DNA of 64,000 nt, from the NCBI GenBank assembly GCA_030949725.1, contig JAUZSE010000023.1:1-64000 (forward strand), read 5' to 3'. The position numbers were made by a program, and so were the translations under genes. Within the stretch, counting starts at the first letter, position 1. Each line of letters opens with the position of its first letter. Of the stretch, positions 1 to 64,000 are shown in pieces. This DNA is from Sulfurovum sp. (GTDB lineage Bacteria > Campylobacterota > Campylobacteria > Campylobacterales > Sulfurovaceae). A model generated the notes under the pieces. That model had not been told where the DNA came from and did not search any database. It was given only the letters and a program-made list of their open reading frames with translations.

Positions 1-1
1 G

Positions 2-1231
2 TATATTGATGAAGTTGGTGGCATAGCTGGAGAGACGATCACAGAAGATGCTGAAACTGCTATCAAGCTTCATGATAAGGGATATAAGAGTGCTTATATC
101 GATGAACCCATGGTTCGAGGGCTCCAAGCTGAAAGTTTTGCATCTCTCGTCATCCAAAGGGTTCGTTGGACACAGGGGATGGTTCAAATATTTTTACTCA
201 AAAACCCTTTTCTCTCTAAAAACCTCAAATGGTATCAAAAACTCAGCTATACAAGTGCTAGCTTTTTCTGGTTTTTTGCCTATTCTCGTATCATATTTTT
301 GTTGGCACCTCTCCTTTTTCTCTTCTTTGGTTTAAGAATTTATACTGCAAATGGGGTGGAAATGCTTGCGTATGTCGTACCACATATATACATGGCTATC
401 TCGATGTCATTTTTTATTTATGGAAAAGTACGCAATCCATTTTTTAGTGAACTCTATGAGACTGTTTTGTCTTTTTTTACACTTCCTGCCATCGTCTCTA
501 CTCTTTGGAGCCCTCGTCATCCTACATTTAATGTTACACCAAAAGGGGAAGAACTTACAGAAGACTATGTCTCTGAATTGGGTATTGTATTTGTAGTAGT
601 GTGTGGTATGATTGTGCTTGGATTTATAGCAGCAATCTATAGACTTATATATTATCCATTTGAGTATGAAATTATTTTAGCTACAACAGCATGGAATCTT
701 TTGAATTTTATATTGATTTTGGCAGCGATAGGGGTAAGTAGCGAGAAAAAAGAGTTACGAGGCAATATTAGAATTCCACTCGATAGAGAAGTATCTGTTT
801 TCGTCGATGGGATACAATTTGCTGGGAAGGTTATGGATATTAGTGAAGATGGTATCAGAATTTTACCTTTAGATGATGATTTTACAGAAAAGCTTTTGAA
901 AGAGTCTGGGCATATTGATATAGAGATACATGATATTGAGGGGAAACCTTTTAGTGTAGCCGCAGATTTTTTACGATCATTTGGCTTTGGAAGCAATTAT
1001 ATTTTTATTTATCAAGATATTTATCATAATATAAAGATTCGCCAACAACTTATACATCTTGTCTATGGAAATACAACAAATTGGAAACACTATGAAGATC
1101 AAAAACCCATTATGAGACCCATGCAGAGTTTTATATATATAATAAAACAGAGTATACAAAATGCAATGTTCAAAGAATCATTTGCTTTGACTTATAAGTT
1201 CTTCAAACACAAAATCAAATCAAAAGGTTAG
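2..1231 (+). CDS. bcsA: Cellulose synthase catalytic subunit BcsA, C-terminal part
   Basis: This is the C-terminal part of the inner-membrane family-2 glycosyltransferase that polymerises UDP-glucose into beta-1,4-glucan; its start lies before the window. In the frame from base 2 the TED motif is at 41-49 and the QxxRW motif (QRVRW) at 155-169, followed by hydrophobic helices to about 750. A PilZ domain closes the protein, with RxxxR (RGNIR) at 758-772 and DxSxxG (DISEDG) at 836-853. In this family these residues bind cyclic di-GMP and relieve autoinhibition, so c-di-GMP control is expected. bcsB starts two bases after the stop and bcsZ and bcsC follow. The visible part is intact, but with bcsB and bcsC broken downstream its product may have no working export route. 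Confidence 0.93.
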   Translation, partial: YIDEVGGIAGETITEDAETAIKLHDKGYKSAYIDEPMVRGLQAESFASLVIQRVRWTQGMVQIFLLKNPFLSKNLKWYQKLSYTSASFFWFFAYSRIIFLLAPLLFLFFGLRIYTANGVEMLAYVVPHIYMAISMSFFIYGKVRNPFFSELYETVLSFFTLPAIVSTLWSPRHPTFNVTPKGEELTEDYVSELGIVFVVVCGMIVLGFIAAIYRLIYYPFEYEIILATTAWNLLNFILILAAIGVSSEKKELRGNIRIPLDREVSVFVDGIQFAGKVMDISEDGIRILPLDDDFTEKLLKESGHIDIEIHDIEGKPFSVAADFLRSFGFGSNYIFIYQDIYHNIKIRQQLIHLVYGNTTNWKHYEDQKPIMRPMQSFIYIIKQSIQNAMFKESFALTYKFFKHKIKSKG

Positions 1232-2421
1232 AAATGAAATATTTTATATACAAATTTATACTATTTTTTAGTATTATTATAACACTTGAGGCATCCACCT
1301 ATAAGGCAATTGAGAAATTTGACAACGGTGATGGTACAGAACGGATCAGAATCTACTTGAACTATAACAATCAGCATCTCCATACCAAAAGGCTAGGTGG
1401 TGATGATGGGCGGTTCAACATTAACCTCCCTATCCCTGACAAGTGGGAGCTTCTGGATGTCTCTGGCTATATCAAATATACCTCTTCTTTGTTAATGCTT
1501 GATGAACATTCATCTGCTACGATTCTTTTGAATGATGTTGTTATCGATCAGTTCAAACTTTTTTAACGGACAAAAACAGGTATTATCTTTAAAGTTGATC
1601 CGCTTCTTTTTGGTAGATACAATAAATTCACTTTTCAAGCTATACAGCACTATACATTACAATGTGAAGACCCGTCATCTAATCAACTTTGGACAGATAT
1701 TGATCTCAAAGAGAGCTATATTGATTTTCTCGTTCGTCCCAAACCCATAGATGAAAAGATGGCATCCTTTGATACGAGAATTTTTGATAAGAAACAGTAT
1801 AGAACCACCCCCATGAACTATGTGATAAACAATACAGACGATACAGTACTCAAAAATTATTCACTCTTTACAGCTGTTGCATCTACGCATTTGAAATATA
1901 AAATAGAACGCATCGCTGTATCTTCTGATATAAGCAAAACGATGCACAATATTATCATCGCACCCAAAAAGGAAGCAAGAAAAGTACTCAAAGCATTGGA
2001 TGGATACTATCTTTTTGACCAGAAGCCTTCTTATGCTCTTCATTTTAATTCAGAATCTTGCAATAAATCTACAGATAATTTCTCTCTCAAAAAAGATGAG
2101 AACAGTTCAAGCTCTTATGCCCATTTCAATGGAGGATTTATTAAGATTCCCAAGAATAGTACAGTAGAAAAAAATACTATTGCAATGTGGATTCGTTCTG
2201 ATATTCAAGAGGGAGAGAAGTTCCTTTTGGTACAAAAGACTATGCACTTATGCTCTCAGAAAGTAGCATAGGATTCTCTAGTGCTACAGATAACCTTTTT
2301 GGTACAAATATTGCGTTAGAAGATAATAAGTGGCACTATCTTGTAGCTACCTTCTCCAAAAATGGTCTCAATAGCAATACATTATTTGTAGATGGTCAAG
2401 AGTTACAACTTGAACAGTTAA

Positions 2422-3700
2422 GGACTAAAACATAAATAAAACCAAATTACTAGTACTTTTTAGGAATAGCAACATAATTCCAAAGTGGTAAATGTATATC
2501 AAAGATAATTTTCATATTCTCTTTAAAGCCCTCTGCATATTTTCTTTTTGTATGAAATACCTTATCAAGAATAGAACTAAAAACTTTCAATCCTGTAGTC
2601 GTTTTAGTTTGTGCAATAAGGGTATTTACTAACTCTACACTTGTAAAAATGACTCCTTGTAAAGCTCTTGTGATATGAGGGAATAGGCGATGTTCTATAG
2701 GATTATACTTTGATGTATAAGGAGGATAATGAGCAATACGAATTTCAATTTGTAATTCCTCTGATAACTTCTGTAAATCTTCTTTAAAAATATAGTGACG
2801 AGAGCTATTACTGCCCCCACCATCGCACAGTAGTAGCAGTTTATCATGTCCTTGATATTCAATATATCCATAATTTAACCACCAATTTTTGATAGATTCA
2901 CAAGCAAATTCACTGGTATCAGCACTTGTCCCTATGGTAATATAACCAATATTTAGGTTTATATCATACAGCCCATAGGGGACAATTTTTCCCTCTGCGT
3001 AAGAAGGAAAATCATGGTCTTTAACTTTAATTATCTCTTGAGTATACAGTTTACCTTCTCGGTATAAATTTCCTAAAAACTCTTTTTTTTACATCCATAC
3101 TCAAAACAGGATTCCCCTCTTTCTTATATTCTTCTTTTAGTTTTTCAATATTTTTAAATTGCTCATCTCTATTTGCAACATCTACTTTTCCTGAAAGTGT
3201 TTTAAATGCTTGTCGCTTACGAAAATGATGTTTTTTTAAGAGTTGTTTCACTATATCCACATCAACTACAAAACCTTTCTCTGACAATCTAGTTTGTAGC
3301 TCTTTCCGTGATAAATTTGTCCACTTTATCGTCTCATCCATCGGTGAACCTGCTGTACTCTCTGCGATAACCTCTAGGAATGCTTCGTCTAAGCCTTCTC
3401 TTGTGAGCAATATAGACTTTCTTCCTCCTCCCTCTTCTCTTTGTCTTTTATTATCTTTATCTAATTCTGTTCTTAACTCTTTTTGTCCTCTTGACACACC
3501 ACTATAGTCACATTCAAAGATTTCGCATATATAGCTTATCCCTCCATGACTTAATTTGGTTGCTTCTATTCCTGCGTAGCGTCTTCTGTCTTTCTCTGAT
3601 AAACTTTTATATAGATTTAGCATTTGCTCTTCTATTTCTTTTGGGTACTTTTTCATAAATAGTATTTTAGCTTATTTTGGGTTTGTTTATCTTGTTGTCC
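2422..3700 (-). mobile_element. Insertion sequence of ISAzo13 type, copy 1, inserted in bcsB
   Basis: The element is 1279 bp, begins GGAC and ends GTCC. Its ends form imperfect inverted repeats: over 23 bases from 2421 and from 3701 inward, 18 match. The 3-bp target TAA is duplicated at 2419-2421 and 3701-3703. Removing the element and one TAA continues the bcsB frame (tta aga ggg atg gct) with no loss. A second copy lies at 10085-11361. I find two substitutions and two homopolymer-length differences between them (T8 against T7 near 3083-3090, T7 against T6 near 3231-3237), so transposition was recent. The family assignment rests on the transposase motifs. Confidence 0.9.
2450..3656 (-). pseudogene. 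ISAzo13-type DDE transposase, frameshifted (copy 1)
   Basis: The reading frame runs 200 codons from ATG at 3656, then shifts in a T8 run at 3083-3090 and continues to a TAG at 2450-2452. The second IS copy has T7 there and is open through this point, so the intact product would be about 401 residues. It has a long N-terminal helix-turn-helix/linker region, then D188 (SMDVKK), D278 (CDGGGSN) and E321 (NPIEHRLF). This DDE set, with the H-Y-P-P-x-T-S-K-x-N-x-I-E-H context, is what I know from the ISAzo13 group (formerly placed in ISNCY). If the extra T is real, copy 1 makes no active transposase alone. Confidence 0.85.
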
Positions 3701-4202
3701 TAAGAGGGATGGCTACTGAAGTAGATACGGAGTTAGAGACATATTTCCATATAGCATCACGCTCCAATGATGATACTCAAGCTTTTCATGGTGACATAAA
3801 TCACTTGTATCATTTTAATAATCTTTTAACTAATAGCTTTGCTCAAAAACTCTATAGGACTGCATCTTTATCATCGTAAAAAAGAATGAATGGAACGCTT
3901 TTTATTGATGAAAAAATTTCACATGATGTCAATATTATCCAAAATCCTTTTCATATAGAAAATGCTATTGTTGTAATAGCTCCAAAAACGCAGATAAAAT
4001 AGAACAGTGCATCACGGCACTCTATAAAACCGATCTCATACTATATAAGCAAATAGGATTAGATATAAACAAAAGTACCATCCCACCGCCTGCACAACCC
4101 TATACTGCAAAAAGGTTTCTTCCCTTAGATCAAAAGATTTACTTCAAAGAACTTGGCTATAGCACGACACTACTCAAAGGACAATATCCATCAAAAGTAG
4201 TT

Positions 4203-5360
4203 TTGGATTTCAAAGTCTATCCTGATAATTTTTTTGATAGTAGTGATCAGATGAAATTAAGCCTTCATACTGTTTTCCCTACTGTTGTGCGTGATGATTC
4301 TGTCGTCAATATCTATCTCAACCAAAAATTTGCAAAACAGATTGATATCGTAAGGAGTGCTGAGGAAAGTGAAAGCAAAATAGATATAGAAAACCTTTTC
4401 GATTGGGATTCGCTTATGGATATGCCTGCGTATCTTGTTGGACAAGGATACAATAGGCTTTCTATTGATTTTTCACTCATTCCTAAGAAAGAGAATTTTT
4501 GTGAAGTATTCAATACTGAAAATCTTGTAGCTACACTCCTAGATGACTCTTACCTTATCTTGCCTAAGGCTGAAAGATGGATTGAACTTCCTTACTTGCA
4601 ATTGATTCCAAATTCATCTTACCCTTATTCTATCTATCCAGATCTCCAAGAAACGACGATTTTACTAACAAACAAATCACTCTCGACTATTGCAGCTTCG
4701 ATGAATTTTATCTTTTATCTAACACAGCAGATTGACTCATATCCTTACTATCTCAACATAACTAATAAAGTAAATAGTAAGACCAAGGTATCTCATATCA
4801 TAGCATTTGGAACAGTCAAAGATAAACTAATGCAAGATTTAAGTCAAGATGCCCCTCTTGTAATCAATGAGGATATCGCAGGCAGAACATATCCATTTAT
4901 TGAAAAATTTGTTGCATATAAGAATATTTTGGATGAAGAGAGAACCCAAAAATATTCTTTTAGAAACAGTACAATTGAGAAAAAGGAAGTGAATACTAAC
5001 CTTGTCTTGCAAATGATACGCTCACCCTATGATACACAGAAGACCATTATGATGGCAATAGCTGATAATGACAAATGCTTAGAAAATGGTATCTTCTCAA
5101 TTTTTCAAGATAAAAATAGAGGTAAAATCAAAGGAGATTTGCTCATATATAACTACAAGAGCGAAATTGCAAAATCATTCAATGTGAAAGATAAATACAT
5201 TATTTCAGATCTCAATTGGCTCGATACGATCAGCCTTGTGATTGCTGCTAATCCACTGCTCTATCTCTCTATGCTATTTTTAATACTCATTATAACAACC
5301 TACATACTGAGAAGTTTTTTATTGAGATTTAAAGAGGAGCACCATAAAGATGCTGAATAA
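4203..5360 (+). pseudogene. bcsB: BcsB C-terminal fragment (open reading segment)
   Basis: This is the longest uninterrupted piece of the broken bcsB gene, 385 codons from a TTG. The same frame is open upstream to about 3993, so the TTG is probably not a true start. The segment holds the second carbohydrate-binding beta-sandwich (residues about 1-150, with a VNIYLNQKF strand typical of BcsB), the second flavodoxin-like region, and a single C-terminal transmembrane helix followed by a basic, cytoplasmic tail. In BcsB the C-terminal helix docks on BcsA, so this fragment alone lacks the signal peptide it would need to reach the periplasm. Confidence 0.75.
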
Positions 5361-6336
5361 AATTCTGATAATTGTGCTATTAACTGTTGCACTCCAAGCT
5401 GATTGGGATGAGTACAAAAGTCGTTTTGTCCAAAGTGATGGACGAGTAATTGACAAAAAAAATGGAAATATCACACACTCAGAAGGGATAGGGTATACAC
5501 TTTATTTTGCTTATAAATTTGATGATGATGAAACATTTGACAAAGTTTATGGCTGGTACAAGCAGAACCTTAGTAAAAATAGCCATGGACTCATAAGTTG
5601 GAAATGGGGCAAAGATGAAGAGGATACTTGGCGTGTTCTTGATAGTAATAATGCTACAGATGGAGATTTATGGATAGCCTATGACCTCTTATTGATGGCA
5701 AAAAAGAGAGGAGATGATAGTCTTAAAGAAGAGGTGATCTCTATTATAAAAGCAATTGAAAAACATTTGATTGTTCGACAAAAAGAGAAACTATTTCTAC
5801 TTCCTGGCAAAGAGGGCTTTCAAGAGAAAGGTAAGCTTATAATTAACCTCTCTTATTATCGTTTTGATATCTTTGATGCTTTTGCAAAAGAACATCCAGA
5901 TGGATTATGGAGAGATCTTGCAAGAGATGGAGAGTGGCTCCTCCATCATTCTCTTTTTACACCATTGAAGCTCCCCTCTGACTGGATCTCGATAGATGCA
6001 AACTTGACGGTTTTTCCTTATAAAAACAAAACATTTGGTTATGATGCTATTCGCATTCCTCTCAATATTTTGCAAAGCAGACTTCCTACTAGAGAGAGTT
6101 TACTACAACCTTATAGAGATTATGTAGGGATGATGAAGGCAGGAGATATGCCACTGGGTACAGTCCAACTAGAAAAGGGGACGATTGGGCTTTATGATTA
6201 TGGATATGGACATTTAGCTATTTATGATACGCTTTTACCGAAGCCAATTTTTTCTAAGAAATTAAAAATAATGATTGGGGATGATAAGGATGACTACTAT
6301 GCGTACGCTCTCTATCTTTTTACTATTCTTAAGTAA
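5350..6336 (+). CDS. bcsZ: Periplasmic endoglucanase BcsZ, glycoside hydrolase family 8
   Basis: The product is 328 residues with an N-terminal signal peptide (about residues 1-17, ending near LQA). It matches the GH8 endo-1,4-glucanase of cellulose operons: the HSEGIGYTL segment (residues about 43-51) supplies the catalytic-acid glutamate and NNATDGDLWIAYDLL (about 99-113) carries the aspartate typical of the family. BcsZ trims nascent glucan in the periplasm and is needed for normal cellulose output in several bacteria. Its start overlaps the end of bcsB by 11 bases, and the bcsC start lies inside its last codons, so the genes are translationally packed. No lesion is seen, in contrast to both neighbours. 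Confidence 0.9.
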   Translation: MLNKILIIVLLTVALQADWDEYKSRFVQSDGRVIDKKNGNITHSEGIGYTLYFAYKFDDDETFDKVYGWYKQNLSKNSHGLISWKWGKDEEDTWRVLDSNNATDGDLWIAYDLLLMAKKRGDDSLKEEVISIIKAIEKHLIVRQKEKLFLLPGKEGFQEKGKLIINLSYYRFDIFDAFAKEHPDGLWRDLARDGEWLLHHSLFTPLKLPSDWISIDANLTVFPYKNKTFGYDAIRIPLNILQSRLPTRESLLQPYRDYVGMMKAGDMPLGTVQLEKGTIGLYDYGYGHLAIYDTLLPKPIFSKKLKIMIGDDKDDYYAYALYLFTILK

Positions 6337-8083
6337 TTTATCACTTCTCTGTGCAAAGAAGGAAATACACTTTAGCTTTGAACTGCTCAAAGGTGATTCT
6401 AACTACAGAAGTATTATGCAAAAAAAAGCAGATTTATTAAATATAGATGGTTTTGATTGTGCTATTTTAGAAGAGGCAGACAAGCTCTCTCTTCGTTGTA
6501 ATGATATTTATGATATTAAAGAACTCACTTCTACGATGCAGAAGTTTAAAAAGAAGCAAATAAACTATACCCTGCTTCATCTGAATAAGAAAAACAGTCA
6601 AAAGAGTTCTAGAAAACTATTTCCTTTTTATCTAGGATATACCGCCTATGACAGAGGAGCGTATGAAAAAGCTGCCCATATTTTTAAACTGCATTATACC
6701 AAGGAAGATAGTCTCAAGCATGCAAAAGCGTATACACTTGCACTTTTTAAACAAGAAGCGTACTTAAAAGCACTGAAGGTACTGTCTCCTTATGCAGAGA
6801 ATCCTGAGACATCCAAGCTCTACAGAAGTATCGTCAAAACTTACTTAGATACCTTGATCAAACAAAAGAGGTATGCAGATGCCCATCGTTTGATAATAGA
6901 TACGAAATTAAGTACACTAGAGAAGAAAAAACTAGAATACAAGATAAACTACAAACATTCCCTTATGCTTAGTGGAGAGAAGAATTACAAAGAGGCAAAC
7001 AAACTTCTTGCTCCTTATGAAAAAGCGTATCCAAAATCCAAGAGACTCATGATTGCCAATATGATGGCTCTTTCATCAATAGAGTTTTATGACAATCAAG
7101 AGAAAGGTTGGGAAGCACTCAAAAGCAATCCGAAAGAGGCTCTGCGATATTTTTCAAAAAATTGTGAGACGAATGCTACAAATGAGTGCCAAGAGGGTAT
7201 GATGTATAGCTACAGCAAGATAGGTAAGCCAATACAATCTACTTTTTTGGCAAAAGAACTCTACAAAAAGCATCAAGATGATAAATATCTCAAACTACTA
7301 GTTCGGGACTATCTCCGAATAAAGAGTATAGATAAGGCTCAATTTTACTACACTCTCCTCAAGGATAAAAGAGGGATTGAGAATCCCAAAGAGGTGCAAA
7401 GAGTACTACTTGCAAATCGCTACCTCAAAGAGAAAAACTTGAAAGAGGCAGCACGTGCCATCAAAAAGATCTCCAATCAAAAGCTCAAAGCAAAGTTTAG
7501 TACTCGTCTTGATATACTTCGTAAAAACAGTGCAAAAGACAGACTCCTAAACTATAGTAGAGCCAAAGAGTATAAAAAATGTTCTGCTTTTGCTACAAAA
7601 CTTATACGATCGTATGGTGACAAAGATATAGATAGAATAGGCGGATGGTGTGCTTTCAATGCTAAGCAATACAAGGAGGCAGAAGTTTTTTTTGAGCGAA
7701 TAGTAGAGAAGGATGCAGAAGATGCAGACTTGTATGCTCTTGCCTTGAATGCAGAGAAATCTCATAATAATACAAAAGCGATAGAATCACTAGAACGTAT
7801 CAAAAATCCTTATCAAAAACCTGAACAAATCCTATCACTCTATGTGGATTTGGATCAGACTCGCAATGCCAAAGAGCTTTTGCAAGAGATGAAAGATTCA
7901 CAAGAACGTGATAGCTTAATTAGAAAGGTAAACAAAAGCAACAAGAAAGAATCACACATCCATCAAGTAGTTGGAGGATTCTCTTACTACAGAAATAAAG
8001 GTGAAAAAGGTGAAAACTATTTAGAGCTTACATCCATGCCATTAGATATCGGTTATCTCTCTCAAGATGGTCGATACTATTAG
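6299..8083 (+). pseudogene. bcsC: BcsC N-terminal fragment: signal peptide and TPR region
   Basis: This open segment encodes the signal peptide and the whole TPR-rich periplasmic scaffold, which in BcsC recruits the synthase to the outer-membrane pore. It ends at a TAG created exactly where the first repeat copy meets the inserted sequence (cgatactatt joined to ag). Repeated A/L/Y helices typical of TPRs run from about residue 110 (YDRGAYEKAAHIFKLHY) onward. Without the barrel it could at most be a soluble periplasmic protein. Bases 6887-8081 are almost identical to 8288-9480, and this copy is the one in the correct frame. Confidence 0.8.
6887..8081 (+). repeat. Direct repeat inside bcsC, copy 1 (1195 bp)
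   Basis: Bases 6887-8081 match 8288-9480. The left boundary is at cgtttgataatag and the right boundary at cgatactatt in both. By reading the two copies side by side I found only two differences, both one-base homopolymer changes (A6 near 6926 against A5 in copy 2; T6 near 7242-7247 against T5). Copy 1 keeps the bcsC frame. Near-identity means a very recent duplication or an assembly artefact. Confidence 0.9.
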
Positions 8084-8287
8084 GTCATTTTCATACAATT
8101 CCAAGCAAGAACAAAGCGAATAAATGTTTAAAATAATCTATGAAAATAGAAATTAAAGAATTAATAAATATAGAAATGACCCTAGAGATATTAGAAAGAT
8201 TGCCAGATTATAGAGTAACAAAAGAGAAGATAGAACATAACCAAAGAGATGTATTATTTGGTGTTTTGGTATGTAGTAGTGCATGGG
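8082..8287 (+). other. 206-bp foreign insert between bcsC repeats, possible transposase 5' fragment
   Basis: This sequence is not part of bcsC. It contains an ATG at 8140 that opens a frame of about 50 codons with the pattern LERLPDYRV...RDVLFGVLV, which resembles the N-terminal associated domain of ISAs1/H-repeat family transposases (I-P-D-x-R-V, then I-L-F). The similarity is short, so the family is tentative. The 58 bases before the ATG could be the left end of such an element. No inverted repeat partner or rest of a transposase is seen. Its right end coincides with the start of the second bcsC repeat. Confidence 0.45.
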
Positions 8288-8700
8288 CGTTTGATAATAG
8301 ATACGAAATTAAGTACACTAGAGAAGAAAAACTAGAATACAAGATAAACTACAAACATTCCCTTATGCTTAGTGGAGAGAAGAATTACAAAGAGGCAAAC
8401 AAACTTCTTGCTCCTTATGAAAAAGCGTATCCAAAATCCAAGAGACTCATGATTGCCAATATGATGGCTCTTTCATCAATAGAGTTTTATGACAATCAAG
8501 AGAAAGGTTGGGAAGCACTCAAAAGCAATCCGAAAGAGGCTCTGCGATATTTTTCAAAAAATTGTGAGACGAATGCTACAAATGAGTGCCAAGAGGGTAT
8601 GATGTATAGCTACAGCAAGATAGGTAAGCCAATACAATCTACTTTTTGGCAAAAGAACTCTACAAAAAGCATCAAGATGATAAATATCTCAAACTACTAG
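8140..8700 (+). pseudogene. Chimeric frame: transposase-like N-terminus fused to BcsC TPR fragment
   Basis: A frame starting in the 206-bp insert runs through the junction into the second bcsC repeat. Because repeat copy 2 lacks one A in the A-run near 8325, the foreign frame merges with the BcsC frame from LEYKINYKHSLML onward and stays in it until a second one-base deletion (T5 near 8642-8646), ending at 8700. The result is about 186 codons: 50 of transposase-like origin and the rest TPR. It has no signal peptide, so even if translated it would stay in the cytoplasm. I regard it as a by-product of the rearrangement. Confidence 0.5.
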
Positions 8701-9480
8701 TTCGGGACTATCTCCGAATAAAGAGTATAGATAAGGCTCAATTTTACTACACTCTCCTCAAGGATAAAAGAGGGATTGAGAATCCCAAAGAGGTGCAAAG
8801 AGTACTACTTGCAAATCGCTACCTCAAAGAGAAAAACTTGAAAGAGGCAGCACGTGCCATCAAAAAGATCTCCAATCAAAAGCTCAAAGCAAAGTTTAGT
8901 ACTCGTCTTGATATACTTCGTAAAAACAGTGCAAAAGACAGACTCCTAAACTATAGTAGAGCCAAAGAGTATAAAAAATGTTCTGCTTTTGCTACAAAAC
9001 TTATACGATCGTATGGTGACAAAGATATAGATAGAATAGGCGGATGGTGTGCTTTCAATGCTAAGCAATACAAGGAGGCAGAAGTTTTTTTTGAGCGAAT
9101 AGTAGAGAAGGATGCAGAAGATGCAGACTTGTATGCTCTTGCCTTGAATGCAGAGAAATCTCATAATAATACAAAAGCGATAGAATCACTAGAACGTATC
9201 AAAAATCCTTATCAAAAACCTGAACAAATCCTATCACTCTATGTGGATTTGGATCAGACTCGCAATGCCAAAGAGCTTTTGCAAGAGATGAAAGATTCAC
9301 AAGAACGTGATAGCTTAATTAGAAAGGTAAACAAAAGCAACAAGAAAGAATCACACATCCATCAAGTAGTTGGAGGATTCTCTTACTACAGAAATAAAGG
9401 TGAAAAAGGTGAAAACTATTTAGAGCTTACATCCATGCCATTAGATATCGGTTATCTCTCTCAAGATGGTCGATACTATT
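8288..9480 (+). repeat. Direct repeat inside bcsC, copy 2 (1193 bp)
   Basis: This is the second copy of 6887-8081, two bases shorter through one-base losses in an A-run near 8325 and a T-run near 8642. At its right end it runs on without a break into the barrel-coding part of bcsC at 9481, whereas copy 1 runs into the foreign insert. The arrangement is therefore upstream part, repeat, insert, repeat, downstream part. Confidence 0.9.
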
Positions 9481-10085
9481 GGTATGGAGAGATTGATTTT
9501 TTACATATTTCAAATGGGCATACAGTAAGTAGCGATGGCATAGAAGCTACTTTTGGTTTCAAGAGTGATGATTTTCATATAGAAATGGGTTTCACGCCTC
9601 TAGGTATGGAGGTATCACCTGCATTAACTGCTAAATTTTATACCCATTACAGTTGGAACCAATGGGATATCCATGGAGCAGTAGAGCAACAGAGCATTAA
9701 AGAGTCTTCTCTCTCTTATATTGGACAAAAAGTCAGCTATGCAGGAGAGAGATATAGGTGGGGTAGGATACTCAAAAGAGGGGCTACACTTGGCATAAGC
9801 TATGATGGAGATGCAACTTATTCGCTAGATCTCTTCTACTATCCTAAAATATTTGGCGAAAATATCATAGAAAATAGTGAAAAAAAGGTGTCCGCAAGTG
9901 CAATTTATCATACGACTACAGACTATTTCGCCTTTATGGATTGGGGAATGGTATTGATCTATGATGCATTTGAAAAAAACAGTAACTTTTTTACTTATGG
10001 ATATGGGGGCTACTTCTCTCCCGAGAAATTCTTGCTTGCAACTGCTGTAGTAGATATTGGTGACTATATTAGTGAAGATACTTAG
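8646..10085 (+). pseudogene. bcsC: BcsC C-terminal fragment: TPRs and beta-barrel, cut by the IS
   Basis: This open segment (about 479 codons) covers the end of the TPR region in repeat copy 2 and most of the BcsC beta-barrel domain. It stops at a TAG formed by the left end of the second IS (act tag gac). The barrel continues after the IS at 11365 in the same frame. Barrel features are alternating aromatic/polar strands such as FHIEMGFTPLGMEV (a G-x-T-P-L-G element conserved in the BcsC C-terminal family) and FFTYGYGGYFSPEKFL. It has no signal peptide. Confidence 0.78.
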
Positions 10086-11361
10086 GACTAAAACATAAAT
10101 AAAACCAAATTACTAGTACTTTTTAGGAATAGCAACATAATTCCAAAGTGGTAAATGTATATCAAAGATAATTTTCATATTCTCTTTAAAGCCCTCTGCA
10201 TATTTTCTTTTTGTATGAAATACCTTATCAAGAATAGAACTAAAAACTTTCAATCCTGTAGTCGTTTTAGTTTGTGTAATAAGGGTATTTACTAACTCTA
10301 CACTTGTAAAAATGACTCCTTGTAAAGCTCTTGTGATATGAGGGAATAGGCGATGTTCTATAGGATTATACTTTGATGTATAAGGAGGATAATGAGCAAT
10401 ACGAATTTCAATTTGTAATTCCTCTGATAACTTCTGTAAATCTTCTTTAAAAATATAGTGACGAGAGCTATTACTGCCCCCACCATCGCACAGTAGTAGC
10501 AGTTTATCATGTCCTTGATATTCAATATATCCATAATTTAACCACCAATTTTTGATAGATTCACAAGCAAATTCACTGGTATCAGCACTTGTCCCTATGG
10601 TAATATAACCAATATTTAGGTTTATATCATACAGCCCATGGGGGACAATTTTTCCCTCTGCGTAAGAAGGAAAATCATGGTCTTTAACTTTAATTATCTC
10701 TTGAGTATACAGTTTACCTTCTCGGTATAAATTTCCTAAAAACTCTTTTTTTACATCCATACTCAAAACAGGATTCCCCTCTTTCTTATATTCTTCTTTT
10801 AGTTTTTCAATATTTTTAAATTGCTCATCTCTATTTGCAACATCTACTTTTCCTGAAAGTGTTTTAAATGCTTGTCGCTTACGAAAATGATGTTTTTTAA
10901 GAGTTGTTTCACTATATCCACATCAACTACAAAACCTTTCTCTGACAATCTAGTTTGTAGCTCTTTCCGTGATAAATTTGTCCACTTTATCGTCTCATCC
11001 ATCGGTGAACCTGCTGTACTCTCTGCGATAACCTCTAGGAATGCTTCGTCTAAGCCTTCTCTTGTGAGCAATATAGACTTTCTTCCTCCTCCCTCTTCTC
11101 TTTGTCTTTTATTATCTTTATCTAATTCTGTTCTTAACTCTTTTTGTCCTCTTGACACACCACTATAGTCACATTCAAAGATTTCGCATATATAGCTTAT
11201 CCCTCCATGACTTAATTTGGTTGCTTCTATTCCTGCGTAGCGTCTTCTGTCTTTCTCTGATAAACTTTTATATAGATTTAGCATTTGCTCTTCTATTTCT
11301 TTTGGGTACTTTTTCATAAATAGTATTTTAGCTTATTTTGGGTTTGTTTATCTTGTTGTCC
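10085..11361 (-). mobile_element. Insertion sequence of ISAzo13 type, copy 2, inserted in bcsC
   Basis: This 1277-bp element is a near-identical copy of the one at 2422-3700 in the same orientation. It starts GGAC and ends GTCC, and TTA is duplicated at 10082-10084 and 11362-11364. Removing the element plus one TTA joins gaa gat act to tac tat agg in frame, restoring the BcsC barrel. The target triplet TTA is the complement of the TAA used by copy 1, which points to a 3-bp target with a T-W-A preference. Substitutions against copy 1 are at about 10277 (T for C) and 10639 (G for A). Confidence 0.92.
10113..11317 (-). pseudogene. ISAzo13-type DDE transposase, frameshifted (copy 2)
   Basis: ATG at 11317 opens 141 codons identical to copy 1, then a T6 run near 10893-10898 (T7 in copy 1) shifts the frame. 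The C-terminal part is open from 10766 to the TAG at 10113-10115 and contains the three catalytic residues in SMDVKK, CDGGGSN and NPIEHRLF. The lesion lies at a different place from that of copy 1, so the intact 401-residue enzyme is readable from the two copies together. This pattern fits either independent decay or homopolymer error in the sequence. Confidence 0.83.
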
Positions 11362-11744
11362 TTACTATAGGTTTGAGGGAGCAGTTGGTTATCAGAGCTA
11401 TCAGATTGATCTTGCAGAGGAGATAGATACTCTCGATGAAAGTGCAGTGACAGTGAAAGCAAGTTTACAGATAGGGCATCACATCAATGAGCATATTGAT
11501 TTATCCGCAGGTGTTAGCTCGGCAAAAATATATGGATACGACCTACTGAGAGCAGGTCTATCAATCTCTTACCATTTCAATCCTCAAAATAGAGCTTCGC
11601 TAAAACGATTGAGAGATTCACACAAAATTGATCAACTTATTCCATAGAGAGGTAAACTTTTTGATTCACAGAAATACAAGAAAAAGTATTACAATATGTA
11701 AAAGGAGTATGAGTTATTTTCAAAAATGTCACCAAAATTAGAAG

Positions 11745-11821
11745 TGGTACACCCATCAGGATTCGAACCTGAGACCTTCGGTACCGCAAACCGATGCTCT
11801 ATCCAGCTGAGCCATGAGTGC
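11745..11821 (-). tRNA. tRNA-Arg (anticodon GCG)
   Basis: Read on the minus strand, 77 bases fold as a tRNA: acceptor arm GCACTCA paired with TGGGTGT (two G-U pairs), D arm GCTC/GAGC, anticodon stem TCGGT/ACCGA with loop TTGCGGT giving anticodon GCG, T arm TCAGG/CCTGA with TTCGAAT loop, and an encoded CCA at 11745-11747. It would read CGC and CGU arginine codons. It lies between the cellulose operon and the mqnP group. Confidence 0.95.
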
Positions 11822-11885
11822 ACATTTAATGTGTAGTAGCGATATTTAGAGCGCAATTATAACCAAAAAGTCTTTAGAAATCCCC

Positions 11886-12165
11886 TTATTTTTCAAGTAG
11901 TTTCATAGGAGCGAATAATTTTAGTGCTTTAGGGTTAAAAATAAAAGTATGATTGTAGGGATGTTCTACTTCTAAAGTAACACCCCATTCTTTTCAAAAT
12001 TGAGTCTCAAATCTTCTATAGAATCAATCATATTTGTTTTGTTGAGATGAGAGATGGCTGATTGTGAAGTATCTTCTTCTGTGAGTGCATGACTTGCGAC
12101 AAATGCCTATATTTTTCATCAAGTGAGGTATATGCCTTTGTTAAAACATTGTCCCAAGTTTGCAT
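11886..12165 (-). pseudogene. Small conserved-looking protein, broken by two frameshifts
   Basis: An ATG at 12165-12163 follows directly on the stop of the upstream coiled-coil gene. Its frame reads MQTWDNVLTKAYTSLDEKYRH, then two frame changes (near 12100 and near 11990) are needed to continue through TSQSAISHLNKTNMIDSIEDL and WGVTLEVEHPYNHTFIFNP to a TAA at 11886-11888. The three frames join into one plausible protein of about 90 residues with a soluble alpha/beta look and no signal peptide. I do not recognise the family. The lesions could be decay or sequence error. Confidence 0.5.
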
Positions 12166-12492
12166 TTAATTAGTCTTTTTTTTGAGTTTATCAAACTTGA
12201 TGATAAGTTCTATTTTATTTAACGGAATACCCAATTTCTCAGAGACCGATGCTTTACTTTCGCCCTCATTGATCAGATCCATCACAGAGTTAAGTGCAGA
12301 GAAATTTTTTATCACATCTTTCACCGCAACACGTGATGCTTCGTAGTTGGAAATTGTTGTATCTTTATGTTCAAGTATCTCTTTTATCTTCTTGTTTTCA
12401 CTCTTCAACTTAGAATTTTTCGCTAAAAGTAAAAAGATGATCACACATAAAATAGCTATCAAACCCATAATAAGTTGCTTGCTCATATCCAT
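12166..12492 (-). CDS. Membrane-anchored coiled-coil protein with C-terminal helix-turn-helix-like segment
   Basis: The 108-residue product has one N-terminal membrane helix (residues about 5-24), a charged coiled coil (about 26-60) and a C-terminal part (about 70-104, NEGESKASVSEKLGIPLNKIELIIKF) that looks like a short helix-turn-helix of the kind seen in small bitopic proteins of Gram-negative and Gram-positive bacteria. The cytoplasmic part would follow the membrane anchor. It starts one base after the mqnP stop, and the decayed gene at 11886-12165 starts directly after it, so it belongs to the pssA-mqnP transcription unit. The function is unknown to me. Confidence 0.7.
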   Translation of the reverse strand: MDMSKQLIMGLIAILCVIIFLLLAKNSKLKSENKKIKEILEHKDTTISNYEASRVAVKDVIKNFSALNSVMDLINEGESKASVSEKLGIPLNKIELIIKFDKLKKKTN

Positions 12493-12493
12493 G

Positions 12494-13354
12494 CTAATTA
12501 ACCTCTATGAGTATTAAAATTAAAAAGACAAAGCCTAAATAACCGTTGACGGTAAAAAATGCCTTGTCTATCTTTGTAAAGTCTTTGTTGACGATATAAT
12601 GTTCATAAGTAAGCATAAGTGCGGCAAAGAGTACGGATATTTCTGCCCAAATTCCTAAATGTGCAGAGAGTACAAACATAAGCCAAAAAGATACTGCTAA
12701 AAGGTGAGAACTTCTTGCGATCCACATGGTTTTAGCTGCACCAAACCGAGAGGGGATAGAGTGTAAGCCGTTTACTTTATCAAACTCCATGTCTTGCAAA
12801 GAATAAAGTAAGTCAAAACCTGCAACCCAAAACATCACACCTGTCCCTAGATAAATAGACCATAAGGTGATCTCTCCACTCACGGCTACAACACCTGCGA
12901 TAGGAGCAAGACCTAGGCTTAACCCTAAGATAAGGTGTGCCAACGAAGAAAAACGCTTAAATAGTGTATAGGCTCCCAAGATAATCAAGATAGGAACGGA
13001 AAGTTGTAAGGCTAAGGTATTGACAAAATAGGCTACTACTATGAACAGTGTAGCATTCATGAAGATAAATACTAACATTTGTGCATTAGAGACACGACCA
13101 TCGACAGAAGGACGACCTTTTGTACGTGGATTTAAAATATCAACATCTCTGTCAAGATAACGGTTGACACCCATAGCAAAGTTCCGTGCTGAGACAGCTG
13201 CTAAAGTACCTAAGATTAACAATTTCCAGCCAAACCACCCTGCTCCACTGTCATGATAAGAAGCTACTAGCATCGCAATAAAAATAAACGGTAGAGAAAA
13301 GACACTGTGCTTAAACATCACAAGTTCTGAAAAGTCTGCAAATATTTTTTTCAT
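12494..13354 (-). CDS. mqnP: UbiA-family polyprenyltransferase, probable MqnP of menaquinone synthesis
   Basis: The 286-residue protein is an integral membrane prenyltransferase. The first aspartate-rich motif NRYLDRDVD is at residues 64-72 and the second lies in YSLQDMEFDKVNGLHSIP (about residues 184-201); both bind Mg and the prenyl diphosphate. About eight hydrophobic helices surround them. Campylobacterota make menaquinone by the futalosine route, in which a UbiA homologue (MqnP) attaches the polyprenyl tail to the dihydroxynaphthoate precursor, so MqnP is the likely role rather than UbiA of ubiquinone synthesis. That step is inferred from the presumed lineage. pssA ends two bases upstream. 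Menaquinone would serve the nuo complex encoded further on. Confidence 0.85.
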   Translation of the reverse strand: MKKIFADFSELVMFKHSVFSLPFIFIAMLVASYHDSGAGWFGWKLLILGTLAAVSARNFAMGVNRYLDRDVDILNPRTKGRPSVDGRVSNAQMLVFIFMNATLFIVVAYFVNTLALQLSVPILIILGAYTLFKRFSSLAHLILGLSLGLAPIAGVVAVSGEITLWSIYLGTGVMFWVAGFDLLYSLQDMEFDKVNGLHSIPSRFGAAKTMWIARSSHLLAVSFWLMFVLSAHLGIWAEISVLFAALMLTYEHYIVNKDFTKIDKAFFTVNGYLGFVFLILILIEVN

Positions 13355-13356
13355 TT

Positions 13357-13917
13357 TTAAGGGTGTCTTATCTTTAACTTACTATTCAAAGACCAAGCAA
13401 TAACCAAGACTAAACCTGCAATCACATATCCACTTGTGATCACACTATACGCACTAAGTAAGTATAGCACCCATAGCAAAATTGCACCCAAAGGTGTCGG
13501 TACACCTTCAAAGTATTTCGCTACTTCACCCACATCTACCTTTAGATTAAATTCAACCAATCTACGTAAACCATTGATGACATACCAAATCAAAACCAAG
13601 CCTAAAAATAACTCTTCTACGCCAGAAATAGCACTATACTGCTTCACCGCATAAAACAATAAAAATGCTGGCATCACAACAAAAGATAAGAAATCTGCAA
13701 AACTATCAAGCTGGATACCAAACTCTGTAGAAAGATTATACTTACGTGCTAGTTTCCCATCTATAATATCAAAAACCCCACCTATCCATGCCAAAATAAT
13801 AGCGGTAAAGAAATCACCCTGTACTATAAAAAATATCGCCATTAATCCTGCTGAAACGTTTAAATATGTTACGATGTTTGCAATATTAAAACGGTTGTTC
13901 TTGTCAAATAAATTCAT
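13357..13917 (-). CDS. pssA: CDP-diacylglycerol--serine O-phosphatidyltransferase
   Basis: The 186-residue membrane protein carries the full CDP-alcohol phosphatidyltransferase signature D53-G54-x2-A57-R58-x8-G67-x3-D71-x3-D75. The first, second and fourth aspartates bind metal and the last is the catalytic base. It joins serine to CDP-diacylglycerol to make phosphatidylserine, the precursor of phosphatidylethanolamine. It is shorter than the usual 230-280 residues of this branch, with about six helices and no C-terminal extension. The identity of the alcohol is inferred from overall resemblance to PssA; a phosphatidylglycerophosphate synthase is the main alternative. mqnP follows after two bases. 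Confidence 0.83.
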   Translation of the reverse strand: MNLFDKNNRFNIANIVTYLNVSAGLMAIFFIVQGDFFTAIILAWIGGVFDIIDGKLARKYNLSTEFGIQLDSFADFLSFVVMPAFLLFYAVKQYSAISGVEELFLGLVLIWYVINGLRRLVEFNLKVDVGEVAKYFEGVPTPLGAILLWVLYLLSAYSVITSGYVIAGLVLVIAWSLNSKLKIRHP

Positions 13918-13935
13918 TTTTTTGCCTTCTGTTCT

Positions 13936-13958
13936 AAAAAGGGTATTTTACCTTTTTT
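13936..13958 (-). terminator. Probable terminator between the response regulator gene and pssA
   Basis: A run of five A, GGGTA, three T, TACC and six T forms a stem of about ten pairs with one G-T pair. The A and T runs lie inside the stem, so the structure can work in either direction. On the minus strand it follows the regulator stop at 13989 by about 30 bases. Confidence 0.45.
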
Positions 13959-13988
13959 GTGGTTATATTTACTTATGAGAAAGGGTAC

Positions 13989-14663
13989 TTACTCTTTTTC
14001 TTCTAAAGAATATCCTATATTTGGTATGTTTTTTATCGTGAGTTCGGGGAGTTTCTTACGTAGTCGAGTAAGGAGTTCACGCAAAGATGCACTTCGATTT
14101 TCTTCACTTCCCCAGATACTTTCTATAAGTAATTTGCTACGTACTTGGGTATCTTTATGCCTAAGTAAAACATGGAAGCACAAATGCTCTTGTGTACTAA
14201 GCGAAATCAACTCTTCTCTATGATGTAGTGTTCCGATTTTAGCATTATAAGTGTATGCACCTATCTTAAGTATCTCATTTTCAAGAGTCAAAAAATTCTC
14301 TCTATGTTTTGACACCAGTATAAGTATGGTTTCGAGTTGTTTTGGTTGCACAGGCTTAGTAAGGTAGCCTAAGGGTTCTACCTCGCAAGCTTGTGTGATG
14401 GTCTCGTTGTCTAAGTATGCACTCACAAATACAAAAGAGACTAAAGGGTAAAGTTTTTGTACTTCTTTGGCTACTTCTATACCGTTACGTATACCTTTTA
14501 TATTAATATCCATAAAAATCACATCTACCTCTGCACTCTGCATATATTTCAACAGTTCTGCTCCATTAGAATAGATAGCCACAACCTCATGATCAAAAGA
14601 ACTTATCGTTTTTTTTAGAAACAATGCCATGATACCCTCATCTTCTACTATGGCTACTTTCAT
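13989..14663 (-). CDS. Two-component response regulator, OmpR/PhoB-type
   Basis: The 224-residue protein has a receiver domain (1-115) with the acidic pair E7-D8, phospho-acceptor D52 (FMDIN) and the conserved lysine in YLTKPVQP. The C-terminal part (about 130-224) is a winged helix of the Trans_reg_C type, with the recognition-helix region SASLRELLTRLRKKL and the final strand NIGYSL. No histidine kinase gene is adjacent, so it is an orphan in this window. It lies downstream of the protease/hemopexin cluster on the same strand but is separated from it by 117 bases with its own possible promoter. Regulation of that cluster is possible but only by proximity. Confidence 0.9.
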   Translation of the reverse strand: MKVAIVEDEGIMALFLKKTISSFDHEVVAIYSNGAELLKYMQSAEVDVIFMDINIKGIRNGIEVAKEVQKLYPLVSFVFVSAYLDNETITQACEVEPLGYLTKPVQPKQLETILILVSKHRENFLTLENEILKIGAYTYNAKIGTLHHREELISLSTQEHLCFHVLLRHKDTQVRSKLLIESIWGSEENRSASLRELLTRLRKKLPELTIKNIPNIGYSLEEKE

Positions 14664-14742
14664 CTCTTTTCTCCTAGATTAAATGTAATCTTATAACGAT
14701 GTAGTGTTAAGAGGAAGATGTGCCATAAGATTTTCATCTTGT

Positions 14743-14748
14743 ATTATA
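14743..14748 (-). promoter_or_regulatory. Candidate extended -10 element for the response regulator gene
   Basis: On the minus strand the sequence TGGTATAAT gives a perfect TATAAT with an extended TGn. It lies about 80 bases before the start codon at 14663. No clear -35 is seen, which is usual for sigma-70 promoters in Campylobacterota. Confidence 0.45.
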
Positions 14749-14780
14749 CCATTTTTTCACCTTTATCTCTTCCTTCGTAC

Positions 14781-16460
14781 TTATTTACGATATAGCGCCT
14801 TCAGAGCTTTTAATGTTTTGCTATCCTGTTCGCCTATCATCATTTTTCTTATCACTCTTTTTTCTTCTTTGGTGTTAGCATAGCTAGATTTTTTTAACGT
14901 CTCTAGTGCGGATATTTTGTTTTTACTGTAGCCTTTGTTTGCAATGCCTAGTAACACTTCATTAAACTCTGGGTTATCCTTAAAATTAGTAGAAGAAGCA
15001 CTAGCATTGATGAGTGATGTTTTTGTCATTATGCTGTTTTCATTTTCTATGAGTTCTTGAAAATTTTGTGTACTGAGTGTACTTTTTTCTAATCTAGAAA
15101 GAGCATCTGCACTTTTTGCACGCATGTTGGTATCTGTAACATTCATCAGTACTTCATCAACTGCTTCTACAAGATAATCAGGAGCTTGTTCTAGCAGGTT
15201 TCCAGCAGCTGCAAGAGATACAGTTTTGTTCTCTTTTGTTTGCATAGCTTCTATGATACTGTCTACTATTCTTTCTGCTTGTTCAGGTACTCTGTCCATT
15301 CTATGTTTTGCCAATGCCCCCGTTATCATGCCTGTCATATTTTTTATAAGGTCATCAGGATTATTGTCAGCACTAAGGCCATAGTCTAGCATATCTCCTA
15401 ACAATGCATCATCCAAAGGAGCAGATGTATTTTTAAATCCCATAGCTCCTCTAAATCTTTCTTTTTCGATAATCTTGCCATTCATCGTCACTTGACCCAA
15501 GATCTCCACAGTCTCTACCGAATCTAAGTATCCTAACTTTGCAAATAACTTCTTGCTAACCCCATCATCTAAGGTATTTTTTTCTAGTAAGGTACTGAGA
15601 TGTTTGAGAAAGTCCATATGTGCTTTCACCCACTCACCAAATGCCATCCTATCACCTACTAGTCCCTTCATTTCGGTATTGTACTTTTGAAAGTTAGCTT
15701 GTGCCATACTCAGTGACATAGGATTCTTTTTCTTTTGAAAGTCCCATAGTTTGATGTCTGCAGGTAGTGCATAAAACCAATGTTCTTTGGGTAAGAACTC
15801 TTTTATATCCTGCACGTCTAACACTCTCTCATCTTTTATAGTAAGCTTCAATAGGTTACTGGAGGAAGTGATGTTTTCCTTCAGTTCCAAACTTTTCCAT
15901 ATGCCACAACTTTTTTCTAAAAGAGACATACGAATGACACTGTTTTTAAACTTTACATTTTTCTTTTCTTTACCTTTTTCGAAGGATCTCAGTCTTTCAA
16001 TAGTATAGATACCTTTATCAGAATTTTGTTCTGCTTCTATGTACCCTGTAGCATTTTTAAAATGATGCACGCCCTTGGTAGAGGCATACTGCAAGATACT
16101 TATCTTTGCCCACATAAGACTCTCTATACGTTTGTCTTTTGAGGGCATAAACATCTCTTTCGCTCTGTAGCTTCCATTGACATCACTGTAGCGTATCATA
16201 AAAGGTGCATTGTGTGACTCTATGTTAACTTCACTTTTTTTCGTTTTTTTATCTCCATACCAAAAGATGCTGTATTTTACCCCTTTGTCTTCTATATGAT
16301 GTATATAGAGTTTTTCTTGCACACTCTTTTCGCCAAAACTTGTGTTGCCATCTATCGTTTGTGTTAAGTAATGCACATCATCTAGTGCCAAAGTCTGCTG
16401 ACATACTTTGGCATTTAGCATGGTAAGCATAAGAATAAGTATTCCAAACCCATAGTGCAT
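14781..16460 (-). CDS. Exported protein of unknown function with helical repeats
   Basis: I do not recognise this 559-residue protein. It begins with a short signal peptide (residues about 1-17, ending near LNA) followed by a mature start with a single early cysteine (KVCQQ). Residues about 20-200 look beta-rich; from about 330 to the end the sequence is a series of amphipathic helices (for example NLLEQAPDYLVEAVDEVL and MRAKSADALSRLEK) that resemble HEAT/armadillo repeats. Its ATG overlaps the stop of the upstream hemopexin-repeat gene (TAATG), so the two are translationally coupled and probably work together in the periplasm. No enzyme motif is visible. Confidence 0.72.
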   Translation of the reverse strand: MHYGFGILILMLTMLNAKVCQQTLALDDVHYLTQTIDGNTSFGEKSVQEKLYIHHIEDKGVKYSIFWYGDKKTKKSEVNIESHNAPFMIRYSDVNGSYRAKEMFMPSKDKRIESLMWAKISILQYASTKGVHHFKNATGYIEAEQNSDKGIYTIERLRSFEKGKEKKNVKFKNSVIRMSLLEKSCGIWKSLELKENITSSSNLLKLTIKDERVLDVQDIKEFLPKEHWFYALPADIKLWDFQKKKNPMSLSMAQANFQKYNTEMKGLVGDRMAFGEWVKAHMDFLKHLSTLLEKNTLDDGVSKKLFAKLGYLDSVETVEILGQVTMNGKIIEKERFRGAMGFKNTSAPLDDALLGDMLDYGLSADNNPDDLIKNMTGMITGALAKHRMDRVPEQAERIVDSIIEAMQTKENKTVSLAAAGNLLEQAPDYLVEAVDEVLMNVTDTNMRAKSADALSRLEKSTLSTQNFQELIENENSIMTKTSLINASASSTNFKDNPEFNEVLLGIANKGYSKNKISALETLKKSSYANTKEEKRVIRKMMIGEQDSKTLKALKALYRK

Positions 16461-19252
16461 TATAGTACCCCCTTTAAGTCCAGTATCGTTTTTGTTTGTT
16501 CATAGTCTAGCGTATTCCACTCTCTATTAATGAGCCACTCAGTCTTATATATCTTCCATGTTTTATCGACAGACAGAAATCCTCTTCCTAGTGTCCCGAT
16601 AATATTAAATTCGCCTTGTATAAGTCTTATGTAGAACTTTACTGCTCCCGTCCCAATAATTTGTAATTCTTTGTCCGTATTGATGGCAAGTTTTGCACCA
16701 AACTCAGCTTCTCCACCCGTTTCTATCATATTCATCCTAGCTTCAACTTTTGCACTTCCTAGGAACACATTAATCCCTCCTCGCATATATGCACTTACAG
16801 AAAGTGGTGTTTCTAATGTTATTTTAAGTCCTGCACCTTCTATCTCGATACCTGGCTCTATTTTAAAACTCCCTGCCATACCAAAATCTACCTCAATAGG
16901 GAGTGTTGTCGTACTAAAAAAATTATATGAGAATAGAGTAACTTCTTCATCCCAATCAGGCAATTTTAGTCTCACGCTTTTTTTCTTTTCTTTACCTGTT
17001 TCTTCTGCTTTTTTTAGTTCTTCTTCAACATTATCTTTGTCTAATTCTCCCTCTGCATCCTCATCTTCTATGTTCCCAGACGTTATTATCTTAGCACCAA
17101 ACACCGTCAATGTAGCTTTTGCACCTATACGTGTTTTCTTTGCCTTTTCTGCACTAGCTTTGTCTTTTGCTTTGAAAGCAGGATTACTTTTTGTCATCCC
17201 TATACCTGCCTCCATGTCAAACTGTAGAAGACGCACCGTATACCTATCATATATCTCCATAGATATCCGTGAAGTACTTTCTGCACTGATGCTAGGTACA
17301 GACCATTTGGCCTGTATTTCATTTTCACTATCAAAAACTACGGCAAACTTCTTTTTATCTCCATATGTTTCGTCAAATCCTCCCGTATATTTAAAGAGAA
17401 TACCTTCATTGAGGAGTGAATATGAAGTATTTTTTGATGTTCTAAACTGTAATGTTTGCATAAAACCAAGCGCCGTTGCAGCAGAAACTCCACCAGTCAC
17501 ACCAGCACTAAAAGGGCCTGGTGTAAATGAGACGGTATGTACAGACATTGGTTTATTACTTTCATCTTTAGCAAAATAATACTCTATATATTGATCTCCT
17601 TTTATAAAATAGATAAAGGGTGAAGAAGCGGTTCCTCTAAATGCTGCATCAAAAGGAGCAAATGCCCCTAAAGTACTGTCCCAATAGTCTTTAATATTTG
17701 GCTGGGTGCTAAACCCCTCATTTGCTGGTGTGTAGCGTGCATATTTGTTGCCACTAAAGAAATAGATTTTCGTATCCCACCTAAAGGCAGCATCTATAGA
17801 GTCAAACTCCATTTTTGGCCATTTGGTTTTGAGTTTGACAGGAGAGCCATCTATCTCACCTGTTTTTTTGTTATATTTGGCAAACTGATCATCAGAAAAA
17901 AGATACACATACTTATCATCATAATCAAGCGCAGCATCAACTGCACCCAATGTAAAGTTTTTTATTTTTTGAGCATCCTTCCATTCAGTAGAATGAACGG
18001 GTGAACGTGTGCTTATGGCATAGTCAGATTTTAAGAAAGATGAAATGGGACCACTTAGTCCTCGGCTTGCACGATTTGATACCTCACTCGTAGGTATGGA
18101 TATATCTGCCGTAAAGTTCTTTAGATACTTAGAAATTAAAAAAGTCTCTTCTATGTCGTTTGTTTCTATGTCCTCATTTGTGGTATTTACATACCATACG
18201 ATTTTACCTTCTATGCCATCACTGTCTAGCTCTACAGACAAATCTGGCGCTTTCTCTAGGATAGTATCATAAGAATCCTTATCAAGATAGTACGAAAATG
18301 TTACGTCTCCTCCTTGAAGGTTATTGCCGTCAAATGTGGGTATTTTTACAGTCACACTCTTTTTTATGACACCGTCATCTGTATCTAAAAGATCCAATGC
18401 ATACGTTTCACCATCTACCTCAAGTTCTCCTCTAACAGTTAGAGGCTCTTCCCCTGCTACAGTACTATAGATGATCAAGGTTGTTTTTCCTAAAAGTTCG
18501 TTACTATGACCATCTACAAATTTCATGTCTATAGGTAAATCCATATACTCCTCTGATACTGTATCTACGATTTCTATTGTTTTTACATCACTTTTCTCTA
18601 CCAAGTCGATATAAAAACCTCCGATATAGGGATTATTTCGTACATCTTCAAGTGATCCAGATTCATCATTACTTTTGTTAATATCTTGATTAGAGACATA
18701 TACAAATAGCAAATACTTACCTGCACTGAGATTTGTATCATCAGGGATAAGCGTTTCTATGTTAAGTGCATACTCTCCTGATTCATTGACATCATCAATA
18801 AACCCTTGATCTATAAGCTTAACTGGTGAGTCTGATTGATCAATATTTTGTATAAATATATCAAAGCCTAGAGCTGTGTCAAATGCTTTGTGGGTTGTAA
18901 AGTCAATATTTATATTGTAGAAATGTCCCTTTGTTAACTTGACGGGTGTTGTTTCATTTTCAAAATCAGAATTGACCGTGGCAATGACTGGTAAAGCATC
19001 CAACAAGTCCTCAAAAGTACTACTATCACCTTCTTCCTCTGCTTTATCTTCATAGCTATCTATCTTGTACTTTTCCTTGACACCATCAATCTCTGCTATC
19101 CTTATATCTTCCAATATAAAAATCTTTTCAGCAGGTTCTATAAGCCCCGAACTGCTAGCATTTTCTTGAGAGCCTTCTCCTCCACAACCTGTGACTATCA
19201 TCATAGCTACAGCAAATAGTGCAATCTTTTGATATAATATTTTTCTTAACAT
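16460..19252 (-). CDS. Large lipoprotein with hemopexin-like repeats
   Basis: The 930-residue protein has a lipoprotein signal peptide with the lipobox VTGC, acylated at C23. Residues about 85-390 are beta-rich. Three hemopexin-like repeats follow at about 434-461, 484-508 and 530-560, each with the pattern DAA(F/L)...YFF..(D/N)xYxxY (for example IDAAFRWDTKIYFFSG). Residues about 690-770 hold a lysine/glutamate-rich stretch, and the C-terminal third is glycine- and beta-rich, ending in a possible surface-exposed domain. Hemopexin repeats form a beta-propeller that binds proteins, metals or heme; which applies here cannot be read from sequence. It sits between a subtilase lipoprotein and an exported helical-repeat protein, and overlaps the latter gene by one base. 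Confidence 0.8.
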   Translation of the reverse strand: MLRKILYQKIALFAVAMMIVTGCGGEGSQENASSSGLIEPAEKIFILEDIRIAEIDGVKEKYKIDSYEDKAEEEGDSSTFEDLLDALPVIATVNSDFENETTPVKLTKGHFYNINIDFTTHKAFDTALGFDIFIQNIDQSDSPVKLIDQGFIDDVNESGEYALNIETLIPDDTNLSAGKYLLFVYVSNQDINKSNDESGSLEDVRNNPYIGGFYIDLVEKSDVKTIEIVDTVSEEYMDLPIDMKFVDGHSNELLGKTTLIIYSTVAGEEPLTVRGELEVDGETYALDLLDTDDGVIKKSVTVKIPTFDGNNLQGGDVTFSYYLDKDSYDTILEKAPDLSVELDSDGIEGKIVWYVNTTNEDIETNDIEETFLISKYLKNFTADISIPTSEVSNRASRGLSGPISSFLKSDYAISTRSPVHSTEWKDAQKIKNFTLGAVDAALDYDDKYVYLFSDDQFAKYNKKTGEIDGSPVKLKTKWPKMEFDSIDAAFRWDTKIYFFSGNKYARYTPANEGFSTQPNIKDYWDSTLGAFAPFDAAFRGTASSPFIYFIKGDQYIEYYFAKDESNKPMSVHTVSFTPGPFSAGVTGGVSAATALGFMQTLQFRTSKNTSYSLLNEGILFKYTGGFDETYGDKKKFAVVFDSENEIQAKWSVPSISAESTSRISMEIYDRYTVRLLQFDMEAGIGMTKSNPAFKAKDKASAEKAKKTRIGAKATLTVFGAKIITSGNIEDEDAEGELDKDNVEEELKKAEETGKEKKKSVRLKLPDWDEEVTLFSYNFFSTTTLPIEVDFGMAGSFKIEPGIEIEGAGLKITLETPLSVSAYMRGGINVFLGSAKVEARMNMIETGGEAEFGAKLAINTDKELQIIGTGAVKFYIRLIQGEFNIIGTLGRGFLSVDKTWKIYKTEWLINREWNTLDYEQTKTILDLKGVL

Positions 19253-19278
19253 GGATTATCCTTCATTTTTATTTTATT

Positions 19279-20491
19279 TTAATCAAGTAACTTTTTAGCT
19301 TCAAATACAGCTCTTGATGCATTGACTTTCCCGTAAGCTCTCTTTTCATCAAACCCATCCTCATAAGAGGCATCATCCCCACCTATTTGTTCACTATAGT
19401 CTATGAGAATATCGCGTACTTGTTTGGGTGTAATATTGGGGTTAACGCTATACATAAGTCCTACCACACCCGCAGCAACAGGCGTTGCAAAACTTGTTCC
19501 AGATGTAAAAGCATAAGCATTCGTCACAAGACCATTCTGCGTACTACTTCCTCTATCGCCAGTGTCATCTATACCTAACACACCTAAAGCCTCTTGCGTA
19601 TCTCCACCAGGAGCCAAGATATCGATGTTTTTACCATAGTTAGAATACGATGTTACGTCATTATTTTCACCACTCGCACCAACACCTATAACCCATTGCG
19701 ATTCAGACTCATCGTTGATGTCATCATCTTCATTGTCTAAGGTCTTACCATCATTCCCTGAGGCAAATAAAATAGTGATATTTGCCTCATAAAGTGATTT
19801 AAGTTCACTCTCCACAGCTTGTGATACATGCTCCGTACCCCAGCTACAACTTATCACTTGTGCGCCTTCATTTTTGGCAAACTCAAAAGCTTTAATGGTC
19901 GCTGCATCAGAATTTCCAGTATATTTTATGAGTATGAGTTTACTTTCAGGTGCTGTACCTATGATACCTTTCCCATTGATAGGGGCTGCGATAAAACCTG
20001 CACGTGTTACCATGAGAACCACCATTTAAGTCTCCCCCTAATGGCGTTTTATTTGAGACATCGTTAGTACCATCATCTACGTTGTAGGTAGCAATGATAT
20101 TGTCTTTAAGGTCTTCATGTTCTACATCAAAAGCATCATCTATAACAGCAATCTTGACATTTTTACCTCTACTTATTGTCCATGCTTCTGTGATGTTTAT
20201 ATCTGCATTTGGATTTATCTCAATGCCATCTATATCCCCAGTATTAGAATCGATATGCCATAAGTATTTATAGTAAGGTTCCTCCCTTAGCGCTAATGGT
20301 GCATTCGAATCTTCTGGATTTGATGTATCTAAGTCTATAGTGTCGATTATATCTACATCTATATTCTCTGTTGTGTTTTCATCTACTATGTTCTCATCTG
20401 CACTTCGAACACTAGAAGTGTTACTTCCACAACCACTCAACAACATTATACTTACGATCATACTCAAAAGTAATTTATATCTATAATTCAT
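19279..20491 (-). pseudogene. Subtilisin-like (S8) serine protease lipoprotein, frameshifted
   Basis: The gene encodes a subtilase of about 404 residues with a lipoprotein signal (LSGC, C21). The catalytic triad is complete in two frames: Asp118 in AVIDDAFD and His160 in GGSHG in the first, Ser in TSGTSFATP and the oxyanion Asn in FASGNDG in the second. The frame changes just after the His motif near 19999-20012; loss of two bases (or one extra base) would restore a normal continuation into AGFIAAP. It has almost no propeptide of its own: only about 70 low-complexity, acidic residues lie between the lipid anchor and the catalytic domain. A separate propeptide-like protein is encoded one base upstream. 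If the frameshift is a sequence error, it is a membrane-anchored protease. Confidence 0.85.
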
Positions 20492-20492
20492 C

Positions 20493-20882
20493 TTATCTTC
20501 TTTTCATTGTTTTTTTGAAATTTGGATGCGCGAAGAGAATATTTTTATCCTCATGTAGTTTTTGTGAAACTTTAAAAATGTTATCTCCTTTGTTGACTTC
20601 CGCTAAAAAAAGTGTCTTTGATAACTTAGAGATATTTTTTAAAGAATGACTCTTGAGTACATCCGTACAATTAACATCACTTTCACACTGAACAATAAGT
20701 TCATTTGTTACAGCAACTTTATGTCCATACTCTGTCACATAATAATGTACATCATTACCCGACATTGCTCTGTTTTGTTCCACACTTGTTAAAGTAACTT
20801 TTTTACCATGCTCATAATAATACTCATTCGCACAAGCATTTAAAGATACCAATACAAGTATCGCTGCTATTTTTTCTTTCAT
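20493..20882 (-). CDS. Small exported protein resembling a free-standing subtilase propeptide
   Basis: The 129-residue product has a signal peptide with a likely lipobox (LNAC, C17). Its C-terminal half, with VTNELIVQC near residues 58-66 and NIFKVSQKLHEDKNILFAHPNF near 101-122, follows the layout of the N-terminal prodomain of many S8 proteases: a ferredoxin-like fold whose last strand ends in an A-x-P-N-x-x segment just before the mature enzyme. Here it ends as its own protein, and the protease gene starts one base after its stop. In the family the prodomain acts as folding chaperone and inhibitor, so a role in trans on the downstream protease is the natural inference. It could also be an early half of a once-fused gene. 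Confidence 0.65.
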   Translation of the reverse strand: MKEKIAAILVLVSLNACANEYYYEHGKKVTLTSVEQNRAMSGNDVHYYVTEYGHKVAVTNELIVQCESDVNCTDVLKSHSLKNISKLSKTLFLAEVNKGDNIFKVSQKLHEDKNILFAHPNFKKTMKRR

Positions 20883-20917
20883 ATTTAACCCTTTAATTTA
20901 TTTTTTATCTTTACTGT

Positions 20918-21562
20918 TTAAAACTTATATAAGAAACCTAAAGTAGCAGCATCAACTGTGATGTCAGAGTTTGTAGCGATGTAGTTAAAGCCTTTACCCT
21001 CATAAAGGTTTGTATAGTCTGCAAAAACGCTAATGTTGTTTGTGATATCATAGCTAAGTCCGAGACCCCACTGAAACCCTGCTTCAGCTCTGTCTACTCC
21101 CCCTTGAGGGATGTTCGTAAGTGCTACTTCTCCATATCCTAAGAGTGCGTATGCACTAAATTTTTCTAGTTTATACTGTGGTTTAAGGTAGAGTGCTATA
21201 TTTGTGAAATCTGTTGGATAGTCCCCTATATTTGCATTTGTACTTGTGCCTTTGTCATACTTTACGTTCCCAAAGCTACGCGAATATCTTCCTTCTATCC
21301 CTAAGTACTTGTTGTAGTCATACCCTGCTTGGAGAGTGACTGCATTTGCCTTGAAGTTTTCTTTTGTGTCGCCATTGTCTAACTTGAGTGCTGATGCACC
21401 TAACCCTAAGTAAAAACTTGATGTATAGGCATTGTCACTTTGTACTGTAGGCAGAGCAAGTACTTCTGCCTCTACTGGTGCTACTTGTTTAGAGCCTGCT
21501 TGTGCTAGCGTTGTAGTTGAGAGTAGTAGTGTTACTGAGAGTATCATGGTTGTGTGTTTCAT
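20918..21562 (-). CDS. Outer-membrane beta-barrel protein (OmpX/Opa-like)
   Basis: The 214-residue protein has a signal peptide cleaved after about residue 22 (AQAG) and then about eight amphipathic strands ending in phenylalanine (GFLYKF), the C-terminal signal for outer-membrane insertion. Strands such as SFYLGLGASAL, VTLQAGYDYN, LGIEGRYSRSFG and WGLGLSYDI are typical of the eight-stranded porin-like family. It is the first gene of the run leading into the protease/hemopexin cluster, 35 bases before the propeptide-like gene. An 11-bp direct repeat lies upstream of its start. Its ligand is unknown. Confidence 0.85.
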   Translation of the reverse strand: MKHTTMILSVTLLLSTTTLAQAGSKQVAPVEAEVLALPTVQSDNAYTSSFYLGLGASALKLDNGDTKENFKANAVTLQAGYDYNKYLGIEGRYSRSFGNVKYDKGTSTNANIGDYPTDFTNIALYLKPQYKLEKFSAYALLGYGEVALTNIPQGGVDRAEAGFQWGLGLSYDITNNISVFADYTNLYEGKGFNYIATNSDITVDAATLGFLYKF

Positions 21563-21632
21563 GGTTTAGCCTTTCTATTATAGAAATATTTATAGATAAA
21601 TATAACATAGACACATACAAATAAAAGATAGC

Positions 21633-21654
21633 ATGGTGTGAGAATGGTGTGAGA
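21633..21654 (-). promoter_or_regulatory. Tandem 11-bp direct repeat upstream of the barrel gene, candidate operator
   Basis: The sequence ATGGTGTGAGA occurs twice without a gap (21633-21643 and 21644-21654). Its centre is about 80 bases upstream of the outer-membrane protein start at 21562. Direct repeats spaced by one helical turn (11 bp) are the usual binding layout for OmpR/PhoB-type regulators, and such a regulator is encoded at 13989-14663. The link is inference. Confidence 0.45.
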
Positions 21655-21726
21655 AATGCAAAATTTGAACACCAAATAAATATCTATAGTCTTGTTGGCG
21701 TTAGACAAATTTTGCTATGATGGCAT

Positions 21727-22644
21727 ATGCAAAATATACCTAAAACCTTCAAACAACTAGCCATCATAGGCTCAACTGCTTCAGGTAAAACCTCTCTTGC
21801 TATAAAAGTAGCACATCAGATGAATGCTTATATCCTTTCACTAGATTCTTTGTCTATCTATAAAGATATTGATATAGTCTCAGCTAAACCAAGTCTCGAA
21901 GAACGTGAAGGTATACTACACTTTGGACTAGACTACATCTATCCTCATGAAAATTTTGATGTAACGATCTTTATCAAACTCTATCATGAAACCTATGATA
22001 GATGTGTAAGAGAGGGGAAAAATCTAATTATCGTTGGAGGTACAGGATTTTATCTCAAGATGCTAATCAATGGTATTTCTAAACTTCCCTCTATCTCAGA
22101 TAAGACCAAAGAAGAAGTACATGTACATTTAATGAATCTTCAACAAGCACATGCTTTTCTTTATGCTCTGGATGAGAATTATATGGGTGCTATTGAAACA
22201 ACAGATGCTTACCGTATAGAAAAAGCTTTAAATATTTATAGTGAGACAAAACTTACACCTTCACAGTATTTTAAAGCCCATCCACCTAAGCCCACCATCA
22301 CTGATCCTCTGCCTATCTATCAGATAGTATGGGAAAGATCCGCGTTAAGAGAACGTATCGCCAAGCGAACAACTATGATGGTCAATGCTGGACTCATAGA
22401 TGAAATATGTATGCTTGAAGCCAAATATACACGAAAGCCAAATGCCATGAAAGCCATAGGAGTCAAAGAAACCCTTGCCTACTTAGATGGTATCTATACG
22501 AAAGAAATGCTCCTAGAAAAGATCACGACCAACACCTCAAGACTTGCCAAAAGACAAACAACTTTTAATAATTCTCAGTTTACTAATGTAACGAAGGGGA
22601 ATGTTAAGGAGCTAGAGAATTTGTTGCTACTAAAAGGTAAATAA
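21727..22644 (+). CDS. miaA: tRNA dimethylallyltransferase MiaA
   Basis: The 305-residue enzyme adds a dimethylallyl group to A37 of tRNAs that read codons beginning with U. The P-loop is GSTASGKT (residues about 15-22). The following LDSLSIYKDIDIVSAKP (with the catalytic Asp and the substrate-contact region), GLDYIYP and VGGTGFYLKML segments are the usual MiaA blocks, and RQTTFNN near the end matches the C-terminal R-Q region. The start codon lies only a few bases after a TATGAT (21716-21721), and no Shine-Dalgarno is seen, so the mRNA may be leaderless or nearly so. Its end overlaps the convergent TolC-like gene by 15 bases. Confidence 0.93.
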   Translation: MQNIPKTFKQLAIIGSTASGKTSLAIKVAHQMNAYILSLDSLSIYKDIDIVSAKPSLEEREGILHFGLDYIYPHENFDVTIFIKLYHETYDRCVREGKNLIIVGGTGFYLKMLINGISKLPSISDKTKEEVHVHLMNLQQAHAFLYALDENYMGAIETTDAYRIEKALNIYSETKLTPSQYFKAHPPKPTITDPLPIYQIVWERSALRERIAKRTTMMVNAGLIDEICMLEAKYTRKPNAMKAIGVKETLAYLDGIYTKEMLLEKITTNTSRLAKRQTTFNNSQFTNVTKGNVKELENLLLLKGK

Positions 22645-23997
22645 CTCTCCCATCTCTCTTTTTATATCTTGTTGAATACGTAAAGCATTTAAATAATATT
22701 CTAATTGTTTTTGTTTTACTTCTAGCGTATACATTTCTCGCTGATTTACTTGAAAAAGATTACTCAATCCTAGTCTGTATTTTTTGTTTTCAACTTCTTC
22801 AAGTTTTTCAACAAGCCCTATCTCTTCTTGAACATTGTTTATATTTTGACTGAGGACATCTAAAGAATAAAGTAAATTTGTCAAGTTCGCTCTAAGATCT
22901 AACTCTAGCCTATGTTGTTTCTCTTCAAGTTGTGTAATACCCCGTTGAATCTCTACCTTTTTTCCCTCATAGCCTCTTCTTTCTAAAGGAAAATCAAAAT
23001 TAAATGCTATTTTTGCACCGTTTCCGTACTTTACGTCATGTACACCATACACAGAAACAGAAAAATCAGGGTATTGTGAAAGTGCATTAAGGTCTGATTT
23101 TAAATCTAGTTTCATTTTTTTATATTTTAAAACTTTTAAGTCAGGTCTTTTTGATAATGCTCTATCTAGTGCTGTTTGTAAGAGCATTGTATTTTTTCTT
23201 AGCAGGGGCAAGGAAGGTAAATTATACTTTGAATTAAAATTATGTTTCCTTACATTTAAGTATTTTAGAAATATTTGAAATGCATTATGATAGCTATTTT
23301 CTGTCATAAGCAATCTCTGCTTTCGATTGATGATTTGCTGTTTTGATTCAAGCAATGCTACTTTTGGGAGATTACCCGAGTGTACCCTCTTTTGAGTGAA
23401 ATGATATCTTTTTTTTGCTCTATTTAAAAGTGTTTTTTCTAACTTCACAAGTTCATGATAGTATAGAAGCGTATAATACGAAACGAATACGCTGGCATAA
23501 AGGTTTCGCAAATTATTTTCGGCTTCAAACTTAGATTGTACCGCAGCAAGTGACGCTGTACCAACACTATATTTTCTAAAGTTCATGTCGTTCAAAAGAG
23601 CAAAAACAGGCACTTTAATACCAATACGAAATTCCCCCTCATCTCCAGTTTTGATATTGTTATACTCTTGCGTGCCTTCTGCTTTACGGTAACCCATCAA
23701 AAATTCTGTTCCATTTTCAATCGGTTTTGCCAAAGTAAGATCAAAAAATTCTCCTTCACTTACAGGATAATCTTTTTTATCATACTTTGAAGAAAGTTTT
23801 GTATCAAAAACTCCCTTAGCCGTTTGTACTCGTGCCTCATCTATATACTGTTGCCCTAAAGCCGTATAGACATAGGGGTTATCTTTCGTCAAATATTTGG
23901 CTATTTTTTCTATTTGAAAGATTTCTTTTGAGAGTGCATTTTGACTAAATATGACTAGTAATATAACCATGAAATGTCCTGTAAATCTTCTCATCAT
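22630..23997 (-). CDS. TolC-family outer-membrane efflux protein
   Basis: The 455-residue protein has a signal peptide (residues about 1-23) and the long paired coiled-coil helices of TolC proteins (about 145-240 and 345-450), with intervening barrel strands. The second half repeats the first in outline, and the RPDLKVLKYKK segment near residue 280 is the R-P-D(L) element common in this family. It would form the trimeric outer-membrane channel for the adaptor encoded just upstream, with which it overlaps by four bases (ATGA). The cargo of the system is not indicated by neighbouring genes. Confidence 0.88.
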   Translation of the reverse strand: MMRRFTGHFMVILLVIFSQNALSKEIFQIEKIAKYLTKDNPYVYTALGQQYIDEARVQTAKGVFDTKLSSKYDKKDYPVSEGEFFDLTLAKPIENGTEFLMGYRKAEGTQEYNNIKTGDEGEFRIGIKVPVFALLNDMNFRKYSVGTASLAAVQSKFEAENNLRNLYASVFVSYYTLLYYHELVKLEKTLLNRAKKRYHFTQKRVHSGNLPKVALLESKQQIINRKQRLLMTENSYHNAFQIFLKYLNVRKHNFNSKYNLPSLPLLRKNTMLLQTALDRALSKRPDLKVLKYKKMKLDLKSDLNALSQYPDFSVSVYGVHDVKYGNGAKIAFNFDFPLERRGYEGKKVEIQRGITQLEEKQHRLELDLRANLTNLLYSLDVLSQNINNVQEEIGLVEKLEEVENKKYRLGLSNLFQVNQREMYTLEVKQKQLEYYLNALRIQQDIKREMGELFTF

Positions 23998-25283
23998 AGT
24001 TTTTTCTCAATGGTGACCATATTTGGAGGAGATGCATTCATTAAACGCCACATCTGATACCAAATAGGCACTGTCGATAAGGCAACCCAAAGCGTTGAAC
24101 TTGTACCCAACCTAAGTAGTTTATACTCAGGCCATGGATCATCCGGATCCTCAACTACAAAAGCATAATAATATCCTTTTTCATGCAAAACAGGATCTAC
24201 TTTTTTGATAAAACCACCAAAGGTACCAAAACGAACGATGGGCCATCCTGGTATATTTAATACAGGCCATCCATAAAATCTAATTCTCACAGGTAGACCC
24301 ACCCTAACCAAAGGCATATTAAAATCTGACACTTTCAACAAAATAGTTCGCATACTTACATCAGGAGAAAACTGAATGACTGGCTCTCCTTTTTTAACAT
24401 AAGTGTTTTTATCATTTTTTAATATTCTGATAATATAGCCGTCTTTTTCCGCACGCACTTCTGACGTTTCAAGCCTTGCAATATCAGTTAATTGTTTTTC
24501 TTGTTCTCTTTTTAGTGCATTTAAGCGTGTATGCGCAGATAGTATACTATTGTCAACGGTTCTTATACTGTTTTCAATCTTTTCAATAAACTGCAATTTC
24601 TCTTGATTAACAATAGTTATCTGACGCTTTTGCACCTTGATATTAATCTCAATTTTATTCAATTGCATTTTTTCTCTTATATAACTATTTTCAGCACTTT
24701 CATAATTACGCTTGGATTCTATATCTTCTTTAAATAATTGTTTGATCCGTTTAAAATTAATAAATTCAATTTCATACGTATTCTTCTGTGCTTTATATTT
24801 AAGTTTAAGACTTTTTAATTGTTCTTTAGCTTGAATAGCCCGTTTGTCATAAAGTTCTATCCCAATTTTTTTCTGTTCAAGCATGCTCTCTTTATTATCA
24901 CCAAAAACCACAATCTCTTGTTCTGTATTTTTATGCTGTTGGTCTAGACTTTTTTTCATGCTATAGACACGATTTATAAAATTTTTATCTAAATCCCTCA
25001 TAGTAAAAAGTTTTTCGCCTTTTCTAACATATTGTTCTTCACTAACATAATAATTATCTATAAACCCATCAATAGTTGCAGAAATTTCATGTACCCTTTC
25101 AGTAGGATCATAAGCGATGAGTTCCCCCTCTCCTTCCACTGTTTGTCTCCATGGTAAAAAAAGTATGGCAACTAAAAAAGCTACTATCAATACACTAAAA
25201 AACCATAGACGACCAATGAAGGGATCTGTATTAGCAAGATTTAGTGAGTCAAATTCAAACTTTTTCATGGTCTTTATCCTCAT
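23994..25283 (-). CDS. HlyD-family membrane fusion (adaptor) protein
   Basis: The 429-residue protein has a short cytoplasmic N-terminus, one membrane helix (about residues 27-46), a lipoyl-like half (ISATIDGFIDNYYV, about 68-82), a long coiled-coil hairpin (about 100-280), the second lipoyl half (RAEKDGYIIRI) and a beta-barrel domain. This is the type I secretion and efflux adaptor layout, bridging an inner-membrane transporter to a TolC channel. The start used (MRIKTMKKFEF) overlaps the upstream permease gene by 29 bases; the internal ATG at residue 6 (25268) is also possible. The C-terminal barrel region contains a hydrophobic stretch (FYGWPVLNIPGWPIVRFG) that is longer than in HlyD itself. 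Confidence 0.88.
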   Translation of the reverse strand: MRIKTMKKFEFDSLNLANTDPFIGRLWFFSVLIVAFLVAILFLPWRQTVEGEGELIAYDPTERVHEISATIDGFIDNYYVSEEQYVRKGEKLFTMRDLDKNFINRVYSMKKSLDQQHKNTEQEIVVFGDNKESMLEQKKIGIELYDKRAIQAKEQLKSLKLKYKAQKNTYEIEFINFKRIKQLFKEDIESKRNYESAENSYIREKMQLNKIEINIKVQKRQITIVNQEKLQFIEKIENSIRTVDNSILSAHTRLNALKREQEKQLTDIARLETSEVRAEKDGYIIRILKNDKNTYVKKGEPVIQFSPDVSMRTILLKVSDFNMPLVRVGLPVRIRFYGWPVLNIPGWPIVRFGTFGGFIKKVDPVLHEKGYYYAFVVEDPDDPWPEYKLLRLGTSSTLWVALSTVPIWYQMWRLMNASPPNMVTIEKKL

Positions 25284-26235
25284 TTTTGTCTTCTAATCCC
25301 ACAGATAATTTATTGATCTTGTAGAGTCCTTCTATCATATCATACACATAATCTAATTGTTTGGCAAAACTTTTTAATGCATAAGTGATAGACATAACAA
25401 CGATCTCTGCCGCAACAAATTCACCTAAAGGTAAGGCACCCTGAATGACCAAATATCCTCCCACAATCAAAAAGACAGAGAAGATGAGACCTTCCGAAAA
25501 AAAGGTGAACATTAATTGTTTAATGATGACAGAAAAAGATTTCTGCCTTGCCTTTGCATAGATAGTAAGATAGTCATCAAACTTACCCAATATCTCATTT
25601 TGTGTACCTTCTTCTTTTCTGATATGCTGCAGGAAATAAATTGCCTTGTGTTTAGCATCCGAACGTTCAAGTGCGTACTCAATCCCATGGTTTCCAAGCA
25701 TTACAAGGACGATTAGGTATCCAAAAAAGAAAAAGAGTCCTAAGAAAAACAAAGTTGAATCAAAAACAAAGAGTAAAAGAAGGCTCACAATAATTTTGAC
25801 TACAAGACCTACCCCATCAAGTAAAAGAACAGGAAAAATCTTTTGAATCGATGTAATATCGAAAAAATAATTCATCAACTTTTTATTCGCATCTTCATCA
25901 ACAAATTCTTTATTTTTCATAGCTAATGACTTTATGGCTATTTCTATACCTGATTTCAGAAATATCTTCTGTTGAAATTTTTCGACAATGTACTCTTTAA
26001 TTCCCTGTAAAAATGTTACAAATACAAATACTATACTTACAATTGCCCCAAGCACAAAAACTGAAATTGTTGCATGTGCCAATACACTATTGATAACAAA
26101 AGAGGATGAAAGAGGTATAGAGAGGACTAGTATTGCCTCAAGCATTGAATAGTAGACGAGATGAAGAATATTCTTTCTATCATCCTTAATCATTTTACTA
26201 ATATTGGTAAAAATTACATTGCCAATAATTTGCAT
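25255..26235 (-). CDS. ABC exporter-type permease domain without an ATPase domain
   Basis: The 326-residue protein has the six-helix membrane domain of type I secretion/exporter ABC proteins, with hydrophobic segments near residues 28-48, 58-78, 130-150, 155-178, 240-260 and 265-285, and the cytoplasmic coupling regions between them. It ends at residue 326 in a charged tail (LEDKNEDKDHEKV), where an HlyB-type protein would go on into its nucleotide-binding domain. No Walker A, ABC signature or Walker B is found here or in the next frame. The HlyD-like gene overlaps its end. Either an ATPase is supplied from elsewhere or the protein works without one. Its promoter is unclear; nuoN ends 49 bases upstream on the same strand. 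Confidence 0.8.
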   Translation of the reverse strand: MQIIGNVIFTNISKMIKDDRKNILHLVYYSMLEAILVLSIPLSSSFVINSVLAHATISVFVLGAIVSIVFVFVTFLQGIKEYIVEKFQQKIFLKSGIEIAIKSLAMKNKEFVDEDANKKLMNYFFDITSIQKIFPVLLLDGVGLVVKIIVSLLLLFVFDSTLFFLGLFFFFGYLIVLVMLGNHGIEYALERSDAKHKAIYFLQHIRKEEGTQNEILGKFDDYLTIYAKARQKSFSVIIKQLMFTFFSEGLIFSVFLIVGGYLVIQGALPLGEFVAAEIVVMSITYALKSFAKQLDYVYDMIEGLYKINKLSVGLEDKNEDKDHEKV

Positions 26236-26284
26236 TAAATAGATCCTTTATGGATAGAGGGGAGAAAAGTTCCTCTACCTCTGA

Positions 26285-27775
26285 CTAATATCCGCTAGCA
26301 GATATCATGTAGTACAAGTATGACAAAAGTGGTTGCACATAGAAGATAGCTCCTACTGTAGCCACAGTTGCAAACCCAATGATCGCCATCAATGGTTTAG
26401 ATATATTATAATATACAATATCTACATCTTTCACTGGATCTTTTAAGAACATATAAACAATCAGTTTCAAATAGTAGTATGCAGCAATAGCAGAGTTAAG
26501 ACCCATAATAATCGCTAGCCAAATATAACCCGCATTGACCGCTGATTGCATGACATAAATCTTACCCCAAAATACAGAGAATGGAGGTATGCCTGCTAGA
26601 GATAACATAAAGATTCCCATCACTACTGCACCCAGAGGCATAATCTGTACAAGCCCTGCAAATTTTTCATAAGGATGATCATGTTGGCTATTGAATCTTC
26701 TTTCTTTATGACGAGAAATCCATAGCATCGTAAATGCTCCTAAGTTTGTAAACATAAAGAGAGCATAATACAAGAAGATACTTGTATTTCCTTCTGTAGT
26801 GTCTAAGGCAAGTGCAGCCATAATAAAACCTGCATGAGAAATAGATGAATACGCAAGCATACGCTTGACATCATCTTGAACCAATGCCATAATATTTGCA
26901 AGTGTCATCGTAAGTACTGCCAAGATAAGAATGGTCCATCTAACCCACTCAATACCAAGATCTATATACATACCAAAGATTCTCATACTTACTACAAATG
27001 CAGCGATTTTTGGTACCACAGACATATATCCTGCCAAAGGTGCAGACGCACCTTCATAGACATCTGGAGCCCATGTATGGAAAGGAAAGAGTGAAAGCTT
27101 AAATGCAAATGCAACGAGTAAAAGTACAGATGAACCAAAGATAGCAATCATCAATCCTGTTTCATTTACACGCGTAGCCAACACTTCTGCCACTTTATAA
27201 AGTTCTACTGAACCTGTAAGTGCATAGAGTACGGCTGAACCCATAGTGAAAAATCCTGCTGCCAATGCACCCATAGTGAAATACTTGACCGCAGCCTCGT
27301 AAGAATTTTTTCTGTTGTGCATTGCAATCAGTGTATAGAGTGAAAGTGATGCCGTTTCTAATCCTACAAAGATAAGAATAAGGTTATCAGTTGCAACCAT
27401 AAACTGGAATCCTGCAATCATAAACAAGAAAAGTGCAAAGAATTCAGGATATGAATATTCATGGAATTTTTTTGCTGTCAATGCCAATGGGATAAATATC
27501 ATAGACCCACCGATGATCATCAGTTGAGAAATAATGGAAATACCATCTATCAACATTACATCAAAGAAACCACGTTCATTTACATTGAGTCCAAGTACAG
27601 CACCAAAGTCAATGAACAATACCAAGATAGTCAACATCACATAGAGTGATTTATGTAACTTACTATTGAGTAGGTCGATAATTAAAATAATCAATCCTCC
27701 TGCAATAGCAATAAGCATAGGAGCAAGTGTAATAAGGTTTAGGCTTTCTAAACTCACATTAATAGGCTCTAACAT
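26285..27775 (-). CDS. nuoN: NADH-quinone oxidoreductase subunit N
   Basis: This 496-residue membrane subunit is one of the three antiporter-like proton channels of respiratory complex I. About fourteen helices are visible, with the conserved KLSLFPFHTWAPDVYEG segment (broken helix and lysine) and DDVKRMLAYSSISHAGFI typical of NuoN/Mrp-type proteins. It is the last gene of the nuoG-N run, and its start overlaps the nuoM stop by one base. The export triad follows after 49 bases on the same strand. Confidence 0.95.
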   Translation of the reverse strand: MLEPINVSLESLNLITLAPMLIAIAGGLIILIIDLLNSKLHKSLYVMLTILVLFIDFGAVLGLNVNERGFFDVMLIDGISIISQLMIIGGSMIFIPLALTAKKFHEYSYPEFFALFLFMIAGFQFMVATDNLILIFVGLETASLSLYTLIAMHNRKNSYEAAVKYFTMGALAAGFFTMGSAVLYALTGSVELYKVAEVLATRVNETGLMIAIFGSSVLLLVAFAFKLSLFPFHTWAPDVYEGASAPLAGYMSVVPKIAAFVVSMRIFGMYIDLGIEWVRWTILILAVLTMTLANIMALVQDDVKRMLAYSSISHAGFIMAALALDTTEGNTSIFLYYALFMFTNLGAFTMLWISRHKERRFNSQHDHPYEKFAGLVQIMPLGAVVMGIFMLSLAGIPPFSVFWGKIYVMQSAVNAGYIWLAIIMGLNSAIAAYYYLKLIVYMFLKDPVKDVDIVYYNISKPLMAIIGFATVATVGAIFYVQPLLSYLYYMISASGY

Positions 27776-29301
27776 TATTTTACCTCCTTACTTGATTGTG
27801 CAACTCTTATCATATCTTTTGCCTCTTTTGTAATTGCTTTTTCATCCATAAACACCAACAATGCTTTGACCGAATTATCTATAGGTGTAAGTACAGGTTT
27901 AGGATACACACCCAACCAGATAACAATAGCTACCAATGGTATAAGTGACCATGTTTCTCTAGTATTAAGATCTTTTAACTTTATGTTTTCTTCTTTATCC
28001 AATGGACCAAAGAAAGTAAGCTTCATAACCCTAAGCATATATACCGCACCCAAGATAATGGATGTACCTGCGATAATAGTCATCACTGGTGATACCTGAT
28101 AAAAACCAAGAAGTACAAGGAACTCACCAACAAAACCAATGGTAAGTGGTAATCCAACTGAAGCCATCAACATAATTCCAAAGATAATAGCAAATTTAGG
28201 CATCACTGCTGCGATACCACCAAACTCTGACATAAGTTTGGTATGTCTTCTCTCATAAATCATCCCTACAAGCATAAACAACGCACCCGATACAATCCCG
28301 TGAGATAACATTTGGAATACTGAACCTGAAAGACCTTCTGCATTCATAGCAAAAAGTCCTAACATAATAATACCCATATGAGATACAGAAGAATACGCTA
28401 TGACTTGTTTAATATCTTTTTGTGCATACGCGATCATCGCTGTATACACAATCATGATAAGTGACAATACTGCGACTGGCGTAATAGCCAAGACCGATGC
28501 ATCGGGGAACATTGGAAGTGAAAATCTTATAAATCCGTAAGTACCCATCTTAAGAAGTACCGCTGCAAGTATAACAGAACCTATGGTAGGTGCCTGTCCG
28601 TGTGCATAAGGAATCCAAGTATGGAATGGGAACATCGGCACCTTGATAGCAAATCCGATGAAGAATGCGGCAAATAACCATAACTGGTAATCTACTGGCA
28701 AGACCAAAGCATACCAATCTGTAATCGCAAAACTCCACACACCTGTAAGGCTATGGTAGATATAGGCTACAAATAACATACCCACAAGCATAATCACTGA
28801 GCCTGTAAAAGTATATAAGAAGAACTTGATCGATGCATACACTCTAAGTGGTCCACCCCACGCACCGATGATATAAAGCATCGGTACCAATGAAAGTTCC
28901 CAGAACAAGTAGAAGATAATCGCATCAAGTGCAACAAATACACCCACCATTGTCATCTCTAAGAAAAGAAGGGTGATAATCATATTTTTAATATTTTTTG
29001 TTTCACCCATAGATGCCATACCGATAAGTGTCATCAATGTAGTCATCACAATAATAAACAATGAGATACCATCAGCACCTACATAATAGGAGATACCCAT
29101 ATCAGGGATCAAAGGGATCATCTCTACAAATTGCATACCTGCATTTGCAGTATCAAAACTAAACCATAACCATAAAGAGAGTAAAAACTCAATCGTTGCT
29201 ACAGTAATTCCGTAGGCTCTCATACTCTCTTTATCTACTACAAATCCTAGCAGTCCTGCGACCGCTGGGAAAAACACCAATATACTTAAAATATTTTCCA
29301 T
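27775..29301 (-). CDS. nuoM: NADH-quinone oxidoreductase subunit M
   Basis: The 508-residue antiporter-like subunit of complex I shows FAIKVPMFPFHTWIPYAHGQAP (the conserved lysine and broken-helix region) and KDIKQVIAYSSVSHMG. About fourteen helices are spread over the length expected of NuoM, and an FWELSLVPM segment carries the conserved channel glutamate. It sits between nuoL (10 bases upstream) and nuoN (one-base overlap). Confidence 0.96.
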   Translation of the reverse strand: MENILSILVFFPAVAGLLGFVVDKESMRAYGITVATIEFLLSLWLWFSFDTANAGMQFVEMIPLIPDMGISYYVGADGISLFIIVMTTLMTLIGMASMGETKNIKNMIITLLFLEMTMVGVFVALDAIIFYLFWELSLVPMLYIIGAWGGPLRVYASIKFFLYTFTGSVIMLVGMLFVAYIYHSLTGVWSFAITDWYALVLPVDYQLWLFAAFFIGFAIKVPMFPFHTWIPYAHGQAPTIGSVILAAVLLKMGTYGFIRFSLPMFPDASVLAITPVAVLSLIMIVYTAMIAYAQKDIKQVIAYSSVSHMGIIMLGLFAMNAEGLSGSVFQMLSHGIVSGALFMLVGMIYERRHTKLMSEFGGIAAVMPKFAIIFGIMLMASVGLPLTIGFVGEFLVLLGFYQVSPVMTIIAGTSIILGAVYMLRVMKLTFFGPLDKEENIKLKDLNTRETWSLIPLVAIVIWLGVYPKPVLTPIDNSVKALLVFMDEKAITKEAKDMIRVAQSSKEVK

Positions 29302-29311
29302 TTTTACCCCC

Positions 29312-31231
29312 TTAGCCTATCATCGCTGAAATTGCAGCGATAATCAATAATAGTACCGCACCTACAGCCATCCAATTTAGATAGTGTGAAAGGTTACCTG
29401 TTTGCATACTTCTTGTTTTATCTCCAGAAGCATAGAAAAATTTCGCAATGTTATCTACGCTTGCATCTACTATTTTCAAGTCAATTTTTGTCCAGAACAT
29501 TTCAGAAATCATTCTATACGGTTTTGTAATAAATGCTTCATAAAATACAGGTACATAATATTGATTGATGAGTAGTTTATAGAAGAAACCACTTTCAACT
29601 TTTTCTGATCGTTTCCAGGCATTTTTACCTGTTCTTGCATATTTATAATACGCATAAGCGATACCTGATAGTGCAAAAAAGATAACAATAAGCCCCAAAT
29701 AGGTAGCCAAGTGGTGTGTATGTTCAGACATTTCATACTGTACACTTTCACCTATATTGTAAATAAAGGCTTTGTACGTTCCCATAAACCAACCTGTAAT
29801 GACTGCAAGTACTGCCAGAGGAGACATAGCTATAAGTACAAATTTGTACATTTCGTGAGGATTAAATCCTAACTCTGTATGACGATCTTCCCCATGGAAG
29901 GATAAAAACACTTGTCTAAATGAATAAAATGCTGTCATACCCGCAGTAATCACCAATATAACCCATAATACATAGGTATGTTCATTAAATGCCGTTTCAA
30001 TAATCGCATCTTTTGACCAGAATCCTGCAAGTGGTGGAAGACCAGCCAGTGCTATGGAAGCCACTGTCATGTAAATCCATGTACCTCTCATCTTCTTTCT
30101 TAAGTTACCCATTTTGAAAAGGTCAAGCTCATCATGCATCGCATGCATCACGTTACCTCCACCAAGGAAGAGGAGTGCTTTAAAGAATGCGTGTGCTGCA
30201 AGGTGGAAAAGTGCTATCCAATAAGCACCCAGTCCAGCCGCTGCAAACATATACCCTAACTGTGAAAGTGTAGAGTATGCAATAATTCTTTTTAAGTCAC
30301 GTTCAACCAAGGCCATAGATGCCGCGTAGAAAGCAACAAATGTACCTAAACTAGCGATGAAAAGACTCACACCTGCTACCGCATCCATAGAGTAAAGTGG
30401 GTTGGCTCTAATGACTAAGAAAACCCCTGCCGTTACCATCGTTGCTGCGTGAATAAGTGCAGAAACTGGTGTAGGTCCTTCCATCGCATCTGTAAGCCAA
30501 GTATGTAGTGGAAATTGTGCTGATTTACCCATAGCCCCGATAAAGAGTGCAATGGCTGCACCTGTTAATACTGCATCACTTAAGTAAGGCAGTTGTGCAA
30601 ATACTTCGTCATATTGTAATGAGCCTGTGTTCCAGTAAAGTATAAAGATACCCACTAACATTCCAAGGTCAGCAATACGGTTCATGATGAACGCTTCATT
30701 GGCTGCCCATGAAGGAGAGATAGAAGGATTGTCTTTTCTGTCTTGATCTGGCTTGTGATACCAAAAACCAACAAGTAACCAAGAACATACACCCACACCT
30801 TCCCAACCGATGAAAAGACCAAGGAAGTTATCTGACATAACCAAGACCATCATAGAAAATACAAAGGCTGAAAGATACGAGAAGAATCGGTTAAAACTCT
30901 TGTCGTGATCCATATATCCAATGGCATACACGTGTACGATAGTAGAGACCAAAGAAACCACTGTCATCATCGTCACAGAAATTTGATCTACAACAAATCC
31001 AAAGGATACATTAAAGTCTCCTGCTGAGATCCAATCCATCATTCTTACATGGACTACTACCCCTGTGGTATAAAGGTTATAAGCCAAGATAGCTGAAGCT
31101 ACAAAAGCAAGTCCAATAAGTGCTGAAGCTACAACACCTACAAATATTTTTCTTTCACTCATACCAAATAATGTAGCAAAGAGAGAACCAACAAACGGTG
31201 CAAAAAGTGCAATATATACTAAAGTTTCCAT
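29312..31231 (-). CDS. nuoL: NADH-quinone oxidoreductase subunit L
   Basis: The 639-residue subunit is the distal proton-pumping antiporter-like part of complex I. It has GWEGVGVCSWLLVGFWY, the GKSAQFPLHTWLTDAMEGPTPVSALIHAATMVTAG block and RDLKRIIAYSTLSQLG, all diagnostic of NuoL. The C-terminal 120 residues hold the lateral helix and final anchor helix that clamp NuoM and NuoN. nuoK ends two bases upstream. No lesion is seen. Confidence 0.96.
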   Translation of the reverse strand: METLVYIALFAPFVGSLFATLFGMSERKIFVGVVASALIGLAFVASAILAYNLYTTGVVVHVRMMDWISAGDFNVSFGFVVDQISVTMMTVVSLVSTIVHVYAIGYMDHDKSFNRFFSYLSAFVFSMMVLVMSDNFLGLFIGWEGVGVCSWLLVGFWYHKPDQDRKDNPSISPSWAANEAFIMNRIADLGMLVGIFILYWNTGSLQYDEVFAQLPYLSDAVLTGAAIALFIGAMGKSAQFPLHTWLTDAMEGPTPVSALIHAATMVTAGVFLVIRANPLYSMDAVAGVSLFIASLGTFVAFYAASMALVERDLKRIIAYSTLSQLGYMFAAAGLGAYWIALFHLAAHAFFKALLFLGGGNVMHAMHDELDLFKMGNLRKKMRGTWIYMTVASIALAGLPPLAGFWSKDAIIETAFNEHTYVLWVILVITAGMTAFYSFRQVFLSFHGEDRHTELGFNPHEMYKFVLIAMSPLAVLAVITGWFMGTYKAFIYNIGESVQYEMSEHTHHLATYLGLIVIFFALSGIAYAYYKYARTGKNAWKRSEKVESGFFYKLLINQYYVPVFYEAFITKPYRMISEMFWTKIDLKIVDASVDNIAKFFYASGDKTRSMQTGNLSHYLNWMAVGAVLLLIIAAISAMIG

Positions 31232-31233
31232 TC

Positions 31234-31536
31234 TTATCCTCTCATATTTGCTAGGTCGTCAAGATCAAGACTTCCATGTTTTTTATACAATACAATCAAA
31301 ATACCAAGTCCAACTGCTACTTCAGATGCTGCAACAGCAATAATAAAGAACGCAAACATTTGACCTGTTAAATCATTGTAATAATGTGAAATAGCTGCAA
31401 ATGCAATATTCACTGCATTAAGCATGACTTCGGTTGCAAAGAAAAGCATCAATAAGTTTCTTCTTCTAAGTACTCCAACCAATCCTATGGAAAAGAGTAT
31501 CGCTGAAACGATCAGGTAGTGAGATAAACCTATCAT
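31234..31536 (-). CDS. nuoK: NADH-quinone oxidoreductase subunit K
   Basis: The 100-residue protein has three membrane helices and the two conserved channel glutamates, one in LMLFFATEVMLNAVN (second helix) and one in AASEVAVGLGI (third helix). This is the small MrpC-like subunit of complex I. Its ATG overlaps the end of nuoJ by four bases. Confidence 0.96.
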   Translation of the reverse strand: MIGLSHYLIVSAILFSIGLVGVLRRRNLLMLFFATEVMLNAVNIAFAAISHYYNDLTGQMFAFFIIAVAASEVAVGLGILIVLYKKHGSLDLDDLANMRG

Positions 31537-32096
31537 TTGTCATCCTTTACTATCATAATTTCATCGTCTGCACTTAAATCTTCAGTGAGACTGTCATCCA
31601 TTTTCTTACCTGCAAGGATAATCCCTGCAATCATTGCGACAAGTAACATAAGTGCTGCAACTTCAAAAGGTATAAGGTATTTTGTAAAAAGTACCATACC
31701 CACATCTTGTGCATTACCTACACCTTCAGTCATTGGATAGAGTGCCTGAATATTTTCAGAATAAATCGGCGCTGAAAACATAAGCACCAGTACCAATGCG
31801 GACATTCCACCTAACAAAAAAACCAAGGCATTGCTTGTGTTGTTTTCTTTGATGTCTCTTGTTGCATCAAAAAACATCATGGCAAAGGCATAAAGTGCCA
31901 TAATGGCTCCTACATATACAACCAGTTGAACCACCCCCAAGAAATCTGCTCCCAAAATGAAGAAGAGTCCAGAGATTAGAACCATCCCTGCTGCAAGTGA
32001 TGTCATGGCATAAAGTATATTTTTGCTCATCACAGTCACTAAGAAAAACCCCATTATTAAAGCCGAAAATAGGTAAAAGGCTACGATTTCATACAT
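31533..32096 (-). CDS. nuoJ: NADH-quinone oxidoreductase subunit J
   Basis: The 187-residue protein has five membrane helices with the conserved QLVVYVGAIMALYAFAMM segment, the pi-bulge helix of complex I subunit J. The acidic C-terminal tail (SLTEDLSADDEIMIV) is cytoplasmic. It lies between nuoI (11 bases upstream) and nuoK (four-base overlap). Confidence 0.95.
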   Translation of the reverse strand: MYEIVAFYLFSALIMGFFLVTVMSKNILYAMTSLAAGMVLISGLFFILGADFLGVVQLVVYVGAIMALYAFAMMFFDATRDIKENNTSNALVFLLGGMSALVLVLMFSAPIYSENIQALYPMTEGVGNAQDVGMVLFTKYLIPFEVAALMLLVAMIAGIILAGKKMDDSLTEDLSADDEIMIVKDDK

Positions 32097-32107
32097 TCTT
32101 ACTCTCC

Positions 32108-32731
32108 TTAGTACGCAAGTGGCGTTTGTTTGATATTTTCATCGGCATTTGGAGATACTGCACCAAAACCATCATACTCTTGCTGTAAATTCAATTTGTC
32201 TATAGGTGTTAGCATATCTTCAAACAAAGAAAAACCTGCACGTTGTTCTGCTGCATTTTCATAACGTCCTCCATGAACGATAGCAAGTTCTGGACATACT
32301 TCAGCGCAGTATCCACAAAAGATACAACGACCAAAGTTAATGGTATATTCACTAACCTCTTTACGTTGCTCTTCGTCATACCGTGTATCCATAGTGATAC
32401 AATTTGAAATACATATCTTTTCACAAAGCCCACAACCTATACATCTATAATTTCCAGATTCAAGCAGTCTAAGCATATCGTGGATAGCTCTATATCTAGG
32501 AGAGATAGGCAACTTTTCAAATGGGTATTTGACCGTATGCATATCTCCTTTAAAAAGTGCTTTAAGCATGGCTTTCATTATCACGCCCAATCCTGCAAAT
32601 AGATCACCCTTAAAGGTTCTTTTGACTACTTGTGTAAATTGTTCCATGCCTGTTTCAGGAGATTTTCCCAAATCAAGTGTCGTATAGTTTTGTATACCTA
32701 CATTTCTATTTTTAAATTGTTCTAAACTCAT
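32108..32731 (-). CDS. nuoI: NADH-quinone oxidoreductase subunit I
   Basis: The 207-residue peripheral-arm subunit carries two [4Fe-4S] motifs, CIGCGLCEKIC (residues about 97-107) and CIFCGYCAEVC (about 136-146), which form clusters N6a and N6b passing electrons from NuoG toward NuoB. The spacing is normal and no cysteine is missing. It follows nuoH by 10 bases. Confidence 0.96.
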   Translation of the reverse strand: MSLEQFKNRNVGIQNYTTLDLGKSPETGMEQFTQVVKRTFKGDLFAGLGVIMKAMLKALFKGDMHTVKYPFEKLPISPRYRAIHDMLRLLESGNYRCIGCGLCEKICISNCITMDTRYDEEQRKEVSEYTINFGRCIFCGYCAEVCPELAIVHGGRYENAAEQRAGFSLFEDMLTPIDKLNLQQEYDGFGAVSPNADENIKQTPLAY

Positions 32732-32741
32732 ACATACTCCC

Positions 32742-33769
32742 TTATAACAAAATCACAAGTGCTGTGATTAGAATGTTTACAAGTGCCAATGGCATTAATA
32801 CTTTCCAACATAACCACATCAATTGGTCTGGTCTAACATGTGGCCATGCTGCTCTAACCCATAACATCAAGAAGAAGAAAAATGCAATCTTAAGCATAAT
32901 AAATAACCATCCAAATGTACTTGCTGCATCATACCCACCAAGGAATACAATCGCTGCAATAATTGAAATAGTAATCATATTTGCATACTCACCGATGAAA
33001 AACATACCCCATCTCATCCCCGAATACTCTGTAGCATACCCAGAAACGACTTCTGCCTCATGCTCCAAAGGTCAAACGGTGTTCTGTTTGTCTCTGCAAA
33101 TCCTGCGATAAGAAAAAGTATAAATGCTACTGGCTGTTGCCAAATCATCCATGACAGTATGCCCTCTTGTTGATAATCGTTAAAATCAACAAACGAAAGT
33201 GAACCCACAAGCATAATCGGTGCCAAGATAGAAAGCCCTGTAACCACTTCATAAGAAAGGAACTGTACTGCCGTTCTAGCTGCTCCGATTATACCCCATT
33301 TATTTGCTTGAGACATACCTGCCAAAAGTGGTCCGTAAAGCCCCGCTGCCATCATACCTAGCACAAACAAAATACCCACATTTAAATCTGCTGCAATAGA
33401 TGGTACAAATACACCACCAAGTATAGGCATAAACTCAGGAATAGTAAAGTCAGGAAACACTGGTACAGCAGAGAGTGCAATAAATGCTGTTGCTGCTGTA
33501 ATAACTGGTGCTATCATAAAGATAAGTTTATTCGCATTTTGGGGAATAATATCTTCTTTAGTAAATAGTTTGATACCATCTGCCGCGATTTGTAATAATC
33601 CATACGGTCCTACGTGCATAGGTCCCAAACGTCTTTGCATAAAGGCCAAAACCTTTCTTTCTACAAAAGTACCAAAACCCGCCATAGCTGAAATAACCGC
33701 CAAGATAATGACTGCTTTGATAAGCACCCCTATCCATGTGACTTCTGGTAGTATGTTTACTGCTTCCAT
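32742..33769 (-). CDS. nuoH: NADH-quinone oxidoreductase subunit H, one-base deletion in this sequence
   Basis: NuoH forms the membrane part of the quinone-binding chamber. The N-terminal 236 codons from ATG at 33769 (with GTFVERKVLAFMQRRLGP and AETNRTPFDL) are in one frame; the rest (EHEAEVVSGYATEYSGM, the conserved glutamate-rich loop after TPFDL) is in another. The break is at 33067-33069, where the T-run on the coding strand appears one base short (GACCTTTGGAG for a likely GACCTTTTGGAG). Restored, the protein is 342 residues, the normal size. The lesion falls in the most conserved part of an otherwise well-kept gene, so a sequence error is likely. Confidence 0.92.
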
Positions 33770-33770
33770 A

Positions 33771-36254
33771 TTATACCTTTCTCAATGTTACTGTTTTGTA
33801 TCGTGATCCGCCAAAGAGGTCATAGACACCTTCTGCTGCTCTATAGTCTGGCACTTTTACAATATCACCTATAATTTTTGCATCTGCAACCACATCTAAA
33901 GTAATGCTTCCATTTTCAAATACTACTTCTACTTTTTCACCTAAAGTCTCTGCTTTTTTAGGACTAACATAGAGTGCAAATGTTTCAAAAATTTCATGTG
34001 ATTTATCGGTAAAGTCATTAAATTGTCTCGCAGGGTTACATCTATACGCTATGTCACCCTCTAGTACTGCATTCTCATCACATTTTGCAACTTCAGGAAG
34101 TTCAGTTTCAACAGTTGTAGTTTCTAGTCTATAGCCTCGATTATCTGTACCGTCATTTTCAAATGAATTTGGGAGGGAATCAAAAGCCACTGCTTTAAAG
34201 CCTTTATCTGTTGGAAGTGTTAGAGTCCAATCAATAGTTAATTCAGGTGCATCAATGAGTACTTGCATAAGGTCATTGAGTTCATACCCATTATATTCAA
34301 CCGCAGCATTGGTCGGAAGTACACGTTTACCGATGTTACACAATGTCCCTTCTTGCTGGTTCATAGCAGGCATATCAAGATCACCTGTTCCTAGTGCAGA
34401 AAGTTTGAAGTCACCATTCTCGTTGTATCCAACAGTGTAACCACTTTGTACATCATCAAGATCACAAATAAGTGCAACACCCAAAGCATTAGATTTTGGA
34501 GGTGTCATCACTATATCAATACCACATGTAGCTTCTACAAGTGCCACAAGTTTAGCAATGTTTTCTGCTTTGTCGTGATAATAAAGATCTTCACCTAACA
34601 TCATAGAAAAAGATTCTTTTTTCTTCATCATTTTTTCAAAAGTGGCATCAAATGTAGAAGCATCACCACCGAGTAAGTCTACAAGACCGTTCTGATGTCA
34701 CAGTAATCTCTTTGTCGATCATTTCAGTCACTTTCTTAGAAACTTCTTCTTCTTCACCCGTCTCTTCATTTAAAACCATCTCTTTAACAGTTGATAATTT
34801 TTTTCTCTTTGATCATTTTTGTGGATGTTTTCTTAAAGCTTTCTATATAATCTTTAACATCTGAAGAAAGTTTTTCTTTATCTGCAAACAAATCAAGTAC
34901 CAAATAAAGTGCTGCTTCTTCAAGTCCTACTTTATGGTTAAATGTTTCTACATTTTTACCAAAAGTTGGGATAAGTGTATCTCCTACAGGGTGAAAGTAA
35001 AGACCTGCACCTTTATTCATCTTTTGCACATTGTTATACGCATATTTCATCGCAGGTGAATCATTTCTAAGTGCTGCACCTATAGAGATAACAAAATCAG
35101 AATTTTTCATAATCACGTCTGTATCTGTACTCCAAAGACTGTTTCCAGACGCTGCTTCATAATAATTTAAGAATTTTTGGAAAGCTCTTACTTCAGGATT
35201 GTAAAGCTTCACTCCCATTTTTTCTTTCAAATCTTGAAGCATAGCAGCTTCTTCGTTGCTTATCATAGAGTTAAAACGTACAGTCTCAGCTTTCTTAAAT
35301 GCTTCAATCGCTGCGTTAAATGCTAGTTTCATCTTTACTAGCAGTGGTATTTTGGAAATCATAAGCAAAACGTGCAGAACCATCTAAAGAGACAAAAGAC
35401 CACTCATTGGTGATTCTGAAAATCTTTTCTGTTCTGTCTTCTATAGAGGTTGGTTTCACTTCATAATAAATTTGTGCACCATCAGAACTATGTGCTGCGA
35501 CTGCAGGAACTCTCTTTAAGTCCCAAGCATTTGAAGTGTAAACAAAGTCTCTACTTACCAATGCACCTACAGGACATACCGCGATACACTCACCACAATC
35601 AGAACAATTCGTTTCGCCTGTACCATTGCTTGGGGCAATTACAGATTTTTGAAGTTTGTTCCACATAGAGTAAGCATCTTTAGGCATCGTATCTTTATAT
35701 GCTTTATCTAATACTTCTCCGCCTCTTTTTGCAGTAGTAATCGCTGCGTCACCTATCATATCTTTACAAACGGTGGTACAACGTTCACATACGATACAAA
35801 GACCTGGATCGTAATGTAACACCGATGACCAGTTCGTCGTTTCACGTTTTGTATCTGGAATCATATAAGATTGTGAATCCACACCCATCTCTAAGGTATA
35901 GTTTTGTAATTCACATTCTCCAGATTTGTCACATACACCACATTGTAAAGGGTGATTGACATCGTAGACTTCCATAATAGCTCTACGTTCTTCAAGAATG
36001 GTTGGCGTGTCAATCGTCACAGCCATCCCTTCTTTTACTTTGGTATTACAGGAATATACCTGCTTACCATCTGCTTCTACCAAACAAATACGACATGCCA
36101 AAGTTGGCGAACATCTTGTCAGGTAACATATAGCCGGGACAAAAATATCGTTAGCACGTGCAGCGTTAAGGATAAATTCTCCCTCTTTCGCTTGATACTC
36201 TGCACCATCAATTGTGATATTAACCATATTCTCTACTGTTTTTACTTCACTCAT
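33771..36254 (-). CDS. nuoG: NADH-quinone oxidoreductase subunit G, three one-base lesions
   Basis: NuoG is the large iron-sulfur subunit of the peripheral arm. The first 312 codons from 36254 carry the [2Fe-2S] cysteines (CYLTRCSPTLACRIC and later cysteines), the His-Cys cluster (HPLQCGVCDKSGEC), CIVCERCTTVC and CSDCGECIAVC. The frame then changes at an A-run at 35327-35329, again in an A7 run (T7 on the plus strand, 34798-34804) and once more near 34687-34694; each looks like one extra base. Restored, it is about 826 residues, with the molybdopterin-type fold after the clusters and a beta-domain at the end. Three errors in one essential complex subunit argue for poor sequence quality or low-coverage assembly here. 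nuoH starts one base after its stop. Confidence 0.9.
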
Positions 36255-36523
36255 TGTTGTTTCCTACTATTTTGATTACTCACTTCTAAAAAGCCAGTCT
36301 ACTAAATCTATATGAGGATACCCAAGAAGCACTTAGATTTTTATCATAACTTGACTTAGCTGCTATGATTCCTTTCCTAAGTGTATCAATTTTAAACATA
36401 CTAATCCATTTAATAACATTTTCCTAATTATGTAATCATTTTATAGTGTGATACAAATAGACCCAAAATATACATAACACTGCAAATCAGCATAGATAAC
36501 TATAGTTCTTTCAATATATATGG

Positions 36524-36529
36524 TATTAT
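36524..36529 (+). promoter_or_regulatory. Candidate extended -10 element for the FAD oxidoreductase gene
   Basis: TGGTATTAT at 36521-36529 gives a near-consensus -10 with an extended TGn, 21 bases before the ATG at 36551, and AAAGGAT lies just before the start codon. It is in the 296-base divergent gap (36255-36550) to nuoG. I see nothing else that I can name in that gap. Confidence 0.4.
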
Positions 36530-36550
36530 TTCAACAAAAAAGGATAAATT

Positions 36551-37553
36551 ATGGCTTCAGAAAAGATAGTAGATATCGCGATTATTGGTGCAGGACCTGG
36601 AGGGATGGCTTGTGCCATCGAAGCAAAACTGGCAGGTATTGAAAACATCATCGTTTTTGATAAGGCAGCAACACCACAATGACATGATTCACAAATTTTA
36701 CAAAAAAGGTAAAAGAGTGGACAAAGACTGGATGGGTAGAAAAGCTGAATTTGAAGGCAATGTAAGTTTTGACGAATGTTCAAAAGAAGAGTACATTAAA
36801 CAAATGGACGATTTACTTGCTAGCCATGGTCTTTTAGAAAAGTTTGTATATAACACTGAAATCTGGAATACGGTTACAGGTGATGATGGACTATTTGTTA
36901 TTAAGTTAGATGAAGATAATATTGTTAAAGCTAAAAACGTCATCGTATCTGTGGGTAGAATGGGTAAACCAAACAAACCAGGTTACAAATTTCCTAGAGC
37001 CATTAGACCTAGATTAAACTTTAACCTTTCTAATGTTTGTAATGGTGAGAAAGTGATGATTGTTGGAGGTGGTGACACTGCTGGCGAATATGCTTATGGT
37101 TTGGTTGAACTTGAAGATATGCAAGATTGTACAGTTACACTAAACTATAGAAAGCCTACCATCACAAGAATGAATCCAATGAACACAGAAATGACTACAA
37201 AATACCTTGACAATGGTAAACTTATTAACAAAATGGGTGTAGATGTTGAAGGTGTTGAAGTAGATGGTGACCCAGGAGAAGAAAGAGTTAAAGTAAACTT
37301 TACAGATGGTACAAGCGAAGTGTACGAAAGAGTTGTTTATGCATTGGGAGGAACTAGCCCAGTAGACTTCCTTGTAAACTCAAAAATTGACGTTGGTAGA
37401 TGGGATGAGCCTCTTATGGATGAAAAAACAATGGAGACAAATATCAAAGGTCTTTATACTATAGGTGACGTTGTTACAGACCAAGGTAGTATTGCACTTG
37501 CATTTAACCACGCATCTTATGTTATGAATGACATCGTAGCTAAAAACAAATAA
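36551..37553 (+). CDS. FAD/NAD(P)-dependent oxidoreductase of thioredoxin reductase type, frameshifted
   Basis: The restored product is about 333 residues. An N-terminal FAD Rossmann motif GAGPGG (residues about 14-19) is followed, after a frame change near 36670-36682, by NDMIHKFYKKGKRV, a second Rossmann motif VGGGDTAGE (NADPH or NADH site) and the C-terminal FAD-binding segment GLYTIGDVV. No redox-active CxxC is present, so it is closer to ferredoxin-NADP reductase or YpdA-like enzymes than to true thioredoxin reductase. The start at 36551 is chosen because the FAD motif needs it and a good ribosome site precedes it. It is divergent from nuoG. A link to electron input of the nuo complex would be speculation. 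Confidence 0.85.
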
Positions 37554-37559
37554 TACCTC

Positions 37560-37593
37560 TTAGCAAATGGCTTGATCTTTAAGCCTTTGCTAA
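37560..37593. terminator. Hairpin terminator between convergent genes
   Basis: The arms TTAGCAAAtGGCTT (37560-37573) and AAGCCTTTGCTAA (37581-37593) pair over 13 bases with one bulged T and a 7-base loop. It lies between the oxidoreductase gene (+) and the AraC gene (-), whose stops are six and twenty bases away, and can serve both directions. There is no long T-run. Confidence 0.6.
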
Positions 37594-37613
37594 ATCCTTC
37601 TACAAAAAACCCT

Positions 37614-38489
37614 CTAAAATAAAATAGGAAGATAAAAACTCATATCAAATCTCTCATCTTTACGTAAATGATGATGTTTTCTATAGATGGCATAGGGTGG
37701 TTTAGTCGTGGTTTCATAATCACTTTTAGGCAACCATTCATGATATACCCACTGAATAAAACGTAACAAATCCCCTCTTTTCCCTTCTATGTCAAACTTT
37801 GCAAAAACGCCTTTAGCGATAGTAAGTTGAGGCAATCTCGTATCTTCTTCTTCAAGACTCTCTTTAAGCACCAAGCACGCAACATGTTGACAGTCCATCA
37901 AAGGGGTTACAGCAGGATTGTCGTGAAAAAGTGAAATCATAGTAAAATCTTCTACTTCATGCGAAAAAATCCAAGCTTGTAATTTTTGCCAAGTACTACG
38001 TATGTTTTTTTCATACCCTCTATGCCGAATATAATAGGCATGCATATCGGGCATTTTGACAATGTCAGGTACAGTAGCTTCAAACGATGCAGTAGAGATA
38101 CTAGCATAAGGAGAAGAAAGAAGCAACTCTTGTGAATACTTTTTATCTCCACCCGTACGCCATTGTTTGGGTGTCATAGAAAAACGCTCTTTAAATACAC
38201 GTGTAAATGACGTTTGAGAGCTATACCCACAGATAAGTGCTATCTCGGATATGGTTGAATAATGGTTTGTAAGTAAAAGTGTAGATGCTTTTTGCAATCG
38301 TATGGACTTAATGGTTTCATAAATATTACGCCCAAAAATTTCTTTAAATATTTTGTGCATATAAAATTTATTGATAGAGAAATGATCTGCCAATTCGTCC
38401 AAATTAATGTTTGTATCTATATGACTGTAAATATAGTACATCAAGTCATTTGATATCTTTGTTTTACGCTCTTGTGTTGCACGTTTCAT
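37614..38489 (-). CDS. AraC-family transcription regulator with GyrI-like effector domain
   Basis: The 291-residue protein has two N-terminal helix-turn-helix motifs (residues about 15-110: INLDELADHFSINKFYMHKIF and STISEIALICGYSSQTSFTRVFKERFSMTPKQWR, the AraC signature) and a C-terminal GyrI/Rob-like domain (about 130-291) of the kind that binds small amphipathic effectors. This order, DNA-binding first, is that of the Rob/MarA-related regulators. It is divergent from the biotin carboxylase gene, with 119 bases between starts, and could control it or itself. Confidence 0.9.
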   Translation of the reverse strand: MKRATQERKTKISNDLMYYIYSHIDTNINLDELADHFSINKFYMHKIFKEIFGRNIYETIKSIRLQKASTLLLTNHYSTISEIALICGYSSQTSFTRVFKERFSMTPKQWRTGGDKKYSQELLLSSPYASISTASFEATVPDIVKMPDMHAYYIRHRGYEKNIRSTWQKLQAWIFSHEVEDFTMISLFHDNPAVTPLMDCQHVACLVLKESLEEEDTRLPQLTIAKGVFAKFDIEGKRGDLLRFIQWVYHEWLPKSDYETTTKPPYAIYRKHHHLRKDERFDMSFYLPILF

Positions 38490-38574
38490 AAAATACCAAC
38501 TTTAGATAGTTTATTTGTTAAAAATTGATAATAAGTATAGCAAAAATAGTGTAGATATACTTTTAAAAAACCTA

Positions 38575-38580
38575 TATAAT
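38575..38580 (+). promoter_or_regulatory. Candidate -10 element of the biotin carboxylase gene
   Basis: TATAAT at 38575-38580, 28 bases before the ATG at 38609. AAAGGACAG gives a ribosome site seven bases before the start. No -35 consensus is clear. Confidence 0.5.
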
Positions 38581-38608
38581 ACTGGCATATCTTCAAAAGG
38601 ACAGACTT

Positions 38609-40070
38609 ATGAACAAAAAAATTAAAAAAATTCTTATTGCTAACCGTGGCGAAATAGCACTTCGTATCATTAGGGCATGTAAAGAGCTTGAAATTCAAAG
38701 CGTGGTGGTTCATTCAACTGTAGATACAGCAGGAGTATGGGTTAAACAATCAGATTATGCCATTGAACTTGAAGGACATCCTGTTCAAGTCTATCTCGAT
38801 TATGAAAATATTATAAAATTGGCAAAAGAGCATCGATGTGATGCCATTCATCCAGGATACGGTTTTCTTTCAGAAAGTGCTGATTTTGCAAAAGCTTGTG
38901 ACGATGATAATATTATTTTTATTGGACCAAAAGCAGAAGCACATTGAGCTTTTTGGAGATAAAATTGCTTCTAAAAATGCAATGAGAGACATAGGTGTAC
39001 CAGTCATAGAAGGGACTGAGTCAGCTATCACAGATGTACAAGAAGCAGAAGATATTGCCAAGGATATTGGTCTTCCTGTGATGATTAAAGCAGCCTTTGG
39101 TGGGGGTGGTCGTGGTATGAGAATCGTACGTGAGATAAAAGAGTTTAAAAGTCTTTTTGATGCAGCCGCAGCAGAGTCTCAAAAGTTTTTTGGGAATGCA
39201 GATATGTTTATAGAAAAATTTGTAGAAAACCCTAGACATATAGAAGTACAAATCATCGCAGATAAGTATGGGAACGTTGTGCATTTGGGTGAGAGAGATT
39301 GTTCCATCCAAAGACGACACCAAAAGGTCATAGAAATTTCACCTTCTCCTCTTTTATCTCCTGAGGTGAGAAAAGAGATTTACCGTATTTCCATCAAAGC
39401 TGTCTATCGCTTAGGCTATGAAAATGTTGGTACGATGGAATACCTAGTAGATGAGGCAGACAATATCTTTTTTATAGAGATGAATACACGTGTACAAGTA
39501 GAACATCCTGTCACAGAGATTACCTCTGGGGTCGATATTATCCAACGTATGATACAACTAGCAGAAGGGGACAAACTTCACTTCTTGCAAGAAGAGATTG
39601 CGTTTAGAGGCTATGCTATTGAATTTCGTATCAATGCAGAAGACCCACTGAACAACTTTATGCCATCGTTTGGAACAGTAGGCGAGTACCTTACCCCTGG
39701 AGGACCAGGTGTACGTTTAGATACCACTATCTATAGTGGGTATACCATTCCTCCAAACTATGATTCTATGGTTGGTAAACTCATTGTTTGGGCTCTAGAC
39801 TGGGAAGGTGTGGTCAAAAAAGCAAGACGTGCTTTAGATGAATATAGTATTGAGGGAATTACCACCAATATCATCTTACATAAAGACATTGTCAATGATG
39901 ATGATTTTATAGCAGGAAAATTTAATACTTCGTTTCTTGATGAACGTGTTGATGAGTTTGCCCTGCTGCATGCATTGGCGCCCGCAGGATCAGATAACAA
40001 AGGGGTTAAATCCTTTTTCTCAAAGCTTATGCAAAAAGGTTTAGTTTCAAACAAGGGGGATTTTATTTAA
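38609..40070 (+). CDS. accC: Biotin carboxylase subunit (AccC/PycA type), one-base insertion
   Basis: The ATP-grasp enzyme carboxylates biotin on a carrier protein. N-terminal ILIANRGEIALRIIRACKEL and HPGYGFLSE are in the first frame; GDKIASKNAMRD, the glycine-rich FGGGGRGMR loop, ERDCSIQRRHQKVIE and EMNTRVQVEHPVTE (ATP, biotin and bicarbonate sites) are in the second. The change at about 38940-38944 (PKAEA then IELFGDK) looks like one extra base. Restored length is about 486 residues, longer than the 445-450 of AccC, with a C-terminal extension. In Campylobacterota such subunits serve acetyl-CoA carboxylase, pyruvate carboxylase or 2-oxoglutarate carboxylase; the symbol gives the family, not a proven substrate. 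Isocitrate dehydrogenase follows. Confidence 0.85.
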
Positions 40071-40100
40071 AGTGAAAAATGACACTCAAAAAAAGCACTG

Positions 40101-40126
40101 TAGCGATATCTTACTCTGTATCGCTA
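40101..40126 (+). terminator. Hairpin between biotin carboxylase and isocitrate dehydrogenase genes
   Basis: The arms TAGCGATA (40101-40108) and TATCGCTA (40119-40126) pair fully over eight bases with a ten-base loop. No T-run follows, so this may be a weak terminator or a processing site. It separates the two genes by structure, though they are only 89 bases apart. Confidence 0.4.
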
Positions 40127-40159
40127 TCAAAACAAATAATTAAATTTTAAGGAAAAAAC

Positions 40160-42342
<2,183 letters not shown>

Positions 42343-42358
42343 GGAAAAGATTTATCAA

Positions 42359-42377
42359 AGAGGGAACAGCTCCCTCT
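42359..42377 (+). terminator. Hairpin after icd
   Basis: The arms AGAGGGA (42359-42365) and TCCCTCT (42371-42377) pair over seven bases with a five-base loop, 17 bases after the icd stop. The stem is GC-rich for this region; no T-run follows. Confidence 0.5.
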
Positions 42378-42406
42378 CTGGTCAAGTAATCCATATATTA
42401 AATGCT

Positions 42407-42429
42407 CTGAGAAACCTAAGGTTTTTCAG
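42407..42429 (+). terminator. Second hairpin between icd and sbtA
   Basis: The arms CTGAGAAACC (42407-42416) and GGTTTTTCAG (42420-42429) pair over ten bases with one G-T pair and a three-base loop. It lies 31 bases before the sbtA start. Together with the hairpin at 42359-42377 it may limit readthrough into sbtA or regulate it. Confidence 0.5.
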
Positions 42430-42459
42430 AAGATTTAAATAAAATTAGAGGAGTAATAG

Positions 42460-43398
42460 ATGACTTTAGATCCTGTTGTCATGTTTTTTATAGCTGGTTT
42501 CATCATTAGTTTAATGCGGGTTGATTTTAAACTTCCGTCAGCTATTTATGAATTTTTGAGTATTATGTTGCTTATCACCATAGGGCTAAAAGGAGGGATT
42601 GAACTCTCCAAACAACACGTAGGTGATCTTATTGGAGATGTGGGAATTGTACTTCTAATGGGTGTATTTATTCCCTTGTTGGCGTACCCTATTTTGTATT
42701 TACTGGGTCAATTTAAGCGTGTTGATGCGGCTTCTATTGCTGCACATTACGGTTCAGTGAGTGTAGGAACTTATGCGGTGGGTGTTGCTTTTTTAGAAAG
42801 TCATCATGTCAGCTATGAATCACATATGCCTCTCTACCTAGTGGTACTAGAAATTCCTGCTATTGTTGTAGGTATCGTCTTGGCTAAAGGCATTAGTAAA
42901 GAGACCAATTGGGCTGAAATGGCACAAGAATCTTTTTTGGCAAAAAGTATCGTATTATTGTTTGTAGGATTATTTATCGGTTGGGCGGCGGGTGAGAAGA
43001 TACATCTCTCTCTTGATGCATTCTTTTTTGCTCCATTCAAAGGTATATTGGCACTCTTTTTACTTGAAATGGGAGTGGTTGCGGCCAGTCAAGTAGGATT
43101 GTTGAAAAAGTATGGACTTTTTTTGCTTGGATTTGGTATAGTATTCCCTGTAATAGCCTCGTGTGTGGGCTTAGTATTTGCAGACCTAATGGGACTCTCC
43201 TTAGGCGGATCTTTGTTGCTTATGATTCTTGCAGCCTCTGCCTCTTACATCGCTGTACCTGCAGCGGTGAGGATAGCTTTACCTGAAGCAAATCCTGGGC
43301 TTTCGCTTACCGCATCTTTGGGGATTACATTCCCATTCAACGTCATAGTAGGTGTACCACTCTACTATAAAATAGCAGAAATGTATCTAGGAGCATAA
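42460..43398 (+). CDS. sbtA: Sodium-dependent bicarbonate transporter SbtA
   Basis: The 312-residue membrane protein has about ten helices in two inverted halves and belongs to the SbtA family (old DUF897), known from cyanobacterial carbon-concentrating mechanisms as a high-affinity Na/bicarbonate symporter. Characteristic segments are TIGLKGGIELSK (with the G-L-K-G-G turn), AAHYGSVSVGTYAVG, LEIPAIVVGIVLA and ASASYIAVPAAVRIALPEANPG. A GAGGAG ribosome site precedes the ATG. A small PII-like gene follows after two bases, as in the cyanobacterial sbtA-sbtB arrangement. Next to carboxylating-metabolism genes, it probably supplies bicarbonate for carbon fixation. Confidence 0.88.
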   Translation: MTLDPVVMFFIAGFIISLMRVDFKLPSAIYEFLSIMLLITIGLKGGIELSKQHVGDLIGDVGIVLLMGVFIPLLAYPILYLLGQFKRVDAASIAAHYGSVSVGTYAVGVAFLESHHVSYESHMPLYLVVLEIPAIVVGIVLAKGISKETNWAEMAQESFLAKSIVLLFVGLFIGWAAGEKIHLSLDAFFFAPFKGILALFLLEMGVVAASQVGLLKKYGLFLLGFGIVFPVIASCVGLVFADLMGLSLGGSLLLMILAASASYIAVPAAVRIALPEANPGLSLTASLGITFPFNVIVGVPLYYKIAEMYLGA

Positions 43399-43400
43399 AC

Positions 43401-43700
43401 ATGGAAACTATCACTAAAATCATGATGACTATCATCACAGAACAAAATTTAGAAAGAAGCATCATACATGATTTGGAAGACTTAGGCGTAGATGGCTACA
43501 CTATCATTGAAGCCAGAGGAAAGGGTGACAGTGGTATAAAAAGTGCCACATGGATGAATGATACCAATATCCAAATAGAACTCATTGTAGATGATGCTTT
43601 GGCAAGTAAAATTTATAACTACATCTCAGATACAAAGAAGTATGATAACTATAGTATGATGGTGTATCTTTCAGAAGTAAAGGTACTTAAAAGACACTAA
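43401..43700 (+). CDS. sbtB: SbtB-like PII family regulator
   Basis: The 99-residue protein has the beta-alpha-beta ferredoxin-like fold of PII proteins: a first strand (KIMMTIITEQN), helix (LERSIIHDLEDLG), the YTIIEARGKGDSG segment leading into the T-loop region and a final strand (MVYLSEVKVL). It is separated from sbtA by two bases, and in cyanobacteria SbtB binds adenine nucleotides and gates SbtA. The T-loop is short, as in SbtB rather than GlnB. No C-terminal CxxC redox pair is present, in contrast to some SbtB proteins. Identity rests on size, fold pattern and context. Confidence 0.75.
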   Translation: METITKIMMTIITEQNLERSIIHDLEDLGVDGYTIIEARGKGDSGIKSATWMNDTNIQIELIVDDALASKIYNYISDTKKYDNYSMMVYLSEVKVLKRH

Positions 43701-43721
43701 GAAGAAGAGAAAAGAAGGTGC

Positions 43722-44006
43722 TTACGCCTCTTCTTTAGTAGCTTCTTGTGCTACTACGCGTTCTGATTTAGTCTCTTCTGAGACTTTCTTAACAACCACA
43801 GTCCAGTCTACCTCATTGAACTTCAATGAGTTCATTAAGTCATGTCCTGTTGCTCTGATTACATCAGCAGATTTCTGAATAGAAGAAAAATCTCCTACTT
43901 CAAACATGAAAATACCTACTTCATCTACCTTAAGTCCTTGCTCAATAAGCTCAACCATTCTGTCATAAAAATCATCATGTAAATGTCTTAAATCATACCT
44001 TTTCAT
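43722..44006 (-). CDS. Small NuoE-like subunit after nuoD, Campylobacterota type
   Basis: The 94-residue protein begins [17 protein letters not shown] and has no cysteines, so it cannot carry the [2Fe-2S] cluster of a true NuoE. A small protein at this place, after nuoD, is typical of Campylobacterota nuo operons, where nuoE and nuoF proper are absent. The second half is basic/acidic and may be flexible. Its ATG overlaps the nuoD stop by one base. In this window the operon stops here: nuoG lies 7.5 kb away. Confidence 0.75.
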   Translation of the reverse strand: MKRYDLRHLHDDFYDRMVELIEQGLKVDEVGIFMFEVGDFSSIQKSADVIRATGHDLMNSLKFNEVDWTVVVKKVSEETKSERVVAQEATKEEA

Positions 44007-45235
44007 TATCTATCCACCTCTCCAAATACAATGTTCGTAGTACCAATAATGGTTACAACATCTGCCAAGTATACGCCTACAAGAAGCTTTTGTAAAAGTC
44101 CTGTATGGAAGAAGCTCGGCGCTCTACATTTAAGTCTATAGGCATAAGGTTCACCCTCTGATTTAATATAGAACCCAAGTTCACCTTTTGGTGACTCTGT
44201 TGCTACATACACTTCACCTTTTGGCGGTCTCATACCTTGAGTTACAAGCACAAAATGCTGCATCAAAGCATAATTTTGTGTCATAATCTCTTCTTTAGGT
44301 GCTGAGATATACTGAGGAGAGTGTGCCATCAATTGTGGCTTCGTCTCTTTATAAAGAGGGATAAGCTGTCTAATCATTCTTGTGGACTGCTTCATCTCTT
44401 CCATATACATTCTGAAACGACCATAAGAGTCACATCTATCAGAAGTAGGAATATCAAAATCAAGTTCACCATACAGTTCATACGGCTCCTCTTTTCTGAT
44501 ATCCCATTTGACATTAGAACCTCTAAGCATGACACCTGAACATCCCCAAGAAAGTGCATCTTCAGCGGAGATAACCCCTACATCTTCCAAACGCATCTTC
44601 CAAATACGGTTTTCGTTAAGTAATGCACCATAAGTATGTTCTACCTCATGGTCAATCTTATCACAGAAGATAGCTGCATTTTCTAACCATCCAGCAGGCA
44701 AGTCAAGTGGCACACCACCGATACGTACAGCTGAATGCGTCAATCTAGCACCACAATAATCTTCCATAAGATCCATAGCAAACTCACGTTCACGGAAGGC
44801 ATAAAGGAAAACGGACATCGCTCCAACATCTAGTGCATGGGTAGCCACAAAAAAGAGGTGAGAGATGATACGGTTAAGCTCTAACAACATCGTACGAATA
44901 GCTTGAGCACGTCTTGGTGCTTCTATATCTAGTAACTTTTCCACAGCCAATGCATAGGCATAGTTGTTTGAAGTAGACGCGATATAGTCAAGTCTATCAG
45001 TGGTTGGCAAAAACTCATTATAAGTCATGTTTTCAGCCATCTTTTCAATGCCACGATGAAGATACCCGATATCTGGATATGCCTTCATAACCTGCTCACC
45101 ATCTAACTCTAGTACAAGTCTTAACTGACCATGTGCTGAGGGGTGCTGAGGGCCGAAGTTGATAACCATCCTATTGTCATCACGCTCAAAATTGAGGTTT
45201 TCAAAAAATGGCGTTAATTTATTGGATACTTGCAT
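44006..45235 (-). CDS. nuoD: NADH-quinone oxidoreductase subunit D
   Basis: The 409-residue subunit of the quinone-reducing module has the [22 protein letters not shown] start region, [35 protein letters not shown] and the C-terminal [20 protein letters not shown]. The histidine and tyrosine that bind quinone are in the usual places (HPSAHG and an upstream tyrosine). It follows nuoC by 8 bases and is intact. Confidence 0.97.
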
Positions 45236-45243
45236 ACTTTCCC

Positions 45244-46026
45244 CTATCTTCTTTCATCTAATTGTATAGATGTTTTTTTGTTATAGTTAACCAACGCTGT
45301 TTCACTGTATTCTACTGGTACTTCTTCATTTTCATTGTATTCCGCTGCAAAAGGTACTTCATACCCAATACGTGAGAAACGTTTTGTATCTTTTATATCT
45401 ATCTTCCCTGGATCTCTATTTTCAGGGCCTATGATATCTCTATATTCTTTACCAAAGATTTTATCTACTTCATACCATGATGCAAACTCATCTCCATGTA
45501 AAGGATAGGTTTTAAGCAAAGGATGCCCTTCCCAGTCATCTGGCATAAGTATACGTTTGAGGAATGGATGATTGTTTACTTTGATACCAAACATGTCAAA
45601 CATTTCACGCTCTGCAAAGTTTGCAGACTTATAAAGTGGTTCTATACTTTCTATGGCAGCACCATTTGCCAAACGACATACCACTCTTATTCTTTTGGCT
45701 ACTGTTATATTTAACAACTGCCAAAAAAGTTCAAATTCATTGTCTTTTGCCAGATAATCAACTGCTGACTGCTCAGAACACTGTGTATATCCACATGTCT
45801 CTTTCAGCATCTTCATCACTTTAAAGTTGTCTTCAGGAGCGATATGAATAACCAGTTGTCCTATCTCGATATAACTCTCTTTTACATTTGCACCCATAGT
45901 TTTCATTACATCAGCAAAATGAGAACCCTCTTCTACTTTTGACCTAGGTACAGAAGGAACGACATGAAATCTATCTGTATAGTAGGCTTTTTTCTGAACG
46001 TTATCTTTTGGTACATATTTACGCAT
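45244..46026 (-). CDS. nuoC: NADH-quinone oxidoreductase subunit C
   Basis: The 260-residue protein matches the 30-kDa subunit, with [26 protein letters not shown] near residues 150-176 and an N-terminal extension of about 40 residues rich in charged amino acids. It is not fused to nuoD. Its start overlaps the nuoB stop by one base. A C-terminal tail beyond the conserved domain (after [15 protein letters not shown]) is longer than in most bacteria. Confidence 0.94.
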
Positions 46027-46568
46027 TAGATTAACCTCGCTTTTCTACCTGTTTGTGTGGTCAAGTCTTGTTTTGTATTATTCTTCATATCCGCAGACTC
46101 TCTACGTATCTTCTTTTGTAGCATCATCATCGCGTACTGAAGTGTCTCAGGTCTAGGCGCACATCCTGGAAGATAGATATCCACAGGAATGATACGATCC
46201 ACACCTTGAACCGTTGCATACGTGTTAAACATACCACCAGTGTTTGCACAAGATCCCATAGAAATAACCCATTTAGGCTCTGTCATTTGGTCATACAAAC
46301 GTCTTGCAAACTCAGCGTGTTTCTTAGACAGCGTTCCTGCAAGTATCATCACATCTGCTTGTCTAGGACTTGCTCTAAAGATCGTCCCCATTCTATCGAA
46401 GTCATACCGTGATGCACCCGATGCCATCATCTCAATCGCACAACATGCCAGTCCATAGGTAAGTGGCTAAAGTGAGTTTGAACGTCCCCAATTTACGAGT
46501 TTATCTACCGAAGTCAATGCTATCGGTAAACCAGCAGAACTGGTATAATTTACTTGATGTTGTGCCAT
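46026..46568 (-). CDS. nuoB: NADH-quinone oxidoreductase subunit B, in-frame TAG at codon 34
   Basis: The frame starts at ATG 46568 inside the end of nuoA (19-base overlap) and would give 180 codons, the normal size. It carries the four cluster N2 cysteine ligands: the CC pair in [12 protein letters not shown], one in [10 protein letters not shown] and one in LPGCAPRPE. Codon 34, at 46467-46469 (plus strand cta), reads TAG in NSL*PLTYGL where the family has tryptophan (SNSLWPLTYGL), one base away from TGG. An ATG inside the conserved EMMASGA segment (46430) would leave out the N2 cysteine pair and cannot be the true start. A sequence error or a real knockout are the options. Confidence 0.88.
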
Positions 46569-46939
46569 TCAAGTGCTCCTTTCTTCCATGCATATACGAA
46601 TCCAATCGTAAGCAATAATATAAATAGTAACATTTCTACAAATCCAAACCAACCTAGCAATCTAAAGTCAATCGCCCATGGGAACATAAAGATAATCTCT
46701 ACATCAAACAAAATAAATAACAGTGCTATCAAGTAGAACTGTGCTGAAATTGTGTTGGGTTGTTTTGTGACCTCTGGTCCACACTCATAAATACTAAGCT
46801 TTAGTTTTTCAGTGTCAAGTCGTGCAAATTTTCGTGATACAAACCGCGCAGCCCATAGTGTTGCGGGGAACGCCACAGCCGTTAATGCGAACAAAACAAA
46901 TACACCAAAATATGGGTGTTCTGTAATTACATGAGTCAT
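46550..46939 (-). CDS. nuoA: NADH-quinone oxidoreductase subunit A
   Basis: The 129-residue subunit has three membrane helices and the conserved YECGPE loop between the first and second, followed by FDVEIIFMFPWA. It is the first gene of the short nuoABCD group. AAGGG precedes the start. The 174 bases to the divergent rhodanese gene must hold its promoter; TATATA and TATTAT stretches are present but none is clear enough to name. Confidence 0.95.
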   Translation of the reverse strand: MTHVITEHPYFGVFVLFALTAVAFPATLWAARFVSRKFARLDTEKLKLSIYECGPEVTKQPNTISAQFYLIALLFILFDVEIIFMFPWAIDFRLLGWFGFVEMLLFILLLTIGFVYAWKKGALEWHNIK

Positions 46940-47141
46940 ATTAATCCCTTATCTTTATTCTTTTTGAAAATTTTTCTCGTATTACCTATATATAATTCTC
47001 AGAATATTCATTTAATAATAGCGGAAAAATAGTTAAAATACTTTTGGTTTTTCTATGCTTGTGTGATTAGTATTTATGTTGTAACTATGTGAAACAAAGG
47101 AAAAGGGGTTACAATGTCAAAAACTATTAAAAGTGATATAA

Positions 47142-47549
47142 ATGTTAAAAGAATATACCAATGTACTTTACTGGATTGCCATGGCTGCTATGCTCGTTTG
47201 GTTTGCCTACTCTAAAGGATGGATATTTTCCAACTTTAGCTCCATCAATGCCAAACACGCCATGCACTTACTGCAAAATGATGACAATCTCACAGTCCTA
47301 GATGTCCGAACCATAGAAGAATATAAAGAAGGTCATCTACGTGATGCCACACTCATCCCCGTTCAAGCCTTATCTCAAAACCTAGGCATGCTCAAGCAAG
47401 ACAAGAACAAAAAGATACTTGTCTACTGCGCAACAGGAAACCGTTCTGTTACAGCCTCACGCATCTTAAAAGAAAATGGCTTCACTCCTATCAATATCAA
47501 AGGTGGAATTTATAATTTGAAACATGCAGGGGTAGAAATCATAAAGTAG
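47142..47549 (+). CDS. Membrane-anchored rhodanese-domain protein
   Basis: The 135-residue protein has an N-terminal membrane helix (residues about 8-29) and a single rhodanese domain (about 38-133) with the active-site loop CATGNRS (Cys about 95), the LDVRTIEEYKEGHL signature and IKGGIYNLKHAG. It would face the periplasm or cytoplasm as a sulfur-transfer or sulfide-related enzyme. A strong ribosome site (GGAAAAGGGG) precedes an ATG at 47114 that is in another frame, whereas the ATG at 47142 has a weak one; either a one-base lesion lies between them or 47114 opens a small leader of about 30 codons. Confidence 0.85.
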   Translation: MLKEYTNVLYWIAMAAMLVWFAYSKGWIFSNFSSINAKHAMHLLQNDDNLTVLDVRTIEEYKEGHLRDATLIPVQALSQNLGMLKQDKNKKILVYCATGNRSVTASRILKENGFTPINIKGGIYNLKHAGVEIIK

Positions 47550-47632
47550 CTAACCCCTCATTACTTACATTACAAGGAAACTTAGTCAAGAGATACTTCA
47601 AATAGTGATTTTGAAAATAGGTAAGTGACTAC

Positions 47633-47653
47633 ACCCATCATTTAAAGATGGGT
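47633..47653 (-). terminator. Hairpin after fusA
   Basis: ACCCATC (47633-47639) and GATGGGT (47647-47653) pair over seven bases with a seven-base loop, 17 bases after the fusA stop and at the end of the rpsL-rpsG-fusA run. No T-run follows on the minus strand. Confidence 0.5.
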
Positions 47654-47669
47654 ATAAATCAAAGAAATA

Positions 47670-49760
47670 TTAACTATTTCTTTTTTCGATAATTTCTTTT
47701 GCTACATTTTGTGGAACTTCTTCATAATGATCAAATTCCATCGCATATGTCGCACGACCTTGAGACATAGAACGTAAGTCTGTTGAGTATCCGAACATTT
47801 CTGAAAGTGGAACAAACGCATCAACGATCTTAGATCCTGCTCTTTCATCCATACCTGATACCTGACCACGTCTTTTAGCGATATCACCAATAACGTCACC
47901 CATGTAATCTTCAGGAGTTTCAACTTCTACTTTCATCATAGGCTCTAAGATAATAGGGTTTGCTTTTCTACAACCCTCTCTTAGACCCATAGATGCTGCT
48001 AGTTTAAATGCCATTTCAGATGAATCGACATCATGGTAAGAACCATCATAAACAGTTACTTTTAAATCTTCTACAGGATACCCTGCTTGGATTCCTCTAG
48101 CCATAGCTTCTTGAATACCTTTATCAATAGGTTTGATAAATTCTTTTGGAATTACCCCACCTTTAACTGCATCCACAAACTCATAACCAAAGCCTGGTTC
48201 TTGTGGCTCAATTTTGAGATATACATGTCCAAATTGTCCACGTCCACCTGATTGTTTAGCATATTTGTACTCTTGATTTACAGCATCTTTAATCGTTTCA
48301 CGGTAAGACACTTGTGGTGCACCTACGTCCGCTTCTACATTAAATTCTCTTTTCATTCTATCTACAAGAATCTCAAGGTGAAGTTCACCCATTCCTGAAA
48401 TAATAGTTTGTCCAGTCTCTTCATCTGAAGAAACACGGAAAGAAGGATCTTCTGCAGCAAGTTTAGAAAGGGCAACACCCATTTTTTCTTGATCTGCTTT
48501 TGTTTTAGGTTCAACCGCAACAGAGATAACTGGATCTGGGAAATCCATTCTCTCCAACACTACTTTATCAGAAGCATCACACAGAGTATCACCTGTTGTT
48601 GTGTTCTTAAGACCCACAACAGCACCGATTTCACCTGCATATATTTCAGCTACTTCTTCACGCTTAATCGCATGCATTTTCATGATACGACCGATACGCT
48701 CTTTTTTATCTTTTGTTGAGTTATGCACATAAGACCCTGATTTTAAAGAACCACGGTATACACGGATAAATGTCAATTGTCCTACAAAAGGATCCGTCAT
48801 AATCTTAAATGCCAATGATGCAAATGCACCATCATCAGAGGAAGGAACGATAATTTCTTTCTCTTCATCATCCATCATTGTACCTTTGATATCAGCACAT
48901 TCTAGTGGTGATGGAAGGTAAGCAACAACAGCGTCAAGTAAAGTCTGAACACCTTTGTTTTTAAAGGCAGAACCCACAGTCATTGGAACAATTTGCATAC
49001 CGATAGTGGCTGCTTTAATCCCAGCAATAATTTCATCCTCAGTAAGCTCTTCGCCTTCTAAGAATTTTTCCATAAGTTCGTCATTGCCTTCAGCCTCAGA
49101 AATCTTTTCAATCAAGTTTTCACGGTACTCATCGGCCAGTTCTTGCATGTCTTCAGAAATCTCTTCTACATGGTAGTTAGAACCCATTTCAGCATCTTTA
49201 TCCCAAACGATTGCTTTCATTTTTACAAGGTCAACAACACCTTGAAAATCTTCCTCAGCACCAATTGGTAATTGAATTGGTACAGGGTTACCTTTGAGTT
49301 TCTCTTTAATCTGTCTTTCAACGGAATAAAAATCAGAACCAACTCTATCATATTTATTTACAAATACAATCGAAGGTACACCATAACGGTTTCTTTGTCT
49401 CCATACAGTCTCAGATTGTGGTTGAACCCCACCCACTGCACAAAATACAGATACTGCACCATCAAGCACTCTCATAGAACGTTCAACTTCAATAGTAAAG
49501 TCAACGTGTCCTGGAGTATCTATGATGTTGATTTGTTTTTTGTTCCACTCACAAGTAGTGGCAGCAGAAGTAATGGTGATACCTCTTTCTTGCTCTTGCT
49601 CCATCCAGTCCATAGTGGCAGCACCATCGTGAACTTCACCGATTTTATGCTCAACACCTGTATAGAAAAGAATTCTTTCAGTTGTGGTTGTTTTACCTGC
49701 ATCAATATGTGCAGCAATACCGATATTTCTTACGTCGTTAAGCTTGTGCGTTCTTGCCAT
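47670..49760 (-). CDS. fusA: Translation elongation factor G
   Basis: The 696-residue GTPase moves tRNAs and mRNA on the ribosome. The GTP motifs are AHIDAGKT (residues 17-24), DTPGH and NKYD, followed by domains II-V with the typical [20 protein letters not shown] and [14 protein letters not shown] segments. It is the last gene of the str run, 12 bases after rpsG. No lesion is seen. A second fusA-like copy is not in this window. Confidence 0.98.
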
Positions 49761-49772
49761 AACTTTACTTCC

Positions 49773-50264
<492 letters not shown>

Positions 50265-50324
50265 TTACTCAAGTCTTGTTCCCTAAGGTAAATCGATACA
50301 CGATTTTTAACAACACCTGTTCGA

Positions 50325-50340
50325 AGTCTGTTCCCAGACT
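50325..50340 (-). other. Small hairpin between rpsL and rpsG
   Basis: AGTCTG (50325-50330) and CAGACT (50335-50340) pair around a four-base loop. It has no T-run on the minus strand. A similar place in other bacteria carries the S7 autoregulation site, but nothing here proves that role. Confidence 0.35.
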
Positions 50341-50361
50341 AAACTTTTATTTTTTTGCTGA

Positions 50362-50736
50362 CTATTTTTTTGGTTTTTTAGTACCGTATTTAGATCTTGC
50401 AACTGTTCTACCTTGAACACCTGAAGCATCCAATGCACCACGAACAATATGATATTTAACACCAGGTAAATCTTTAATTCTACCTCCACGTACAAGTACG
50501 ATTGAGTGTTCTTGAAGGTTGTGACCCTCTCCACCGATATATGAAATTACTTCAAATCCAGAAGTCAATCTTACTTTAGCAACTTTTCTAAGTGCTGAGT
50601 TAGGTTTCTTTGGAGTTGTTGTATATACTCTAGTACACACACCTCTTCTTTGAGGACATTTTACAAGCGCAGGTGATTTTGATTTTTTCACTTGCTTTTT
50701 ACGTTCTTTACGAATCAATTGGTTAATTGTAGGCAA
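50362..50736 (-). CDS. rpsL: 30S ribosomal protein S12
   Basis: S12 is the decoding-centre protein targeted by streptomycin. I choose TTG at 50736-50734 as start: it gives [15 protein letters not shown], the universal S12 N-terminus, 124 residues, and AAGGA lies six bases upstream. An in-frame ATG at 50766 would add ten residues not found in the family. Segments [19 protein letters not shown] (K43-type lysine region) and [22 protein letters not shown] are normal, with no resistance-type change visible at the first (K in PKKPNSA). Confidence 0.95.
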
Positions 50737-50877
50737 ATCGTTTCCTTTCTTTAGTACCATCTTCATGGGTTAGTTTGAATTGAGATCAATGTCTCTTGAA
50801 TCTGGGTTCTTACACCACATAAAAATAGTCATAAACTACTTTTATCTAGCCTAAATCACGTAGATTTTTGGAGGCAT

Positions 50878-50883
50878 ATTATA
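50878..50883 (-). promoter_or_regulatory. Candidate -10 element of the rpsL-rpsG-fusA unit
   Basis: On the minus strand CGATATAATATG contains a perfect TATAAT. It lies 142 bases before the rpsL start, in the 238-base gap after rpoC. Confidence 0.45.
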
Positions 50884-50937
50884 TCGAAATATTCTTTGGT
50901 TTTTCTTGTAGATTAAAGAGGTGATTGATTTTTGTAG

Positions 50938-50959
50938 GTCGGGGTGTCCTCACCCCGAC
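50938..50959 (-). repeat. GC-rich perfect palindrome downstream of rpoC
   Basis: The arms GTCGGGGTG (50938-50946) and CACCCCGAC (50951-50959) pair perfectly over nine bases with a TCCT loop, in otherwise AT-rich DNA, 15 bases after the rpoC stop. It can terminate rpoBC transcription, though no T-run follows, or be a member of a dispersed REP-like family. Confidence 0.6.
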
Positions 50960-50974
50960 GTGATATAGTATAAA

Positions 50975-59657
<8,683 letters not shown>

Positions 59658-59807
59658 GTTTGTCCTTGTAGTAGTGTTGGTTTTAATGGTTTAATAAATA
59701 TCGTTTAGGCTAGAATAACTCTAGTATGTCCAGATACACAGAGAAACTATTAGAGGAGGGTATGAAATGTCTCCCAATAGCTTTTATGAATATCTGGGTA
59801 GGTAGGA

Positions 59808-59831
59808 GAGTTTAGGCAAAAGCCTAAACTC
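59808..59831 (-). terminator. Strong hairpin between rplL and rpoB
   Basis: GAGTTTAGGC (59808-59817) and GCCTAAACTC (59822-59831) pair over ten bases around AAAA. It lies 16 bases after the rplL stop. There is no T-run downstream on the minus strand, so partial termination or an RNase III processing site, as in other rplL-rpoB gaps, are both possible. Confidence 0.55.
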
Positions 59832-59847
59832 ACTTAAATAAAATAGA

Positions 59848-60216
59848 TTATTTAAGTTCACAAGAAGCGCCAGCTTCTTCAATTTGTTTTTTGAATGCTT
59901 CAGCTTCATCTTTAGATATAGCTTCTTTAAGTACAGTAGGAACACCTTCAACTGCACCTTTTGCTTCTTTAAGTCCAAGACCTGTGATAGCTCTTACTAC
60001 TTTAATAGCATTGATTTTTTTCTCACCAGCACCTGTAAGTATTACGTCAAATTCTGTTTGCTCTTCTTCAGCTTCAGCCACTGCTCCACCACCAGCTACT
60101 ACTGTAGCTTGCGCAGATACGCCAAATTTTTCTTCAAATTCTTTTACAAGCTCTGAAAGCTCTAGTACTGACATGTTTGAGATAAACTCAAGAACATCTT
60201 CTTTAGTTGTTGCCAT
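59848..60216 (-). CDS. rplL: 50S ribosomal protein L7/L12
   Basis: The 122-residue stalk protein has the helical N-terminal dimerisation domain ([26 protein letters not shown]), an alanine/glycine hinge and the C-terminal domain with [27 protein letters not shown] that contacts the translation factors. The rplL-rplJ gap of 82 bases carries an attenuator-like hairpin. Confidence 0.98.
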
Positions 60217-60265
60217 TTTTAATTCCTTAAAATATATATTATAAATGCTTTTGCATCTTCAAATC

Positions 60266-60287
60266 AAAAAAACCACTGAATTAGTGG
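60266..60287 (-). terminator. Attenuator-like terminator between rplJ and rplL
   Basis: On the minus strand CCACT, AATTC, AGTGG form a five-pair stem followed directly by T7 (plus-strand A7 at 60266-60272). It lies 12 bases after the rplJ stop and 50 bases before the rplL start, inside what must be one ribosomal operon. A partial terminator here would lower L7/L12 mRNA or set its ratio, although L7/L12 is normally needed in excess. Confidence 0.5.
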
Positions 60288-60298
60288 CTCTCACCACT

Positions 60299-60784
60299 CT
60301 ACGCTTCTTCTTCTAATTTCTTAGAAAGCGCATCCATTCCAATTGTAAAGTTTTGCACAGGTGCATTCCATACATTAAGAAGCATACCAATAAGTACATC
60401 TCTTGTAGGAAGTTTAGCCATAGCATTGATTGTTTCCATGCTTGCAACTTCACCCTGGATTAAACCAGCTTTGATTGAAAAACTATCTTTAAATTGAGTT
60501 GCTGCAATATCTGCAATTTTACAAGGTGTCACTTGTGCGTCACCCCAAATTACAAGGTTTGTATCTGTAAAATCTACTGCTTCACAACCTGCATTTTTCA
60601 ATGCGATCATTGCCAGTTTATTTTTAACAACCTGTACTTTTGTATCTTCATCTTTTCCAAGATTTCTTACAATCTCAAGGTTTTCAACAGTCATACCTTT
60701 GTAATCACAAACGATAATCGCACCAGCACCTTTGAATTCTGCTGTCATTTCTGCAACCAATTCTTCTTTTCTAGTTCTAGTCAT
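60299..60784 (-). CDS. rplJ: 50S ribosomal protein L10
   Basis: The 161-residue stalk base protein has the N-terminal rRNA-binding domain (ELVAEMTAEFKGAGAIIVCDYKGMTVENLE) and a C-terminal helix for L7/L12 dimers. It is preceded by a 202-base leader with several stems. GGAAGGAG is a strong ribosome site. Confidence 0.97.
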   Translation of the reverse strand: MTRTRKEELVAEMTAEFKGAGAIIVCDYKGMTVENLEIVRNLGKDEDTKVQVVKNKLAMIALKNAGCEAVDFTDTNLVIWGDAQVTPCKIADIAATQFKDSFSIKAGLIQGEVASMETINAMAKLPTRDVLIGMLLNVWNAPVQNFTIGMDALSKKLEEEA

Positions 60785-60986
60785 ATATTCTCCTTCCGAT
60801 CTCTAAAAGGGTATTGGATACCAATACACCTGCTCTTTCAAACAGATTAATTAAGCTTTCGCCCCTTTTATCTTAAATCTAAGATATGAACCTAATAGTC
60901 CTATGAGTAGTAAAATTACTCTCAAATAAAAACTACCACTAGCTCTTGTTTGAAAACAATATGCAAGAAAAGGCCTAAGCCTCTTC
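60785..60986 (-). promoter_or_regulatory. Leader of rplJ, candidate L10 autoregulatory leader
   Basis: The 202 bases between rplA and rplJ contain a stem GTATTGG/CCAATAC and a GCGAAAGC tetraloop-type hairpin shortly before the rplJ start. The size and place match the L10 leader to which the L10-L12 complex binds in many bacteria, but I could not verify its kink-turn. A weak AGGC/GCCT hairpin follows the rplA stop. Confidence 0.35.
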
Positions 60987-61697
60987 TTAACTTGCTTTAA
61001 TATCCATTACTTCTGTAGTATCAAGTGTAATTGATGGACTCATTGTAAGTGATATTGCTGCATTCGAAATATATCTACCTTTAGCAGATGCAGGTTTTGC
61101 TTTGTTCACCATTTCAAGAAGTGTTACAAAGTTTTCTTTGATTGCTTCTTTAGAGAATGAAATTTTTCCTATTCCTGCGTGAATGTTACCTTTTTTGTCT
61201 ACTCTAAAGTTAACTTGTCCACCCTTTGCATTTTCAACAGCTTTTGTAACATCCATAGTTACAGTCCCCGTTTTAGGGTTAGGCATAAGACCTTTTGGTC
61301 CAAGAATTCTTGCTACTTTACCAAGAACACCCATCATATCTGGTGTAGAGATGACGATATCAAAGTCAATTTTACCGGCAGTAATATCTTCAATAAGATC
61401 TGCAGCACCTACAAGGTCCGCACCAGCAGCTTTCGCTTCGTCTGCTTTTGCGTCTTTAGCAAACACTGCAACTCTTACTTTTTTACCAGTTCCATTAGGA
61501 AGAACAACTGATCCTCTCACCATTTGATCTGCATGTCTTGGGTCAACATTTAAATTAAGTGCTACTTCAACTGTTTCATCAAATTTTGCTGATTTAAGTT
61601 CTTTAAGTATAGTCATTGCTTCATCAACACCATATTCTTTAGTTGCATCAATTTTTTTAAGTAATGCTTCTCTTCTTTTAGTTGGTTTTTTTGCCAT
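60987..61697 (-). CDS. rplA: 50S ribosomal protein L1
   Basis: The start ATG at 61697 gives 236 residues beginning [17 protein letters not shown], the usual L1 start, with GGAG seven bases upstream; an earlier in-frame ATG at 61727 would add ten unrelated residues. [20 protein letters not shown] and [20 protein letters not shown] are the conserved rRNA-binding segments of the L1 stalk. Confidence 0.97.
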
Positions 61698-61778
61698 TTT
61701 GTTTCTCCGCTTATTATGCTCCCACATTTTTAAATCATGTGGTTAAGATTGATTTCTAAAGAGTAGCTAGTCTAAGGA

Positions 61779-62204
61779 CTAGTCTACGATTTCAACACCC
61801 ATACTTCTACAAGAACCAGCTATAATATTTGCTGCCATTGCTCGGTCATTTGTATTAAGGTCTACAATTTTTTGATCAATAATTTCATCAAGTTTTGCTT
61901 TAGTAATAGTTCCAACTTTATTAAGAATTGGATTATCTGTACCTTTTTTAATACCCGCAGCTTTCTTAATAAGATCACTTGCTGGTGGTTGCTTTGTTTC
62001 AAATGTAAAACTTCTATCAGCATACACTGTTACAATTACAGGGATTTTGAAACCCATTTTGTCTTTTGTTCTTTCATTAAAAGCTTTACAAAATTCCATA
62101 ATATTTACACCACGTTGTCCAAGTGCAGGACCTACTGGTGGTGATGGATTTGCTGATCCAGCGGGGATCATCATTTTGAACTTTTCAGTTATTTTTTTTG
62201 CCAT
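61779..62204 (-). CDS. rplK: 50S ribosomal protein L11
   Basis: The 141-residue protein has [32 protein letters not shown], the proline-rich N-terminal domain, and the C-terminal rRNA-binding domain ending [12 protein letters not shown]. It is 78 bases after nusG and 81 bases before rplA. Confidence 0.98.
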
Positions 62205-62282
62205 CTGTTCTTCCTTTGAGATTAATTGGTATTACTGTATATCTTTTCGTTTTAAGTCCCAAGATAAAAGACTAGATAATAC

Positions 62283-62813
62283 TTATAGTATCTTCTCTAC
62301 TTCTGTGTAATCTATTTCAATTGGTGTATTCCTACCAAAAATAGAAACATTTAGTTTTAGTTTCCCGTGGTCAAGGTCATATTCTTCAACCATACCTGTA
62401 AAGTTAGAAAATGATCCATTCACGATACGTACCATCTCACCTATTTCAAAATCAACTTTTGGTCTCGGTGCAGATTTCTGCTCTACTCTGTCCAAGATGT
62501 TTTTAACATCTGCTGCAGGAAGTATAGTGGGTGTCTTTTGTTCACCGATAAATCTAGATACTCTTGGTAAAGACTGTATCTTGTGCCAAAGGTCTGTATC
62601 CAGGTCTATATGTGCAAAAGCATATCCAGAGTACAATGTTCTCTCTGTAATCTTTTTTTCACCATTTTTTACTTCAATCACTTCTTCTGTTGGAACAACG
62701 ATACGTTCAACTTTTTCTTCGATTCCATAATCGATGACAAGTTGCTCAATTGCTCTTTTTACAGAAAGTTCAGATCCTGAATACGTTTGAATTGCATACC
62801 ATTGATAATCCAT
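62283..62813 (-). CDS. nusG: Transcription antitermination factor NusG
   Basis: The 176-residue protein has an N-terminal NGN domain (WYAIQTYSGSELSVKRAIEQ and SGYAFAHIDL, with the phenylalanine-rich face that binds RNA polymerase) and a C-terminal KOW domain (VRIVNGSFSNFTGMVEEYD). It lies 8 bases after secE. Confidence 0.97.
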   Translation of the reverse strand: MDYQWYAIQTYSGSELSVKRAIEQLVIDYGIEEKVERIVVPTEEVIEVKNGEKKITERTLYSGYAFAHIDLDTDLWHKIQSLPRVSRFIGEQKTPTILPAADVKNILDRVEQKSAPRPKVDFEIGEMVRIVNGSFSNFTGMVEEYDLDHGKLKLNVSIFGRNTPIEIDYTEVEKIL

Positions 62814-62821
62814 TATTTATC

Positions 62822-63001
62822 CTATAAAACTGATGATATAATTGATGACATCAAGAAGTCAACCAATGCTAAAAATATTGATATCACAGTTACTACGAGA
62901 ATAACTGCTAAAAATGCTTGTCTTACTTGTACTTTTGTTGGAAATATAACTTTATGGATCTCCGCTCTCGCGTTTGTTATAAATGTTGAAATTTTTCCCA
63001 T
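62822..63001 (-). CDS. secE: Preprotein translocase subunit SecE
   Basis: This 59-residue protein reads MGKISTFITNARAEIHKVIFPTKVQVRQ, then one membrane helix. It has the short Campylobacterota form of SecE with the amphipathic EIHKVIFPT segment that contacts SecY. It stands between tRNA(Trp) and nusG, its standard place. Confidence 0.93.
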   Translation of the reverse strand: MGKISTFITNARAEIHKVIFPTKVQVRQAFLAVILVVTVISIFLALVDFLMSSIISSVL

Positions 63002-63022
63002 AGTTTTGTTACCTTATTATTG

Positions 63023-63098
63023 TGGCAGGCCAAGAGGGACTCGAACCCACGGCACCTGGTTTTGGAGACCAGTGCTCTACCAACTGAGCTATTGGCCT
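63023..63098 (-). tRNA. tRNA-Trp (anticodon CCA)
   Basis: On the minus strand 76 bases fold into a tRNA: acceptor AGGCCAA/TTGGCCT, D arm GCTC/GAGC, anticodon stem CTGGT/ACCAG with loop CTCCAAA giving CCA, T arm GTGGG/CCCTC-type pairing with TTCGAGT, discriminator G and encoded CCA. Its place between rpmG and secE is usual in Campylobacterota. Confidence 0.96.
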
Positions 63099-63148
63099 AA
63101 AAATATACCACTGAATTACTCCAATGGTATGCTAACAAAAGTCTCCGA

Positions 63149-63301
63149 TTACAGCTTCATCTCTTTATGTATAGTATGGCATTTACACCATTTACAATAC
63201 TTTTTAAGAGCAAGTTTCTCTGTTGTCGTTTTTTTGTTTTTATTGGTGTGATAATTACGTCTTGTACATTTCTCACAACCTAAGTGAACTGTTTCTCTCA
63301 T
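63149..63301 (-). CDS. rpmG: 50S ribosomal protein L33
   Basis: This 50-residue protein reads [23 protein letters not shown] and ends [18 protein letters not shown]. It is a four-cysteine (two CxxC) zinc-binding L33. It lies 51 bases after tuf and before tRNA(Trp). Confidence 0.95.
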
Positions 63302-63323
63302 TGTTATCTCCTATGATAAGTGC

Positions 63324-63343
63324 GTAAGAGGAAAACCTCTTAC
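63324..63343 (-). terminator. Hairpin between tuf and rpmG
   Basis: GTAAGAGG (63324-63331) and CCTCTTAC (63336-63343) pair perfectly over eight bases with an AAAA loop (TTTT on the minus strand), nine bases after the tuf stop. No T-run follows, so partial termination or an mRNA processing signal. Confidence 0.5.
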
Positions 63344-63352
63344 AGTGTATTA

Positions 63353-64000
63353 CTAAGTAATAATCTTAGCAACAACACCCGCACCAACTGTTCTACCACC
63401 TTCACGGATAGCAAATTTAGTACCCTCTTCGAGTGCAACTGGAGCGATAAGTTCAACGTTTATTTTAACGTTATCACCAGGCATAACCATTTCAGTACCT
63501 TCTTGAAGTCTTACTGAACCTGTTACATCTGTTGTACGAACATAAAATTGTGGTCTATAGTTATCAAAGAATGGAGTATGTCTACCACCCTCTTCTTTCG
63601 TAAGAACATAAATTTCAGCTTCAAATACAGTATGAGGAGTAATTGAACCTGGCTTACAAAGAACCATACCTCTTTGTACAGCTTCTTTATCGATACCACG
63701 GATTAGAACACCACAGTTATCACCAGCTTCTCCACAATCCATTTCTTTACGGAACATTTCAACACCAGTTACTGTTGTTTTCTGAGTATCTTTAAGTCCA
63801 ACGATTTCTACATCATTTCCGATACATACTGTACCTTTGTCTACTTTACCAGTGACAACTGTACCACGACCTTGAATAGTAAATACATCTTCAATTGCCA
63901 TCAAGAAATCTTTTTCTGTTTCTCTTACTGGTTGTGGGATATAAGTATCTACTGCATCCATAAGTGCATAAATTTTCTCAGACCACTCACCAGCAGTACC
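63353..64000 (-). CDS. tuf: Elongation factor Tu, C-terminal part
   Basis: The gene runs off the window; about 215 residues are visible, from [18 protein letters not shown] onward through domains II and III. Segments [56 protein letters not shown] and [13 protein letters not shown] are those of EF-Tu, and the frame is open to base 64000. The GTPase domain lies outside. It heads the run tuf-rpmG-tRNA(Trp)-secE-nusG. Confidence 0.97.

Follow-up and report, generated by a model that had tools for sequence, protein, structure and literature searches.

The small protein encoded by the first gene of a four-gene, minus-strand cluster in the window (the whole stretch of 64,000 nucleotides of Sulfurovum sp. 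DNA that was analysed) is, as its sequence relatives settle, the prodomain of an S8 protease (subtilase). By analogy with Aeromonas ASP/ORF2, we consider it likely that this prodomain acts in trans, as both foldase and product-like inhibitor of the propeptide-less, lipid-anchored protease encoded next to it. The other two genes of the cluster are read as a separate module. Conserved adjacency of the two genes, fused relatives, an exact C-terminus, the fold class and a Kex2/furin-like catalytic domain were all obtained by computation. The assignment would supply a role for a small protein that, in most members, lies below the cut-off of every Pfam family.

Gene layout and the broken protease frame

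A check of the open reading frames (ORFs) bore out the coordinates, the co-orientation and the spacing given in the first-pass annotation. The prodomain gene (20493-20882, 129 aa) is separated from the protease by a 1-bp gap, the protease from the gene for the hemopexin lipoprotein (16460-19252, 930 aa) by a 26-bp gap, and the latter overlaps the gene for the helical-repeat protein (14781-16460, 559 aa) by 1 bp. The protease had been taken for one intact gene, and a break had been overlooked: there are actually two overlapping minus-strand ORFs. The N-terminal part (19946-20491, 181 aa) comprises a signal, a lipobox (LSGC), an acidic low-complexity spacer and the Asp (VIDD) and His (SHGNT) motifs, after which it runs out of frame. 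The C-terminal part (19279-20025, 248 aa) contains AGF, the oxyanion motif SGND and the catalytic Ser in GTSFATP, and matches Peptidase_S8 with 124 bits. By comparison with relatives, the break lies approximately at 19998-20008 (minus strand), inside the conserved HGNTC/AGF and just past the catalytic His; 13 aligned relatives are intact across this HGNTCAGF segment.

We considered the possibility that the protease is a real pseudogene and that the pair is dead in the Sulfurovum sp. of this assembly. Loss of the frame right after the catalytic His would fit such a decay, as would the lack of any other S8 gene in the assembly, but the remainder of the protease is well conserved and several indispensable genes of the window show the same kind of break. 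Thus, rpoB, rpoC, nuoG and monomeric isocitrate dehydrogenase are also split into overlapping frames, the last of them giving three pieces that follow one another along the profile, and a sensor kinase on another contig of the genome (C7) is split as well. Because these window genes are broken likewise, the break in the protease is almost certainly an assembly indel error, which is far likelier than a pseudogene; we regard a truly dead gene as very improbable. The split rpoC, rpoB, monomeric isocitrate dehydrogenase and nuoG occupy 50975-58572, 40160-42342 and 34784-36254 of the window. The assembly consists of 25 contigs and is 69.6% complete, and its many indel errors call for care with frame-based findings in this window.

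The free-standing prodomain and its relatives

The 129-aa protein has a signal peptide, a ferredoxin-like core at approximately residues 58-121 and a C-terminus ending in KRR. It scored 15.6 against the Fervidolysin prodomain family (Fervidolysin_NPro-like, PF22148), under the Pfam cut-off of 21; the relative at locus L037 exceeded this cut-off with 22.6, and several other members fell just below it. A search of PDB sequences with the prodomain as the direct query gave no subtilase among its matches. The first-pass annotation had taken the gene product for the prodomain of a subtilase, exported as a protein on its own, and had suggested searching for it beside S8 proteases in other genomes. 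That reading is upheld by the recurrent pairing with S8 genes, by fused relatives and by the fold model described below. The protein had also been called a lipoprotein; export stands, and the lipid anchor is doubtful, with a lipobox in only a few relatives and an ordinary signal peptide in most.

A profile of the small protein recovered 31 further distinct free-standing copies adjoining an S8 gene, and a scan of named genomes with an S8 alignment yielded 80 loci. The prodomain/S8 pair is split in ≈45 distinct Campylobacterota loci, single-contig genomes included, and the profile search placed free-standing prodomains beside S8 genes in Sulfurimonas, Sulfurovum, Helicobacteraceae and other Campylobacterota. 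The spacing ranges from -10 to a few bases, and the genes are usually translationally coupled. In about ten other loci, prodomain and protease are fused into one chain (among them L038, L073 and Nitratiruptor loci, with fused copies also listed as L075-L077), and in a few the gene order is reversed, clearly so in L065, where the prodomain lies downstream of the S8 gene. Searched by family, the prodomain occurred in 12 of 150 genomes, always adjoining an S8 gene and fused to one in a single genome; across the class, the search detected the prodomain in 26 of 397 genomes, from 15 of the 68 genera, and several of these genomes are single-contig. About half of the family's genomes (73/150) have some S8 gene, and the split type is therefore a minority type. 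S8 proteins of other phyla gave no match to the prodomain profile, and the viral contigs and plasmids searched contained no relative. When catalytic domains were placed in a tree, the Campylobacterota sequences, whether split, fused or reversed, fell together against the other phyla; the tree does not fix the number of fissions or fusions.

Fused homologues had been named beforehand as the sign of an ordinary pre-pro-protease split by error. Such homologues do exist, and frame breaks do occur in this assembly, but a split by error does not follow, since the split is kept in dozens of genomes. A cut made by a sequencing error or a recent mutation would leave unexplained the ≈45 distinct pairs, the spread over genera with single-contig genomes among them, the start and lipoprotein signal that the second gene has of its own, the exact C-terminal Arg of the prodomain and the clearly reversed gene order at L065. 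We rejected it for the family as a whole, and for the window we consider it extremely improbable.

Most free-standing prodomains share an exact end: 42 of 47 terminate in Arg, mostly within a furin-type [RK]xxR. In the first set, this was so for all 32 distinct copies, the window's included, which form 26 clusters at 70% identity; nearly all of them have Arg or Lys four residues from the end, counting the terminal residue as the first. Among 14 further copies, ten end in Arg and one in Lys, while three distant ones end in Gln, Met or Tyr. The codon for the terminal residue in the window, Arg129, lies at 20496-20498 (minus strand), and Arg129 aligns with the P1 processing residue of the fused relatives, in which the same column holds the final basic residue ahead of the mature protease (HRR/GFDPYY, KKR/FFDPLF). 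The KKR or HRR processing site of the fused forms is thus found at the position of the free-standing Arg end. The split proteases, in turn, reach a mature start (EPYYKYAWH) after a signal peptide and spacer, and this start matches that of the fused mature domains, in agreement with the earlier description of only a short low-complexity spacer before the catalytic domain. The prodomain gene is separated at the processing site, and the prodomain would therefore be born already cut.

A few loci depart from the common arrangement. At L071, an S8 gene belonging to the group has no adjacent prodomain, in a genome that has a prodomain elsewhere; the reversed pair (L065:5668-7081) and this lone protease (L071:5617-6675) come from the same genome, where one prodomain might serve two proteases. 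The copy in genome G518 (L164:1480-1884) is an orphan prodomain-like protein that ends in Tyr and adjoins a 485-aa repeat protein, not an S8 gene. Locus L067, labelled Fibrobacter succinogenes, has a Campylobacterota-type split pair and is probably a mis-binned contig.

The hemopexin and helical-repeat genes

The 930-aa lipoprotein (minus strand, like its partner) consists of an N-terminal beta domain, a hemopexin propeller (approximately residues 430-600) and a C-terminal beta-rich part. The hemopexin assignment made earlier holds well, with a repeat match (PF00045) of 54.6 bits against a cut-off of 21.3. Its partner, the secreted 559-aa protein, begins with a beta region and ends in helical repeats; the Pfam scan of this protein gave a HEAT match below threshold and nothing stronger. 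A single-sequence structure model of it reached a pLDDT of 37.9, too low to be of use. A large-lipid-transfer (vitellogenin-like) fold was also considered and rejected, as the profile matched nothing of the kind in PDB sequences.

A second copy of the pair is found on contig C7 of the same genome, at 53% and 63% identity and without the protease, where it adjoins a 7TMR-DISM kinase and a response regulator. The pair is also present in genome G091, where its neighbor is again a 7TMR-DISM kinase, and G115 has part of the helical-repeat gene. A first genome-collection scan with the 559-aa protein gave no match, and hundreds of class, family and genus genomes held no more copies of it. The module is very rare. 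In the window, a response regulator lies downstream of the module (13989-14663, minus strand), and related copies of the module adjoin 7TMR-DISM kinase or regulator genes. This suggests two-component control of the module, under which the two proteins would probably bind a ligand together at the cell surface or in the periplasm. The 7TMR-DISM kinases at L042:5456-8021 and L043:56-1903 are oriented divergently beside the pair, with the response regulator on C7. Elsewhere in the window, 8646-10085 encodes a protein with TPR repeats and the C-terminal domain of cellulose synthase operon protein C (BCSC_C, 104.5 bits).

The first-pass annotation had presented the four genes as one envelope system. 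We looked for the hemopexin or helical-repeat gene near other prodomain/S8 loci and found none, and the pairing of the two modules did not turn up in the class, family and genus searches, so that a four-gene system was rejected on co-occurrence. Because the hemopexin/helical pair recurs without the protease and no prodomain/S8 locus carries the pair, the four genes are read as two modules, although two of the three other pair sites are cut by contig ends and the absence of a protease there is only partly assessed. The best explanation is that the hemopexin/helical module merely happens to lie downstream of the prodomain and protease.

A functional link would nevertheless be conceivable if the protease acted on its neighbor. 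The hemopexin protein has only one RxxR, RASR at residues 394-397 (18062-18073, minus strand), in the linker before the propeller, a possible cleavage site. In its paralogue on C7, a single RxxR (residues 390-393) likewise falls in this linker, which has otherwise diverged; the numbers expected anywhere in the two proteins are 0.46 and 0.56. The G091 homologue has no RxxR in that linker, and its genome has no S8 match. The comparison spans three hemopexin sequences, too few to carry much weight, and the motif was sought after the fact. Speculatively, from these sequences, the hemopexin protein could be a substrate of the protease: a furin-like, lipid-anchored enzyme, governed by its separate, pre-cut prodomain, would also cut the lipoprotein at the linker and free the propeller from the envelope, with the helical-repeat protein as partner. 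Adjacency, co-orientation and the short gaps speak for one system of this kind, as does the distribution of the motif, but the four genes have not been seen together elsewhere and the genome itself has a second copy without protease. We consider a single four-gene system unlikely, and the cut at RxxR equally so.

Proposed action of the pair and comparison with known systems

The Peptidase S8 domain (PF00082) scored 124.3 bits in the C-terminal and 21.5 bits in the N-terminal part of the window protease, these being two separate frames in this assembly, and the Asp, His and Ser triad motifs align with those of 13 relatives. The lipobox is conserved in relatives, and 23 of 25 proteases retain an Asp ahead of the Ser motif. 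The Pfam scan showed no P domain after the catalytic domain; the ORF stops just past it. An AlphaFold2 model of the fused protein L073, for which the split prodomains and the split proteases were entered as unpaired rows, had a pLDDT of 86.5 and a β-α-β-β-α-β prodomain directly before the mature protease. The linker had a pLDDT <50, the prodomain was not placed on the active site, and the whole-chain match to pro-subtilisin E had an rmsd of ≈23 over both domains. In VIA-align 2, the model matched Kex2 (Z = 43.0), furin (42.5) and mirolase (41.1), with subtilisins behind at ≈38; these and the Foldseek matches mostly reflect the catalytic domain. By fold, the catalytic domain thus comes closest to Kex2, furin and mirolase, and no P domain follows it. 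We infer a preference for basic P1 residues from the way the prodomains end, from the fold match and from the conserved Asp before the Ser motif, and the [RK]xxR ends together with the structural match suggest that the specificity should be Kex2/furin-like.

We propose that prodomain and protease are both exported, and that the prodomain folds in the periplasm into its β-α-β-β-α-β fold. It would then template, in trans, the folding of the lipid-anchored protease, which lacks a propeptide, and remain bound to it as a temporary inhibitor, its C-terminal Arg (mostly within [R/K]-x-x-R) lying in the S1 pocket like a pre-cut product. An autoprocessing cut would be unnecessary, and activity would begin once the prodomain is degraded or displaced. 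The term "trans-acting inhibitor" used for it earlier therefore captures only half of the likely role: since the protease comes without a built-in prodomain, it should also need the separate one to fold. Against the proposed action in trans, we counted the window prodomain's score below the Pfam cut-off, the docking that the model does not resolve, the four distant copies without a basic end, L071, and the broken protease frame in this assembly.

The separate protein might instead be a dedicated inhibitor of the stand-alone I9 type that guards the envelope, and the protease would fold alone. There is precedent in Plasmodium SUB1-ProM, a stand-alone prodomain-like protein that is encoded beside subtilase genes and inhibits in trans (PMC6993865), and L071 has no neighboring prodomain. 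However, the proteases targeted by known inhibitors, SUB1 among them, keep a prodomain of their own, whereas those described here have only a signal peptide and a low-complexity spacer. We therefore consider a pure inhibitor rather improbable, and retain the prodomain as both foldase and inhibitor.

Subtilase prodomains are the textbook intramolecular chaperone. Fervidolysin and other pro-subtilisins resemble the present system in prodomain fold and position, and in the weak match to the Fervidolysin prodomain family, but their prodomain is part of the same chain, whereas here it is a separate gene product that ends exactly at the processing site. Kex2 and furin provide the best structural match for the catalytic domain, and the prodomain here has an [RK]xxR-like end; they differ in having a P domain, while the protease here is a bacterial lipoprotein served by a prodomain in trans. 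Mirolase of Tannerella forsythia is the closest solved bacterial protease by sequence. It is encoded beside a lipoprotein inhibitor, potempin C; potempin is not known to be a prodomain, and mirolase carries an N-terminal profragment of its own.

The closest parallel is Aeromonas sobria ASP, like the protease here a propeptide-less, kexin-like subtilase with a separate partner encoded by a neighboring gene. ASP maturation requires this partner, ORF2, a chaperone that also inhibits, with its basic C-terminal residue at the catalytic site (PMC5638518), and a 2022 survey named ASP as the exception among subtilases (PMC9549277). The systems differ in that ORF2 is encoded downstream, whereas the prodomain here is nearly always upstream and coupled; ASP comes from another phylum, and the present proteases are lipoproteins that lack a P domain and have fused relatives. 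A search for the ORF2 N-terminal family (ORF_2_N, PF18492) gave nothing above the cut-off, the relative at L028 reaching 17.1 against 29.2, with a weak match in 2 of 14 members. A Campylobacterota group with a separate, exactly ended prodomain and with fused and reversed relatives provides a set of natural variants in which three questions can be addressed: the mode of action of a prodomain in trans, the reason for which a fission persists, and the match between C-terminal residue and protease specificity. By analogy, the pair is best read as a subtilase with an external prodomain chaperone of the ASP/ORF2 type.
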